54,926 nt of DNA from Gammaproteobacteria bacterium (lineage in GTDB: Bacteria > Pseudomonadota > Gammaproteobacteria > Methylococcales > Methylomonadaceae), in assembly GCA_018830325.1 (NCBI GenBank), contig JAHJSQ010000067.1, forward strand, positions 1 through 54,926. Direction: 5' to 3'. Within the stretch, counting starts at the first letter, position 1, and every line of letters starts with the position of its first letter. The notes beneath the pieces are model-generated. The model worked only from the letters and a program-made list of their open reading frames with translations, did no database searches and had not been told where the DNA came from. Both the position numbers and the translations under genes were made by a program. This document shows positions 1-54,926 of the stretch, in pieces.

Positions 1-126
1 AGTAAAGACAGTGTGGCAGCCACTATCGAAAAGCTGGCGCGTAATGTACGACGGGTATTCGATTACCTACGCATGACAGAGAATTCGAGAAAGGTTATAT
101 TGCGATACCAAAGTCAAGAAGTTTAG
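1..126 (+). CDS. Unrecognised partial reading frame at window edge
   Basis: An open frame enters from the left edge and stops at a TAG at 124-126, giving 41 residues rich in basic and hydrophobic positions (core SVAATIEKLARNVRRVF). I do not recognise it. It directly abuts the group II reverse transcriptase fragment, so it may be host sequence or a degraded part of the same element. The 5' end lies outside the window. Confidence 0.25.
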   Translation, partial: SKDSVAATIEKLARNVRRVFDYLRMTENSRKVILRYQSQEV

Positions 127-477
127 AACGGTTTCGCCGTGGGGAAGAAGCCGGAAGAGTTTACATTTCTCGGTTTTACCCACTACTTCGGGAAGACCAC
201 GCAGGGAGACTTCAAGGTCAAACGACGCACCGCGCGCAAGAAATTCGGCGCGGGCTTGAAGACCTTCGACGAATGGGCGAGCAAGGCGCGACACAAGCAG
301 ACCTTGGGCGAAATGCTACGCTACGACAAGGCGCGGGTGGTAGCCGGCCACCTGAACTATTATGCATCGCGGATAACGCAACCCGGTGCAGCGACTTTGT
401 CTATCGTTCAACACACATTCTGTACAAACGACTCAACCGCAAGAGCCAGTGCAAGGCTTACCACTGTGACCGGTTAA
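127..477 (+). pseudogene. Group II intron reverse transcriptase/maturase, C-terminal fragment
   Basis: The frame carries the hallmark FLGFTHYFGK segment that follows the palm domain of group II intron-encoded proteins, then the basic KVKRRTARKKF stretch and the maturase (thumb/X) region ending near GHLNYYA. Intact proteins of this family have roughly 400-600 residues. Here only about 110 remain, the catalytic YxDD box is absent, and a stop lies just upstream in frame at 124-126. The last 25 or so residues after GHLNYY look frameshifted. Residue NGFAV upstream of GKKPEEF resembles the usual GRFA segment, so decay occurred at the 5' side. It is not functional as it stands. Confidence 0.8.
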
Positions 478-569
478 ACCAGGCTTTAATAGCATTGGCT
501 GGCCGCGTGGACACATCCGAGACCTGAATCCCTGTCGAAGGGCGGAGGCTTGCTGAATGACTGATCAAG

Positions 570-602
570 GAGCCGGATGTGGGAAAGCCGCTTGTCCGGT
601 TC
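570..602 (+). ncRNA. Group II intron domain V (remnant of intron 3' end)
   Basis: The 33-nt sequence begins GAGCCGGA and closes with TCCGGTTC, forming the lower helix with one G-T pair, and has an inner GTGG/CCGC helix capped by a GAAAG loop. This is the shape and approximate length (about 34 nt) of domain V, with the AGC catalytic triad preserved after the first G. It lies about 90 bases after the maturase fragment, as expected. The following GCGGG...CCTGC hairpin at about 611-630 could be domain VI, but I cannot fix the exact intron 3' boundary. Confidence 0.7.
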
Positions 603-760
603 TGAGAGGGGGGCGGGTATCAACCTGCGTCATGGGTGAAATATTGTGGCACCGTCGGGAAACCAGGCGGCAAAAGGAGAAAACCAGCATCACCCTACCG
701 CGCTGGGAGTGCCTGTCCTACTCGAAACCGCGCTTCTTAAAACATGATTATCCTGGAGAA

Positions 761-2374
761 TTACCATAACGACCAATTCCCGGTAGACATAACATAAAAG
801 GCCAGCAACGTATTCGTCGTCATATGAGCAGTTATAGCATCGGAAATAGACTTTCTATGGTACAAGGCCAAAGCGAATCCCATTCCGGCAATTGTACCGG
901 CAAGCCATTCACCGTGCAATGCGCCGAATAAGATCGAAGATCCCAGAAAGGAAAGCCAAGTAAATTTAATCGTCTTCAATTCCGTAAAGTTTATATCGGA
1001 TAGTTTATTGATTAAGTAACCTCGAAAAACGAGCTCTTCGATGATCGGTACTGTAATCGTGGCGCCGATGAAACGAAACAGCAACCAACTGCTAACTAAC
1101 AGCGGAGGCGCCTCGAACAATGAATCCATAAGTTTTTGATTATCTTGTTCAGAGACATCAACCAAGATCAGCCAAATCACAAAAACGCTAAAACCAATTA
1201 ATAGCGAGTGTAGCGTAATATTTTTAAATATCGGACGATATTGCTTACGGAAATACCAAATTACTGAAAGTGAAACGATTACCCTTATGGGATAAAGCCA
1301 ATTAAAATCTACCGTAAAAGCCGAGGTTAATATTATTGATGAAAGTAGAGCGACGAAAGGCAACAATAGCGCTGGTACCGGCGAATGGTTGGATTCGTGG
1401 CTGAATTCAACAGCGTGCGATTCAACAAGGAAATATTTTGATCGTTGGCAGATCGAAACCATCCCCCCACTAATCAAAACAAATGCGATCCAACCGGCAT
1501 TCGAATGAAACCCGCCGGCAGCTATTTCCTCTGAAAAAGAAGATCCAATGGCGATCAGCGCCACAATCCTGAAAACATTCAAAACCCATATTGTGATAAC
1601 CCCAATTGGAAACAGAATATAGACATTCGGAAACAACAGGGTTCTGCGATAAGCAATTATGTACAAAAATAAAAATACGATAATGAGTCCAATGCCTTCG
1701 TATCCCGAGCATTGCGGTGAAATCTGCACCTCAAAACCAGGTGTTCCCAATATTTTATGAACCGGTTGAATAACGACCTCTGGATAAAAAACGCCCAATA
1801 AATAACCTGAAACATTAAAGGTCAACTCGGTAAGGGGCTGCCAGTCTAATTCCGACATTTCTCCAGCAAACCAAGAAAGGACGCCTGTCAAAACAGCGAG
1901 GGAAACCAGAGCTATCTCTTGCGAGATCAATCGCGTCCAACATTTCGCTGGTGCGATGGTAAAAAACAGGCAAACAACCGATCCTATCCCTATTAAAAAC
2001 CAACTTACAGCTACCAAGTTGACCGTAATAGCCTCATGAGAATTTTCGAACTCGACGCCTTGAAATAACGCCGATGTGATATAGATAAAGGACATAATGA
2101 AAATACCATGGGCCGCCAACCATTTCTGCCACCATGGATAATCATTGTAATCAAGTAAAAAATGCGAAATAGCCTGAAACCTTGGCCAGCCAAAAACGGC
2201 AAAACCTCCTGCAACCGCAACGAAAAATCTGATCAATTCACCGGCATAACCGATTAAACCCAAAAACAAGTTATGTGTTTTCTCTAAAGATTGCGAATCG
2301 AAGCTAATTGATAAAACAAGAGCTTCCAGGCATAAAAACACTAGAAAAAAACTGCGGCTGACGACTGATTGCAT
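761..2374 (-). CDS. xrtE: Exosortase E fused to a CPBP (CAAX-like) intramembrane protease
   Basis: This is a 537-residue polytopic membrane protein. The N-terminal half is an exosortase, a cysteine protease-transpeptidase that cleaves C-terminal sorting tails at the inner membrane. The triad is visible as Cys222 (PQCSGYEG), Arg269 (NVFRIVAL) and His290 (GGFHSNAGW). The C-terminal third is a CPBP/Abi-type intramembrane metalloprotease with EELVFR at 446-451, His487 (GALHGEW) and HMTTN at 517-521. This fusion is characteristic of the exosortase E/protease, VPEID-CTERM system, which usually sits beside one dedicated substrate. That is the case here: a 55-residue VPEID-like protein lies immediately upstream on the same strand. 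The ATG at 2374 lacks a strong Shine-Dalgarno. A strong hairpin separates it from the substrate gene, so expression may rely on read-through or a weak internal promoter. Confidence 0.88.
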   Translation of the reverse strand: MQSVVSRSFFLVFLCLEALVLSISFDSQSLEKTHNLFLGLIGYAGELIRFFVAVAGGFAVFGWPRFQAISHFLLDYNDYPWWQKWLAAHGIFIMSFIYITSALFQGVEFENSHEAITVNLVAVSWFLIGIGSVVCLFFTIAPAKCWTRLISQEIALVSLAVLTGVLSWFAGEMSELDWQPLTELTFNVSGYLLGVFYPEVVIQPVHKILGTPGFEVQISPQCSGYEGIGLIIVFLFLYIIAYRRTLLFPNVYILFPIGVITIWVLNVFRIVALIAIGSSFSEEIAAGGFHSNAGWIAFVLISGGMVSICQRSKYFLVESHAVEFSHESNHSPVPALLLPFVALLSSIILTSAFTVDFNWLYPIRVIVSLSVIWYFRKQYRPIFKNITLHSLLIGFSVFVIWLILVDVSEQDNQKLMDSLFEAPPLLVSSWLLFRFIGATITVPIIEELVFRGYLINKLSDINFTELKTIKFTWLSFLGSSILFGALHGEWLAGTIAGMGFALALYHRKSISDAITAHMTTNTLLAFYVMSTGNWSLW

Positions 2375-2451
2375 CGCTTAAAAGGATAGAAAGAAAACCT
2401 GTTTCAAAAGGCGGAAAGTCGAGAAATCAAATTGCCATGACGGCAAATTGA

Positions 2452-2484
2452 AACGGGGCAAGTTTAAAGTACCCTTGCCCCGTT
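2452..2484 (-). terminator. Strong hairpin between VPEID-CTERM gene and xrtE
   Basis: AACGGGGCAAG (2452-2462) pairs perfectly over 11 bp with CTTGCCCCGTT (2474-2484), with an 11-nt loop. On the minus strand it follows the stop of the small substrate gene by a few bases and is succeeded by TTCAATTT, a modest T tract. It could be a terminator or attenuator that gives much more substrate than protease mRNA, or a 3' stabilising hairpin. A second, imperfect inverted repeat (CAAATTGCC/GGCAAATTG, 2428-2450) lies just downstream. Confidence 0.6.
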
Positions 2485-2489
2485 ATTCG

Positions 2490-2657
2490 CTATTTGCGGC
2501 GACGTTCGGAAATAAGAGCAGCGACCGCGGTCGCCAATCCCAATCCTAAAGCTGCGATGCTGGAGTCCATTTCAGGTGCAGCAATAGCAGCAGTTGCGCT
2601 ATTCATTCCGATAAATACGATTGCTGAGCCAAGATATAATTTAGTTGCTGTTTTCAT
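2490..2657 (-). CDS. Small VPEID-CTERM-like sorting-domain protein (exosortase E substrate)
   Basis: This is a 55-residue protein. The ATG at 2657 is preferred over an in-frame start 36 bases upstream because AAGGAG sits 7 bases before it. Residues 1-24 form a signal peptide (MKTATKLYL, hydrophobic core, ATAA). The tripartite sorting tail follows at once: APEMD at 27-31, a small-residue transmembrane helix about 33-49 and a basic end ERRRK. APEMD is a conservative variant of the VPEID box recognised by exosortase E, whose gene lies next door. Almost nothing is left between signal peptide and tail, so the mature product would be only a few residues. Assignment rests on tail architecture plus neighbourhood; no enzymatic domain is present. 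Confidence 0.8.
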   Translation of the reverse strand: MKTATKLYLGSAIVFIGMNSATAAIAAPEMDSSIAALGLGLATAVAALISERRRK

Positions 2658-2703
2658 GACTATACTCCTTACACTATTAAAGGTTTTGTTCACTAGTTTA
2701 AGA

Positions 2704-2740
2704 CTTGTAAAAACGATTTCAGTAAAATCGTATTTACAAG
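2704..2740 (-). promoter_or_regulatory. Long inverted repeat in the leader of the VPEID-CTERM gene
   Basis: CTTGTAAA and ACGATTT on the left arm pair with AAATCGT and TTTACAAG on the right arm around a short central CAGT-like loop, giving about 15 bp of near-perfect stem. It lies 47-83 bases upstream of the substrate start and just downstream of the proposed sigma-54 promoter, so it would form at the 5' end of the transcript. It could stabilise the mRNA, bind a protein as DNA, or terminate something upstream. Confidence 0.5.
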
Positions 2741-2752
2741 CTTAATAGCATC

Positions 2753-2769
2753 CGCAAATTGTAGGCCAA
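2753..2769 (-). promoter_or_regulatory. Candidate sigma-54 (RpoN) promoter of the VPEID-CTERM/xrtE unit
   Basis: On the minus strand the sequence reads TTGGCCTACAATTTGCG: GG at 2767-2766, exactly 10 bases, then GC at 2755-2754, with TTGGC and TTTGC matching the -24 and -12 consensus. Predicted transcription would start near 2742, about 85 bases before the ATG. GG-N10-GC is common by chance, so the flanking match and the repetition upstream of the PEP-CTERM and EPS genes carry the argument. Confidence 0.5.
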
Positions 2770-3058
2770 TATTAATATCCAACTGAATAATAAAGAGTTA
2801 TTTAATAGCCCTCAGTTAATCGATTATGGTATTGTAAAATTTTCTGACATCAAAGATAACTTTCGATAAACCAAATTCCCTTTATACTCGTTGCTACCTA
2901 ATGCCGATATAGAATTGAATTAAGGGGTCAGAGCCTGAGGTATCCCCGTAAAATAGTCATATAAAACAATTTGCTATGGCTAAAAATTGATCGAAAAGTT
3001 GGTTTCTCGGGTCTAATTGCTGAAATTCATAATCTTTCAGCTTCGCCGGGGAGGTCCT
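2770..3058. other. AT-rich intergenic stretch without genes
   Basis: Between the sigma-54-like site and the IS4-like remnant I see only AT-rich sequence. AAGGGGTCAGAGCC-type sequence near 2922-2936 is of the kind often found next to gammaproteobacterial transposase fragments. No convincing gene or RNA is visible. Confidence 0.4.
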
Positions 3059-3460
3059 ATGTTGACCATGAGTTTACTCCATAATCTGATCAAGCGGGCG
3101 CTTCCTAAACTTCATCGAACCCGGCTTAAAACTCTCATGGCGACCGTAGAGGGCGGCTTGAAAAGTATCTCGGTGTCTCTGACGGACTTAGGGCGAGCAC
3201 TTCCCGGGCCGGCCTATCCCAAACACAAAATCAAGCGCATAGACCGTCTCCTCGGCAATCCCAATCTCAAGCTTGAGCGACAGAAGCTCTTCGGGGTCAT
3301 GACACAGTGGTTATTACAGTCATTACCCTTACCTTTGATTCTCATCGACTGGTCACCGCTCACCGCCGATCAAAGTCAACAGTTGTTACGCGCGGCGCTA
3401 CCGACCGGTGGGTGCACTATTACACCTAAATCCTGCAAACAAGCACTGGGAAAATATTAA
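3059..3460 (+). pseudogene. IS4-like transposase, N-terminal fragment
   Basis: The start at 3059 has GGGGAGG five bases upstream. The 133 residues match the N-terminal part of IS4-like transposases: helical SLLHNLIKRALPKLHRTRLKTL, the KIKRIDRLLGNP segment, then LILIDWSPL, where the first catalytic Asp of the DDE triad lies, and LLRAALPTGG. After CTITPKSC the frame departs from the family and stops. The second Asp and catalytic Glu are absent. An intact enzyme would be about 350-400 residues. No terminal inverted repeats were identified. Confidence 0.75.
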
Positions 3461-3527
3461 TAAACCATATAAATCAATGATATGATTATTTTTACAAAGT
3501 AACTCCAGGGTAATTATTCACACCCCC

Positions 3528-3866
3528 TATCGTTCCCACGCAGAGTGCTCGCCGTTATACATAAGTCGTAGATATACCGTCTTGCCATCTTGGCAAATGT
3601 GACCTCGATACCCTTTATTGTTGCTTAACGTAACCGACTTTCCCTCACCTAGCGTTAGGTGAGGGACGACGAAGGCGTCGCTCCCACAAGGGGCTGGATG
3701 CTCTGTGGGAGCGATCCCCAGATCGCGATCTCGGAGCCACTGATATCCAATATCCGCAGATTTATCAAACAGCACCGTTTCCAGTTATACGATGACCTCT
3801 GTTTAGCAAGTTTACCGATATTTGTGTATAACGATGAGCGCAGAGCGTGGGAACGATAATTGCCAG
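3528..3866. repeat. Composite REP-like palindrome cluster
   Basis: The left end, near 3530, reads TATCGTTCCCACGCAGAG and continues GCTCGCCGTTATACATAA. The right end, near 3815-3866, carries the same sequence inverted (TTATACAC...CGTTCCCACGCTCTGCG on the minus strand). The interior holds a second hairpin, TCGCTCCCACAA...CTGTGGGAGCGA (about 3678-3713). The outer arm recurs at 20710 and 47915. Such palindromes are mobilised by RAYT enzymes, and a dead RAYT gene lies 600 bases downstream. Small open frames inside are shadows. Confidence 0.7.
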
Positions 3867-3889
3867 GGGACTGAATAGTTTCACTCCAG

Positions 3890-4345
3890 GTCATGATTTT
3901 AATGAACGAAAACGCCTCACGCCAACCTCAAAAAAAACTGCACGTCGGCCAACCGGAAAAGTTCATCTGTCGGCAACAGCAAGTGGTTTAACCAGTCAGG
4001 CCGGCTTAATTCCGGTAATCAAATTTCTCGAGCGTATCGGTTTTGAAGAACTGGTCAAACAAACCGTTGCGCATGTGCGCGGCGATAATGCTGCTTATCA
4101 ACTGGTGGAAGACATGTTGCTGACTTTGGTCGGCGTGATCGGTGGCGCCCGATCAATCGCCAAGGTGTGCGCGGTGTGGTCGGACGGCGTTTTTGCAAGC
4201 TGGCCGGTTGGTTAAAGATACCGGTTGAGACGACCATCAGCCGATTACTCAAAGAAGTTGATGAGCGCCAGGTCAGCCAATTAAAAAACCCTCAATCATC
4301 GGTTACGCGCACGCATCTGGCGTAAAACGCAACGCGCCGGTATCA
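3890..4345 (+). pseudogene. IS1380-family transposase fragment, frameshifted
   Basis: The first frame contains GLTSQAGLIPVIKFLERIGF, HVRGDN, and LLTLVGVIGGARS...VWSDGV, the N-terminal signature of IS1380-family transposases. Near 4195 the frame shifts: the next frame continues CKLAGWLKIPVETTISRLLK and VDERQVSQ, and a third carries NHRLRARIWRK before a stop at about 4347. Only the N-terminal third of a roughly 430-450 residue protein is left, without the catalytic core. Confidence 0.75.
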
Positions 4346-4469
4346 GCCGGTATTGACCGGAAAATAGAGGCGTGGAATCGCATATCTGAACGATCCTTCT
4401 GTGCTGATTTAATGCCTGTTTCGCCTTCTTTTTTGGGTTTGCAGGATTTAGGTGCTATATAATTTGTTC

Positions 4470-5325
4470 ATGATCGGACTTATTAGAATCGAATTTTCAG
4501 GAGCGTTCTATTATGTGATTTCCCGTGGTGTCCGCCGTGAAAACATTTATGAAGATGATGAAGACAGGGTTCAATTCCTTGATGTTTTGAAGCGTGTTAT
4601 AGAGGACTTTAACTGGGTTTGTCATGCTATTGTTTAATGACCAACCATTATCATTTGGTTATAGAAACGCCTGATGCCAATCTTTCGAAAGGTATGCGGC
4701 AGTTAAATGGTGTTTTTACGCAAACATCAAATCGGCCGACACGGCCGCACCGGCCATTTATTTCAGGGTCGCTACAAGGCGATACTGGTTGATGGCGAAA
4801 GTTACCTTCTAGAGCTGACGCGTTATGTCGTACTCAATCCGGTCCGGCCCGGAATGGTGACATCGCCCGGAGACTTGTTATGGAGCAGTTATCGGGCGAT
4901 GGCCGGTGAAGCACCGGCATCGTCATGGTTGGCGACCGATAGCATGTTGGCTCAGTTTCCAACTCATCGCAACACGGCAACAAAACGTTATAGAGAATTT
5001 GTCACACAAGGGATGAATCAGGAATCTATCTGGCAAGAGCTGAAACGTCAAATATTCCTCGGTGACGACACATTCGTATCGCAGATGCAGGAAAAAATTA
5101 AAGGGAAAAACAACGATGTTAATTTTCCCAAAGCACAAAGACGATCGCCCGCTGCCATTAGCCGAATACCAAAAAACCTCCGCCAGCCGGAACGAGGCGA
5201 TCGTATCGGCCTATGCCGCAGGGGAATATAGCTATCAACAAATAGCGGATTTTTTTGAACTACATTTTACAACCGTCGGTAAAATTATCAGAGCAGCAAG
5301 ATCAAAAAAGAAAGCTATGATTCTA
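4470..5325 (+). pseudogene. REP-associated tyrosine transposase (RAYT), three frameshifts
   Basis: Three frames together reconstruct a RAYT/Y1 transposase. The first, from ATG 4470, gives IRIEFSGAFYYVISRGVRREN, and FNWVCHA up to about 4630. The next gives CLMTNHYHLVIETPDANLSK with the HUH metal site (HYH) and GMRQLNGVFTQ to about 4720. The following frame gives RRHGRTGHLFQGRYK...LLELTRYVVLNPVR. A last shift near 5105-5125 leads to a C-terminal helix-turn-helix (YSYQQIADFFELHFTTVGKI). RAYTs mobilise REP palindromes; three frameshifts make this copy inactive. REP-like elements at 3528, 20710 and 47912 may be its former substrates. Confidence 0.85.
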
Positions 5326-5334
5326 GACTTGACC

Positions 5335-5369
5335 CTATTACCCTTTGACCCTATTACCCAAAATAATTT
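5335..5369 (+). repeat. Short tandem repeat after the RAYT remnant
   Basis: TTGACCCTATTACCC occurs twice back to back, separated by a few bases, just after the last recognisable RAYT codons. It may be a slippage duplication or part of the lost 3' end of the element. Confidence 0.6.
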
Positions 5370-5441
5370 GGCGTTTCTATTCAAGTTCAGAACCACCAAT
5401 TTCAGGGGAATTATCGTGGGAAAAACTGCAGCAATTTTAAC

Positions 5442-5534
5442 GCTAACTTCTAACCAACGGGTCAACTTGACTGTTAAACGCTACGCTCCTATCGTCGCTA
5501 CGCATTTGCCGTCAAGTTATCCTTATCGTTAGCT
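5442..5534 (+). repeat. attC-like site ahead of the SEC-C gene
   Basis: GCTAAC (5442-5447) is matched by GTTAGC (5528-5533), and inside these AACTTGAC (about 5464-5471) is matched by GTCAAGTT (5511-5518). This nested pairing of outer and inner boxes around a weakly paired centre, ending GTTAGCT, is the layout of integron attC sites, and the following gene starts 17 bases later. Left and right spacers are unequal, and there is no integrase or second attC in view, so it could be an ordinary inverted repeat. Confidence 0.35.
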
Positions 5535-5550
5535 TGCACAAGGAATAAAT

Positions 5551-6123
5551 ATGGTAAACATCCCTGCATTTTGTGACACATGCGGTGCATCATTTCCGTC
5601 CGGCTTTGCTTTTGAGAACTGCAGCAACGTTCATTTGTCGGGTAACAAATCTGGGCCATGCCCTAGATGTGGCGGAATGGGTAGTGTTCCGGATGGAGTT
5701 TTTAACATTACTGGAAATGTTATAGAAATATTGTCAGCACCGACTCGAACAATTGAACAACTTACTGTACTATCTAAAATATTAAAAATAGCAGCCAGTA
5801 GCAAAAAATCACCTGAAGAGATTGCTAAGGAAATTGAGGATAAAGTTCCGGATCTTTCGCTTATCGCTAAATACATACCTAAAAATGCGTCGGAGTTAGT
5901 GGCATGGCTGACATTTATACTGCTTGCAATACAGACAATAAACCAGCTTGGTAAGGATGATGTGCCAGACGTTAATGTAATACTTAATCAGTCCGTCGAA
6001 CAGTCAATGAGGCCTGAGAATTATTATCCCTTCGTTATTCCTCAGGCTCCTATTTCTAGAAACGCCCCATGCCCTTGTGGCAGCGGGCAAAGGTACAAAC
6101 ATTGTTGTGGTAAAGCAATCTAA
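5551..6123 (+). CDS. Hypothetical protein with zinc-ribbon-like N-terminus and C-terminal SEC-C motif
   Basis: This is a 190-residue protein starting at ATG 5551 after AAGGAATAAAT. The N-terminus has CDTCGASF and CPRCGGMG, four cysteines spaced like a zinc ribbon. The middle is helical with one hydrophobic stretch (LVAWLTFILLAIQTI, about 117-131). The C-terminus, PCPCGSGQRYKHCCGK, is a SEC-C zinc motif, known from SecA tails and many uncharacterised proteins, where it can bind ribosomes or nucleic acid. No catalytic domain is visible. It sits alone after transposon debris and an attC-like site, which suggests a transferred cassette. Function is unknown. Confidence 0.75.
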   Translation: MVNIPAFCDTCGASFPSGFAFENCSNVHLSGNKSGPCPRCGGMGSVPDGVFNITGNVIEILSAPTRTIEQLTVLSKILKIAASSKKSPEEIAKEIEDKVPDLSLIAKYIPKNASELVAWLTFILLAIQTINQLGKDDVPDVNVILNQSVEQSMRPENYYPFVIPQAPISRNAPCPCGSGQRYKHCCGKAI

Positions 6124-6210
6124 GATCAACGGGGTCATAAATCAACGTAAATCCAAGCGCGCCAAGATTTTTCGCGAAAGCTGAAATGGGATCCGTCCGA
6201 TTTCAGCAGC

Positions 6211-6330
6211 TCGTAGGATGCGGTGAACGAAGTGAACCGCATCGTTCGCGATCGGTGCTGCTCATGCCTGAAAGCAACCTCCGGCCCCTTTAGCATTTGC
6301 CCCGGATTACGCAAGCTCCATCCGGGCTAC
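6211..6330. repeat. Two short palindromic intergenic repeats
   Basis: GATGCGGT (6217-6224) pairs with ACCGCATC (6236-6243), a widespread intergenic palindrome type in Proteobacteria. CCCGGAT (6301-6307) pairs with ATCCGGG (6320-6326). A degenerate copy of the second element lies at 7250-7280. They occupy the gap before the CopD-like gene, which explains why the upstream in-frame extension of that gene is not coding. Confidence 0.6.
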
Positions 6331-6387
6331 TCGCTACGGCGGGGTGTTCTCGGTCGTGCTGGAATTAAAACTTATGGGTCGAAAATC

Positions 6388-6831
6388 ATGTACGGGATAC
6401 TGTTGTTGCTGCATCTGTTGAGCGCCACCGTTTGGACGGGAGGGCATATTGTCTTGGCGGTTGTCGTTTTACCGAGAGTTTTAGAGGAGCGCTCTCCGGA
6501 ATTACTGCTGGCCTTCGAGTCCGTTTATGAAAAAATCGGTATGCCGGCGCTGATCGTGCAAGTTTTAACCGGGCTTTTACTGGCCTATCGCTTGGTTCCG
6601 GATATAGGCGGATGGTTCACGATGGCGAATCCGGTTTCTCATCCTATCGCGGCAAAACTGATCCTTCTTGCGTTGACGGCGGGTTTTGCCGTCAACGCCA
6701 GGTTTCGCGTTATCCCTGCATTGTCAAAAGACAACCTCGAGGTCATGGCAGGGCATATCGTTGCGGTCACGGTTTTGTCTGTTTTGTTCGTGATCGTCGG
6801 CGTTTCGTTCCGGACCGGATGGCTGTATTAA
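6388..6831 (+). CDS. CopD-like integral membrane protein
   Basis: This is a 147-residue protein with four predicted membrane helices (about 2-24, 48-68, 83-103 and 120-142). The start at ATG 6388 is chosen because the helix begins at [16 protein letters not shown] and upstream sequence is repeat DNA. The [14 protein letters not shown] opening, with its His-Trp-Gly-His pattern, and the second-helix Leu-rich segment resemble the CopD/copper-resistance membrane family. The role, in copper import or as a haem-associated membrane protein, is uncertain. The DUF488 gene starts 7 bases after its stop, so the two are probably cotranscribed. Confidence 0.65.
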
Positions 6832-6838
6832 TCAGGTC

Positions 6839-7207
6839 ATGAATATTTCAATCAAGCGGGTATACGATCAGCCGGATGCAGAAGACGGAATGAGGATTTT
6901 GGTTGACCGGCTCTGGCCACGAAGCTTGCCGAAAGAGGAGGCGAAGATCGATTTGTGGCTGAAGTCGGTGGCGCCTTCAAATGAACTGAGAAAATGGTAC
7001 GGACACGATCCCGAAAAGTGGGTGGAGTTCAAACAGCGGTATTTCTCTGAGTTGGCTTCGAATCCGGATGCGGTCACGGAATTGATCGGGCATGCGAAAA
7101 GCGGCAGGGTGACCTTTTTGTATTCATCGAAAGAGGCAAAATACAACAATGCAGTGGCTTTAAAAGACTATATAGACGCCATGATCGAACAATTTCGCTG
7201 CCATTAG
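6839..7207 (+). CDS. DUF488 family protein (YeaO-like)
   Basis: This is a 122-residue protein. The sequence carries the family signature: IKRVYD at the start, [17 protein letters not shown] at 18-34 and [12 protein letters not shown] around 51-62, then [12 protein letters not shown] near the end. The length fits a complete member. DUF488 proteins have no established biochemical role; some are linked to DNA or nucleotide processes, but the sequence alone does not decide this. It follows the CopD-like gene by 7 bases. Confidence 0.85.
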
Positions 7208-7249
7208 CCCGAAACACAGCGGAATCCGAGATAATCCGAGTTTAATTCA

Positions 7250-7280
7250 CCCCGGATTCAGCAAGCAGCATTCGGGTTAC
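7250..7280. repeat. Degenerate copy of CCCGGAT palindrome
   Basis: CCCCGGATTCAGCAAGCAGC and the following ATTCGGGTTAC correspond to the element at 6300-6330 with a few mismatches. It lies between convergent genes and may act as a weak bidirectional terminator. Confidence 0.5.
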
Positions 7281-7307
7281 TTGCTGAACCGGCCGGCGGT
7301 ATTTTAC

Positions 7308-7616
7308 TTACGAAAAAATAGATTTCACGGCAGAAGTCAAATTGTCCCAGCCTTTTTCTAATTTCGCGGAAACCTCGTCCCATCCTTCTTCCAACGAGTC
7401 TTTGACGTCATCCCATTTGTCGTCGGCGGTTTCGGCGATTTCAAGGGCTTTCGCTTTGGCCTGCTCGAGTTTGGGTTCTAAGTCGTCGATTGCTTCGCGG
7501 ATGTCATCAAGTGTTTCTTGCGATTCTTCCTTGGCTTTGTTTTTCAATTCGGTCAATTTGGCTTGTTGTTCGTCGATCGTGGATTGGATTTTATTCAATA
7601 GTTCATCTTTAGTCAT
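7308..7616 (-). CDS. Small acidic coiled-coil protein
   Basis: This is a 102-residue protein starting at ATG 7616 with GGAG about 9 bases upstream. It is almost entirely helical and charged (KLTELKNKAKEES, DLEPKLEQAKAKALEIAE), with a heptad-like pattern and a C-terminus containing two W-D-rich repeats (KWDDVKDSLEEGWDEVSAKL). It has no signal peptide and no membrane helix. It resembles stress-related, apolipoprotein-like coiled-coil proteins of unknown function. It is the last of three minus-strand genes (LysM protein, YidB-like, this one), 58 bases after the YidB-like stop, and probably shares their role. Confidence 0.6.
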   Translation of the reverse strand: MTKDELLNKIQSTIDEQQAKLTELKNKAKEESQETLDDIREAIDDLEPKLEQAKAKALEIAETADDKWDDVKDSLEEGWDEVSAKLEKGWDNLTSAVKSIFS

Positions 7617-7674
7617 TGCCGTTGCTCCAAAGAATAGGATTAATGATTTGAGTCGTTTCGAACAATCCGAAACG

Positions 7675-8148
7675 TCAGGGTTTTCGGCCGAACATTTTTC
7701 CGAATGCATCGATGGCGCCGGAGACGCCGCCGGCGCTATTCAACAACTGCTCTCCAAGATCGGCAAGCGTGCCGTTTGGAGAAGCCTTGTCGATGACGTT
7801 GGGTACTGCTTCCTGCAGTCCGTTCAACGCCGTAGATTCGCTGATGCCCAGTTGTTTGGCGAATGCGGCGATTTTGTCGTGGCCGAATATTTGTTCCAAC
7901 TGGTTTCCGGAAACCGGTGCGTTCTGGCCTTTGCCTAGCCAGGAAGACGCAAGCTGCATTAATTCCTGACTGTTGCCGTTCTGCATACTTGAAATAATCG
8001 AAGCCATGTTCAGTTGGCCTTGAGTGTTACCGAACAATTTGGCCAGCGCTCCGACGATTTCGGAGGTTTCTACTTCTCCGTCACGATCCGTGTCCAATTG
8101 CTTCTTGAATATTTGTGCACTGCTTTGAAGTAGGGAATTGATGTCCAT
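7675..8148 (-). CDS. YidB/DUF937 family protein with an EF-hand-like loop
   Basis: This is a 157-residue protein. ATG 8148 is preferred to a TTG at 8169 that would overlap the upstream stop. The C-terminal 100 residues match the YidB/DUF937 family (LGKGQNAPVSGNQLEQIFG, then FAKQLGISESTALNGL, VPNVIDKASPNGTL). Near the N-terminus, DTDRDGEVETSE at about 19-30 fits a Ca-binding EF-hand loop, which is not part of the usual YidB core. YidB-like proteins are often near LysM/Kbp-type genes, as here. Biochemical function is unknown; a Ca-responsive envelope or stress role is inference. Confidence 0.75.
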   Translation of the reverse strand: MDINSLLQSSAQIFKKQLDTDRDGEVETSEIVGALAKLFGNTQGQLNMASIISSMQNGNSQELMQLASSWLGKGQNAPVSGNQLEQIFGHDKIAAFAKQLGISESTALNGLQEAVPNVIDKASPNGTLADLGEQLLNSAGGVSGAIDAFGKMFGRKP

Positions 8149-8165
8149 GATGGCGCCGCCTCTGG

Positions 8166-8609
8166 TCAAAGGTTTTTGGGAATTCGGATTTTCTGGCCGG
8201 GATAAATTTTATCCGGATCTTTGATGACTTCTCGGTTGGCCTCGAATATTTTTTGATATTTCGAGCCGTTGTCGTAGGCTTTCTCGGCGATTTTCCAAAG
8301 CGTATCGCCTTTTTCGATCGTGTAAAACTGATCGTCTCCGGCGACCGTGCTGCCATCCGCGATCGTCACCCCTGCGGCATCGATGGCTTCGATGCCTTGC
8401 ACATTCCCAGCGATCAACACGGCTTTTTCCAATGCTTCGGCTGAGCTTGCCTTACCGCTCAGAATCGCGCGCCCGTCTTCGACTTGAACTTGCAGGTTTT
8501 CGACGCCAGGATTGTCTTCTTCGATCAGTTTTTGTATCGCGGCAGGCGCCTCGGTTTCGGAGCCGAACAGTTTTTTGCCCATATTCATTGCAAAATTGAA
8601 TAAGCCCAT
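8166..8609 (-). CDS. kbp: BON-LysM protein, Kbp (YgaU)-like
   Basis: This is a 147-residue protein with MGLFNF at the start as in Escherichia coli Kbp, a BON domain at about 28-85 (VENLQVQVEDGRAILSGKA) and a C-terminal LysM domain at 95-145 (YTIEKGDTLWKIAEKAY, YPGQKIRIP). Length and domain order match Kbp, a potassium-binding protein that lacks a signal peptide despite the LysM domain. It heads a three-gene minus-strand group with the YidB-like and coiled-coil genes, separated by only 17 bases from the first. A cytoplasmic ion-sensing or envelope-stress function is likely from the family but is not shown here. Confidence 0.85.
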   Translation of the reverse strand: MGLFNFAMNMGKKLFGSETEAPAAIQKLIEEDNPGVENLQVQVEDGRAILSGKASSAEALEKAVLIAGNVQGIEAIDAAGVTIADGSTVAGDDQFYTIEKGDTLWKIAEKAYDNGSKYQKIFEANREVIKDPDKIYPGQKIRIPKNL

Positions 8610-8828
8610 GATTTAGCCTCTTTTTTGTTATGGAAATGTGGTTTGCTTACGGAACATACCCCTGAACTTGCCAGTGGTCAACTGATTTCGGGCGTACAAA
8701 AAAATCAAGGCAGACTTTGCATTTAACATTTGGACCTTGTTGATCTAACCGACCAAGGAAAATTACTTGTGGTATCGCATGACGACAGAGGAGATACAAT
8801 TCTAATCATAACGCCAAGATTAGCCACG

Positions 8829-9275
8829 CTAGCGGGTTTGTCCGCTACTCTGTTTGGCGCTTGTTGCAAGATAATCGCCGGAAGTAATACAAATGAGACC
8901 CTCGATCGGGCGGTTATAGAGATAAACCCAAGCGTTCAGTATTTGGTCTTGACCAAACATGACCGGTTCTATGGACCTCGCATATTCGTGGGGTCGAGAG
9001 TCGCCGATGGAGCACTGCTCGTAGCGGTCGAGTGTGGTTAAGATCATTTTCGGATGATCGGTTCGGTAGATATCGCCTAGCACTCGGTCACTGGCTTTGT
9101 TGGATTTTACGACCCCCGGATATTTCCCAAGATTAAATAATTTTCCCTGAAAATATCCAGGGCCAATCCAGTCGGCGCGTTGATTTAGCCAACGCGACAT
9201 GGGGTGTCCGTGATTTTTTCTCAAGGTTCCGTACACGAATAGATAGTGTGTTTGGCGTTTTTTAAGTAGTTTCAC
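8829..9275 (-). CDS. Gamma-glutamylcyclotransferase-like (AIG2/GGCT fold) protein
   Basis: This is a 148-residue protein. FVYGTLRKNHGHP at about 13-25 is the substrate-binding YGSL-type loop of the gamma-glutamylcyclotransferase fold. VLGDIYRT and LDRYEQ follow at the expected spacing, the latter supplying the catalytic Glu region, and EYARSIEPV and AWVYLYN complete the fold. Members act on gamma-glutamyl amines or peptides. Substrate cannot be told. The gene stands alone, with about 220 bases of featureless sequence before the kbp-like gene. The C-terminal 20 residues are atypical. Confidence 0.75.
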   Translation of the reverse strand: MKLLKKRQTHYLFVYGTLRKNHGHPMSRWLNQRADWIGPGYFQGKLFNLGKYPGVVKSNKASDRVLGDIYRTDHPKMILTTLDRYEQCSIGDSRPHEYARSIEPVMFGQDQILNAWVYLYNRPIEGLICITSGDYLATSAKQSSGQTR

Positions 9276-9363
9276 TTTTTGTTGTCGTTCGAATAATACA
9301 TTTTGTCGACGGCGTCCTTAAACCAGCGATGCAGGAGCAATTACCGAGGAGTAGAAATCGACA

Positions 9364-9391
9364 CCTAAGACCCCGTCACCTCCTTAGGTAC
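9364..9391. repeat. Inverted repeat downstream of the HAD phosphatase
   Basis: ACCTAAG pairs with CTTAGGT across a 14-base spacer. The context GCAATTACCGAGGAGTAGAA resembles the spacer of the 61-bp repeat cluster between carA and carB (GCAATTGCCGAGGAGCAAAA), so it may be a decayed relative of that family. There is no T tract, so it is probably not a terminator. Confidence 0.4.
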
Positions 9392-9430
9392 TACCGAAAT
9401 TTGAAGTGCGAAGGGTGCAAAAACGAAGGT

Positions 9431-10117
9431 CTACTTTTGAAAATGGTGAGTAGGGCAGTGATCGTTACGTAAGCTGATAATCGGCCAATTCGATTGTTCC
9501 GCATAGGCTTTGAGTTTTTCGTCGGGGTCGACCGCAACCGGGTTTTGCACTCGATTTAACAAAGGCAAGTCGTTGTGCGAATCGCTGTAAAACCAACTGT
9601 TTGCAAGGGTTTCTCCCGAGGATGTTAGCCAGTCTTCCAGTAAAGTGACCTTGCCGGCTTGGAAGCAAGGCGTGCCGCTGAAATTGCCGGTATATCGCCC
9701 GTCGATGAATTCCGGGGTTGTTGCCAACAAGTGTTCGATACCGTATAGCTTGACGATAGGTTCTGTGACGAAGCGATTGGTTGCGGTAATCACCATCAAG
9801 GTATCGCCTTTGGTTTTATGTTTGTCGATCAAGGCTTGGGCCGGTTTGAGCATTAACGGTTTGATGATTTCTTCGATAAATTGTTCGCGCCATTCAAACA
9901 GTTGCCTAGGGGTATGCTCAGATAAGGGTTTTAATGAAAAGTTAAGAAATTCCCCAATATCCAGACAGCCTTGTTTGTAATCGTCATAAAATTTGGCATT
10001 GGCCGCTTCATATTGGGCTTTGTCGACAATGCCTCGGTCGACTAAAAATTGCCCCCATAAAAAATCGCTGTCATCGGCGATTAAGGTGTTATCTAAATCG
10101 AAGATCGCTAAACTCAC
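9431..10117 (-). CDS. HAD superfamily phosphatase, subfamily IB
   Basis: This is a 228-residue soluble protein. Motif I is FDLDNTL at 6-12 with Asp7 as nucleophile and Asp9 as acid/base. Motif II lies at VITATN (about 108-113), motif III is the Lys in AGKVTL and motif IV is YSDSHNDLPLL (about 178-188). The cap domain and length fit the SerB-related HAD-IB group (phosphoserine phosphatase-like or CicA-like). The true substrate is unknown. It is divergent from rppH across a 250-base gap, which probably holds both promoters. Confidence 0.85.
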   Translation of the reverse strand: MSLAIFDLDNTLIADDSDFLWGQFLVDRGIVDKAQYEAANAKFYDDYKQGCLDIGEFLNFSLKPLSEHTPRQLFEWREQFIEEIIKPLMLKPAQALIDKHKTKGDTLMVITATNRFVTEPIVKLYGIEHLLATTPEFIDGRYTGNFSGTPCFQAGKVTLLEDWLTSSGETLANSWFYSDSHNDLPLLNRVQNPVAVDPDEKLKAYAEQSNWPIISLRNDHCPTHHFQK

Positions 10118-10368
10118 TGCTGTAACCTATTGAAAAGTTTTAAAGGGCTTCGCGCTATAGCCTTGTTGATTGTTTTGTGGAACAATATCGCAATATTTTA
10201 AATCCCTGGTTCACTGGGCCATTCTATCACTTAGAAAAATGACGCTGTAGTTCTGCTTCGAATTTTTGTTTTTGCCCACTAAGGTCGAAACGGGTTCGTT
10301 AGCGATTTGCAGTTTATCGTTTCAGTAGAGAAGGCGTGGGCATCAGGCTTATATTGACAGGTTTTAAC

Positions 10369-10905
10369 ATGATTGACTCAAAAGGATACCGACCCAATGT
10401 CGGCATCATCCTTTGCAATGACGAGGGTCGCGTGTTTTGGGCTAAGCGTACGGGCGCTAATTCATGGCAGTTTCCGCAAGGGGGCATCAATGAGGGCGAG
10501 GACCCGGAGCAGGCGATGTATCGGGAGTTGTGGGAGGAGACGGGTTTGCGTTCCGAACACGTTCAGTTACTGGGCAGGACTCGATATTGGTTACGCTATC
10601 AATTGCCGGAACGTTACATGCGCAAAAACTCGTGGCCGTTATGCATAGGACAAAAACAAATTTGGTTTATTCTTCGTTTGTTGACACAAGATTCGGAAGT
10701 GCGATTCGATTGCGGGGCCAAACCTGAATTCGACGGTTGGCGTTGGGTCGATTATTGGGAGCCGCTTAAGGATGTTGTGTATTTCAAGCGAAAAGTCTAT
10801 CGCAGAGCAATGTCTGAGTTAGGCGAGATTTTGTTGGCCGATTCGGTGCCGGTCAAGGCCGACGGCTTCTTAGCTAAGAAATGGCAGCAACAGAAATCTC
10901 GGTAA
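10369..10905 (+). CDS. rppH: RNA pyrophosphohydrolase
   Basis: This is a 178-residue Nudix hydrolase. ATG 10369 gives the conserved [15 protein letters not shown] start; an upstream in-frame start at 10336 adds residues not found in the family. The Nudix box runs from GGINEGED through [11 protein letters not shown] (about 38-60), with the catalytic glutamates. [18 protein letters not shown] and [10 protein letters not shown] are typical of RppH. The enzyme removes pyrophosphate from mRNA 5' ends and starts RNase E-dependent decay. It is monocistronic, convergent with cpdA; stops are 1 base apart. Confidence 0.93.
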
Positions 10906-10906
10906 T

Positions 10907-11707
10907 TTAATATTCCGTACAGCTCCGATCGATTTCTTGCAAGATTCCCGGCAGGCGGTGAACTTGGGTGGTGATCCGTCCGTCCGAATGCAATTCAATG
11001 GTTCGATAGCCCGGCATCAGGTCGTCTAACGTAAATCGCGAGCATAGCGGCTTGAATTGGAAGCAAGTCGATGGCGTGCCCAATATTCTTAGCGAGTTCA
11101 AGTAAATATCCATTTCTTGATGAATATGTCCGGACGTGATGCCTCTTATTTGCGGATATCGGTCCATAATATCTAAAAACTCTTCGCAGTTTTTAATGAT
11201 CATCGTGTCCATCCAGCTACTTCGGGTCGGAATACAGTGGTGATGAACCGCAATCAACGTAAAAAGATTTGGTTTTGTTTCTAGCGCATCTTCAATAAAC
11301 CTCAATTCGTTTTCACTGAGACTTCCCTCGGCTTTCCCCGGTATCTGGCTATTCAGGCAAAGCACTTGCCATTTCTCGAACTCGATATGTTTCTTACAGC
11401 TGATGTTGTCTTGGTTTAGCCATTGCTGCATTAAAGGATAATCGTCGTGATTGCCCGGAAGGCATAGTGTGTCGACTGCTAATGTGTGTAGTTGACCGAA
11501 AATTCTTTGATAAGCTTCAGGGCAGGGGTCCTGAGTTAAATCGCCGGTAACTAATACCAAATCGTAATGTGTGTTCGTTTGCCGCACATGTTGCAATACG
11601 GCCTCGAAATAAAATTCGGTGTCGACTCCTAGCATTTTTTCGCCGGGGCTCGGAAGAATATGCAGGTCGGTTAATTGTAATAGCGATAACGTGCCTTGAG
11701 TGCTCAT
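10907..11707 (-). CDS. cpdA: 3',5'-cyclic-AMP phosphodiesterase
   Basis: This is a 266-residue class III metallophosphoesterase. Metal-binding motifs appear in order: QLTDLHI at about 11-17, GDLTQD at 55-60, GNHDD at about 90-94, a HHH in AVHHHCIP, and GHIHQ near 200. Length and motif order match CpdA, which hydrolyses cAMP and lowers CRP activity. It begins 10 bases after argA and so appears to be the last gene of an ilvD-argA-cpdA transcript. Confidence 0.9.
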   Translation of the reverse strand: MSTQGTLSLLQLTDLHILPSPGEKMLGVDTEFYFEAVLQHVRQTNTHYDLVLVTGDLTQDPCPEAYQRIFGQLHTLAVDTLCLPGNHDDYPLMQQWLNQDNISCKKHIEFEKWQVLCLNSQIPGKAEGSLSENELRFIEDALETKPNLFTLIAVHHHCIPTRSSWMDTMIIKNCEEFLDIMDRYPQIRGITSGHIHQEMDIYLNSLRILGTPSTCFQFKPLCSRFTLDDLMPGYRTIELHSDGRITTQVHRLPGILQEIDRSCTEY

Positions 11708-11717
11708 GGATATTAAT

Positions 11718-13055
11718 TCAGATGGATTTGCACAATATTTTAGAGTTACGCTGTGGATTGTAGAACGATTTCAGCTGTTCAGGCAGCGTTTCGACTGCGG
11801 TTGGTGCAAATCCTCGCTCTAAGAACCAATGGCTGGTTTGTGTCGTGAGCGCAAAAATTTGCTGCATGCCTAGCATTTTAGCCTTACGTTGCAAATGCTC
11901 CAATAATCGACCGGCTCTGGCAGAGCCTCGGTAATCGGGATGTACGGCCAGACAGGCGATCATGCCGGCGAGTTCGTTTTCGATCGAATGCAGTGCGGTA
12001 CAGCCGATAATTAGACCGTCCCGTTCGATAATAATATAGTCTCCGATCTCCATTTCCAGTTTTTCCCGCGAACGTTTAACTAGGATACCTTGTTCTTCCA
12101 AAGGTATGATGAGTTCTAAGATGCCGCCGATATCGTTTAATGTTGCTTGGCGCAGTTCTTCATACGGTGTTGAGCTAATTAATGTGCCCGTGCCGTCTCT
12201 GCTGAATAATTCCAAAAGCAGACCGCCGTCTTGATGGCGATTAACAAGATGCACACGTTCAACGCCGGATTGGCAGCCATGGATCGCAGCTTGTAAAGGC
12301 AGGCTAATTGATTGTTCTATGCCTGGAAAGCGATCAATAAATTGTTGGGTTTCGACGGTTGTCATTTGTTGAATCTTGTCGCCGCTTTCAGGATGATTGA
12401 TACTTTGTTCGGTGAGCAATAACAGTTTTTCCGCTTTTAAGGCGATCGCAATTTCGGTTGCTACTTTTTCTGCCGACAAATTGAATGCCTCGCCGCTCGG
12501 TGAATAACCGACCGGCGAAATTAAAACAACGGAATTCATGTCCAGTTGTTGATGGATGGCTTGGCTATCGATTCTGCGTACTTCGCCGGTATGGCCGTAA
12601 TCGACGCCGTCGATTACGCCGATTGGCTTTGCGATGACGAAATTACCCGATACGACGCGTATTTTGGCGCCGGCCATCGGCGAGTTGGCTAGTCCCATCG
12701 ATAAGAGAGCTTCGATTTCGACCCGGACGAGGCCGGCAGCTTCTTTTACGCATTGTAGAGCTAATTCGTCGGTGACTCGGAGATTCTTATGAAAACGGGG
12801 GGTGATGTTTTGTTTGCGTAGGCAGGTATCGATTTGAGGGCGAATGCCATGGACAAGAACTAGTCGTATCCCTAGGCTATTGAGCAGCGCAAAATCATGC
12901 ACATGATGCGCGAACCCCGAGTCATAGACTGCCTCGCCGCCGAATGAAACGACAAAGGTGCGGTTCCGATGGGCGTGTATATAAGGAGAGGAGTCTCTGA
13001 ACCAGTTGACAAAATCGTGGTTCAGAGACAAGGCCGGTAAATTAGAATCGGTCAC
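11718..13055 (-). CDS. argA: Amino-acid N-acetyltransferase (N-acetylglutamate synthase)
   Basis: This is a 445-residue protein, close to the 443 of E. coli ArgA. The N-terminal two thirds is the amino-acid-kinase fold (FVVSFGGEAVYD, LVLVHGIRPQID, ELALQCVKEAAG), which carries the arginine feedback site. The C-terminal part is a GNAT acetyltransferase (CLAVHPDYRGSARAGRLLEHL, about 370-390). It makes N-acetylglutamate, the first step of arginine synthesis. The start is GTG 13055 with a weak Shine-Dalgarno. It follows ilvD by 32 bases; coupling to ilvD rather than to other arg genes is unusual, although argD-argF lie nearby on the same strand. Confidence 0.93.
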   Translation of the reverse strand: MTDSNLPALSLNHDFVNWFRDSSPYIHAHRNRTFVVSFGGEAVYDSGFAHHVHDFALLNSLGIRLVLVHGIRPQIDTCLRKQNITPRFHKNLRVTDELALQCVKEAAGLVRVEIEALLSMGLANSPMAGAKIRVVSGNFVIAKPIGVIDGVDYGHTGEVRRIDSQAIHQQLDMNSVVLISPVGYSPSGEAFNLSAEKVATEIAIALKAEKLLLLTEQSINHPESGDKIQQMTTVETQQFIDRFPGIEQSISLPLQAAIHGCQSGVERVHLVNRHQDGGLLLELFSRDGTGTLISSTPYEELRQATLNDIGGILELIIPLEEQGILVKRSREKLEMEIGDYIIIERDGLIIGCTALHSIENELAGMIACLAVHPDYRGSARAGRLLEHLQRKAKMLGMQQIFALTTQTSHWFLERGFAPTAVETLPEQLKSFYNPQRNSKILCKSI

Positions 13056-13087
13056 AAAAAGTTGACTCGGTCAATTTTTTTCCGCGA

Positions 13088-14785
13088 TCAATCTAAATTG
13101 TCGGTGACGGCACCTTTCGAAGCCGAACTGGTCAATTTGGCAAATTTCGCCAATACGCCGCGCGTGTATTTAGGGGCCGGTTGTTGCCATTTTTCCATGC
13201 GGCGGTTCATTTCGTGCTCGTTGATGTGCAGCGTCAATTCGTTGTTTTCAGCATCGATAGTAATGGAATCGCCGTCTTGAACGATGGCTAGCGGGCCGCC
13301 GGTGTAGGCTTCAGGGGTAATATGTCCGACCACGAAGCCGTGCGTGCCGCCTGAAAAGCGACCGTCGGTGATCAATGCGACGTCTTTGCCTAGCCCTTTG
13401 CCCATGACAGCCGAAGTTGGCGACAACATTTCGCGCATACCGGGGCCGCCTTTCGGGCCTTCGTAACGAATCACGATGACGTCGCCTTTGATGATGTCGC
13501 CGTTCAAAATGCTTTGCAATGCCTGCTCTTCGGCATCGAATACTTTCGCTTTGCCGGTAAACAATAAACCTTCCTTACCGGTGATTTTCGCGACCGAGCC
13601 TTCCGGAGCCAGATTGCCGTATAAAACGACCAAGTGACTGTCTTTTTTAATTGGGTTGTCGAAGGAGTGGATCATGTCCTGGCCTTCAGGATACGGTTGT
13701 ACGTTGGCAAGGTTCTCGGCCAGCGTTTTGCCTGTGACAGTCAAGCAATCACCGTGCAGTAAACCGCGGTCCAGTAGGGCTTTCATCAACGGCTGAATGC
13801 CGCCGATTTCAATCAGCTCGGCCATTTGATATTTTCCGCTCGGCTTCAGGTCGGCCAGCATCGGAACGTTTTTGCCGATGCGAGTGAAATCGTCTAGCGT
13901 GATGTCGACACCGGTTGTATTAGCCATCGCAATCAAATGTAGCACCGAATTGGTCGAGCCGCCGAGTGCGATAACGACGGTGATCGCATTTTCGAATGCA
14001 GCCTTGGTCATGATGTCGCGCGGTTTGATGTCTTTAGCGAGCAATTCGAGAACAGCCGCGCCGGCGCGTTCGCAGTCGAGGCGTTTGTCTTCGGAAACCG
14101 CGGCTTGCGCCGAGCTGTTCGGTAAGCTCATACCCAGAGCTTCGATTGCCGAGGCCATCGTGTTCGCGGTGTACATACCGCCGCAGGAGCCCGCGCCGGG
14201 TATCGCTTTCGCTTCGATTTGAGCAAGTTCTTCGTCGTCGATTTTATTGTTCGCGCGAGCACCGACCGCTTCGAAAACTGAGACGACATCGAGTTTTTTA
14301 TCTTTATGGCATCCCGGCAGAATCGTACCGCCGTAAACGAAGATGGCCGGACGGTTTAGGCGCGATAATGCGATCATGCAGCCGGGCATGTTTTTATCGC
14401 AGCCGCCGATCGCGACGACGCCGTCGAAGCCTTGACAGCCGACCACGGTTTCAATCGAGTCGGCAATGACTTCACGGGAAACCAGCGAGTATTTCATGCC
14501 TTCGGTGCCCATCGAAATACCGTCGGAGATCGTGATGGTATTGAAAATAACTGCTTTGCCGCCGGAATTATCGATGCCTCGAGCTGCATCGTCGGCAAGT
14601 CGATTAATATGCATGTTGCAGGGAGTTACCATGCTCCAAGTTGAAGCGACGCCGATTTGTGGTTTTTTGAAGTCTTCATTTTTAAAGCCAACGGCATGCA
14701 GCATTGCGCGGCTTGGCGCGCGTTCCATGCCGTCAACGACTTGTGATGAAAAGCGTCTTGCGGATTTGTCACCTGAATTTGCCAT
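13088..14785 (-). CDS. ilvD: Dihydroxy-acid dehydratase
   Basis: This is a 565-residue Fe-S dehydratase of branched-chain amino acid synthesis, converting dihydroxy-acids to 2-oxo acids. Cluster cysteines are seen in [17 protein letters not shown] and [22 protein letters not shown] near 470 is another signature. ATG 14785 with AGGA 7 bases before it is chosen over a TTG at 14806. Length fits the shorter type (about 560 residues). It starts a minus-strand run with argA and cpdA. A hairpin (14865-14882) separates it from the SH3 protein gene upstream. Confidence 0.95.
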
Positions 14786-14864
14786 CTGAATTCCTAATGT
14801 GTTCAATTGTTAATAGTAGACTGGGGGTATCAAGTTGAAGCGGTTCCTTAGGATTGCGCGAAAA

Positions 14865-14882
14865 ATAACTTCCGGAAGTTAT
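14865..14882 (-). terminator. Probable terminator of the SH3-domain gene
   Basis: ATAACTTCCGGAAGTTAT is a perfect palindrome (7-bp stem, CCGG loop). On the minus strand it is followed by TTTTCG, and on the plus strand by GAGTTTTTTCG, so it could work in both directions. Related GGAAGTTATTTT sequences recur near 20665 and 25945. Confidence 0.5.
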
Positions 14883-14977
14883 GAGTTTTTTCGAAGATTC
14901 GGTTACTTGCCCCAGTCCTATCCCAGGGGCATTTGCTCAAGTCATTATGTGCGCGCACTTACTTTCATCTCCAATCT

Positions 14978-15634
14978 TTAAAACGTATCCCAACTACTGG
15001 TTCGTCGTCCTAGGCTTAGTTTCGGTAATATAAAACCGAGTAAAACGCCTCCTAATGCGAGTATTCCGCCATAGAGAAACCAGTCTTGATGAGCGTTATC
15101 GCGTAAGGCTTGGTTTTCTCGTTTAAGTTGCTGTAACTCGCGTTCGGCTGAAACGACGCGTTCTTGAAATTGATCGCGTTGGTTTTTAATGTCGATAGCG
15201 CTTGACGAAATTTGTTTTATTTCGGCAAGTTCCATCATCAATTGGTTGCGTTCGGCCATTAATGTCTCGCTAGATTTAACGGTCTCTTGCAATGAAGTTA
15301 ACTCGGATTTCAGTCCGGCATTATCATTTTGAAGTTGTTCGATTTTTTTATTTGCTTGTTCAAGTAGATGGCTGTCGGGCGGCGAGGTTTTTAAAAAACG
15401 AGTTAAAATGTAGCCTTCGATACCTTTATTTGTTCTAACATAAGAATAACCGGAGCTGAGGTCTTCGATCAGTGTCAACGGCGTGCCGGAGCGAAGCATT
15501 CGCAAAATTTTACTGCGTTCGTTCTCGGCGACTCTGAGAGTTAATTCTAAGTCGTCGGTGACATAAACGGTTTTAGCTTGAGCAGCATTGATAACGATTG
15601 CGGAGAGAATGATAGCGTATACTAATTTTTTCAC
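14978..15634 (-). CDS. SH3-domain, coiled-coil membrane protein (YgiM-like, TIGR04211 type)
   Basis: This is a 218-residue protein. Signal peptide at 1-20 (MKKLVYAIILSAIVINAAQA), bacterial SH3 domain at about 24-82 (LRVAENERSKILRMLRSGTP, YVRTNKGIEGYI), long coiled coil at about 90-180 and a C-terminal membrane helix (YGGILALGGVLLGFILPKL, about 188-206). This order and length match YgiM/TIGR04211 proteins, inner-membrane-anchored periplasmic proteins of poorly known envelope function. It lies between argF and ilvD on the same strand, 54 bases after argF. Confidence 0.85.
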   Translation of the reverse strand: MKKLVYAIILSAIVINAAQAKTVYVTDDLELTLRVAENERSKILRMLRSGTPLTLIEDLSSGYSYVRTNKGIEGYILTRFLKTSPPDSHLLEQANKKIEQLQNDNAGLKSELTSLQETVKSSETLMAERNQLMMELAEIKQISSSAIDIKNQRDQFQERVVSAERELQQLKRENQALRDNAHQDWFLYGGILALGGVLLGFILPKLSLGRRTSSWDTF

Positions 15635-15688
15635 GTGTATCCTTGATGCAGGCAGGGTTGCATTATTGTATTAGGAGTCGGTCAAATT

Positions 15689-16591
15689 TTACTTGTCACT
15701 CATTAATAATTCCAGCAAAGCCTTTTGTGCGTGTAGACGATTTTCCGCTTCGGGGAAGACAACGCTTTGAGGGCCGTCGATGACTTCGGCAGCGACTTCC
15801 TCGTTTCGATGTGCGGGGAGGCAATGCATGAAAAGCGCGTCTTGGTTTGCAGTATTCATGACTCGTTCGCTGACTTGATAATCCTTGAAAGCTATTTCGC
15901 GTTGTTTTTGCTCTTCTTCGTGGCCCATGCTGGCCCATACGTCGGTAACAATCAAGTCAGAAGCTTCTGCCGCTTCTTCGGGAGAATTAAAAAACTCAAT
16001 GTGTGACCGTCCGGTTTCTACTATTGCCGGGTTCGGCTCATAGCCCCGTGGGCAGGCAATATGTAATTTAAAATTCAATAACTTTGCAGCGTTTATATAG
16101 GAGTGACACATATTATTGCCGTCTCCAATCCAGGTAACGGTTTTGCCTTCTATGTCGCCGCGATATTCGAAATAAGTTTGCATGTCGGCAAGTAGTTGGC
16201 AAGGGTGTAGAAGATCGGTAAGGCCGTTGATGACCGGTACGCTGGAATATCTTGCGATCGTGGTGACCGTTTCGTGTTTAAACGTTCTCAACATCATGCC
16301 GTCGACCATGCTTGAAATGACTTTTGCGCTGTCTTGCAAAGGTTCGCCGCGGCCGAGTTGCGTGTCCCGCGGCGATAGAAATAAAGCCGAACCGCCTAAA
16401 TGAATCATGCCGGTTTCGAACGAGATACGAGTTCGTGTCGAGGATTTTTCAAAAATCATGGCAAGAACCTTACCCTTCAACGGTTGATAGTTCGGGTCAC
16501 GATATTTTTTTAGCTCGATTGCCCGATCGATTAAGGTTCGAAATTCGGTCGAAGTTAGATCATTTAGGCTAATAAAGTGTCTAGGGTTCAT
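15689..16591 (-). CDS. argF: Ornithine carbamoyltransferase
   Basis: This is a 300-residue enzyme that forms citrulline from ornithine and carbamoyl phosphate. The carbamoyl-phosphate loop [10 protein letters not shown] lies at about 50-59, [11 protein letters not shown] at about 130-140, and the ornithine-binding [11 protein letters not shown] near 257-267. Length fits the short anabolic type. Its start overlaps the end of argD by 11 bases, so the two are translationally coupled. Carbamoyl phosphate would come from carAB further along the window. Confidence 0.95.
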
Positions 16592-17774
16592 TGGCTTGAT
16601 GTTTTTCCGTGAATTCGTGGATAACGGCGGTTAGTGTTTCCACCAGTCTTTCGATTTGTTGCGCGTCGATAATCAACGGGGGTAATAACCTTATGGTTTT
16701 TTCATTAGTCACGTTGATCAACAATCCTTTTGACAAGGCGTTGTTGACGAGCTCGCCGCAAGGTACCGATAATTCGATGCCGATCATTAAACCTTTATGA
16801 CGAATTTCTACGATCTTATTGTTGCCGACCAATAGCTCATCGAGCTTGGACGCGATCATTCGTCCTTTGATTTCGGCTTGTTCGATCAAATGGCCGTCAT
16901 TTAATTCGTTCAATACGGCTAGAGCTGCGCTACAAGCTAAAGGATTGCCGCCAAAAGTTGAACCGTGAGTGCCCGGCGTCAAAATTTTATCGGCTTTTCC
17001 TCTCGCTAAGCAGGCACCGATTGGAACGCCATTAGCGAGCGCCTTGGCGAGTGTGCAAACATCGGGAAGTATGCCGTTATGCTGGTAAGCTAAAAACTTG
17101 CCGGTACGGCCAATGCCGGTCTGGATTTCATCCAGCATCATCAATAAATCGTGCCGGTCGCATAGTGTGCGGATTTTATTGAGATAATCCGGTGCGGGGA
17201 TATTAACCCCGCCTTCGCCTTGAATCGGTTCTATAAGAATGGCAACTACATTGCTATGTTGTTGCAAGGCGTTTTCAATCGCGGTAATGTCGTTATATGG
17301 AACGCGAAGGAACCCCTCTACTAATGGCGCGAAACCTTGCTGGATCTTGGTGTTCCCGGTAGCGCTAAGCGTCGCCAAGGTTCTGCCGTGAAAGCTTTTT
17401 TCCATGACGATGATGGCGGGATTTTCTATGCCTTTTTGATGACCGTATCGGCGTGCTATTTTAATAGCCGCTTCATTGGCTTCGGCGCCCGAATTGCAGA
17501 AAAAGGCATTATCCATCCCGCTTAGAGCCGTTAACCGATCGGCGAGTTGTTCTTGTAAATCGATGCGGTATAAATTGGATGTGTGAACCAACTTCGCGCT
17601 TTGCTCACAGATGGCTTTATGTATGGAAGGATGGGCATGGCCCAGGTTGCATACCGCAATACCGGAGAGAGCGTCCAGATAACAATTGCCTTGTTGATCC
17701 CAAAGCCAAGCGCCTTCTCCCCTATCCAAGGAAATGCTTAAACGTCCGTAAGTTGGCATAATGTGGCCGGTCAT
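16581..17774 (-). CDS. argD: Acetylornithine aminotransferase
   Basis: This is a 397-residue PLP-dependent class III aminotransferase. [17 protein letters not shown] (about 93-109) binds the PLP phosphate; [16 protein letters not shown] carries the Asp that contacts the pyridine nitrogen; the Schiff-base Lys is in [15 protein letters not shown]. It converts N-acetylglutamate semialdehyde and glutamate to N-acetylornithine and often acts as succinyldiaminopimelate aminotransferase too. It is the first gene of argD-argF. A CGGCT/AGCCG hairpin lies upstream near 17804-17816. Confidence 0.94.
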
Positions 17775-17947
17775 AGATTATACCTTACCTAAAATGCAAA
17801 AAGTCGGCTAAAAGCCGCCTGCAAGAAAACCGATGATTATATGTTTGATAACCGGGCTAATCAATAGTATTGCTATAAAAAGAAGCTTTTTTAACAAAGC
17901 AAATCTTGATAGTATTACTTGGTTTTTATAATTAACGAGTAATTTCT

Positions 17948-18271
17948 ATGGATGTAATAAGCAGAATTAAAGATCAGATTGAAAATAATCCGGTAGTACT
18001 CTACATGAAAGGTACTCCCGATTTTCCTCAGTGCGGATTTTCCGGCCGATCGGTGCAAGTATTGCGCGCCTGCAAGGCCGATTTCACGTTTGTTAATATT
18101 TTCGAAGACCCTGAACTTAGGGAGGCGTTGAAGGAATATTCCAGTTGGCCGACTTATCCTCAGCTGTATATCAAAGGTCAATTAGTTGGCGGTTGCGATA
18201 TCATTCTCGATTTATATAACACGGGTGAGTTAGTCAAGTTGTTGCAGGATGCTGAAGCCATTAGCGTTTAA
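17948..18271 (+). CDS. grxD: Monothiol glutaredoxin (Grx4 type)
   Basis: This is a 107-residue protein. The monothiol active site is CGFS at 29-32, preceded by KGTPDFPQ; WPTYPQLYIKG and GGCDI complete the glutathione site. Grx4 proteins carry and deliver [2Fe-2S] clusters and work with BolA. It is monocistronic, divergent from argD, and ends 9 bases before a terminator. Confidence 0.95.
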   Translation: MDVISRIKDQIENNPVVLYMKGTPDFPQCGFSGRSVQVLRACKADFTFVNIFEDPELREALKEYSSWPTYPQLYIKGQLVGGCDIILDLYNTGELVKLLQDAEAISV

Positions 18272-18279
18272 TTTTTTTG

Positions 18280-18305
18280 CTCGCCATGGATGGCGAGTGG
18301 CTTTT
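18280..18305 (+). terminator. Rho-independent terminator after grxD
   Basis: CTCGCC (18280-18285) pairs with GGCGAG (18292-18297) around ATGGAT, followed by TGGCTTTT. The preceding ATTTTTTTG on the other side suggests it may also serve the convergent rnt gene. The CGCCATGGATGGCG core also occurs twice in the carA-carB spacer. Confidence 0.65.
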
Positions 18306-18411
18306 ATGTTCTTGCGATCCGGCAATCCTTGCCCAATTTCGCTTTCGATGCCGTTTCAACTACCAACGTAAGCATAGTCTTTTGTACCGGGTAACTTCTT
18401 GATCGCTTCCT

Positions 18412-19074
18412 CTAGCTTTCGGCTATGCCCGAGCCTGATTTTGTCTCGGTGTCAGACTCTAACGATTCCAGTTTTTTCCAGCGGTTGACGATTGTGCAAA
18501 ACAGTGTAGCTGTTTGTTCGGCATCGTATAAAGCCGAATGCGCTTGGTCGCTATCCCAATTTAATCCAGCTGCGGCGGCAATTTTTGCCAGTACCGTTTG
18601 CTGATAGACTAGACCGCCTAATGTTGCGGTATCGAAAGTGCTGAAAGGATGAAATGGACTACGTTTGATTTGCGTTCTTTGGATTGCGGCATTTAAAAAA
18701 CTAATATCGAAAGCGGGATTGTGGCCAACCAGTATCGCTCGGGTGCAGTCATTTCTTTTTACGGCCTTTTTGATGGGTTTGAATAGTTTATCCAGCGCAT
18801 CTTTTTCTTGAATAGCCATGCGGAAAGGATGGTATGGATCTATTTTGTTGAATTTTAGAGCGGATTCGTCTAATTCGGAGTTTTGAAAAGGAATGATATG
18901 ACATGCGTGACGCTCGGTGACTTCAAGGTTACCGTGTTTATTTAGTTCCACGATGACCGCTGCAATTTCCAGTAACGGATTTTTTTTGGGGTTGAAGCCT
19001 CCGGTTTCAATGTCGATAATTACTGGAAGGTAACCTCGGAAGCGACTTCCCAGGGGAGTTATGGTTTTTTCCAT
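18412..19074 (-). CDS. rnt: Ribonuclease T
   Basis: This is a 220-residue DEDDh exonuclease. IDIETGGFNPKKNPLLEIAA holds the ExoI acidic pair, GHNPAFDISFLNAA at about 117-130 the ExoII Asp, and DQAHSALYDAEQTA near 185-198 the ExoIII His-Asp. Length and these motifs match RNase T, which trims tRNA and other stable RNA 3' ends. Divergent from mlaA. Confidence 0.92.
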   Translation of the reverse strand: MEKTITPLGSRFRGYLPVIIDIETGGFNPKKNPLLEIAAVIVELNKHGNLEVTERHACHIIPFQNSELDESALKFNKIDPYHPFRMAIQEKDALDKLFKPIKKAVKRNDCTRAILVGHNPAFDISFLNAAIQRTQIKRSPFHPFSTFDTATLGGLVYQQTVLAKIAAAAGLNWDSDQAHSALYDAEQTATLFCTIVNRWKKLESLESDTETKSGSGIAES

Positions 19075-19212
19075 CGATACATAAAAATTGAGAAATATTT
19101 GAAAAAAGGAGTAGCGGCAAGTTTATTGCCAATGCTCGAAAGGGCAGGGATATTGTGCTATGTTACGCGAAAAACACCGAATAATAAAAATTTAGGTATT
19201 GCGAGGCCGTAT

Positions 19213-20004
19213 ATGAATCTAAAACCAATGGTAGTCCAATTGGCGATGCCGTTATTGCTGGGCTCTGTGATAGGATGCGCGTCGGCGCCCGCAGCTAGGA
19301 TCGATGAAAGCGATCCATGGGAAGGCTTTAACCGGAATATGCAGGTCTTTAACGATAATTTGGACGAGTATGCCATGAAACCTCTTGCCAAGGGGTATCA
19401 ATGGATTACCCCTTCTTTTGTCGATCGGGGTATTACAAACATTTTTAGTAATATCAATGATATAGGTGTTACCATTAACGATTTGTTGCAATTTAAATTA
19501 GCCCAGACCGGATCGGATGGCGCTCGTTTTCTTGTGAATACGGTGGCGGGTATCGGAGGTTTGTTTGATGTTGCGACAGAAATCGATTTGCCGAAGCATA
19601 ATGAGGATTTCGATCAAACTTTAGCGGTTTGGGGAGTGCCGTCAGGACCGTATTTGGTATTGCCGCTTTTTGGCCCGAGTTCGTCCAGAGGTGTATTCGG
19701 CCTTGTCGGCGATGCCGCTATGAATCCAATTAGTTATATCGATGGCGGTATCGTTTCCGGAACTTATGGTGCTATTGGGGGCGGTCTATTTGTATTGAAT
19801 GCGGTCGATACTCGCGCCGACAATTTGAGCACAACGAGAATTGCGACAGAAGCTGCTGTGGATCGATACGAATTCTTCAAAAATGCCTATATACAACAAC
19901 GAGAATATTTGATTCTAGACGGTAATGTGCCCGAAAACGATTGGGATCTCGATGTTGATTTTAACAATTTCAACGACGAATATATCGAACCGGATGCGAT
20001 TTAA
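19213..20004 (+). CDS. mlaA: MlaA (VacJ) outer-membrane lipoprotein
   Basis: This is a 263-residue lipoprotein. ATG 19213 is preferred because it gives a lipoprotein signal ending in SVIGC with Cys22; the upstream in-frame extension has no signal character. DPWEGFNRNMQVFNDNLDEY, and GLFDVATEIDLP with DFDQTLAVWGVPSGPYLVLP, are MlaA hallmarks. MlaA takes mislocalised phospholipids from the outer leaflet of the outer membrane and passes them to MlaC. The C-terminus is rich in Asp and Asn. It is followed 26 bases later by the FMN reductase gene. Confidence 0.92.
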   Translation: MNLKPMVVQLAMPLLLGSVIGCASAPAARIDESDPWEGFNRNMQVFNDNLDEYAMKPLAKGYQWITPSFVDRGITNIFSNINDIGVTINDLLQFKLAQTGSDGARFLVNTVAGIGGLFDVATEIDLPKHNEDFDQTLAVWGVPSGPYLVLPLFGPSSSRGVFGLVGDAAMNPISYIDGGIVSGTYGAIGGGLFVLNAVDTRADNLSTTRIATEAAVDRYEFFKNAYIQQREYLILDGNVPENDWDLDVDFNNFNDEYIEPDAI

Positions 20005-20029
20005 CTGAAACGACTTGGAGAGAAGGGCT

Positions 20030-20608
20030 ATGGTTAAAATTCTTGCCTTTTCCGGCAGTGCTAGAAAAAATTCCTATAACCAAAAATTGGTTGAGATTGC
20101 TGCCGGTGGAGCTAGACGTTCGGGTGCGGAAGTTACTTTGATTAATTTAGCTGATTTTGAAATGCCCATTTTCAATGAGGATCTCGAAAAAAAAGAGGGA
20201 ATGCCGGGAGCGGCCCGGGATTTTAAGTCGCTTTTAATCGCACATGACGGTTTTTTAATCGCATCGCCTGAATATAATAGTGCATTTAGTCCATTATTAA
20301 AAAATGCAATAGACTGGGCGTCGCGCCGGGAGGGCGATGAGTTGCCTCTGCTAGCATATCGCGGAAAATTAGCGGCAATTATGTCCGCTTCGCCTGGTGC
20401 TTTGGGCGGTTTGAGGGGGTTGGTGTTTTTAAGGTTGCTATTGTCCAATATCGGTGTAACCGTTCAAGCCGGTCAGCAAGCGATAGCCAATGCCGCAAAA
20501 GCATTCAACGATGACGGGTCGTTGGTCGATACCGCTCAACAAGATGCTGTCATCGAATTAGGCGTTAATTTAGCTCGGACACTGGCAAAATTAAAATCTA
20601 CGGAATAG
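20030..20608 (+). CDS. NADPH-dependent FMN reductase family protein
   Basis: This is a 192-residue flavodoxin-fold protein. The start at 20030 has GGAGAGAAGG before it. The phosphate-binding loop GSARKNSYNQKL lies at 8-19, and PEYNSAFSPLLKNAIDWASR at about 76-95 is the family signature for FMN contacts. Relatives include quinone and azo/chromate reductases. The physiological substrate is not evident. It probably shares a transcript with mlaA. Confidence 0.85.
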   Translation: MVKILAFSGSARKNSYNQKLVEIAAGGARRSGAEVTLINLADFEMPIFNEDLEKKEGMPGAARDFKSLLIAHDGFLIASPEYNSAFSPLLKNAIDWASRREGDELPLLAYRGKLAAIMSASPGALGGLRGLVFLRLLLSNIGVTVQAGQQAIANAAKAFNDDGSLVDTAQQDAVIELGVNLARTLAKLKSTE

Positions 20609-20707
20609 CGAAAAGTGATTCTTAACCGCATATTCATAAATCGATTTTCATAAGGATACGGTAAAAATAACTTCCCTAAATGGATCTGACGCTTTGCAAG
20701 CATCCTT

Positions 20708-20775
20708 CGCAAGTTTATCGTTCCCATGCTTTGCGCTCGCCGTTATTCACATCTCTTTGATACGCTATTGGCCAT
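20708..20775. repeat. Half-copy of the REP-like palindrome
   Basis: TATCGTTCCCATGCTTTGCG and the following CTCGCCGTTATTCACA match the outer arm of the cluster at 3528-3866. No inverted partner lies nearby, so this is a solitary, partly degraded copy in the gap between the FMN reductase and PBP genes (convergent). Confidence 0.6.
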
Positions 20776-20786
20776 CATGCTAGATC

Positions 20787-23700
20787 CTAAGATTTATTTT
20801 GTGGGACCCCAGCTATCGTTACTTCGGAAATCGGCCGAACGTCTTTCATCTCAGTTTCTCGATTTAGTAAAGGAGATAATGTCGGCTCCAACGATTTGAC
20901 AATTTGCACCGGTAGCGAACTGGTGAATCGGTAGTTTTCCGCATCGGGTCCTTTAACATAAGCGGTAATGACACCAAAGAATCGATCCCCAAGGAAAAAT
21001 GCAAAAGTTGCGGCACGGCTGATGAATTTCGACTCGATCAACCGTCCACGTTCCCCCCACACTTGGCGCCGATGGTCCCCGGTGCCGGTTTTTCCGCCTA
21101 TTGCGATCGGTTCGATATCGGAGTCTTTGTAAACGTTTCTTAAGCGCGTTGCCGTACCCCCTTCGACGACGCCAATCAAAGCATCACGGGTCACTTTTGC
21201 AATTTCGGGCGCAAAGACTCGCTGGCCATGAGCGGGTTGTCGACTCATGATGGTTTCATAGGGCGTGTCTTTTGCGAAATGAAGTTTTTCAAAACGAACT
21301 AGCGGTTGTCTGATGCCGTTGTTTTGTAGAATACCCATCAGCTCTGCTAATGCCGCCGGACGGTCTCCCGACGCACCGATTGCGCTAGCATAGGAAGGCG
21401 TCAAATAACTGAAAGGGTAGCCCGTTCTTTGCCAAGCACGATGGATTGAGGTAAATGCTTCGATTTCCAGCAGCGTCATAATGCGCCGTTGTTGAGCGCT
21501 GGCACGGCGGCTCCTAAATAACCAGCGATAAACCTCCTGGCGTTGCACCGTGCTGGCTTCTAGCATTTCTTCTTTTGTTGCGTTAGGGTGTTGAGCTAAA
21601 TACCTGACTAACCAAAGTTCGAGAGGATGGATTTTGGTGATGTAGCCTTGATCCTGTAAGTCGAAATTGGCTGGAGAGTATTTTTCGTGCAGTTTTTCGA
21701 TTTTTTCATTGCCGAGCGTGGAGGCAGGTAGGTTTTTTTTCAGAAACTGTTCCAACGCATCAATGCTAGCATCGGGATAAATCGATTGGTATAGCATAGA
21801 AAGCCGGGATGCTTTGGCGTAAACGCGTTTTGTCAGCATAGCCAGTGCCTCTTCGGGCGACTTATCTTGATATTTTGCGTAGAATCGGCGCAAATATATA
21901 CGTCCTTCACGGTCGGCAAAACGTTGGAGATATTCCTGGCGGCGAGGGTCGTCCGGAATTTCCAGCCACCGTGCAACACCTCCAGGTTTGTAAAGATGAT
22001 GATATACGACTTCGCGCATGAGGCGAATGAAGACTAAATTGACCGAATCGCGCAAGGCATCGCGAACCGATAGGATTTTTTCGTTGTCTATCCGGCTGAA
22101 ATTACTAAAGCGATGAATGCCGCCCCCGGTATAGAAACTTTCTCCCGGGCTGGCCGAGAAACGCCTGTCGAGGGCCCGGTTCAATAAATCTTCCAATTGT
22201 ATATTAGGGTTGGCGCGAAGTTGATGGATTACCCAGGCGGAAATATAGTCGCGTGAATGCAGTTCGATTTTATTGAATTCGGAAACCGGGGTGTGTTTGT
22301 AAAGTTCGTAAACGTTGGTAACTAGTTCAAGGTAATGAACCATCGTTCTGAGTTTAGCGGTAGAACCTAGATCGATCTTGATGCCTTCGTTGATATCCAG
22401 CGGTTGATCGTAATTATCGGTTTGTACGCGCAGTAGGTTCCCTTTTGGGCTTCGCTCGAACAGCATCAAGCTGTAAATAATAGGCGAGGGATCGTTGGTT
22501 TCATTTAATAATCTGAATCCGATAGCGCCCGCGGCTCGGGCGCCTTCTATTTCGCTCAAACGCCTGAGGGATTGGCCAACTGCTTGCTGAGTATCGAAAT
22601 CGATAGTCGACTTTGCGGTTAAGTCAATTCGGTCTAATTCGTAGATCGAATGAACTCCCAGTGCTCTAGCTAATCGTGTTCGGAGTACGGCTTGGGTCTT
22701 TTTTTCGGTCATAAACTTGGCCGGCTCTGCAATTTCTCTGGTTTGGCGGGCAATGGAAGCTTGTAATGAAGCATCGCGTAATGATGTTGAAATGAGGCCT
22801 TGTTCGGCCATGACTCTTAAATAGCTGTCGGTAAGATTTTGTAATGCTTTGAAGCCGGTCTTAGAACCAAGTAGATCTGAGGGTCTGCGTTGCGATAGAA
22901 GCAAGCTGAGTACTTGCCGGTAGGCTTTGCCTTGTTCGGGGCTGACTGCTTGTTCAGGGTCGAAGGCGCTTGAAGCGAGTAGGCGATTGGTTTCTTCAAA
23001 ATTCGCTCCGTACCAGGCCGATAATCCATCGCCCAAACCATGAATTTCACCGAGTTTAGGCGTCGCAGCCAACGGCATCGAGTTTAGATATGAAAGCGCG
23101 ATTTGTTTCCTCATTTCCCGGGTATCGGGTCCCAATAAGTAAGCGCGTATCGAAGCGCTGACCATTTGTTGCAGTTTGTCTTTGATTGAGTGAGTATAGC
23201 CGTCCGGTGAATGACGGTATTTTTCTAACTGGGTCGCCAGGGTGCTTCCGCCCGGTACGTTGATGTTTGAGCCGAATTGCTTGGCAATGAATTGCATACC
23301 GGCGAATCCTAGTCGACTCCATTCGATAGCCGGATTTACCGTAGGGAATTTGTCATTGAGTAATTCGCGGTTCTCAATAAATAACAAAGTGTTGAGAATA
23401 AGCGGAGGAATCGTATCAAAATGTGCATATCCGTAAGTCGGATGCCGGGTGTTGAATAATTCGCGGTCTTTGTAATCGATGATGCGAAGCCCGGCTTGGA
23501 TTTTTTCCTGATAGATGGGGTTGAGCCCGTAGTCGTTCAATTGCAAAATCGCATCGGACGAGTGTGCCTGGGCCGATATCTTGAAACCGTTGTTTTCCAG
23601 ACGGGATATCATGTCGGGTAACGATGTGTACCCGAGCCGTCGATCATAAGGGCCTTCAGAAGGAAAGCGAATCGACGAGCTGATGCCGGGTTCGAGTTTG

Positions 23701-23861
23701 AAACTCAACTGTTTGGTAATCTCCGAAAGATAGCGGGCTTGATAGCGGGAAGTTTCTATTTCCTCCTTGACTAAGATGACAAAAGAAAAGCTTAACCACG
23801 CCGCGCCGGTCCAAAAACTCAATACCAATAACCGGCGAATTTTAAGTTTAACATTTCGCAT
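20787..23861 (-). CDS. Class A penicillin-binding protein (GT51 transglycosylase plus transpeptidase), divergent
   Basis: This is a 1024-residue membrane-anchored protein with one N-terminal helix at about 9-30. The GT51 domain lies at about 130-300 with catalytic Glu163 (FIENRELL, replacing the usual EDRxF) and GGSTLATQLEKYRH. The transpeptidase domain keeps all three motifs: S500-TAK503 (SxxK), S606-VN608 (SxN) and KTG at 924-926. The roughly 320-residue separation of SxN and KTG is much larger than in PBP1a/1b and implies a big insertion, about 640-880. It should polymerise and cross-link peptidoglycan in the periplasm. It does not look like mrcA, mrcB or pbpC, and represents a separate long subgroup. 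Single gene. Confidence 0.85.
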   Translation of the reverse strand: MRNVKLKIRRLLVLSFWTGAAWLSFSFVILVKEEIETSRYQARYLSEITKQLSFKLEPGISSSIRFPSEGPYDRRLGYTSLPDMISRLENNGFKISAQAHSSDAILQLNDYGLNPIYQEKIQAGLRIIDYKDRELFNTRHPTYGYAHFDTIPPLILNTLLFIENRELLNDKFPTVNPAIEWSRLGFAGMQFIAKQFGSNINVPGGSTLATQLEKYRHSPDGYTHSIKDKLQQMVSASIRAYLLGPDTREMRKQIALSYLNSMPLAATPKLGEIHGLGDGLSAWYGANFEETNRLLASSAFDPEQAVSPEQGKAYRQVLSLLLSQRRPSDLLGSKTGFKALQNLTDSYLRVMAEQGLISTSLRDASLQASIARQTREIAEPAKFMTEKKTQAVLRTRLARALGVHSIYELDRIDLTAKSTIDFDTQQAVGQSLRRLSEIEGARAAGAIGFRLLNETNDPSPIIYSLMLFERSPKGNLLRVQTDNYDQPLDINEGIKIDLGSTAKLRTMVHYLELVTNVYELYKHTPVSEFNKIELHSRDYISAWVIHQLRANPNIQLEDLLNRALDRRFSASPGESFYTGGGIHRFSNFSRIDNEKILSVRDALRDSVNLVFIRLMREVVYHHLYKPGGVARWLEIPDDPRRQEYLQRFADREGRIYLRRFYAKYQDKSPEEALAMLTKRVYAKASRLSMLYQSIYPDASIDALEQFLKKNLPASTLGNEKIEKLHEKYSPANFDLQDQGYITKIHPLELWLVRYLAQHPNATKEEMLEASTVQRQEVYRWLFRSRRASAQQRRIMTLLEIEAFTSIHRAWQRTGYPFSYLTPSYASAIGASGDRPAALAELMGILQNNGIRQPLVRFEKLHFAKDTPYETIMSRQPAHGQRVFAPEIAKVTRDALIGVVEGGTATRLRNVYKDSDIEPIAIGGKTGTGDHRRQVWGERGRLIESKFISRAATFAFFLGDRFFGVITAYVKGPDAENYRFTSSLPVQIVKSLEPTLSPLLNRETEMKDVRPISEVTIAGVPQNKS

Positions 23862-24300
23862 ATTCTGTGGTTACCTTCAGTCAGGTCTTGTTGAATTTGG
23901 GTCGTCCAAGCCAAGTATGGGATAGGTCGATTTTTTAGGGGAAATATACCTTTCGCACGTCAAGTTTCGGCAGTGCCTGAGGAGGCACCGGGATGCTCGG
24001 GCCCTCGCATAACGCTAGCTGAGGGGGCAGCATGCTGCTGGGCCTTTGATGCCCCTTGCGCAGAATTTTGATCTACGAGGGTATAATTGTCAAAAAATGA
24101 TTTTAAACCCTTTATTCACCATCATATTAATTTTAAATTAATGCAAAGAGGCATTTTTTAATCGAAAGTTCAGTTGCTTTGCCGGGGGCGCTAAAATAAT
24201 CTCAATGCTCGATAGGTATTTTGATCGAAGAGTATAGTGACAGCTTTGCAGTAAGTGAAAATTGTTAATGACCAAATAGCGATAATTTCGTAGAATTAAC
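23862..24300. other. Gene-free stretch with several GC-rich hairpins
   Basis: Between the divergent PBP gene and carA there is no credible gene. Positions 23970-24060 are rich in pairing: GTGCCT-GAGG-AGGCAC, GCCCTCGC...GCTGAGGGGGC and CAGCATGCTG. The flanks are AT-rich. This could be a small structured RNA or a repeat remnant. The carA promoter is expected in the AT-rich part after 24080. Confidence 0.4.
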
Positions 24301-24319
24301 ACAGTTTTGTCTTTTCTGT

Positions 24320-24351
24320 AACGGGATGGGTCTTGTGTGGCTCCTCCCGTT
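24320..24351 (+). promoter_or_regulatory. Leader hairpin just before carA (possible attenuator)
   Basis: AACGGGA (24320-24326) pairs with TCCCGTT (24345-24351), followed by TTGC, then the GAGGT ribosome site and the TTG start at 24375. A terminator-like hairpin so close to the start could tune carAB expression; pyrimidine and arginine control of carAB is known in Gammaproteobacteria, by other mechanisms. Only the inverted repeat is observed. Confidence 0.4.
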
Positions 24352-24374
24352 TTGCACATTTGAGGTAGCAGATT

Positions 24375-25508
24375 TTGAGTAAACCCGCATTACTGGTATT
24401 GGAGGATGGATCGGTTTTTAATGGCGTATCCATCGGAGTAGACGGTTGTTCCGTTGGAGAAGTCGTCTTTAACACTTCATTGACTGGATATCAGGAAATA
24501 TTGAGTGATCCATCTTACGCGCGTCAAATCGTAACGTTGACATATCCGCATATCGGCAATGTAGGTACCAATGCCGAGGACGACGAGTCACCGAGCGTTT
24601 TTGCCAGCGGTTTGGTTATTCGAAATTTACCCTTGCAGGCAAGTAATTGGCGGTGTGAGAAAACTTTGCAGGAATATTTGATCGACCGGAATGTGGTCGC
24701 GATTGCCGAGATCGATACGCGTAAACTGACTCGCTTATTACGCGATAAAGGTGCTCAACGCGGTGCAGTTGTTGCCGGCGATAACCCCGATATTGAGATT
24801 GCCAAGAAAGCGATAGCCGATTTTCCCGGCCTTAAAGGCATGGATTTAGCCAAAATCGTGACTGTCGAGAAGTCTTATGAATGGACGGAGGACGTTTGGG
24901 ATCTCGACAAGGGCCATCAAACAGCCGCTAATTTGACTAAGCATGTCGTCGCTTTTGATTTCGGTATTAAGCGCAATATCCTGAGGATGCTTGCCAATCG
25001 CGGATGCCGAGTAACCGTCGTTTCAGCGCAGACGCCTGCTGAGAAGGTATTGGCAATGAATCCGGATGGCGTGTTTTTGTCGAATGGCCCGGGCGATCCG
25101 GAGCCATGCGATTATGCGATCGAAGCGATAAAAACGATTCTCGATACCAAAGTTCCTGTTTTCGGTATTTGTCTAGGCCATCAATTATTGGCCTTAGCCA
25201 GCGGCGCAAAAACCGAGAAAATGAAATTCGGGCATCATGGCGCGAATCATCCTGTTCAGGAGCTTGCGACCGGACGGGTTATGATTAGTAGTCAAAATCA
25301 CGGATTTGCGGTCAACGAAGCGAGTTTGCCAACGCATTTAAAAGCGACTTTTCGTTCGCTTTTCGATGGCAGTCTGCAAGGAATAGAGCGAACCGATTGT
25401 CCGGCTTTCGGCTTTCAAGGGCATCCCGAGGCGAGTCCCGGTCCACAGGATGTCGAAAGTCTATTCGACCGTTTCGTCGAGATGATGGAACGCCCCCAAA
25501 CGCACTAA
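24375..25508 (+). CDS. carA: Carbamoyl-phosphate synthase, small (glutaminase) subunit
   Basis: This is a 377-residue protein, start TTG 24375 with GAGGT nine bases before. The N-terminal CarA domain ([31 protein letters not shown]) is followed by a class I glutamine amidotransferase domain: SNGPGDPEP, nucleophile Cys in [12 protein letters not shown], and [11 protein letters not shown] with the His-Glu pair. It passes ammonia to CarB to make carbamoyl phosphate for pyrimidines and, via argF, arginine. Unusually, about 490 bases of repeats separate it from carB. Confidence 0.96.
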
Positions 25509-25588
25509 GGATTTCGTGATCAATAACGTCCTGGATTTATGAGCTTTGTTGAGGGTTCGGTCACTCGCTTGACGGGACGCTGTGAACT

Positions 25589-25649
25589 CAGCACCTAAAT
25601 GATCCAAGATGGTTGACCATAGCCATTGGGCTATGGAATTTAGGTGCTG
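25589..25649. repeat. 61-bp palindromic repeat, copy A
   Basis: CAGCACCTAAAT (25589-25600) pairs with ATTTAGGTGCTG (25638-25649), and CCATAG (25617-25622) with CTATGG (25631-25636). The 16 bases between outer and inner left arms (roughly GATCCAAGATGGTTGA) are unpaired and conserved among copies. It is preceded by GGACGCTGTGAA, also seen before copy C. Confidence 0.85.
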
Positions 25650-25803
25650 GGTGAATGCAGATTTTGCATTACGCCATGGATGGCGTGTATTAGGGCAATG
25701 CAGGGCAGAAAAATGCTCCTGCATTTTCTGCATTCATTACATCCATGTAACTCAGCAATTGCCGAGGAGCAAAAATCTGCAAACGCCATGGATGGCGTGA
25801 ACC

Positions 25804-25864
25804 CAGCACCTAAATTATCCAGGATAGTTAACCATAGACAATGAATTATGGAATTTAGGTGCTG
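25804..25864. repeat. 61-bp palindromic repeat, copy B
   Basis: It has the same length and arms as copy A. The inner stem CCATAG pairs with TTATGG, a G-T pair replacing G-C, so pairing is kept despite base change. The unpaired left segment reads TATCCAGGATAGTTAA. Confidence 0.85.
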
Positions 25865-25999
25865 GGTGAATGCAGATTTTGCAGGAGCAAAAATCTGCCC
25901 TGCCGCCGACACCTGCCAATCGAGCAACCAAACCCTCCAAAATAGGGAAGTTATTTTCGACCAAATCCTAAACCGCCACCGAGAAAGAACAGTATAAAA

Positions 26000-28900
26000 A
26001 TGCCAAAAAGAAGCGACATAAAATCGATTTTATTATTGGGCGCAGGCCCTATTGTTATTGGACAAGCTTGCGAATTCGATTATTCCGGCACGCAAGCATG
26101 CAAGGCATTGCGCGAGGAAGGTTACCGAGTCATTCTGGTCAATTCCAATCCGGCGACGATCATGACCGACCCGGATATGGCCGATACAGTCTATATCGAA
26201 CCGATCGACTGGCAAACCGTCGAAAAAATTATAGAAAAAGAACGCCCCGACGCGATTTTGCCGACGATGGGCGGGCAGACCGCGCTGAATTGCGCGTTAG
26301 CGCTCGACAAGCATGGCGTGTTGGAAAAATACGGCGTGGAAATGATCGGTGCGACTAAAGAAGCGATCAATAAAGCCGAAGATCGGGAGCTGTTCAATCG
26401 GGCAATGCGAAAAATCGGCCTGGAAGTCGCGAAATCCAAAACGGCGCATAGTATGGAAGAAGCGCTGGCTGCACAAGAAGAAGTCGGTTACCCAACCATT
26501 ATTCGCCCCTCGTTTACGATGGGCGGCAGCGGCGGCGGTATTGCCTATAACAAGGAAGAATTTATTGAAATTTGCGAGCGCGGATTGTATTTGTCGCCGA
26601 CCAATGAATTGCTGATTGAAGAGTCGGTGTTGGGCTGGAAAGAATTCGAAATGGAAGTCGTGCGCGATTCGAAAGACAATTGCATCATCGTTTGTTCGAT
26701 CGAAAATTTCGATCCTATGGGTGTGCATACCGGTGACTCTATCACTGTCGCCCCAGCGCAAACCTTGACCGACAAGGAATACCAAATATTACGTAACGTT
26801 TCGTTGGCCGTCTTGCGCGAAATCGGCGTCGATACCGGCGGGTCGAACGTGCAGGTCGCGATTAATCCGGAAAACGGACGGATGGTCATTATCGAGATGA
26901 ATCCGCGTGTTTCGCGATCGTCCGCTTTAGCCTCGAAAGCGACCGGTTTTCCGATTGCAAAGGTCGCGGCTAAACTCGCGGTCGGCTATACCTTGGATGA
27001 GCTGCAAAACGAGATCACCGGCGGCGCTACACCGGCCTCGTTTGAGCCGACGATCGACTATGTCGTGACCAAGGTGCCGCGCTTTACCTTCGAAAAATTC
27101 CCGCAAGCCGACGATCGATTGACGACACAAATGAAATCGGTCGGCGAAGTCATGGCGATCGGACGCTCGTTTCAAGAGTCTTTGCAAAAAGCCTTGCGTG
27201 GGCTTGAAGTCGACAAGACCGGCCTCGATGAGATTGTCGATTTAAATGCCGAGGATGCGAAGGAAATCTTACTCAAGGAAATGCGTCATCCGGGCGCCGA
27301 ACGCTTATGGTATGTTGCCGATGCGTTTCGTAGCGGTATGTCGCTTGAAGAGATACATGATATTTGCAAAATCGACCCTTGGTTTTTAGCGCAAATCGAA
27401 GATTTGCTGATTGCCGAAAAATCGCTGTCAACCAAAACTTTGGCGACTTTGGAAGAGGGGGAGCTCTATCGTTTGAAGCGTAAAGGGTTTTCCGATGCTC
27501 GGCTGGCAAAATTACTGGATACCAGCGAGTCTGAAATTAGAAACGCTCGACATAAAAACAATATTCGTCCGGTTTATAAGCGTATAGACTCGTGCGCGGC
27601 TGAATTTTCATCCGATACCGCTTATTTATATTCCAGTTACGATGAAGAGTGCGAGGCACGGGTCAGCGATAAAGATAAAATCGTGATTTTAGGCGGAGGT
27701 CCGAACCGAATCGGGCAGGGCATTGAGTTCGATTATTGCTGCGTACATGCCGCATTGGCTTTGCGTGAAGACGGTTACGAAACGATCATGATCAATTGTA
27801 ATCCGGAAACCGTTTCGACTGATTTCGATACCTCCGATCGCTTGTATTTCGAGTCGTTGACATTGGAAGATGTCTTGGAGATTATTCACCTCGAACAACC
27901 GAAAGGCGTGATCGTTCAGTACGGCGGGCAAACTCCGCTGAAACTGGCGCGCGCACTCGAGGCCGCTGGAGCGCCGATTATCGGTACGTCTCCCGATTCG
28001 ATAGATTTGGCTGAGGATAGAGAACGCTTTCAAAAACTATTGGAAAGATTGGGCTTGAAACAACCGCCCAATGCAACGGCGCGTTCGGTCGAGCAGGCAA
28101 TACTTTCGGCGCGGGAACTGGGTTATCCGTTGGTGGTTAGGCCTTCTTATGTGTTGGGTGGTCGGGCAATGGAAATCGTTGTCAATGAAGAAGGCCTGCA
28201 GCGCTACATGAAAGAGGCTGTCAGTGTTTCGAACGATTCGCCGGTCTTATTGGATCGGTTTCTCGATGATGCGGTTGAAATGGATGTCGATGCGATTTAC
28301 GATGGTGAACGGGTGTTGATCGGCGGATTAATGGAGCATATCGAACAGGCGGGTGTTCATTCCGGCGATTCGGCTTGTTCGATACCTCCGTACGATTTAC
28401 CTGCGGCTATTCAGAATCAGTTGCGCGAACAAGTCGCTAAAATGGCGGAAGCGCTTGGTGTGAGGGGGTTGATGAATACCCAGTTTGCAATTCAAGGCAA
28501 TGATATATACGTGCTTGAAGTAAATCCCCGGGCATCGAGAACGGCGCCGTTCGTTTCCAAAGCGACCGGTTATCCGTTGGCCAAAATCGCTGCGCGCTGT
28601 ATGGTTGGTAAAACTTTAGTTGAGCAAGGTATTACAGAAGAGCGCATACCTTCGTATTATTCGGTCAAGGAAGCGGTGTTTCCTTTCGTTAAATTCCCTG
28701 GTGTCGACTCCTTATTAGGGCCTGAAATGAAGTCGACCGGTGAAGTGATGGGTGTTGGAAAGACTTTTGGCGAAGCATTCGCCAAATCGCAACGTGCCGC
28801 CGGTATTGATTTAAGCCAAAGCGGGAAAGTATTGATCAGCATTCGTGATGCGGATAAGGCTAAGTTGCCAGAATTGGCTAAAATGCTGGTTGCAAAAGAC

Positions 28901-29227
28901 TATCAAATCGTCGCGACTCGAGGGACGGCTAGGGTATTGAAAGAAGCAGGTATTCCTTGCGACGAAGTATTCAAGGTCAACGAAGGTAGACCGAATACCG
29001 TGGATATGATCAAAAACGACCAAATTCAATTAGTCGTCAACACCACTGATGGCAAGAAAGCTATTCACGACTCATTCACGATGCGAAGAGAAGCATTGCA
29101 GCATCGTGTAACATATTACACTACTATGGCTGGTGCGCGTGCCGCGTGTTATGCATTGGGAGAATTGGCGGCGGGAACCGTGACTAGCTTGCAAGAACTT
29201 CACAAAAGCTTAATCGATGCCGATTAA
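26000..29227 (+). CDS. carB: Carbamoyl-phosphate synthase, large subunit
   Basis: This is a 1075-residue protein, the normal CarB length. It has two homologous ATP-grasp halves ([14 protein letters not shown] near 170, [14 protein letters not shown] near 715), each with EMNPR or EVNPRASR, plus the C-terminal MGS-like allosteric domain (about 935-1075, [15 protein letters not shown] and NTTDGKKA). It makes carbamoyl phosphate from bicarbonate, ammonia from CarA and two ATP. greA follows after 178 bases, as in many relatives. Confidence 0.97.
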
Positions 29228-29405
29228 TCGCTCGCGTCTCTCAACAAGCTGAAAGACTATGTCAGTTTTCATTGTGAGTTGACAGTTGTTCTAAAGCGCT
29301 ACATTGGCTTATTGCAACAAGTCATATGCCGACTCAATCCGACTTTTTTACCGGGCAAATTATTTTTTTGTTCGGTAACTACAATAAATTAAAGGAGTTG
29401 TATCC

Positions 29406-29882
29406 ATGAATAAAGTACCTCTAACAGTCACTGGAGCCAAGAAATTACGAGAGGAGTTAGACGAGTTGAAATCCGTGGTGCGCCCCAGAATCATCAAGGC
29501 CATTGCTGAAGCCAGGGAGCACGGAGATCTGAAGGAAAATGCCGAATATCATGCTGCGCGCGAACAGCAAAGTTTTGCTGAGGGGCGCATCGCCGAGATT
29601 GAAGGCAAGTTGTCCAATGCTCAAATTATCGATGTCACTAAATTGGATGCCAACGGTAAAGTCGTATTCGGTGCAACCGTTGAAATAGAAGAGCTTGAAA
29701 GTGGTGATGCCGTCACTTATCAAATCGTCGGCGAAGACGAAGCCGATATCAAAGCCGGTCGTATCTCCGTTGGCTCTCCGATAGCACGGGCCTTAATAGG
29801 TAAAGAAGCAGAGGATGTGGTCATCGTCAAAGCGCCAGGCGGCGATATAGAATACGAAATCCTTTCGATTCAATATATTTAA
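29406..29882 (+). CDS. greA: Transcription elongation factor GreA
   Basis: This is a 158-residue protein with AAAGGAG before ATG 29406. The N-terminal coiled coil has [11 protein letters not shown] and [19 protein letters not shown], with the acidic tip residues that enter the RNA polymerase secondary channel; the C-terminal globular domain has [16 protein letters not shown]. It rescues backtracked polymerase by stimulating transcript cleavage. Length matches E. coli GreA (158). Confidence 0.97.
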
Positions 29883-29897
29883 CGATCGTGTGAAACG

Positions 29898-29921
29898 GCG
29901 GGCGGTTTGTGCGTTGCCCGC
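29898..29921. terminator. Hairpin between convergent greA and yhbY
   Basis: GCGGGC (29898-29903) pairs with GCCCGC (29916-29921) with a 12-base loop. It lies 16 bases after greA and just past the yhbY stop on the other strand. T tracts are poor, so termination efficiency is uncertain. Confidence 0.45.
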
Positions 29922-29929
29922 TCATACGC

Positions 29930-30196
29930 TTATTTCTCAGGATTTAGTCGATGAATTACTAGAATCTGGCCTATGCTTTGAACGAAGTCGGCTCCGGTTT
30001 GTGTACAAATTTCCTGTTGTAGCTTTTTTCGATCGTCGCGTTCGGCGCGTATTTTTACTTTAATGAGTTCATGACTATTGAGCGCAATATCCATTTCAGC
30101 CAAAACGCCTTGCGTTAGGCCCGAATGGCCTATTATGACAACCGGTTTCAGGCTGTGGGCTTGGGCTTTGAGTTGTTTTCTTTCGGCAGGGGTCAC
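29930..30196 (-). CDS. yhbY: CRM-domain ribosome-associated RNA-binding protein
   Basis: This is an 88-residue single CRM domain: LKAQAHSLKPVVIIGHSGLT contains the GxxG-type RNA-binding loop, with ELIKVKIRAERDDRKKL and VQSIGQILVIHR following. It binds pre-50S ribosomal subunits. It is divergent from rlmE with only 51 bases between starts, the typical gammaproteobacterial arrangement. Confidence 0.93.
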   Translation of the reverse strand: MTPAERKQLKAQAHSLKPVVIIGHSGLTQGVLAEMDIALNSHELIKVKIRAERDDRKKLQQEICTQTGADFVQSIGQILVIHRLNPEK

Positions 30197-30247
30197 TCTG
30201 TGTTTCCTTAGCTATAAATAAAACGCGAATTTTACACGATTTCCGAT

Positions 30248-30865
30248 ATGGCACGAAGTAAAAGCAGTAGTCGCTGGTTACAGGAACATTTTCACGATGA
30301 ATACGTCAAAATGGCTCAAGCGCAAGGATGGCGATCTCGCGCAGTATTCAAGTTAATTGAAATACAAGACAAGGACAGCATCATAAAACCGGGAATGAAT
30401 GTCGTCGATTTAGGCGCGGCACCGGGCGGCTGGTCTCAATATGCCAGGCGCATTATAGGGAAAAAAAATAAAATTATAGCCCTGGATATATTGCCGATGG
30501 ATCCATTGGAAAATGTCGATTTTATTCAAGGCGACTTTCGCGAACTTGCGGTGTTGGAACAGTTGCAAAACTTGTTGGCCGGGGCGACTGTCGACTTGGT
30601 CATGTCGGATATGGCGCCGAATATAACTGGCAATAAAGGCGTTGATCAGCCTAATTCCATGTATTTATGCGAACTTGCGCTTGATACCGCGCGCTTGATT
30701 TTAAATCGCGGCGGTTCATTTTTAGTCAAGGTTTTTCAGGGCGAAGGATATGAAAGTTTTCTTAAAGATGTCCGACAAAGTTTTTCATCGGTTGCGATCA
30801 GAAAGCCGAAAGCCTCTAGACCAAGAAGCAATGAAGTATATATTTTAGGGAAAGGGTTTAAATAA
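30248..30865 (+). CDS. rlmE: 23S rRNA 2'-O-ribose methyltransferase (U2552)
   Basis: This is a 205-residue protein. [20 protein letters not shown] at the start, the SAM loop [13 protein letters not shown] (about 57-69), and a K-D-K-E tetrad represented by Lys40 region, MSDMAPN, LVKVFQG and the terminal RSNEVYILG. It methylates U2552 of 23S rRNA late in 50S assembly. It is normally coupled to ftsH, as here (127 bases upstream). Confidence 0.95.
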
Positions 30866-30992
30866 GCTGATTGAGTCACCATCTTAATGAATGAGAATGG
30901 CGAAAATCAATAACAACGATCAGGAGCGCAGATTCCTGATACAATTGCAATGTTTTTAAACCGAGGGCCTGATAAGGTCAGAGGCTAGTAAC

Positions 30993-32921
30993 TTGAACGA
31001 TATGTTAAAAAATGTAATTTTATGGGTTGTCATCGCTGTCGTATTGATGTCGGTATTCAACAATTTCGCTCCGCGCGGAGACCGCGGCGAACTTTCGCTG
31101 ACTTATACGCAGTTCATACAAGCGGTTAAAATGGGGCAGGTTCAACAGGTTTCAATCGATGACAATGTCGTCAAGGGAAAAATGCAAACCGGCGAGACAT
31201 TTCGCACTTATGCGCCGAATGATCCGCATTTAGTCGATGACTTGCTCGAAGGCGGTGTCGACATCAAAGCATTGCCACCCGAACAACCTTCCTTCTTGAT
31301 GCAGCTTCTGGTCTCATTCGGTCCTATATTGTTATTGATTGCGGTCTGGGTCTTTTTCATGCGTCAAATGCAAGGCGGAGGCGCCGGCGGCAGAGGAGCG
31401 ATGTCTTTTGGTAAAAGCAAGGCGCGTATGCTTGAGGAAGACCAGATCAAAGTCACATTCTCCGATGTTGCAGGATGTGACGAAGCTAAGGAAGAAGTTG
31501 CCGAAATGGTCGATTTTCTAAAGGATCCCGCTAAATATCAAAAACTTGGCGGAAAAATTCCGCGCGGCGCATTAATGGTCGGGCCGCCCGGAACTGGTAA
31601 AACGTTATTGGCTAGGGCCATTGCCGGGGAAGCAAAAGTGCCGTTCTTCACTATCTCCGGTTCCGATTTTGTCGAAATGTTCGTAGGTGTCGGTGCGTCT
31701 CGAGTGCGTGATATGTTCGAGCAGGCAAAAAAACATGCGCCTTGCATTATCTTTATCGACGAGATCGATGCTGTTGGCCGCCAACGCGGAGCTGGATTAG
31801 GCGGCGGACATGACGAACGCGAACAAACCTTAAATCAGTTGTTGGTTGAGATGGACGGTTTTGAAGGTAACGAAGGGGTTATTGTGATCGCCGCGACTAA
31901 TCGTCCTGATGTATTGGATAAAGCCTTGTTACGTCCCGGAAGATTCGATCGCCAAGTCACGGTCGGTTTACCCGATGTGAAAGGCAGGGAGCAAATTCTG
32001 AATGTTCACATGAAGAAAGTTCCTGCTGCCGATGATGTTGTGATCAAATATATAGCGCAAGGCACGCCCGGTTTTTCCGGTGCGGATTTGGCTAATTTGG
32101 TTAACGAAGCCGCCTTGTGTGCCGCCCGAGCCAACAAACGATTGATCAGTATGGTCGACTTGGAAAAAGCGAAAGACAAGATCATCATGGGCGCAGAACG
32201 TCGCTCTATGGTAATGAGCGACAAAGAGAAAAAAATGACGGCTTATCATGAAGCCGGGCATGCAATTGTCGGACGTCTGGTGCCTGACCACGATCCGGTC
32301 TACAAGGTCAGTATCATGCCGCGTGGGCGAGCCTTGGGTGTAACGATGTTTCTTCCCGAAGCAGATCAATACAGTATTAGTAAGCGTAAGCTCGACAGCA
32401 TGATTTCGAGTTTGTATGGCGGACGTATTGCCGAGGAAATGATTTTTGGCTGGGAAGAGGTCAGTACCGGCGCATCCAATGATATCGAGCGTGCGACAGA
32501 ATTAGCTAGAAATATGGTCACGAAATGGGGCTTGTCGCAACGTCTCGGTCCTTTGGCTTATAGCGAAGAAGAAGGTGAGGTGTTTCTAGGTCGATCCGTT
32601 ACGCAGCATAAGTCGGTTGCCGAAGAAACCTCGCACACGATCGACGAAGAAATTCGCTCGATCATCGATAGGAACTACGAGCGCGCAGAAAAAATTCTAA
32701 AAGAAAACGAAGATATCTTGCACGCGATGGCTGACGCTTTGGTGAAGTATGAAACGATCGATAAAGCACAGCTCGATGATTTGTTGTCAAGAAAACCGGT
32801 TAGGCCTCCCCAAGGCTGGGAAGATCCATCGCCACCGCAAGGCGGTGCTAAAGTAGATAGTCGAGCCAATGCTAAAGATTCCGAGCCGCCTTTAAGCGAT
32901 GCCGCCGAACAAAGCCAATAA
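30993..32921 (+). CDS. ftsH: ATP-dependent zinc metalloprotease FtsH
   Basis: This is a 642-residue protein. TTG 30993 is chosen because GAGG lies 8 bases before it; ATG 31002 is an alternative giving MLKNVILW. Two membrane helices (about 5-23, 101-121) flank a periplasmic domain. AAA+ Walker A is GPPGTGKT at 197-204, Walker B FIDEID, second region of homology [19 protein letters not shown], and zinc site HEAGH at 419-423. It degrades membrane and short-lived cytosolic proteins. The C-terminal 40 residues are low complexity. A strong terminator follows. Confidence 0.97.
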
Positions 32922-32940
32922 TCATTTCGGAAACAAGTGA

Positions 32941-32971
32941 AAAGGAGAGTCAGTGGCGGCTCTCCTTTTTT
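32941..32971 (+). terminator. Rho-independent terminator after ftsH
   Basis: AAAGGAGAG (32941-32949) pairs with CTCTCCTTT (32960-32968), followed by further T residues. It lies in the place normally occupied by folP and separates ftsH from glmM. Confidence 0.85.
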
Positions 32972-33025
32972 ATTAGTTTGAAACAAGCATGCTTTTTAAC
33001 CCATAAGTAATAAACGGGCTTGAAG

Positions 33026-34369
33026 ATGAAGGAAAAAAAATATTTTGGAACCGATGGTATCAGAGGAAAAGTAGGCGAGTATCCGATAACGGCTGATTTT
33101 TTACTCAAATTAGGTTGGGCAACCGGGCGAGTCTTCGCGAATGAAGGGCACGGTTTCGTATTGGTCGGAAAAGATACCCGAATTTCAGGTTATATGTTCG
33201 AATCGGCGCTCGAAGCGGGATTGACTGCTGCCGGTGTTGATACGCATTTATTGGGGCCGATGCCGACGCCGGGCGTAGCTTACCTGACGCGAACCTTGCG
33301 CGCCCAGGCAGGTATCGTTATTAGCGCTTCACATAATCCTTACTACGATAACGGCATTAAGTTTTTTTCGGTTGAGGGAACGAAATTGCCGGATTCGATG
33401 GAGAAAAAAATAGAGTATTACCTTGATTCTCCGATGACAACGGTCGACTCTTCGAAGCTGGGTAAAGCCAATCGTGTTGGCGATGCGGCAGGCCGATATA
33501 TAGAATTTTGCAAAAGTACGATTCCGACTTGGATGGATTTTAACGGTCTCAGGATCGTGGTCGACTGTGCCAATGGCGCGACTTATCATATAGCGCCGCA
33601 CGTTTTTAGTGAAGTAGGGGCTGAAGTCGTCACGATCGGTGCCGAACCGGATGGATTGAATATCAACGAAGAGTGCGGAGCTACTAAGACCGAAAAATTG
33701 GTTTCGACGGTTCTTGCTTATCGGGCCGACTTCGGTATCGCTTTGGACGGCGACGGAGATCGTCTGATTATGGTGGATCATAAAGGCGAAATTGTTGATG
33801 GCGATGAGCTGATTTATATTATCGCTAAATCGAGATTGAGCTCAGGTGCCCTAAAAGGTCCGGTAGTCGGTACTTTAATGACAAATCTCGGTATGGAGCA
33901 TGCGCTAAAAAGTTTAGGCATCGAATTGTTTCGAGCAAAGGTCGGAGATCGTTATGTCATGGAAATGCTCGAAGAAAAAAAAGGCATACTAGGCGGCGAA
34001 AATTCGGGACATATTATTTGTCTAGACAGAACAACTACCGGCGATGGTATTGTGGCAGCTTTACAAGTCATGGCTGAAATGAAAACCAGCGGTAAGACGC
34101 TGCATGAACTTAGGTCTGGTGTATGCATGTATCCTCAAGTTCTGATTAACCTGAGGACCGATATTAAAATCAACCCCGATAATCACGATAAAATACAAAA
34201 AGCGGTTAAAGATGTCGAAAAAATATTGGGTGCTAACGGTCGAGTCTTGCTAAGAGCGTCAGGAACCGAGCCGTTGATTCGTGTAATGGTCGAAGGAGTC
34301 GACGAAGCATTGGTGAATAAATGCGCCAACCAATTAGCGGATGAGGTCAAGAAAGCAATCGATGCTTGA
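33026..34369 (+). CDS. glmM: Phosphoglucosamine mutase
   Basis: This is a 447-residue protein. ATG 33026 puts the phosphorylated serine of SASHNP at residue 102, as in E. coli GlmM; the TTG two codons upstream is less likely. Metal loop [10 protein letters not shown] near 241-250, sugar loop GGENSGH near 325-331, and phosphate loop [12 protein letters not shown] near 412-423. It converts glucosamine-6-phosphate to glucosamine-1-phosphate for peptidoglycan and LPS. tpiA follows 59 bases later. Confidence 0.96.
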
Positions 34370-34428
34370 ACAAGTTTCGATAAGCATATATCATACTCAG
34401 CTTAATTTTGGATGGAGAGGGAGAAATT

Positions 34429-35178
34429 ATGCGTCAAACACTCGTGGCTGGTAACTGGAAAATGAATGGTTCTAAAGCGACTACAGAATCGTTATGCAAA
34501 GCCATCATTGCCGGACTTAACTCATCCGACACCGGGATCGTAGTTTGTGTTCCTTATGTCTACTTAGCCGATGCTGCCAAATTAACGGAAGGCACTCCTC
34601 TTGATCTTGGCGCACAAAATGTCGCTGATCAAAGCTCAGGCGCATATACCGGAGAAATCTCAGCATCCATGCTGAACGAATTTAATTGTAAATATGCGAT
34701 CGTCGGTCACTCCGAGCGTAGGACTTATTACGGCGACACCAACGAATCGGTCGCTTCACGATATTCTCAAGCGCAACAAGAAGGGATCATCCCTATATTG
34801 TGTGTTGGCGAAACATTAGAACAGCGTGAAAACGATCAAACATTTAGCGTCATCGATGAACAGCTCGATGCGGTTTTAAATGCGGCAGGCATTGAGTCTT
34901 TTGCTAAAGCAGTCATAGCTTATGAGCCAGTATGGGCCATCGGTACAGGAAGAACCGCCTCTGACGAGCAAGCGCAAGAAGTACATCAATATATTCGCCA
35001 AAAGTTCGCAGCTAAAAATCAAGCCATTGCCGATCAACTGCAAATTTTGTATGGCGGCAGTGTTAAACCGGACAACGCTAAGGGCTTATTTGCAATGCCT
35101 GATATCGATGGCGGATTAATCGGCGGCGCATCATTGGATGCCGAAGGCTTTTTGAAAATATATCGCGCATCTAAATAA
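34429..35178 (+). CDS. tpiA: Triosephosphate isomerase
   Basis: This is a 249-residue TIM barrel. ATG 34429 follows a GGAGAGGGAG ribosome site. NWKMNG at 8-13 has the active-site Asn and Lys, IVGHSERR the catalytic His, AYEPVWAIGTG the catalytic Glu, and YGGSVKPDN with GGLIGGASL the phosphate site. It interconverts dihydroxyacetone phosphate and glyceraldehyde-3-phosphate. Part of glmM-tpiA-secG. Confidence 0.97.
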   Translation: MRQTLVAGNWKMNGSKATTESLCKAIIAGLNSSDTGIVVCVPYVYLADAAKLTEGTPLDLGAQNVADQSSGAYTGEISASMLNEFNCKYAIVGHSERRTYYGDTNESVASRYSQAQQEGIIPILCVGETLEQRENDQTFSVIDEQLDAVLNAAGIESFAKAVIAYEPVWAIGTGRTASDEQAQEVHQYIRQKFAAKNQAIADQLQILYGGSVKPDNAKGLFAMPDIDGGLIGGASLDAEGFLKIYRASK

Positions 35179-35202
35179 TCAAAGCAAAATAACCATAATA
35201 AA

Positions 35203-35613
35203 ATGTATCAAGTTATCATAGTCATTCATGTATTATTCGGACTGGGTATAATCGGTTTGGTCTTAATGCAGCAAGGTAAAGGTGCCGATGCCGGTGCCGC
35301 GTTCGGAAGCGGTGCATCGGGAACTTTATTCGGCGCACAAGGCTCAGCATCGTTTTTATCGAGAGCCACTGCAATTTTAGCGACTTTATTCTTTGTAACA
35401 AGTCTTTCTCTTGCAATGTTGAGCGGTGGCAGTAAAGCCGCGAAAGACTTTTTTGATGACACAGAAACCGAAGAGGCTTTCGATATACCGTTAATGAGTA
35501 AAGAAGCGGCACCGGTTGCTGTACCTTCAATATCGGCCGAGACACCTGCTATCGAGGAAGAATCAAAAACGGTTGAAGCAAAAGAACAGCCGGAAGCCGA
35601 AATAAACGAGTAA
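35203..35613 (+). CDS. secG: SecG, preprotein translocase subunit
   Basis: This is a 136-residue protein. Two membrane helices (about 3-22, 52-72) flank the conserved [24 protein letters not shown] loop segment, seen at about 22-45. The C-terminal 55 residues are acidic and Pro/Ala/Glu-rich, as in many SecG proteins. It assists SecYE. The tRNA-Leu gene follows 10 bases after the stop, as in many Gammaproteobacteria. Confidence 0.94.
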
Positions 35614-35623
35614 AAAACTATCA

Positions 35624-35708
35624 GCCGATGTGGTGAAATTGGTAGACACGCCATCTTGAGGGGGTGGTGACGCAAGTCGTGCCGGTTCAAGTCCGGCCAT
35701 CGGCACCA
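35624..35708 (+). tRNA. tRNA-Leu (anticodon GAG)
   Basis: This is an 85-nt class II tRNA. Acceptor stem GCCGATG pairs with CATCGGC, with encoded CCA at 35706-35708. The D arm contains TGGTGAAATTGGTAGACA, the anticodon loop reads CTTGAGG with GAG in the middle, a variable arm (TGGTGACGCAAG...) follows, and the T arm is CCGGTTCAAGTCCGG. Adjacent to secG, probably cotranscribed. Confidence 0.96.
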
Positions 35709-35740
35709 AATTCAAGTTCGGGATAGTCCGGACAACTCCA

Positions 35741-35776
35741 AAAACCCGCAAGTTACAAGGCTTAGCGGGTTTTTTA
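35741..35776 (+). terminator. Rho-independent terminator after tRNA-Leu
   Basis: AAAACCCGC (35741-35749) pairs with GCGGGTTTT (35765-35773), loop 15, then more T residues. It ends the glmM-tpiA-secG-tRNA unit. Confidence 0.8.
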
Positions 35777-35899
35777 TTATCCGAAGAAATCCCGCTAACA
35801 CTTTTTGCGCAGGTTCTGGAAGAGTCACGGCGTTACGAATGGATCACTATGCGGTAGTAGTTGAAAACACCCACCACTACCGGAAGCACTTATTAATCT

Positions 35900-36905
35900 A
35901 AAATGAATTGTTGTTTATGGGTAAATCGCCGGTTTCGGCATATCCGTGTCAGGGTTGGTCAGAGTTTTAAGGCGTGATCGATGACTTTGACGGTCTCGGG
36001 ATGTCAGTTCCCGCGCGTCGGCCTGATATCGATCGAAGAATTTTCGGCGCACATGCGCCCAGTAAGCCAGTTCGACACAGGCAAGACGATTCGGGATACG
36101 CACGCGCCGTCGCAAGCAGGGCTTTGTAGCCACTGTTGTCATCGACCAGCAGGTGAACGTTCCAGTCTTGCAGAAGCTGCCCGTCATGCCGGCCACTCCG
36201 GCCGGCTTGGTAATTGAAGGCGAGGATCTTGGGGTCGGGGTTGCAGGTCGTTGCTGCGATAAGCCCATAGATAGGCTTTCTTGGTTTTGCCGTTGCCGGG
36301 ATCCAGTTGCGAAACGGGGGGTTCGTCGGCATGCAAGCTATCGCGTTGCCTTAGATGCCAAGCCAGGCGTTCCGCCAAGGGCTCCAGGGCGACGCCGAGG
36401 CGTCCGACCCAATCGGCCAGCGTCGAGCGGGACAAGATCACACCGCTGCGGGCGGCGATCTGTTCCAGTCGGTACAACCTAAAAAGAGCAGTTTGATGCT
36501 TAACCAAGCCGGTGAAAGTGTTGTAGACCTTTCATGCTTCGACTACTTGGCTCAGCACAAACGGTCTTCACACATGTCGACTTCTCTTTTTTGGTACAAC
36601 GGCAAATGATCGAGGAATTTGCCGATCAGCACCCAGGTCAGTAAACCCAATGCCGCCATACCCCCATCGATCACTGCCGGGGGAATCGGCGCCGCAGTGA
36701 TGGTTTCGTAAGTCCGGCAGGCATATTGTGGGCGGATATGACGATGGACAAAGAATTTGGTCGGCTCGACGTCCAGTTGTTCGGTGACGTCTTCGCCGAT
36801 CTTGACCAAGTCCTTGCCGCATTGATCTCAAGTACAGGATTCGGGTTCGTGACGGTGCTCGATGCGGGGGTAAATGATCCGGTAAGGGCTGGCGTCCGGC
36901 GCACG
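35900..36905 (-). pseudogene. IS66-family transposase (TnpC), broken
   Basis: Minus-strand frames reconstruct TnpC: KIGEDVTEQLDVEPTKFFVH and RHIRPQYAC, PPAVIDGGMAALGLLTWVLI and DHLPLY; then LYRLEQIAARSGVILSRSTL and ADWVGRLGVALEPLAERLAW; HADEPPVSQLDPGNGKTKKA (first DDE region, with D-E-P for D-E-T); NYQAGRSG and HLLVDDNSGYKALLA; ending near ACAPKILRS. It has several frameshifts, and the C-terminal third with the catalytic Glu is missing. About 100 bases (roughly 36485-36590) are inserted between DHLPLY and LYRLEQ. Confidence 0.85.
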
Positions 36906-36968
36906 GACGTTTAGAGCGAACCGCGCCGTATCATGCGCCGGGACGTCTTGAAACTGCTCGACCTCAGC

Positions 36969-37205
36969 TTAGATAGCGGCAATGTCGGTATCGAGAGTTT
37001 CCTCGAACACGTCGCGTTGCAGTGGTGTCAGTCCTTCGCTCTTGATGAAGACGCCTTGACACAGCCAGACCCCATTGCTGTCCCACGGCAACAATTTCAA
37101 ACGATTGCTGGCGCGATTGCGGAAAATAAACGCTGCCCCGGCGTATAGCGCATGGCCTAAGCGCTGTTGCAAAATCACCGACAAACCATCGATGCCCCAC
37201 CTCAT
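36969..37205 (-). pseudogene. IS66 TnpB (Orf2) fragment
   Basis: The 78-residue frame MRWGIDGLSVILQQ, AAFIFRNRASNRLKLLPWD and GVWLCQGVFIKSEG is the TnpB/Orf2 signature of IS66 elements, complete only from the RxGxDGL motif. The N-terminal 30 or so residues are lost. It lies upstream of tnpC on the minus strand in the normal IS66 order. Confidence 0.75.
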
Positions 37206-37524
37206 ATCGAACGCTAGTCAGATTTGCGCCGGACTCTCAATCCAGCCAGATATTGCAACAACTCCCCGAGCCAATCCGGCGATACACTGCCTGGTATTTC
37301 CAAAACGTGGCCTTGCGGCCAACGCAATGATAATAACGCCGAGGCCGTCGACTCCGATTGCAACCGTACCGGTATCAATGCAGGCGCATCGGAGTCCGCT
37401 GGCTTGCCAGGCTTCGATGTGATGTTTCTGTCTCTCCGATAAATACCATGTGCTCTCCCTGTGGAAAAATTCTGAGGATAACCGTGGCTGCGAGGGATTT
37501 TAGATGGTGACGTTGGAAGCTTAC
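37206..37524 (-). mobile_element. IS66 element right end with tnpA remnant
   Basis: This part should contain tnpA, but only stop-ridden frames are left. On the minus strand the outer sequence begins GTAAGCTTCCAACGTCACC at 37524, and the GTAAGC terminus is typical of IS66-family ends. I found no matching inverted repeat on the tnpC side, consistent with loss of that end. The element therefore spans about 35900-37524 and is dead. Confidence 0.6.
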
Positions 37525-37740
37525 GCGATTAATTAACGTTTTTCTAAAGTGATCTTTCTTGTCAAAAGAGACGAGATGTTAGTCGATTCGCATAAGGATG
37601 AGCTGATTTAAAGCGGATTAAGTCAAATCGCGCATTGATATTAGGGAGGTGTGTTAAATCCCTTAATTTTAGATGGGTGACTTAACTGGAGACTATTTGT
37701 TTACGCTTTAAGTTATTGAACCTAAATCAAAAAAATATTA

Positions 37741-37758
37741 TTGGCATAATGTATGCTT
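37741..37758 (+). promoter_or_regulatory. Candidate sigma-54 (RpoN) promoter of the PEP-CTERM genes
   Basis: The sequence TTGGCATAATGTATGCTT has GG at 37743-37744, 10 bases, and GC at 37755-37756; TTGGCA is an exact -24 box and ATGCTT a close -12 box. Transcription would start near 37768 and give a 330-base leader containing the GEMM-like element. RpoN-dependent control of PEP-CTERM/EPS genes through PrsK-PrsR is known in Proteobacteria, which supports the call. Confidence 0.6.
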
Positions 37759-37930
37759 TATTAAAAAAGAATGCGAAAGCATTTTTTGAACAGCCCTGGG
37801 TGAGGTCTTGAAGGTGCTGTTTACTGAACCAGAGTCTGATTAGAGCGAAATGGTATTTGCGTTAGATAAAAGGAAATAAGAGTCAGGCATTAAGGATGTA
37901 TTGCTGGTAGGGCAGGATGTCCTAATTCCA

Positions 37931-38014
37931 ATTGCCACAGCCGCCGTGAGGCGGGGTCGGAAAGCCTAGGGGTCTGGCGTGAAGCCAGATAGCCGGGCCG
38001 CCTCTGTGGGCGAT
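37931..38014 (+). ncRNA. GEMM-like (c-di-GMP-I type) riboswitch in the PEP-CTERM leader
   Basis: ATTGCC-ACAG (37931-37940) pairs with CTGT-GGCGAT (38004-38014, one bulged G). Inside are two hairpins: CCGCC-GTGA-GGCGG (37941-37954) with a GNRA tetraloop, and TCTGGC-GTGAA-GCCAGA (37973-37989). Junction elements GGAAAGCC (37959-37966) and ATAGCCGGGC (37989-37998) resemble the AAAGCC and TAGC(C)GGG segments of the c-di-GMP-I riboswitch. The short strand before the GNRA hairpin differs from the canonical GGCAAACC, so it may be a variant with other ligand specificity. It lies 85 bases before the PEP-CTERM start. Confidence 0.6.
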
Positions 38015-38099
38015 GGAGAGCTAGTGCACCGGGTGCAATACCGGGTGGCTTGGTTGTATCGTCCGAACATTAATTTATTTATTTTGAAGGAGTTGATTT

Positions 38100-38864
38100 A
38101 TGAATCTAAAAACCAAAATGGCTGCATCCCTGATATTGGCAGCAAGCGCTTCTATGGCACAGGCCGCCACTTACAATGTGTCTGCAGTATTTACTGACGG
38201 TGGGGTTCAGGAAGTAACCGTATTCGATGGTAACTTCGACTGGGACGGCTCTACTGTTAGCAATTTCTCGGGTTTTCTGTCTGAATCCATGTTTGCTTGG
38301 AATGGAACCGAGTTCGATTCGAACGGGACCGCCGCTGGTGGTATGAATGCAGCCGGTTACACGGGTGAAGTATGGGCCAAGCCCGGTGGATATGCCGATA
38401 ACGAAGCGCCGTTGCTGCATTTGACCAATCAACTGGCTAGCAGTACTTCCGGCAACTTAGTGACAGTAAGTACATTTTTGCAAAATAGTACTGATGTTGT
38501 GAATGGGGGCGGTTATAACGTGATTGGTAATCCTATGGCCTATGGCACCTTTGATGGTAACCAGCGAAATGACAACGCTTTTTTTACCTTGGTGTTTGAT
38601 TCCACAAACATAACTGATACTTCGGCAACTGTAGGCCAAATGGTCTACGGTGACATGACTGCTTTGGGCATGATGGGGCCTATGCTGACCGGTCCAATGG
38701 GTATGACTGCATTCCTCGGTGGAGGCTCTATGGGCGGTGCGCCATTATCCTTGGAGATCTCGGAGGTTGCAGCCGTTCCCGTTCCCGCTGCTGCCTGGTT
38801 GTTCGGTGGCGCTTTGGTTAGCTTGTTCGGTGCAAATCGTCGTAAGTCTGTATTGCCTGCATAA
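38100..38864 (+). CDS. PEP-CTERM-type secreted protein 1
   Basis: This is a 254-residue protein with AAGGAG nine bases before ATG 38100. Signal peptide at 1-22 (ending AQAAT). The body is Gly/Asn/Ser-rich with repeated motifs shared with the next gene (FDWDGSTVSN, LLHLTNQLASST, FLQNSTDV, MVYGDMTALGMMG). The sorting tail is VPVPAAAWLFGGALVSLFGA followed by NRRKS, an exosortase (XrtA-type) recognition tail in which VPxPAAxWLFG stands for PEP. It should be exported, cleaved and released to the surface or matrix. No exosortase for this tail lies in the window; XrtE handles a different tail. Controlled by the leader element and the sigma-54-like promoter. Confidence 0.85.
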   Translation: MNLKTKMAASLILAASASMAQAATYNVSAVFTDGGVQEVTVFDGNFDWDGSTVSNFSGFLSESMFAWNGTEFDSNGTAAGGMNAAGYTGEVWAKPGGYADNEAPLLHLTNQLASSTSGNLVTVSTFLQNSTDVVNGGGYNVIGNPMAYGTFDGNQRNDNAFFTLVFDSTNITDTSATVGQMVYGDMTALGMMGPMLTGPMGMTAFLGGGSMGGAPLSLEISEVAAVPVPAAAWLFGGALVSLFGANRRKSVLPA

Positions 38865-39025
38865 TCTTTATGGCAAGCTTGTTCTAGCCGGATTTAGGTA
38901 ATCAGTTTTATGAGGAAAATGTGTTGGTTACTTGGTAAAGGTTAGCAAGGAAGAATTTGAACAAGGATGTTTGTATCGATTTTGGAAGCTTATTGAATAA
39001 AAGTTTGCATTGGTAAGAGAAAAAC

Positions 39026-39745
39026 ATGAATAAAAACAATGTTTTATTAAAGTTTGTCAAGGTGCTGTTGTTGATGGTCGCTATTATGGGGTCTTCATCT
39101 TTTGCTTCTGTTGTAACCTATAAGGTAACAGGGGTGTTATACGAGCCCGCGACCCAGCCTAATAATACAAATTTTGTTGGCAGCTTTGACTGGGATGGAT
39201 CGGTTGTGTCCAATCTGCAAGGGGCAATGAACTCATCCATGTATGAGGTGGATGATGTTAATCCGGATTTTAAAAAGAGTTTTCCACTGTTGCATCTTAA
39301 TTACCAATTAGCGCAAAGCACTGAAGGGGATATTGTAACTGCTAGTGTTTTTTTAAAAAATAGCACGGATGTTTTTTATGGTGGAGGCTATCAGAGCGGA
39401 GATGTTTTTCGATATGGCACACCTTTTTTTGAATCTAATACCGAGGTTATCAATAGCAATGCCTATTTCACATTTTCGTTTGATAAAACGACAATGGCAG
39501 GCATAGTTCAAAGTATGGTTTATGGTGACTGTACTGCGGGGGGGATGATGGGTGAGTTCTGTATGACCGGGCATAGTCCGGCAACGAATAGTTTGGGTCA
39601 AAATATTCCATTCGGGTCTATGGGGGCATATCCTTTGTCGCTGGAGATCGCAGCTGTACCACTTCCGTCCGCAGTTTGGCTGTTTGGTAGCGCTGTGATG
39701 GGGCTGATGAGGTTTAACCGTAAACGCGAGTTGTTTGCGGCATAA
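39026..39745 (+). CDS. PEP-CTERM-type secreted protein 2 (paralogue)
   Basis: This is a 239-residue paralogue of the preceding gene. Signal peptide at about 1-28 (LLLMVAIMGSSSFAS). Shared motifs: FDWDGSVVSN, LLHLNYQLAQST, FLKNSTDVFYGGGY, MVYGDCTAGGMMG. Tail VPLPSAVWLFGSAVMGLM followed by FNRKRE. It differs in having cysteines near the C-terminal half (GDCTAGGMMGEFC) that could form a disulfide. No riboswitch lies in its own 160-base upstream region, so it probably depends on the first gene's transcript. Confidence 0.85.
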   Translation: MNKNNVLLKFVKVLLLMVAIMGSSSFASVVTYKVTGVLYEPATQPNNTNFVGSFDWDGSVVSNLQGAMNSSMYEVDDVNPDFKKSFPLLHLNYQLAQSTEGDIVTASVFLKNSTDVFYGGGYQSGDVFRYGTPFFESNTEVINSNAYFTFSFDKTTMAGIVQSMVYGDCTAGGMMGEFCMTGHSPATNSLGQNIPFGSMGAYPLSLEIAAVPLPSAVWLFGSAVMGLMRFNRKRELFAA

Positions 39746-40262
39746 TCGTTAAATATATTGTGTATTGGAATGCGATTTATTAAGAAAAATGGGAGGGGTT
39801 TGGGAGTTGATTTATTTGACCAACTTAGTAAGGCGTTATTGAAGCCAGTGTTTCTGGATCGAATAGCCGTTTATGGTTTATTAAAGATTAGAGGAAAGTA
39901 TTCAGGTCCCCTCCGCTATTTCCCAAATTCCGGTTTAAGAAGTCCTTCACATCTGCTGTTGCTTACCGGTTGCCAAAAGCTGGAGTATTTCATACCGCAT
40001 TCCCAAGCAAGGTGTTTGGGAGCGAGCGAAACGCATAGTGTCGGATATACGTAGTTTTACCGGGAAGATGTTTTCTTGAAGCATGATTTTTGGCGCGATT
40101 TTAATGACATATATATTGCTGTAATTTACTAATGCCGCGGTGTCCGTGGCGTTTTGGCTTAACTTGGCTTTATTTGAGCAATCTTTGCCAGCCCTGATCA
40201 AGCTTTGCAATGCTTGTCCCTTCATTCCTAGTGCATTGAGTTTTAGAGAGAAACACCCTTAC
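39746..40262. other. Gene-free stretch before the EPS sugar transferase
   Basis: No credible gene is visible. A REP-like hairpin (CCCAAGC...GTTTGGG) lies near 39999-40018. A weak GG-N10-GC site (TTGGCTTTATTTGAGCAA, 40165-40182) could be another sigma-54-like promoter but its -12 box is poor. The in-frame extension upstream of 40263 lacks family similarity. Confidence 0.4.
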
Positions 40263-41753
40263 ATGTCGAGTCCACTGTCATCAGAGAAAATCGAATTGGC
40301 TCGTATAGCTGCCGTCAAGTCAAGCTATACATCGGCTTTTGTGCGTCCGCATTTGACTAAGCAACAAGCGCTTGTTCGTGTCATTGATAGCTGCATAGTT
40401 TTGACCTCTTTATGGCTGGCGATGCTGTCACTTAACTTAATTTGGCCGGGTGAATACGATTGGAACGATATATATCTCACCTACGGCTTTAGCGGTTTAT
40501 TGCTTTATCAATTTTTCGCGGAATATAACGAGGTTTACTACAACTGGCGCGGAGCCGGGTTCGCTCATCAGCTATTTCGTATTGCCGGCTCCTGGTTGTT
40601 AACTTTGGTAGCCGTGGCCACTTTGCTGTTTTTTTCCAAAACCGCAAGCGATGCATCCCGGTTGGCGATCGGTATTTGGTCGACTATCTCGCTATTGTTG
40701 CTAGCGGTTTTTCACGCAGCCTATCATTATTTGACCCGCGTTGCCTCGCCAGCCGAATGTCATTCCTTGTCGGTGGGCGTTGTGGGTGCTAATGCGCTCG
40801 GGCAGCGTTTGGAGGGTACTTTTTCCAATATGCCGGGTTTGGGCTACCGATTTTCCGGTTACTATGACGATCGGAAATTGGAAAGTAATAGACGGTTGTC
40901 CTGCGATCCGGAAAAATGGCGAGGAGATCTAGATTGTTTATACGAGGATGCCCGGTCGGGAAAACTTGAAGCCATATTCGTTACCTTGCCGATGGCGGCT
41001 GAAAACCGCGTACGCGACATATTGGAGAAATTGGGCGATACCACGGCTACAGTGTTTTTTGTGCCCGATCTATTTGCGTTTAATTTGGTTAGTTCGCGTT
41101 GCGTGATGTTGCAAGGCATTCCTTGCTTCAGCGTATACGGCTCACCTTTCGACCAGGAGCCAATGGATGGCATGTTAAAGCGGGCAGAGGATATTGTATT
41201 ATCCACGTTGATTTTGTGCCTGATTGCGCTACCGATGCTTTTTATCGCGATCGGGGTAAAACTTAGCTCGCCGGGGCCTGTTATTTTTCGGCAACGACGT
41301 TACGGTGTGGATAGTTCGCCTATCGATGTCTGGAAGTTTCGTACTATGACGGTGTGCGAGAATGGTCCGACGGTTACGCAGGCAACACGCAACGATCCGA
41401 GAATCAAGCCCTACGGCGCTTTCTTACGCCGCTATTCCTTGGATGAATTACCTCAGTTTGTTAACGTGTTGCAAGGCCGTATGTCCATTGTAGGTCCTAG
41501 GCCGCATGCGGTCGCGCACAACGAGTTCTATCGCAAGGAAATATCGCAATATATGTTACGACATAAAGTGAAGCCCGGTATCACCGGCTTGGCTCAAGTC
41601 AGCGGTTGTCGAGGCGAAACCGATACGATTGGGAAAATGGAGAGTCGCGTGGCTTATGATTTGCGCTATATCCAAAGCTGGAGTTTGCTATTAGATCTAA
41701 AGGTGATTTTGTTAACAATTGTTCAGGTGTTTAGAGATCCTGATGCATACTGA
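40263..41753 (+). CDS. Undecaprenyl-phosphate hexose-1-phosphate transferase (WcaJ/EpsB type)
   Basis: This is a 496-residue protein; ATG 40263 avoids an unsupported 41-residue extension. There are four or five N-terminal membrane helices, a Rossmann-like CoA-binding-type domain at about 165-300 and one more helix near 318-340. The C-terminal catalytic domain has RQRRYGVDSSPIDVWKFRTM, RRYSLDELPQF, MSIVGPRPHAVAHNEFY and KPGITGLAQVSG, typical of polyprenyl glycosylphosphotransferases. It starts the repeat unit by linking a sugar phosphate, often glucose, to undecaprenyl phosphate. First gene of the EPS block. Confidence 0.92.
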   Translation: MSSPLSSEKIELARIAAVKSSYTSAFVRPHLTKQQALVRVIDSCIVLTSLWLAMLSLNLIWPGEYDWNDIYLTYGFSGLLLYQFFAEYNEVYYNWRGAGFAHQLFRIAGSWLLTLVAVATLLFFSKTASDASRLAIGIWSTISLLLLAVFHAAYHYLTRVASPAECHSLSVGVVGANALGQRLEGTFSNMPGLGYRFSGYYDDRKLESNRRLSCDPEKWRGDLDCLYEDARSGKLEAIFVTLPMAAENRVRDILEKLGDTTATVFFVPDLFAFNLVSSRCVMLQGIPCFSVYGSPFDQEPMDGMLKRAEDIVLSTLILCLIALPMLFIAIGVKLSSPGPVIFRQRRYGVDSSPIDVWKFRTMTVCENGPTVTQATRNDPRIKPYGAFLRRYSLDELPQFVNVLQGRMSIVGPRPHAVAHNEFYRKEISQYMLRHKVKPGITGLAQVSGCRGETDTIGKMESRVAYDLRYIQSWSLLLDLKVILLTIVQVFRDPDAY

Positions 41754-42248
41754 GCGTTGATAGCGATCGATTTGAGTTAAATTCAGCTGGGAGTAGGTGG
41801 CGAGGTTACATGCAGACTTTTCGGTGGCTCGCGGTTTACCGATAAAAATGCACGACTAAAGCTTACATCGCGCCTTTGTTGAGGTGCGCGAACCTAACGC
41901 GATTATGAAGAAGCTTTTTCACTCCGTAATATGAAAGTGCCTTCGGGTTAGATAAGGGGCGATTACTCGCCGGTCAGGACGCTGTGAACCCAATACCTAA
42001 ATTATCCAAGATAGTGAAACATAGTCAATCTGCTATGGAATCTAGGTGCTGTGCCTTTGACGGGACCCGGGTGCCGAATTTAGATTTGCGATGGTATGTC
42101 CAGAAATTGTGCCAACAAAGTTTCAAATTGCAAGATTTGCTAAAAGGGTGTGGCATATCACGCAATGCGCGTCATATCCCATATTTAAAGCGGTTTTGAA
42201 TTTAGCTTAGAGTTCTAAAAAACGTTGAAGAAACAAAAGTAAATATAT
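41754..42248. other. Gene-free stretch with 61-bp repeat copy C
   Basis: Apart from the palindromic repeat (41991-42051) with its GGACGCTGTGAACCCA lead-in, I see no gene. The stretch is otherwise AT-rich and ends at the sigma-54-like promoter. The small open frame at 41984-42199 overlaps the repeat and is not credible. Confidence 0.5.
41991..42051. repeat. 61-bp palindromic repeat, copy C
   Basis: CAATACCTAAAT...ATCTAGGTGCTG with inner CATAG/CTATG. It has the same length as copies A and B but the outer arms have lost several pairs, so this is the most decayed copy. The unpaired left segment TATCCAAGATAGT is well kept. Confidence 0.8.
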
Positions 42249-42266
42249 ATGGCCTCAATTTTGCTT
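42249..42266 (+). promoter_or_regulatory. Candidate sigma-54 (RpoN) promoter of the EPS export operon
   Basis: ATGGCCTCAATTTTGCTT has GG at 42251-42252, 10 bases, then GC at 42263-42264; TGGC and TTTGCTT agree with the consensus. Start near 42276 would give a leader of about 220 bases before the export-protein gene. The leader has an AAACGG/CCGTTT inverted repeat near 42449-42473. Confidence 0.6.
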
Positions 42267-42497
42267 AACTCTTAGAATAAAAAAGAAAGTGTGTCGCTGG
42301 TTATTTGTTGTTGGAGTTCGTTTTAGGTAATCCCGGCTCTTTAAAACAGAAATGGGCATGATGTTTGAGTAAAACAACATCAACGACATATCCGTTTGGT
42401 ATGAATGGATTGAAAGTCATGGTGAAAGAGCGCTTTTCACGCTACCTAAAACGGTCGCAAAATCTAGCCGTTTGGCAGCTCTTAAAGAATTAATTGT

Positions 42498-43103
42498 TTG
42501 AAAGTATTTAGGTCAATAGTGAATCGTTTATTTGTTTTACCGGGTTCAATTCGAAACTGGTCGGCTACGTTTTTGTATCTGTTTAGCGTATTCGTCGGGT
42601 CAGTTGCGGTTGCGGATAGTAGTTATCTAATCAATGCGGGTGATAATCTCAGAATCGATGTCTGGCAGGAAGAAAACTTGCGCGCTGAAGTGATGGTGTC
42701 ACCGGACGGTACATTTTCTTTTCCCATAGTCGGTACCATACCCGCCGCGGGCAAAACCATAGATCAACTGCAGACGCTTCTGCGCGAACGGCTCGAATTG
42801 TATATACCCGGGCCGGAAGTTACGGTTTCTTTGATGACCGTAGAAGGCAATACCATATTCGTTATCGGAGAGGTTGCTCGCCCTGGTCCATACATGATGA
42901 TCAAAGACTTGGATGTGATGCAGGCGCTTAGCATGGCGGGTGGGTTAACCCCTTATGCCGCAAAAAACGATGTACATATACTGCGCAAAGATTCGAGCGG
43001 GCAACCTTTATCTATTAAGTTTCGCTATGGCGACGTAGAGGACGGTGACAATTTGGAGGCCAATATTCGGCTTCAAAGCGGCGACACCATCATTGTCCCT
43101 TAA
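42498..43103 (+). CDS. Polysaccharide export (OPX/Wza-like) protein, short form
   Basis: This is a 201-residue protein, start TTG 42498. Signal sequence to about residue 40 (LYLFSVFVGSVAVA). Poly-export domain at about 43-120 (YLINAGDNLRIDVWQEENL, FPIVGTIPAAG) and one SLBB domain (FVIGEVARPGPYMMIKDLDV) to the end. No lipobox Cys is seen and it lacks the C-terminal helix of Wza, so it belongs to the short EpsA-like group. It should form the periplasmic/outer-membrane exit with the beta-barrel protein encoded 15 bases downstream. Confidence 0.9.
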   Translation: MKVFRSIVNRLFVLPGSIRNWSATFLYLFSVFVGSVAVADSSYLINAGDNLRIDVWQEENLRAEVMVSPDGTFSFPIVGTIPAAGKTIDQLQTLLRERLELYIPGPEVTVSLMTVEGNTIFVIGEVARPGPYMMIKDLDVMQALSMAGGLTPYAAKNDVHILRKDSSGQPLSIKFRYGDVEDGDNLEANIRLQSGDTIIVP

Positions 43104-43118
43104 TACTGCAAATTACAG

Positions 43119-44357
43119 ATGCTCAGTGATGGGAGAGTGTGGCTTGTCGTTTTGTTTGGGCTTGGTCTAATGCGCATGGCTACCGCAGATCAGTGGAAAA
43201 TTACGGGGGCTTTGGATCAAGGGTTCGAGTACAACGATAACATCGGTCTGCGCGTCGACAAAACGCCTGCTTTCGGTTATTTATTGCGGCCCAGCGTTAA
43301 AGCAGAGTGGAACACTGCCTTGATGAAAGTGGGTATCAGCGGTAGCGGCGATATTCGCCGTTACGATGACACACAATGGAATTGCGACAACTTTACCTTA
43401 GGTGCGGATCAAAGTTATACGCAACGGCGACACGTTTTCTCGCTAAACGCCGGTTATTCCCAAATCTGTAGTTATGCACAACAAGCTAGCGACACCGGCA
43501 TATTAGTGCCGAATAACCAGTCCGAAAGTTTAAATCTGTCGCCGAACTGGAGTTGGCAAGTAACGCAGCTAGACCGCTTGAGTCTGAGTCCAAGCTACTC
43601 GCAAACCAGCTTCAACGATTTTGGTACCGGCAACAACAATGAGATCAGCAACAATTTTCGCGATAACACAAGTTACAGCGTCAACTTGTCGGAGTTACAC
43701 GAATGGACCCGGCGCTTTTCTTCCAACGCCAGCATATTTTTCTCGCATTCGGAATTCAGCAGTTCCGGCAATGCATTTAATCAAGGCACATCCAGTCAGA
43801 TTGTTTTCGGCGGTCAACTAGGCGGTCAATATGCCATAACACGTAAGTGGAGCATTAATGCAGGCGCCGGCGGGCGTTGGGTGCAATCGCCCGGCGCATC
43901 CGCTTCGGGCGGTAGCGGCGATCTCCTATTCGGGGAAACCTTTAACGTCGCCATCAATTACAAAGGTAAGTTCGATACTTTCGCGGTCAATTTTTCCCGT
44001 TCTGTAAGCCCCAGTGCTTTCGGACAAATTCAGGATGTCAGTTCATTCGGAATGCAATACGGCTACGAAATCAGCCGCGAATTATCATTCAAAGCCAGTG
44101 GAAATTATTCCGAAAACCAAGCGGTCGGACAAAGCCAAACGCAGCTAGAGCAAAAACTAAGTTTCTACAATGCCTCGGCAGAACTGGCCTGGAAATTCGC
44201 GCGAGAATGGCGTCTTACTGCTAGTTATCGCTACCAAATGCAAGACTTAGCCGCCGACGGCGCGCAGATTAGCTCGTTTCTTTCCGGAGTGCGCGACTCC
44301 AACGCCGTCATGATTCATCTTAACTATAACTGGGACGGCTTGCGCGACTCGCGCTAG
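43119..44357 (+). CDS. Outer-membrane beta-barrel protein of the EPS/PEP-CTERM system
   Basis: This is a 412-residue protein with a signal peptide of about 23 residues. The rest consists of amphipathic beta-strands ending in aromatic residues (SLNAGYSQ, LSLSPSYSQTSF, FAVNFSRSVSPS, LSFKASGNYSE, RLTASYRYQMQD, VMIHLNYNWDG), typical of a 16-18 strand barrel. Such proteins lie between the OPX and Wzz genes in EPS loci of exosortase-containing bacteria and probably conduct polysaccharide across the outer membrane. No enzymatic site is seen. The wzz-like gene starts 20 bases later. Confidence 0.8.
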   Translation: MLSDGRVWLVVLFGLGLMRMATADQWKITGALDQGFEYNDNIGLRVDKTPAFGYLLRPSVKAEWNTALMKVGISGSGDIRRYDDTQWNCDNFTLGADQSYTQRRHVFSLNAGYSQICSYAQQASDTGILVPNNQSESLNLSPNWSWQVTQLDRLSLSPSYSQTSFNDFGTGNNNEISNNFRDNTSYSVNLSELHEWTRRFSSNASIFFSHSEFSSSGNAFNQGTSSQIVFGGQLGGQYAITRKWSINAGAGGRWVQSPGASASGGSGDLLFGETFNVAINYKGKFDTFAVNFSRSVSPSAFGQIQDVSSFGMQYGYEISRELSFKASGNYSENQAVGQSQTQLEQKLSFYNASAELAWKFAREWRLTASYRYQMQDLAADGAQISSFLSGVRDSNAVMIHLNYNWDGLRDSR

Positions 44358-44377
44358 GTCAACTTGAATAAATACCT

Positions 44378-46120
44378 ATGGAAGAAGAAAACGTCAAGAG
44401 CATTGCCGAATACCTTGAGGCGCTTAATCGACGCAAGGGGCTGATTTTAATATCATTTTTACTAGTCGGATTTCTTGGCTTTGTATTAGCGATGAAGTTG
44501 CCCCCGGTGTATCGTTCGGCCGCTACTATCTTGATCGAGGATCAACAAATTCCTCGCAGCATGATCGAGTCCACCATTACCGATTTTGCCGACAAGCGTA
44601 TTCAGTTAATCAAACAACGGGTAATGACGCGGGATCGCATATTGTCCGTCATCGAGAAGCATAAAGTATATCTGGATGATCGCGACAAACTGGTATCCAG
44701 CGAACTGGTCAAGCGCTTTATGGAAGACGCCGAAATCGAAACCATTTCCGCTAATGTGCTCGACCCGCAACGTGGCGGCGGCAAGGCGACAATTGCCTTT
44801 ACCATAGCCTTTAGCGATAGGAGTCCGTTATTGGCTCAGGCAGTCGCCAACGAACTGGTCAGCCTGTTTTTGGACGAAAATACCCGGGCAAGAGCGCAGC
44901 GTGCGGCCAAGACTACTGAGTTTCTAGGCGCCGAGGCCGATAAGCTGAAAGCCGAGATTGGCCTGTTTGAAACGAAAATCATGGACTATAAGGAAAAGTA
45001 CGCGAAAAGTCTGCCTGAAATGCTGCAAACTAACCTAGCTGCTTTAGATAGAGCAAAAGAATCGCAAAGGCAAACCGAAGGCGACATTCGTATTGCTAAG
45101 GACAGAATCGTGTATTTGACCGATTCCTTGCGCCAAGCCAAAGACGAGGTGCCCGCGGCACAAGCCGGCAAACCGATGAGTAAAGACGAGCAGATCAGAC
45201 TGTTGAAATCGCAGTACATTCATATTAGCTCGCTCTATACAGATAAGCACCCGGATGCCGTGCGGGTAAAGCGACAAATTCTAAATCTCGAACCTAGCTT
45301 TACCGGCGAATCCAGCGACCTGGATGTGTCGGAAGAATTGAAGCGAGCGGAACGGGAGTTGATTTTGCTGCAAGACAAGTATGCAGACGGCCATCCCGAT
45401 GTTGTCAAACAGCAAAAGCGGGTTGAAAAACTTAAGCAAAATGAAAAAGAAGCCGCCAGTCAGACGATTATTTCAGAACTAGATACACAGCAAGGCAATT
45501 CGCTGTACATCAATTTAAACAATCAACTGCGTGCGACGCAAAACGAACTGGAGTATTTGCTGAGCAGAAGAGTCGAGCTAGAACAAAACATAAAAGAACT
45601 GCAAGAAAACATCGATAGAACGCCGATAGTAGAGAAGGACTATCTGGAAATGCTTAGGCAGCGACAGATTAGTTTGGAAAAATACGCCGAAATAGAAGCC
45701 AAACACAGAGAGGCTAGGTTGGCGCAAACCCTGGAAGAAGAGCAAAAAGGCGAAGCCTTTACTCTAATCGAACCGCCGATTGCGCCCGATAAACCCGATA
45801 AGCCTAACCGCAAAAAAATTATCGCCCTGGGGCTGGGAGCAGGGTTGGCTGTTGGTTTTGGCCTGACTATTTTGCTGGAAATGTTATACGAAGTCATCCG
45901 CGGCGCTAAAGGTCTAGAGCGCGTGACGGGCATGCCGCCTATCGTGGTCATACCCTATATAGACACGCCGCAGGATATCGCGCGCCGACAAAAACAAAAA
46001 AAACTGATCTGGTTGCTTGTTTTGCTTGTGGCGGTGCTGATGGTCTTGGCTACCCATTTTTTTGTCATGCCCTTGGAGATGATTTGGACGATAGGACTAG
46101 CGAAATTAGGGCGGCTATGA
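44378..46120 (+). CDS. Wzz/GNVR polysaccharide chain-length co-polymerase
   Basis: This is a 580-residue inner-membrane protein. TM1 at 21-39, then the Wzz domain (PPVYRSAATILIEDQQIP), a long periplasmic coiled coil (about 170-445), the GNVR-type segment near 430, TM2 at about 488-508 and an extra TM3 at 543-563. It sets chain length together with the Wzy polymerase. No kinase motifs are fused; the kinase is separate, encoded 226 bases downstream. The third helix after the cytosolic RRQKQKK segment is less usual. Confidence 0.9.
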   Translation: MEEENVKSIAEYLEALNRRKGLILISFLLVGFLGFVLAMKLPPVYRSAATILIEDQQIPRSMIESTITDFADKRIQLIKQRVMTRDRILSVIEKHKVYLDDRDKLVSSELVKRFMEDAEIETISANVLDPQRGGGKATIAFTIAFSDRSPLLAQAVANELVSLFLDENTRARAQRAAKTTEFLGAEADKLKAEIGLFETKIMDYKEKYAKSLPEMLQTNLAALDRAKESQRQTEGDIRIAKDRIVYLTDSLRQAKDEVPAAQAGKPMSKDEQIRLLKSQYIHISSLYTDKHPDAVRVKRQILNLEPSFTGESSDLDVSEELKRAERELILLQDKYADGHPDVVKQQKRVEKLKQNEKEAASQTIISELDTQQGNSLYINLNNQLRATQNELEYLLSRRVELEQNIKELQENIDRTPIVEKDYLEMLRQRQISLEKYAEIEAKHREARLAQTLEEEQKGEAFTLIEPPIAPDKPDKPNRKKIIALGLGAGLAVGFGLTILLEMLYEVIRGAKGLERVTGMPPIVVIPYIDTPQDIARRQKQKKLIWLLVLLVAVLMVLATHFFVMPLEMIWTIGLAKLGRL

Positions 46121-46346
46121 GAATGAGTTGGCGGTTAAGGATGTATTTTTAAATTGGCTTCAGACTGATGTCTGTCGGTTCATTAATTGATAAGCCAGTA
46201 TTTAAACAGGTTAATTATTCAGGTCCCTGCATTTAAAACAAGCTGGAACTTTGCCTCCCCCTTTGAAAAGGGGGTATTTAAATAATCTCCCCTAACCCCT
46301 TTTTTTCAAATAGGGAGATTGAATATTTACTAAACAGGAACTCGTT

Positions 46347-47102
46347 TTGACTAAAACCCAACAACACGCATTTTCTTCCATTAAATACACCCGTACCCGC
46401 AGTGTTGCGGTAAGCCCGGATGTGATGCGGGAACGGCGCTTGGTTATGGGCTTACGAAACGACCCGCATGCCGACGTGTTTCGCTTGCTGCGCACGCAAG
46501 TATTAAAACAATTGCGAGAGAACAATTGGACCAGTCTAGCTGTGGTAGCACCGACCGCCGAATGCGGCAAAACCTTTGTTACCGCGAATCTCGCTATCGC
46601 ATTGGCGATGGAAGTCAATCAAACCGTATTGGTGGTCGATGCCGATCTGCGTAATCCGCAAGTCGCTTGGTATTACGGTTTGGATATAGAAAAAGGCCTG
46701 CTGGATTATCTGCAGACCGATGTTCCGGTCGAAGACTTGCTAGTAAACCCGGGTTTCGAACGTTTAGTTGTACTGCCCGGTAAGCATACCACCTCCGTGT
46801 CTTCGGAGTTGTTGTCCTTGCCTAAAATGACAGCCTTGGTCGAAGAACTCAAAAATCGCTACCGGTCGCGCATCGTTTTGTTCGACCTGCCGCCACTATT
46901 GAGCTCCGACGACGCCCTGTTATTCATGCCGCATTTCGATGCTGCATTATTGGTAGTGGAAAACGGCAAGTCCAGTCCGGAAGAAGTGCAGCGATCGCTG
47001 GCGATTTTAGGCGAAACCAATCTGGCCGGTACGGTATTGAACAAGGTGAACGGGGCGGTGTTCCCCAGATATCGATATGGCTTGGGGGTCAAAAATGCAT
47101 AA
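46347..47102 (+). CDS. BY-kinase-like ATPase of the EPS system (CpsD/EpsG type)
   Basis: This is a 251-residue protein, start TTG 46347. It has a deviant Walker A, APTAECGKT with Lys75, where most BY-kinases have GEGKS. Walker A' is VLVVDADLR at about 94-102 and Walker B IVLFDLPPLLSSDDA. The usual C-terminal tyrosine cluster is reduced to Y242 and Y244 (PRYRYG). It probably regulates the Wzz protein by reversible Tyr phosphorylation, or only by ATP binding. It overlaps the next gene by 8 bases. Confidence 0.85.
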   Translation: MTKTQQHAFSSIKYTRTRSVAVSPDVMRERRLVMGLRNDPHADVFRLLRTQVLKQLRENNWTSLAVVAPTAECGKTFVTANLAIALAMEVNQTVLVVDADLRNPQVAWYYGLDIEKGLLDYLQTDVPVEDLLVNPGFERLVVLPGKHTTSVSSELLSLPKMTALVEELKNRYRSRIVLFDLPPLLSSDDALLFMPHFDAALLVVENGKSSPEEVQRSLAILGETNLAGTVLNKVNGAVFPRYRYGLGVKNA

Positions 47103-47862
47103 GCGTCTGAAAATGTTCGGTATCGATTTCGATGCCTTGACCATGCCGGAAGCGGTTGCCAAGGTGTTGCTATGGAGTGAGGAGCCCGATTATCGTTGCC
47201 GCTATTTGGTAACACCTAATGTCGATCATGTGGTCAAATTTCAGACGGATCAGGCCTTACGCGCAGCCTACCGAGATGCCGCCATGGTTACCGTAGACGG
47301 GAAACCGGTATTGTGGGCCTCGCGGTTACTTGGCAAGTCGCTACCGGGCCTGGTAGCCGGCAGCGACTTTTGTCCGGCATTGTTCGATGCAGCTAAAACT
47401 AAACCTGGGTTGCGCGTGTTTTTATTGGGTGCGGCAGAAGGGGTCGCGGTTAGAGCTGCAGAGACTATATCAAGGCGCTGGCCGTGGGTAACCGTTGTTG
47501 GTTGTTACAGCCCTCCGATGGGTTTCAATGCGCAATCTGCGGAAAACCGGCAAGTGCTCGACATGATCAATCAAGCCAAGCCGGATGTTTTGCTTATCGG
47601 CCTTGGCGCGCCGAAGCAAGAAATTTGGGTGCATGCCATGCAAGACCAATTACAGGTAAAGGCGGCGCTATGCATTGGTGCGACGATCGATTTTCTCGCA
47701 GGCGAGAAGATGCGTGCGCCAAAGTTTTTACGCACGTTGGGTTTGGAATGGCTGCACAGAATGTTAAGCGAACCAAAGCGCTTGGCTGGTCGCTATTGGC
47801 ATGATGCCAAAGTTTTTCCAAGGTTGGTATTACGCGAATTCATAAATAAAACCCCAACTTGA
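47095..47862 (+). CDS. WecG/TagA/CpsF family glycosyltransferase
   Basis: This is a 255-residue protein. ATG 47095 overlaps the ATPase gene by 8 bases. Signatures: TPNVDHVVKFQTD, VTVDGKPVLWASRLLG with the catalytic Asp, GAAEGVAVRAAE, LIGLGAPKQEIW and GATIDFLAGEKMRAPKF. Family members add ManNAc or similar to undecaprenyl-linked sugars as the second transferase. With the WcaJ-like enzyme it may build the first disaccharide. Peripheral membrane protein. Confidence 0.9.
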   Translation: MHKRLKMFGIDFDALTMPEAVAKVLLWSEEPDYRCRYLVTPNVDHVVKFQTDQALRAAYRDAAMVTVDGKPVLWASRLLGKSLPGLVAGSDFCPALFDAAKTKPGLRVFLLGAAEGVAVRAAETISRRWPWVTVVGCYSPPMGFNAQSAENRQVLDMINQAKPDVLLIGLGAPKQEIWVHAMQDQLQVKAALCIGATIDFLAGEKMRAPKFLRTLGLEWLHRMLSEPKRLAGRYWHDAKVFPRLVLREFINKTPT

Positions 47863-47911
47863 GTAGATTTTAAAAATAGAAATGCAAATTGAAAGTAATT
47901 ATTCAGTCCCT

Positions 47912-48080
47912 CGGCAATTATCGTTCCCACGCTCTGCGTGGGAATGCCTGAGTAATTACCGCTCCAGCGGTACGAGACGCTAGAGGTTCTTGGTCTTCAT
48001 TTCCATGCTAGAGCCTGGGAACGATAGGGGGAACGTGAATAATTTCATCCCAAGCATTGGAACGATAGGCTGGTAATTAC
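47912..48080. repeat. REP-like palindrome inside the EPS locus
   Basis: TATCGTTCCCA (47919-47929) pairs with TGGGAACGATA (48016-48026) around an inner CCCACGC-TCTG-CGTGGG hairpin. GGCAATTATCGTTCCCACGC and the next CTCTGCG match, inverted, the right end of the cluster at 3528-3866. A third partial unit (CATTGGAACGATAGG) follows at 48054. It separates the wecG-like and methyltransferase genes. Confidence 0.8.
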
Positions 48081-48093
48081 TTTGTGAGGATAC

Positions 48094-48780
48094 ATGCTTA
48101 AATATTTAAGATTTCGAATATTTACAGTGTTATTAGGCCCGTTCTCTAATCTATTGAGAAGAAGGCGAATGGCGGAATTTGAAAAGATTTTCAAACCAAC
48201 TGAGGGTATGAAAATACTGGACCTTGGCGGTCAACCGGCTATTTGGGATTCGGTAACAGCAGCTCTTTCGATAACGTGTGTCAATCTACCAGGCGTCGCC
48301 AAAACAGACTATCCTACGCATCACACTATTACCTATCGAGATGGCGATGCATGCAGCTTGCCTTATTTTAAAAAAGGAGATTTCGATCTGGTTTTTTCCA
48401 ATAGCGTGATTGAGCACGTGGGTGATCATGAAAAGCAACGGCAATTTGCTGCCGAAGTACAGCGTTTATCGGATAATTATTGGATACAAACGCCAAGTAT
48501 TTATTTTCCAATTGAAGCGCACTGCGGCATGCCTTTTTGGTGGATATATCCGAAAAAACTGCAACAGTTCTTCTTGGCGAGATGGTCTAAAAAGTTACCG
48601 GCATGGACTGAGATGGTAGCGAATACTACTGTATTAAAAAGCCGGCAATTAAGGCAGCTTTTTCCGGGCTGTAGCCTAAAAACCGAGTGGATGCTTTTTC
48701 CAAAATCCACCATTGCATATGTAAAAAAATCAAAACTGCCGACCTGTACTTATGCAGTATTAAATCCGGAAGCAAAATGA
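48094..48780 (+). CDS. SAM-dependent methyltransferase (class I)
   Basis: This is a 228-residue protein with GTGAGG eight bases before ATG 48094. The glycine-rich SAM loop is MKILDLGGQPAIWDS at about 44-58, acidic residue after the second strand, and DLVFSNSVIEHVGDHEKQ (about 93-110) is the methyltransferase-11 motif IV. WIQTPSIYFPIEAHCGMPFW follows. Its place in the EPS block suggests modification of a sugar or lipid intermediate. Target unknown. Confidence 0.85.
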   Translation: MLKYLRFRIFTVLLGPFSNLLRRRRMAEFEKIFKPTEGMKILDLGGQPAIWDSVTAALSITCVNLPGVAKTDYPTHHTITYRDGDACSLPYFKKGDFDLVFSNSVIEHVGDHEKQRQFAAEVQRLSDNYWIQTPSIYFPIEAHCGMPFWWIYPKKLQQFFLARWSKKLPAWTEMVANTTVLKSRQLRQLFPGCSLKTEWMLFPKSTIAYVKKSKLPTCTYAVLNPEAK

Positions 48781-48790
48781 GATTACGAGT

Positions 48791-51382
48791 ATGAATAAAG
48801 TCTTTAGCATCAGCGACTCTGAAATAGATTTTGTAAAGTCATTCGCTTCAAAACTATGGATGCTTGCCATTCTCATTCTTTTTATGATGCCATTATCTTC
48901 AGCATCTGCCTGCGATGCCCCGGTAGGGCGTTTCTGTGTCGATTTTTACAATGGCAAGAATTTTAATACCAAGCCATTGGTTACGCGAAAAGCCCCTTTT
49001 ATTAAATATAACTGGAAGAATCGGAGCCCAGCGCGTCGCGTGCCGCATGATAATTTTTCTGCTCGTTGGCGAGGCCAATTCGACTTTAAGGAAGGTCCAT
49101 ACGAATTTCGTGCCATTGCCGATGATGGTGTTCGAATTTTTATTGACGGTAAGCTGATTCTTGATCATTGGCAAGACGCAGCAGGAACAGAATATCGTGC
49201 CGTGGTTAATCAAATTGCCGGTAGGCATCTAATTGAAGTTGAATATTTTGAAGCGACTGGCAGCGCTCGCCTTGAGGTAGCCTGGAAAAAGGTGGAGGCA
49301 GTATCGACAAAATCTCCCCTTGTAGTTGCGCCTAAAGAAACAGCCTTAGCTGAAGCTGACAACGTTGCCCCAACAATTCCAATAGCAATATCTTCGGCAG
49401 GCAATACCTCATCGCCGGATATTGCAACAGCACAAATAATTACAACGCAGCCAGCCAGTACGATAGAGCCAACCTCAAATGAAACTTCATCGTCAAACAC
49501 AACAGCGGAAACTATTTCTGTAAAGACTGCGTTGGCGAAAGGTAAGACCCATAAGAATCTTGAAAACAACCCGCTGTCAAAGCGTATTGGCAACAAAGCG
49601 CCAATCGGTGTAAACCTTTCAAATTTTAGCTACTACAGTTCGACCGTTCCGTTTAAAGACTTGATGATGCAAAACGGGGGGCTCAACGTGCTAAAACAAG
49701 GAACTAACGACCCTTGCCCGGAACAACCTACATTAAGTCAAGACGGTTATCCGAGTTCATTGCCAAATGGATGCGTCATTAGGATATGGAGTGTTTTTCA
49801 TATTCCTAAAGATGATTTCTGGCCAACCGGTACCCCACCTTATCAGCCAGGACGCTATATACTGCTTTATCAAGGTCATGGAAAAATAAAGCTTGGCTGG
49901 GATGCTAAAAATGTCGTTTATAAAAACGGTGGGCGCATCGAATTTGATGTACTAAAGCCTAAAGACGGAATTCAAATCCTAATAACAGCGATGGAATGGA
50001 ATGATCCCATCAGGGATATGCATATCGTACATAGTAATGATGAAGCAACATTTAGAGAACAGCCCTTTAATGAAAAATGGTTGGCGTTACTAGAGCCCTT
50101 TCAAGTGCTTCGCTTTATGGATTGGGGTGCGGTCAGTCTAAATAGATCAGTTTACTATGCACCTGCCACCGCTCATACAACGCAGAGTATTACTTTGCCG
50201 GAATCGGCGCCCGCTCAGGATAATGTGTACGCCAATATGGTGGCTTTGCTTAATATCAATGGCAAATGGCCGCGTGTTCTGATCGATAGATACGATGGTG
50301 CAACCCGTACTTTATTTCTGAAATCACCGATAGAAACGTCAATCAGCGGAAAACAGCCAACGGTCAATATTTATGATTTTCTAAATAGGACTTGGGCGGA
50401 TCGCGCTCCACCGACTACGTTAGGACAAGGTTCAGCTAAGGGCGTGGCCTTCGAATACATGATCAAGTTGGCAAACACCCTGGATGTCGATCCCTGGCTT
50501 ACTATTCCCACTGCTGCTGACGATAAGTTTGTTGAAGAATTGGCTCTGTTGTTAAAAAAATTCCTCAAGCCAACATTGAAGTGCTACATCGAATATTCCA
50601 ATGAAACCTGGAACTTTGGCTTCCCTGGTTATAACTATTCCGAAGCCAAAGCACGTGAACTCAATTTAAGTGGTGCGGCTGTATTTGCAGATGCCTGGCA
50701 CGCTTATCGTGCTGTAGAGATATTCAAAATATTTAATCGTGTATTCGGCGATGCCGATCTTCACGAAGCGCGGCAGCAAAGTCGACTCGTGCGAGTACTA
50801 ACTTCACAAACGGCATGGTTAGATCGCGCTAAAAGTGTCATGGATTGGGAAATGCCGAACAATGGCATGCCTACCCAAGGTAACCCTGCTTACAAGTTTG
50901 CCGATGCCTGGGCGGTAACGACCTATTTTTACCTGGACAAAGACAAATCATTGGAAACCACCCTAAGCCGAGAAGAATTGTTAGCAGCACAGATCGACAA
51001 CATCAATAGCTTATTTGGCGATAAGAAAAACCCTGGCCTAATCAGAAACATACTCGCGGAATCCAAAGCCAGGGGATTACAACTGGTGGCTTACGAAGGT
51101 GGAACACACTTATTGGCGCCGCAGAATAATGGTGAATTGATCGCAAAAGTGGCTCAAATAAATAAAGACCCTCGGATGAAAGATGTATATAGCGTGATGC
51201 TGAATCATTGGAACAAGCTCTATCAAGAGTTCGGTGCCGATTCAGTAGGTGTGTTAAATCATTACTCAGATATCAGCCGATATGGCAAATATGGTTATTG
51301 GGGCTTGTTGCAATCTACTTATCAGGATCCTGCGACTGCCCCAAGATATCAAGCGATTAAAGGCTATGTTTCAGCACCTTAA
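48791..51382 (+). CDS. Secreted PA14-domain protein with clan A glycosidase-like C-terminal half
   Basis: This is an 863-residue protein. N-terminal membrane/signal helix at about 21-40, with Ala-Cys (SASAC) after it. PA14 domain at about 48-168 (FSARWRGQFDFKEGPYEFRA, DDGVRIFIDGKLILDHW). A Thr/Ser/Pro-rich linker at 170-260. From about 265 an all-beta then alpha/beta part with KCYIEYSNETWNFGFPGYNY, giving an Asn-Glu pair at 604-605, and LVAYEGGTHLL with Glu769. An NE pair and a later strand-end Glu are the arrangement of GH clan A acid/base and nucleophile. A role in trimming or binding the EPS is likely. I cannot assign a GH family. Confidence 0.65.
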   Translation: MNKVFSISDSEIDFVKSFASKLWMLAILILFMMPLSSASACDAPVGRFCVDFYNGKNFNTKPLVTRKAPFIKYNWKNRSPARRVPHDNFSARWRGQFDFKEGPYEFRAIADDGVRIFIDGKLILDHWQDAAGTEYRAVVNQIAGRHLIEVEYFEATGSARLEVAWKKVEAVSTKSPLVVAPKETALAEADNVAPTIPIAISSAGNTSSPDIATAQIITTQPASTIEPTSNETSSSNTTAETISVKTALAKGKTHKNLENNPLSKRIGNKAPIGVNLSNFSYYSSTVPFKDLMMQNGGLNVLKQGTNDPCPEQPTLSQDGYPSSLPNGCVIRIWSVFHIPKDDFWPTGTPPYQPGRYILLYQGHGKIKLGWDAKNVVYKNGGRIEFDVLKPKDGIQILITAMEWNDPIRDMHIVHSNDEATFREQPFNEKWLALLEPFQVLRFMDWGAVSLNRSVYYAPATAHTTQSITLPESAPAQDNVYANMVALLNINGKWPRVLIDRYDGATRTLFLKSPIETSISGKQPTVNIYDFLNRTWADRAPPTTLGQGSAKGVAFEYMIKLANTLDVDPWLTIPTAADDKFVEELALLLKKFLKPTLKCYIEYSNETWNFGFPGYNYSEAKARELNLSGAAVFADAWHAYRAVEIFKIFNRVFGDADLHEARQQSRLVRVLTSQTAWLDRAKSVMDWEMPNNGMPTQGNPAYKFADAWAVTTYFYLDKDKSLETTLSREELLAAQIDNINSLFGDKKNPGLIRNILAESKARGLQLVAYEGGTHLLAPQNNGELIAKVAQINKDPRMKDVYSVMLNHWNKLYQEFGADSVGVLNHYSDISRYGKYGYWGLLQSTYQDPATAPRYQAIKGYVSAP

Positions 51383-51403
51383 TAGATTATTAACAATGGC
51401 TAG

Positions 51404-52855
51404 TTGTTTACTTCACTTTCAGAATTTGGAGTAGTTCTTATTAATCCGAATTGGTTTGCATATCTGGCTCTTTTCAGCTGGCCGCTGGTAACGATCGCCA
51501 TTTATCAACGTTTGCCCATAGGTAAGGCAACGCTGTGGTCTATTTTGGCTGCTTATTTTCTGTTGCCCGCAGGCACAACAGTAGACTTACCGTTGTTGCC
51601 GCCGCTGGATAAGTCGACTATCCCCAATATGGCAGCTTATCTGGTTTGTCTATTTATCAAAGGCAAGAGAGTCCCCTTGTTGCCAAAGGATCGCATCGCA
51701 CGCTGGTTGTTAGTAATTTATGTGGTTAGTACTTTTATCACAGCGTCGATCAACCCTGAGCCCATTATTGCCGGGCCTACATATATTAAAGGTATGGAGC
51801 TTTACGACGCTTTATCCGCCGTGATTAGGCAAGGTTTGTTTATTCTGCCTTTCCTGCTTGGTCTTGCCTTTTTGCGAACGGCGAAGGATCACGAGGATAT
51901 GCTAAAAACCCTCGCCGTTGCAGGATTGTTGTATTCCTTGCCTATGTTGCTCGAAGTACGGCTTAGTCCGCAGCTACATGTGTGGATATACGGTTATTTT
52001 CCACATAGTTTTTTGCAACAAATGCGCGGCGACGGTTTTCGACCGGTCGTATTCATGGGGCATGGCTTGCTGGTGGCTTTTTCTACCATGACCAGCGTGA
52101 TTGCGGCAACGGCACTTTGGCGAATTGGGCGCCGGGTAAAATGGCTTTCCGGCGGACAAGCCACCGCTTATCTCATGGCGGTGTTGCTGTTATGCAAAAG
52201 CATGGCAGCGTTTTTGTATGCTGTTACTTTAGCCCCTCTGGTACGTTATGGAAAACCTAAGCAACAAATTCGGGTAGCTAGCATTCTGGTATTGATTGCC
52301 ATTTTTTATCCCGTACTTAGAGGTCTGGATTGGTTTCCAAGCCAAATTATTTATGATGCTGCTTCTTCATTTAGTCCCGATCGGGCTCAGTCTTTTGATT
52401 TTCGCATTCGAAATGAGGATATGCTTTTAAACAAAGCCAATCAGAGGCCCTTGTTTGGCTGGGGAACTTGGGGGCGTAACCGTGTTTTCCATCCCGAATC
52501 TGGCAAAGACTTAAGCGTTACGGATGGTCGCTGGGTAATCACTATTGGCCAGTTTGGCTGGATAGGCTTATTCGCCGAATTCGGTTTATTGGCGCTACCG
52601 GTATTGCTGAGTGCTAGAACATTGCGTTATCTAAAAGACCCGCAAGAGGCTGTTGTACTCGGTGCCGTTGCGCTTATCCTTGGTATTAACGTGCTGGACC
52701 TAGTGCCCAATAATCCGATGAGCCCTTGGACGTGGTTAGTCGCGGGAGCGCTAATGGGGCGTTACGAACAACTCTTATATAGCAAACGTACTCAATCCGC
52801 TGCAAAGCACCATGTTAAATATACTCGTCCGATTCAAGATGAACCGGCGGTTTAG
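51404..52855 (+). CDS. Wzy-like O-antigen/EPS polymerase
   Basis: This is a 483-residue polytopic membrane protein, start TTG 51404, 21 bases after the PA14 gene. Ten or more hydrophobic segments, with a larger periplasmic loop containing FRIRNEDMLLNKANQRPLFG and WGTWGRNRVF (about 330-360), in the position of the Wzy_C catalytic loop of the O-antigen ligase/polymerase family. It probably polymerises the EPS repeat units in the periplasm. WaaL-type ligase is the alternative. Confidence 0.75.
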   Translation: MFTSLSEFGVVLINPNWFAYLALFSWPLVTIAIYQRLPIGKATLWSILAAYFLLPAGTTVDLPLLPPLDKSTIPNMAAYLVCLFIKGKRVPLLPKDRIARWLLVIYVVSTFITASINPEPIIAGPTYIKGMELYDALSAVIRQGLFILPFLLGLAFLRTAKDHEDMLKTLAVAGLLYSLPMLLEVRLSPQLHVWIYGYFPHSFLQQMRGDGFRPVVFMGHGLLVAFSTMTSVIAATALWRIGRRVKWLSGGQATAYLMAVLLLCKSMAAFLYAVTLAPLVRYGKPKQQIRVASILVLIAIFYPVLRGLDWFPSQIIYDAASSFSPDRAQSFDFRIRNEDMLLNKANQRPLFGWGTWGRNRVFHPESGKDLSVTDGRWVITIGQFGWIGLFAEFGLLALPVLLSARTLRYLKDPQEAVVLGAVALILGINVLDLVPNNPMSPWTWLVAGALMGRYEQLLYSKRTQSAAKHHVKYTRPIQDEPAV

Positions 52856-52890
52856 TCCGACAAAAACGATAAATTAAGCAAAGACAACTA

Positions 52891-54363
52891 GTGACAGAAG
52901 AAACCAAGCAAAATTCACTGAAAAATAAATCTATTAAGGCCGTTATGTGGAGCGGTGGCGAGGTTATTGCGCGCCAAGGCATTCGGTTGATTGTGTCAGT
53001 ATTTCTTGCGCGTCTGTTAACTCCGGAAGAATTTGGTACCGTGGCGCTAATATATATATTTAGCGACATCGCTCATGCCTTTGTCGACAGCGGTTTTTCC
53101 GCTGCACTAGGTCAGAGGCAAGATATCACGCATACCGACGAATCAACGGTGTACTGGTTCAGCATTGGGATGGCCGTTATCTGTGCAAGTCTGTTATGGG
53201 CTGCATCACCCTATATTGCTGATTTCTATAGGCTGGAGGTATTGGCGCCTCTAATTACAGTTTTGGGGCTTAATATCGTGGTGATGTCACTAGGTAGTGT
53301 ACATCACCCCTTGTTAACCAAGCGGCTTGAATTAAAGAAAATCACAATTATTACAGCGTGCGCATTATTCATATCCGGTTGTACAGCTGTTTGGCTTGCC
53401 ATTGAAGGCTTTGGCGTATGGGCTTTAGCGCTGCAACAAGTTACAGAAAGTGTCGTCTCGAGCGTTTTACTATGGGTGCTAAGTGGTTGGCGGCCAGGCT
53501 TCGTTTTTAGTCTGGCGTCATTAAAGCGGTTGTTTGGGTTCGGTGGTTTTCTAATGTTGACCAGCTTTCTGGATATTGCCTATAACCGTGCCTATGCGCT
53601 AATCGTCGGGAAGGTTTACGGTGTGGGTGATTTGGGATTTTATAATCGAGCCGACAATGCCAGACAAATCCCCATGCAGGCACTTTGGATTTTTTTGTCC
53701 AGGGTGGCTTTCCCCATTTTTTCAGCAGCTGCGGGCGATATTGAAAGGATTCGTCGGGGCATGCAATATTCCATTCGTGGGGTGATGTTCATCAATATAC
53801 CCATCATGCTAGGGCTCATGGTCACTAGCGAATCCGTCATAGTATTAATCTACGGTGACCAATGGATAAGCGCTACGCCTCTATTACAAATTTTATGTTT
53901 GGGCGGCATACTGATGCCGTTACATCTTATTAACCTAAACGCCATTAAGGCGATAGGACATTCCAAAGTATTTTTCAGGGCCGAACTGATCAAGAAGCTC
54001 ATTGGTACCGGCATGCTGGTTTTTGGGCTGATGTTTGGCATTTTAGGGCTTGCCTGGAGTCAGGTGGCCTATAGCATCATGGGTTTTTTAGTAAATGCTT
54101 ACTTTAGCGGGCGTTATTTTAATTATGGCCCCTTGCAGCAAGTATTGGATTTTCTCCCCGCACTCCTGCTGTCCGCAATTATGGCCTGCACAGTATTTGC
54201 CATGGGTGAATATTGGCATAACGAATTTATACCTTTGTTGAGCCTGCAGGTTGTTGTGGGAGGTGTCTTTTTTATCATGCTATGCCAAGTATTTAGTCTA
54301 AAGGCATACACCGAAGTTCGCACCATGCTTACGCAAGGTTTTGCCAAAGATAATTCAATCTAA
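52891..54363 (+). CDS. Wzx-like MOP-superfamily polysaccharide flippase
   Basis: This is a 490-residue protein, start GTG 52891. About 12-14 membrane helices. Opening KAVMWSGGEVIARQGIRLIV and SVFLARLLTPEEFGTVAL is the PST/Wzx signature, with YGVGDLGFYNRADNARQIP and QMLWIF-like segment near 255-280. It would flip lipid-linked repeat units to the periplasm for the Wzy-like protein encoded just upstream. Confidence 0.9.
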   Translation: MTEETKQNSLKNKSIKAVMWSGGEVIARQGIRLIVSVFLARLLTPEEFGTVALIYIFSDIAHAFVDSGFSAALGQRQDITHTDESTVYWFSIGMAVICASLLWAASPYIADFYRLEVLAPLITVLGLNIVVMSLGSVHHPLLTKRLELKKITIITACALFISGCTAVWLAIEGFGVWALALQQVTESVVSSVLLWVLSGWRPGFVFSLASLKRLFGFGGFLMLTSFLDIAYNRAYALIVGKVYGVGDLGFYNRADNARQIPMQALWIFLSRVAFPIFSAAAGDIERIRRGMQYSIRGVMFINIPIMLGLMVTSESVIVLIYGDQWISATPLLQILCLGGILMPLHLINLNAIKAIGHSKVFFRAELIKKLIGTGMLVFGLMFGILGLAWSQVAYSIMGFLVNAYFSGRYFNYGPLQQVLDFLPALLLSAIMACTVFAMGEYWHNEFIPLLSLQVVVGGVFFIMLCQVFSLKAYTEVRTMLTQGFAKDNSI

Positions 54364-54403
54364 TTAAGCATTGTCCATCAACCCATACTATAAGGAAATT
54401 TAC

Positions 54404-54808
54404 ATGAGTCTATTGAATCTCATCAATCCTGCTAGCTTCAACACTCTAAGGTCTGATATTCAAGGCGTTAAGCCATTTCCGCATTTTTGCATCGATAATT
54501 TTTTGGATGAAGCTTTTGCCAATGAAGTGCACGATTCGTTTCCGTCTTATGAAGAATCAAAGACGATAGGCAAGGAGTTCTCGGCCGTTAATGAGAAATA
54601 CAAGATTCAGATTTGCGATACGACCCGATTTTCACCAGCAATTCTTAAGTTACACCAACTACTAGCATCACCTGAGTTTATCGATATGGTTAGCCGGATG
54701 ATGGGCATTCCCAATCTGTTGCCAGACCCGGAACTGATGGGCGGCGGCATACACGAAACCAATTCCGGCGGTCGGCTGGATGTGCATGCATATTCTGGCC
54801 CAACCTGA
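54404..54808 (+). pseudogene. 2-oxoglutarate/Fe(II) oxygenase, truncated by a mobile element
   Basis: ATG 54404 has AAGGAAA nearby. Residues 1-129 match 2OG-Fe(II) (prolyl-4-hydroxylase-like) oxygenases found in EPS/LPS loci: PFPHFCIDNFLDEAFANEV, then LMGGGIHETNSGGRLDVHA. The last element should read HxD; His128 and Ala129 are present but the Asp and everything after it are replaced by SGPT and a stop from inserted DNA. The second His and the Arg for 2-oxoglutarate are lost, so the gene is inactivated. An intact gene would have had about 270 residues or more. Confidence 0.85.
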
Positions 54809-54926
54809 ACACCCATTCTGGAGCAATCTGAACACCCATTCTGATTCAAGTTGAACACTGATTCTGGTTTCAAGCTGAACACTTTTCTGGATTTTCCAGA
54901 ATCGGTGTTCAAGTTGCCAGAATGAC
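54791..54926 (-). mobile_element. End of an IS21-like element with 23-bp terminal repeats
   Basis: Four head-to-tail 23-bp units begin at 54792, 54815, 54838 and 54861, each ATTCTG(G)-NNNCAA-NNTGAACAC; on the minus strand they read TGTTCA-NN-TTG-NNN-CAGAAT. An inverted copy follows at about 54895-54923 after the palindrome TTCTGG-ATTTT-CCAGAA. Multiple subterminal repeats of this TGTTCA type are found at ends of IS21-family elements. The transposase lies outside the window, so the family is tentative. The insertion point is after 54790. Confidence 0.65.

Follow-up and report, generated by a model that had tools for sequence, protein, structure and literature searches.

Sorting enzymes are described as anchors of surface proteins, yet a methane-oxidizing bacterium of the family Methylomonadaceae has kept an exosortase E (XrtE) with a single recognizable substrate that offers it nothing to sort. 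What, then, would such an enzyme make? The pair lies in the 54,926-nucleotide stretch analyzed here (the window), where a minus-strand frame encodes a 55-residue protein, MKTATKLYLGSAIVFIGMNSATAAIAAPEMDSSIAALGLGLATAVAALISERRRK, laid out as a predicted signal peptide, an APEMD box, a hydrophobic helix, and ERRRK (Table 1). The first-pass annotation had described this protein as almost nothing but a signal peptide and a sorting tail, and the translation bears this description out. Signal peptide sites in the protein and its relatives were predicted by a home-made rule; the 55-residue protein has two AxA sites, one ending at residue 23 and one at residue 26, and cleavage at the first or the second would leave 3 residues or none in front of the box. 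The annotated signal peptide (residues 1 to 24) was thus correct in kind, although its end falls at residue 23 or 26. Since the earliest in-frame start is a GTG at 2693 (67 aa), and since the stop-to-stop frame spans only 83 codons, with just 28 extra codons upstream that hold no cargo, we ruled out a cargo hidden upstream of the gene, including the longer start that the annotation had raised against its own reading. The predicted substrate is without cargo.

Table 1. Features of the exosortase E locus, in window coordinates
Feature	Position	Strand	Basis
xrtE: exosortase E fused to CPBP (Rce1-like) protease, 537 aa	761..2374	-	TIGR04162, Pfam, alignment, structure model
Perfect 11-bp stem-loop between substrate and enzyme genes	2452..2484	-	folding z-score, repeat search
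Predicted cargo-free exosortase E substrate gene, 55 residues	2490..2657	-	translation, tail-profile matches, homolog alignments
ERRRK end, residues 51-55	2493..2507	-	translation, tail alignment
Hydrophobic helix of the tail, ~residues 34-49	2511..2558	-	sequence, tail alignments
APEMD box, residues 27-31	2565..2579	-	translation, tail alignment
Predicted signal peptide, residues 1-23, or 1-26 if cut at the second AxA site	2589..2657	-	home-made rule, AxA count
Shine-Dalgarno-like AAGGAG, 7 nt ahead of ATG	2665..2670	-	read from sequence
16-nt inverted repeat (94%), ~45 nt upstream of substrate ATG	2704..2740	.	repeat search

When the tail profile was built leaving out the window's own row, the two rows of its genus, or the four short rows of the methanotroph type, the 55-residue frame scored 40.2, 38.6, and 34.5 bits, respectively, compared with 7.2, 7.5, and 6.0 bits for the runner-up frame of the window. 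The best frames in ten shuffled windows reached 4.9 to 8.6 bits (no-genus profile only). These scores, together with the counts of upstream tail frames relative to shuffles given below, led us to reject the idea that the gene is a chance open frame. The tail was originally called a variant of the VPEID signal, a reading supported by the alignment of its three parts with the tail of a protein that passes TIGR04161, the VPEID-CTERM model (56.3 bits). TIGR04161 itself gave no match to the 55-residue protein at E ≤ 1 (curated cutoff, 33 bits), and its best score anywhere in the genome was 11.4 bits, outside this gene. The model also fell below its cutoff for 8 of 10 relatives tested: the two that passed are 93 and 77 aa long, and the top score among the five of 51 to 59 aa was 22.1 bits. 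On these ten cases, the family model mostly misses the class.

The nearest counterparts share the layout of the window protein and end in ERRRK. The homolog from G475, a genome of the same genus, has 54 residues and is identical in 30 of 56 columns, with A(I/V)AAPEMD kept between the two proteins and the signal peptides diverging more; that from G525 has 59 residues and is identical in 28 of 59 columns. Across 19 aligned proteins, the invariant columns were P28, E29, and L41, all within the tail.

On the same strand, 115 nt beyond the substrate gene, lies xrtE. Its product scored 227.9 bits against TIGR04162, above the curated cutoff of 150. Pfam found an Exosortase_EpsH and an Rce1-like domain, the latter in agreement with the CPBP domain that the annotation had assigned to the neighboring enzyme, and the fusion of the two halves was present throughout 59 aligned XrtE homologs. 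C222, R269, H290, E446, E447, H487, H517, and N521 were invariant in this alignment, and we take the Cys-Arg-His set (C222, R269, and H290) to be the exosortase catalytic residues. EE and H-N motifs are catalytic in CPBP-family proteases, according to the accessible part of PMC11980579. Candidate catalytic residues are present and invariant in both halves of the aligned enzymes. The predicted structure is confident (mean pLDDT, 90.4). Because Foldseek matched this model to no solved structure at E ≤ 0.001 (the top hit had an E of 0.70), and a search by sequence gave none either, the domain names rest on profiles.

The two genes are also paired across the family. Of 151 family genomes, 17 gave an XrtE match (E ≤ 1e-20), and in 16 the match exceeded the curated cutoff; the other match, in G496, is a fragment at the end of a contig. 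Tail-profile matches (E ≤ 0.01) occurred in exactly the same 17 genomes and in 0 of the 134 others, a co-occurrence that places the tail proteins with VPEID-CTERM and whose positive side is partly built in, because 6 of the 17 genomes, and none of the negative ones, contributed profile rows. In every family genome examined, tail and XrtE are found together or not at all, and the comparison shows the pair to be genuine; this co-occurrence and the adjacency of the genes uphold the suggestion that the 55-residue protein is the partner of XrtE. Single tail proteins, of 54 to 59 residues, were found in the window's genome, G475, and G525. Several of the 17 genomes have more than one, such as G496 with four matches. 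G529, with eight tail matches (L062 and other stretches) that are mostly long proteins of 216 to 359 aa, is the opposite extreme to the window.

Within the genus, XrtE is present in two of six genomes, and no genome other than these two, each with a single match, had a tail match with an E value better than 0.4. The window's genome, which is rated 100% complete, encodes two further exosortases, one of a type present in all five genus genomes searched, and has ten PEP-CTERM matches. We consider it disfavored that the mini-protein is a substrate of another resident exosortase, as three of these five genomes lack XrtE and show no tail match better than E 0.4. All 39 PEP-CTERM matches in five genus genomes and G525 lie in open frames of 128 to 367 aa, whereas the XrtE-substrate frames measured in the same way span 83 (window's genome), 57 (G475), and 62 (G525) aa. 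Since the coresident PEP-CTERM frames are all this long, the lack of cargo is peculiar to the XrtE substrate here. The only recognizable XrtE substrate in this genome is the predicted minimal precursor.

The design extends beyond the family. We compared 92 XrtE fusion loci, comprising the window, 20 stretches (two with truncated enzymes), and 71 of 80 further loci, nine of the 80 having been dropped as the same contigs, judged by length; the sample is uneven, because the 80 are the best of 281 relatives. A same-strand tail frame lay within 1.5 kb upstream of xrtE in 61 of the 92 loci, compared with 2 antisense and 0.7 expected from shuffles, and was absent from 31; at least 300 nt of upstream sequence was present for 86. 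The fetched stretches of these loci held 100 tail proteins with a signal peptide pick, of which 40, in 26 loci, were 50 to 59 aa long and the remainder 61 to 359 aa. A PEP-type box (VPEP or TPEP) marks some of the long proteins, which may belong to other exosortases. Of the 40 short proteins, 36 had an AxA site no more than 14 residues ahead of the box, compared with 20.1 in shuffles, an excess that fits cleavage by signal peptidase.

Among the 26 loci with short proteins (mini loci) are many from Acidobacteriota, two from Planctomycetales, one from Cellvibrionales, the Marinicaulis group, G108, and the window's clade. Placed on a quickly built XrtE tree (90 rows), the 26 require 12 changes, compared with 22.8 for shuffled labels, and at least 10 by well-supported branches. 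Among the loci compared, the closest XrtE to that of the window is from G525 (49%), with that of G475, from the same genus, behind it (45%). Where longer relatives occupy the same position, they carry 15 to 100 residues of low-complexity cargo. The annotation had asked whether full-length VPEID proteins stand beside xrtE in place of the short frame: this is true of some relatives, but the cargo-free frame is kept in G475 and G525 and recurs in other phyla. Tail matches were found in all 22 mini-locus genomes searched, many of them distant from xrtE. G562 has eight, four within ~700 nt. Taken together, the predicted cargo-free XrtE substrates are a class that is widespread across several phyla and in some cases arranged in tandem arrays. 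In G562, which also holds L131, positions 1640 to 2343 of L238 encode four tandem mini substrates of 51 to 57 aa, with no xrtE in the fetched stretch.

If the few residues between signal peptide and box were the product, their sequence might matter, and the evidence on this point is divided. Tandem Marinicaulis paralogs share their signal peptide and tail around unrelated cores (SIPTHE, GQAVK, and GDLWVD). A second cluster in this assembly has GQAVK again, unchanged, and SIPMHE in place of SIPTHE; the GQAVK copies differ synonymously at 10 of 30 tail codons. These recurring cores argue for selection on a putative 5- to 6-residue core, with gene conversion of the flanks as an alternative. In other groups, the cores resemble loose spacers: two close Planctomycetales have identical signal peptides (20/20) and nearly identical tails (28/30) with different cores (GGPNP versus GGGLEA), and Acidobacteriota cores are short and mostly Ala, Gly, Val, and Thr.

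The arrangement of the genes bears on the relative amounts of the two products. The 68-nt stretch holding the intergenic stem-loop (positions 2425 to 2492) has a folding z-score of -5.73. An equally strong stem-loop lies between the genes in G525 (z, -5.78), the G475 intergenic region forms a stem with a run of T after it (z, -2.64), and z is below -2 in 27 of 46 intergenic stretches of at least 30 nt, relative to simple shuffles. Such predicted stem-loops fit a precursor made in excess of its enzyme. No known RNA element was found in positions 1 to 9000 at gathering scores, and the single promoter-like site in positions 600 to 3100 is below the shuffle mean of 5.8. The inverted repeat upstream of the substrate gene could be an operator, an RNA hairpin, or chance.

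Polysaccharide export genes lie beside xrtE in nine other family genomes. In the window, an exopolysaccharide locus is found ~40 kb from xrtE on the same contig (positions 40140 to 54363, plus strand). It encodes a sugar transferase, a Wza-like export protein, a beta-barrel protein, a Wzz-like protein, a WecG-type glycosyltransferase, and a flippase, and its export and barrel proteins are homologs of those adjoining xrtE in other family members. An 863-aa PA14-domain protein is also encoded within this locus (positions 48791 to 51382, plus strand). In 8 of the 92 loci, four of them from one close group, a fatty acid hydroxylase (PF04116) gene lies no more than 1.4 kb from xrtE, which hints at a lipid acceptor. 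These loci (L074, L089, L111, L135, L138, L139, L142, and L144) represent five lineages, and the closest of the genes are 22 to 26 nt downstream. Clustering of 700 neighbor frames yielded no signaling or receptor neighbor common across lineages; one sensor-kinase-like group occurred in five loci at scattered distances.

The reading that we favor, tentatively and with somewhat less than even confidence, is that a dedicated XrtE system processes a minimal precursor into a micro-peptide of ~3 to 8 residues conjugated to an envelope acceptor; we infer both cleavages and the product. The 55-residue precursor would be exported by Sec and cleaved by signal peptidase I after residue 23 (or 26), and the exosortase half of XrtE would then cleave at the APEMD box and join the new C terminus to a lipid or polysaccharide, leaving the peptide borne on an envelope molecule. 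We suggest an acceptor because exosortases and archaeosortases are thought to join cleaved targets to one (PMC11980579, accessible part) and because of the polysaccharide export genes near xrtE in nine other family loci, with homologs ~40 kb away on this contig, and the PF04116 genes. Judging from its domain content, the CPBP half of the fusion may finish the processing of the cleaved tail or remove it, and the intergenic stem-loop could let the precursor outnumber the enzyme. Against the micro-peptide product stand the longer substrates of many relatives (up to 359 aa), the 31 of 92 loci lacking an upstream same-strand tail frame, the spacer-like cores, the home-made rule behind the signal peptide sites, and the lack of a solved fold match at E ≤ 0.001. 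That XrtE systems of this sort make ribosomal micro-peptides, with the signal peptide and tail as leader and follower of an excised core of ~3 to 8 residues that is conjugated at its C terminus to a lipid or glycan, and with distinct cores in tandem paralogs, strikes us as doubtful; if true, one sorting enzyme would display or secrete a small set of distinct peptides.

Several other explanations have to be weighed against the conjugated micro-peptide. The mini-protein could stay uncleaved as a two-helix membrane protein, its signal anchor and tail helix making it a subunit, activator, or chaperone of XrtE, and the adjoining genes would suit this, as would the conservation of two hydrophobic segments and the box alone (P28, E29, and L41 in 19 proteins). 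We nevertheless judge it unlikely, given the AxA excess before the box (36/40 versus 20.1), the cargo of 15 to 100 low-complexity residues in longer relatives at the same place, and the additional copies in tandem or at remote sites (as many as eight, in G562), which suit substrates better than a subunit. The tail, present in every member and its best-conserved part, might itself be active, the CPBP half releasing or trimming the hydrophobic APEMD-to-ERRRK piece as a membrane signal. The persistence of the fusion throughout the 59 aligned homologs agrees with such a role, which is quite unlikely all the same, since recognition by the enzyme alone predicts that the tail is conserved and since longer substrates share the tail, where by analogy it is the sorting signal.

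It is very unlikely, in our view, that XrtE simply decorates a lipid or polysaccharide with a short peptide stub, a handle whose residues are irrelevant: the paralog-specific cores kept in Marinicaulis count against this, whereas the loose cores of Acidobacteriota and Planctomycetales, the polysaccharide export genes that adjoin xrtE in nine other members of the family (and lie ~40 kb from it in the window), and the PF04116 genes in 8 of 92 loci would accommodate it. Highly improbable is an eroded substrate that has lost its cargo and been kept by chance. Other family members do have longer substrates, and the fragmentary frames around the gene look by eye like mobile-element debris, none of it named by Pfam, but the same design, its start, ribosome site, and tail intact, adjoins XrtE proteins only 45 to 50% identical to that of the window (G475 and G525), and it turns up repeatedly on the XrtE tree (at least 10 changes) and in tandem arrays.

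The enzyme family is already known and named, and the predicted cargo-free substrate is a variant within it. As in the described TIGR04162/TIGR04161 system, the enzyme exceeds its cutoff and adjoins a substrate with a signal peptide, a PE box, a helix, and a basic end; the differences are the missing cargo, the APEMD box, and the lack of a TIGR04161 match at E ≤ 1. RiPP-like precursors consist of leader, core, and follower, and by analogy only, conserved ends flank a short variable core in some relatives here; in contrast to RiPP-like logic, the leader is a Sec signal peptide, and no modification enzyme besides XrtE was seen. Rhombosortase with its single GlyGly-CTERM target and MrtJ with its single JDVT-CTERM protein likewise pair one enzyme with one adjoining target gene, but they belong to other protease families, and the accessible parts of their descriptions do not mention cargo-free targets (PMC3237569, PMC11980579). 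Myxosortase MrtX is a CPBP-family intramembrane protease that cuts a tripartite tail, and the second half of XrtE belongs to the same wider family; MYXO-CTERM, however, needs an invariant Cys (PMC11980579, accessible part), and Cys is absent from all 55 residues here. The PEP-CTERM/EpsH (XrtA-type) system shares the tripartite tail with a PE motif, the signal peptide, and the link to exopolysaccharide genes (PMC1569441, accessible part), and differs in the long frames of its substrates in the six genomes of this group.

A literature search by title and start of abstract found no report of cargo-free exosortase substrates; since it left out most subscription journals, curators may already know them. 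The relatives in several phyla suggest a sorting enzyme for tiny peptides rather than for surface proteins. What exosortases attach to their targets is left open in the accessible part of PMC11980579, and a 55-residue substrate with two predicted cleavages and one enzyme would be a very simple test object for the chemistry of attachment.

A blastn comparison of 19 kb between the window and G475 revealed no common neighborhood; the matches were dispersed repeats and, inside xrtE, a single stretch of 47 nt. The repeats at 3553 to 3853 and 25506 to 25971 are 80 to 98% identical to several places in L058, the G475 stretch. Short overlapping frames at 1 to 560, 3017 to 3460, 3847 to 4325, and 4452 to 5231 resemble mobile-element remains by eye; Pfam named none of them. 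XrtE also matched 16 plasmid records, none over 80% of the query. Four Rhodobacterales plasmids that were fetched (L204 to L207) carry an annotated xrtE; no upstream VPEID protein was seen on one of them, and on the other three such proteins are labeled hypothetical (75 and 71 aa) or lack annotation.
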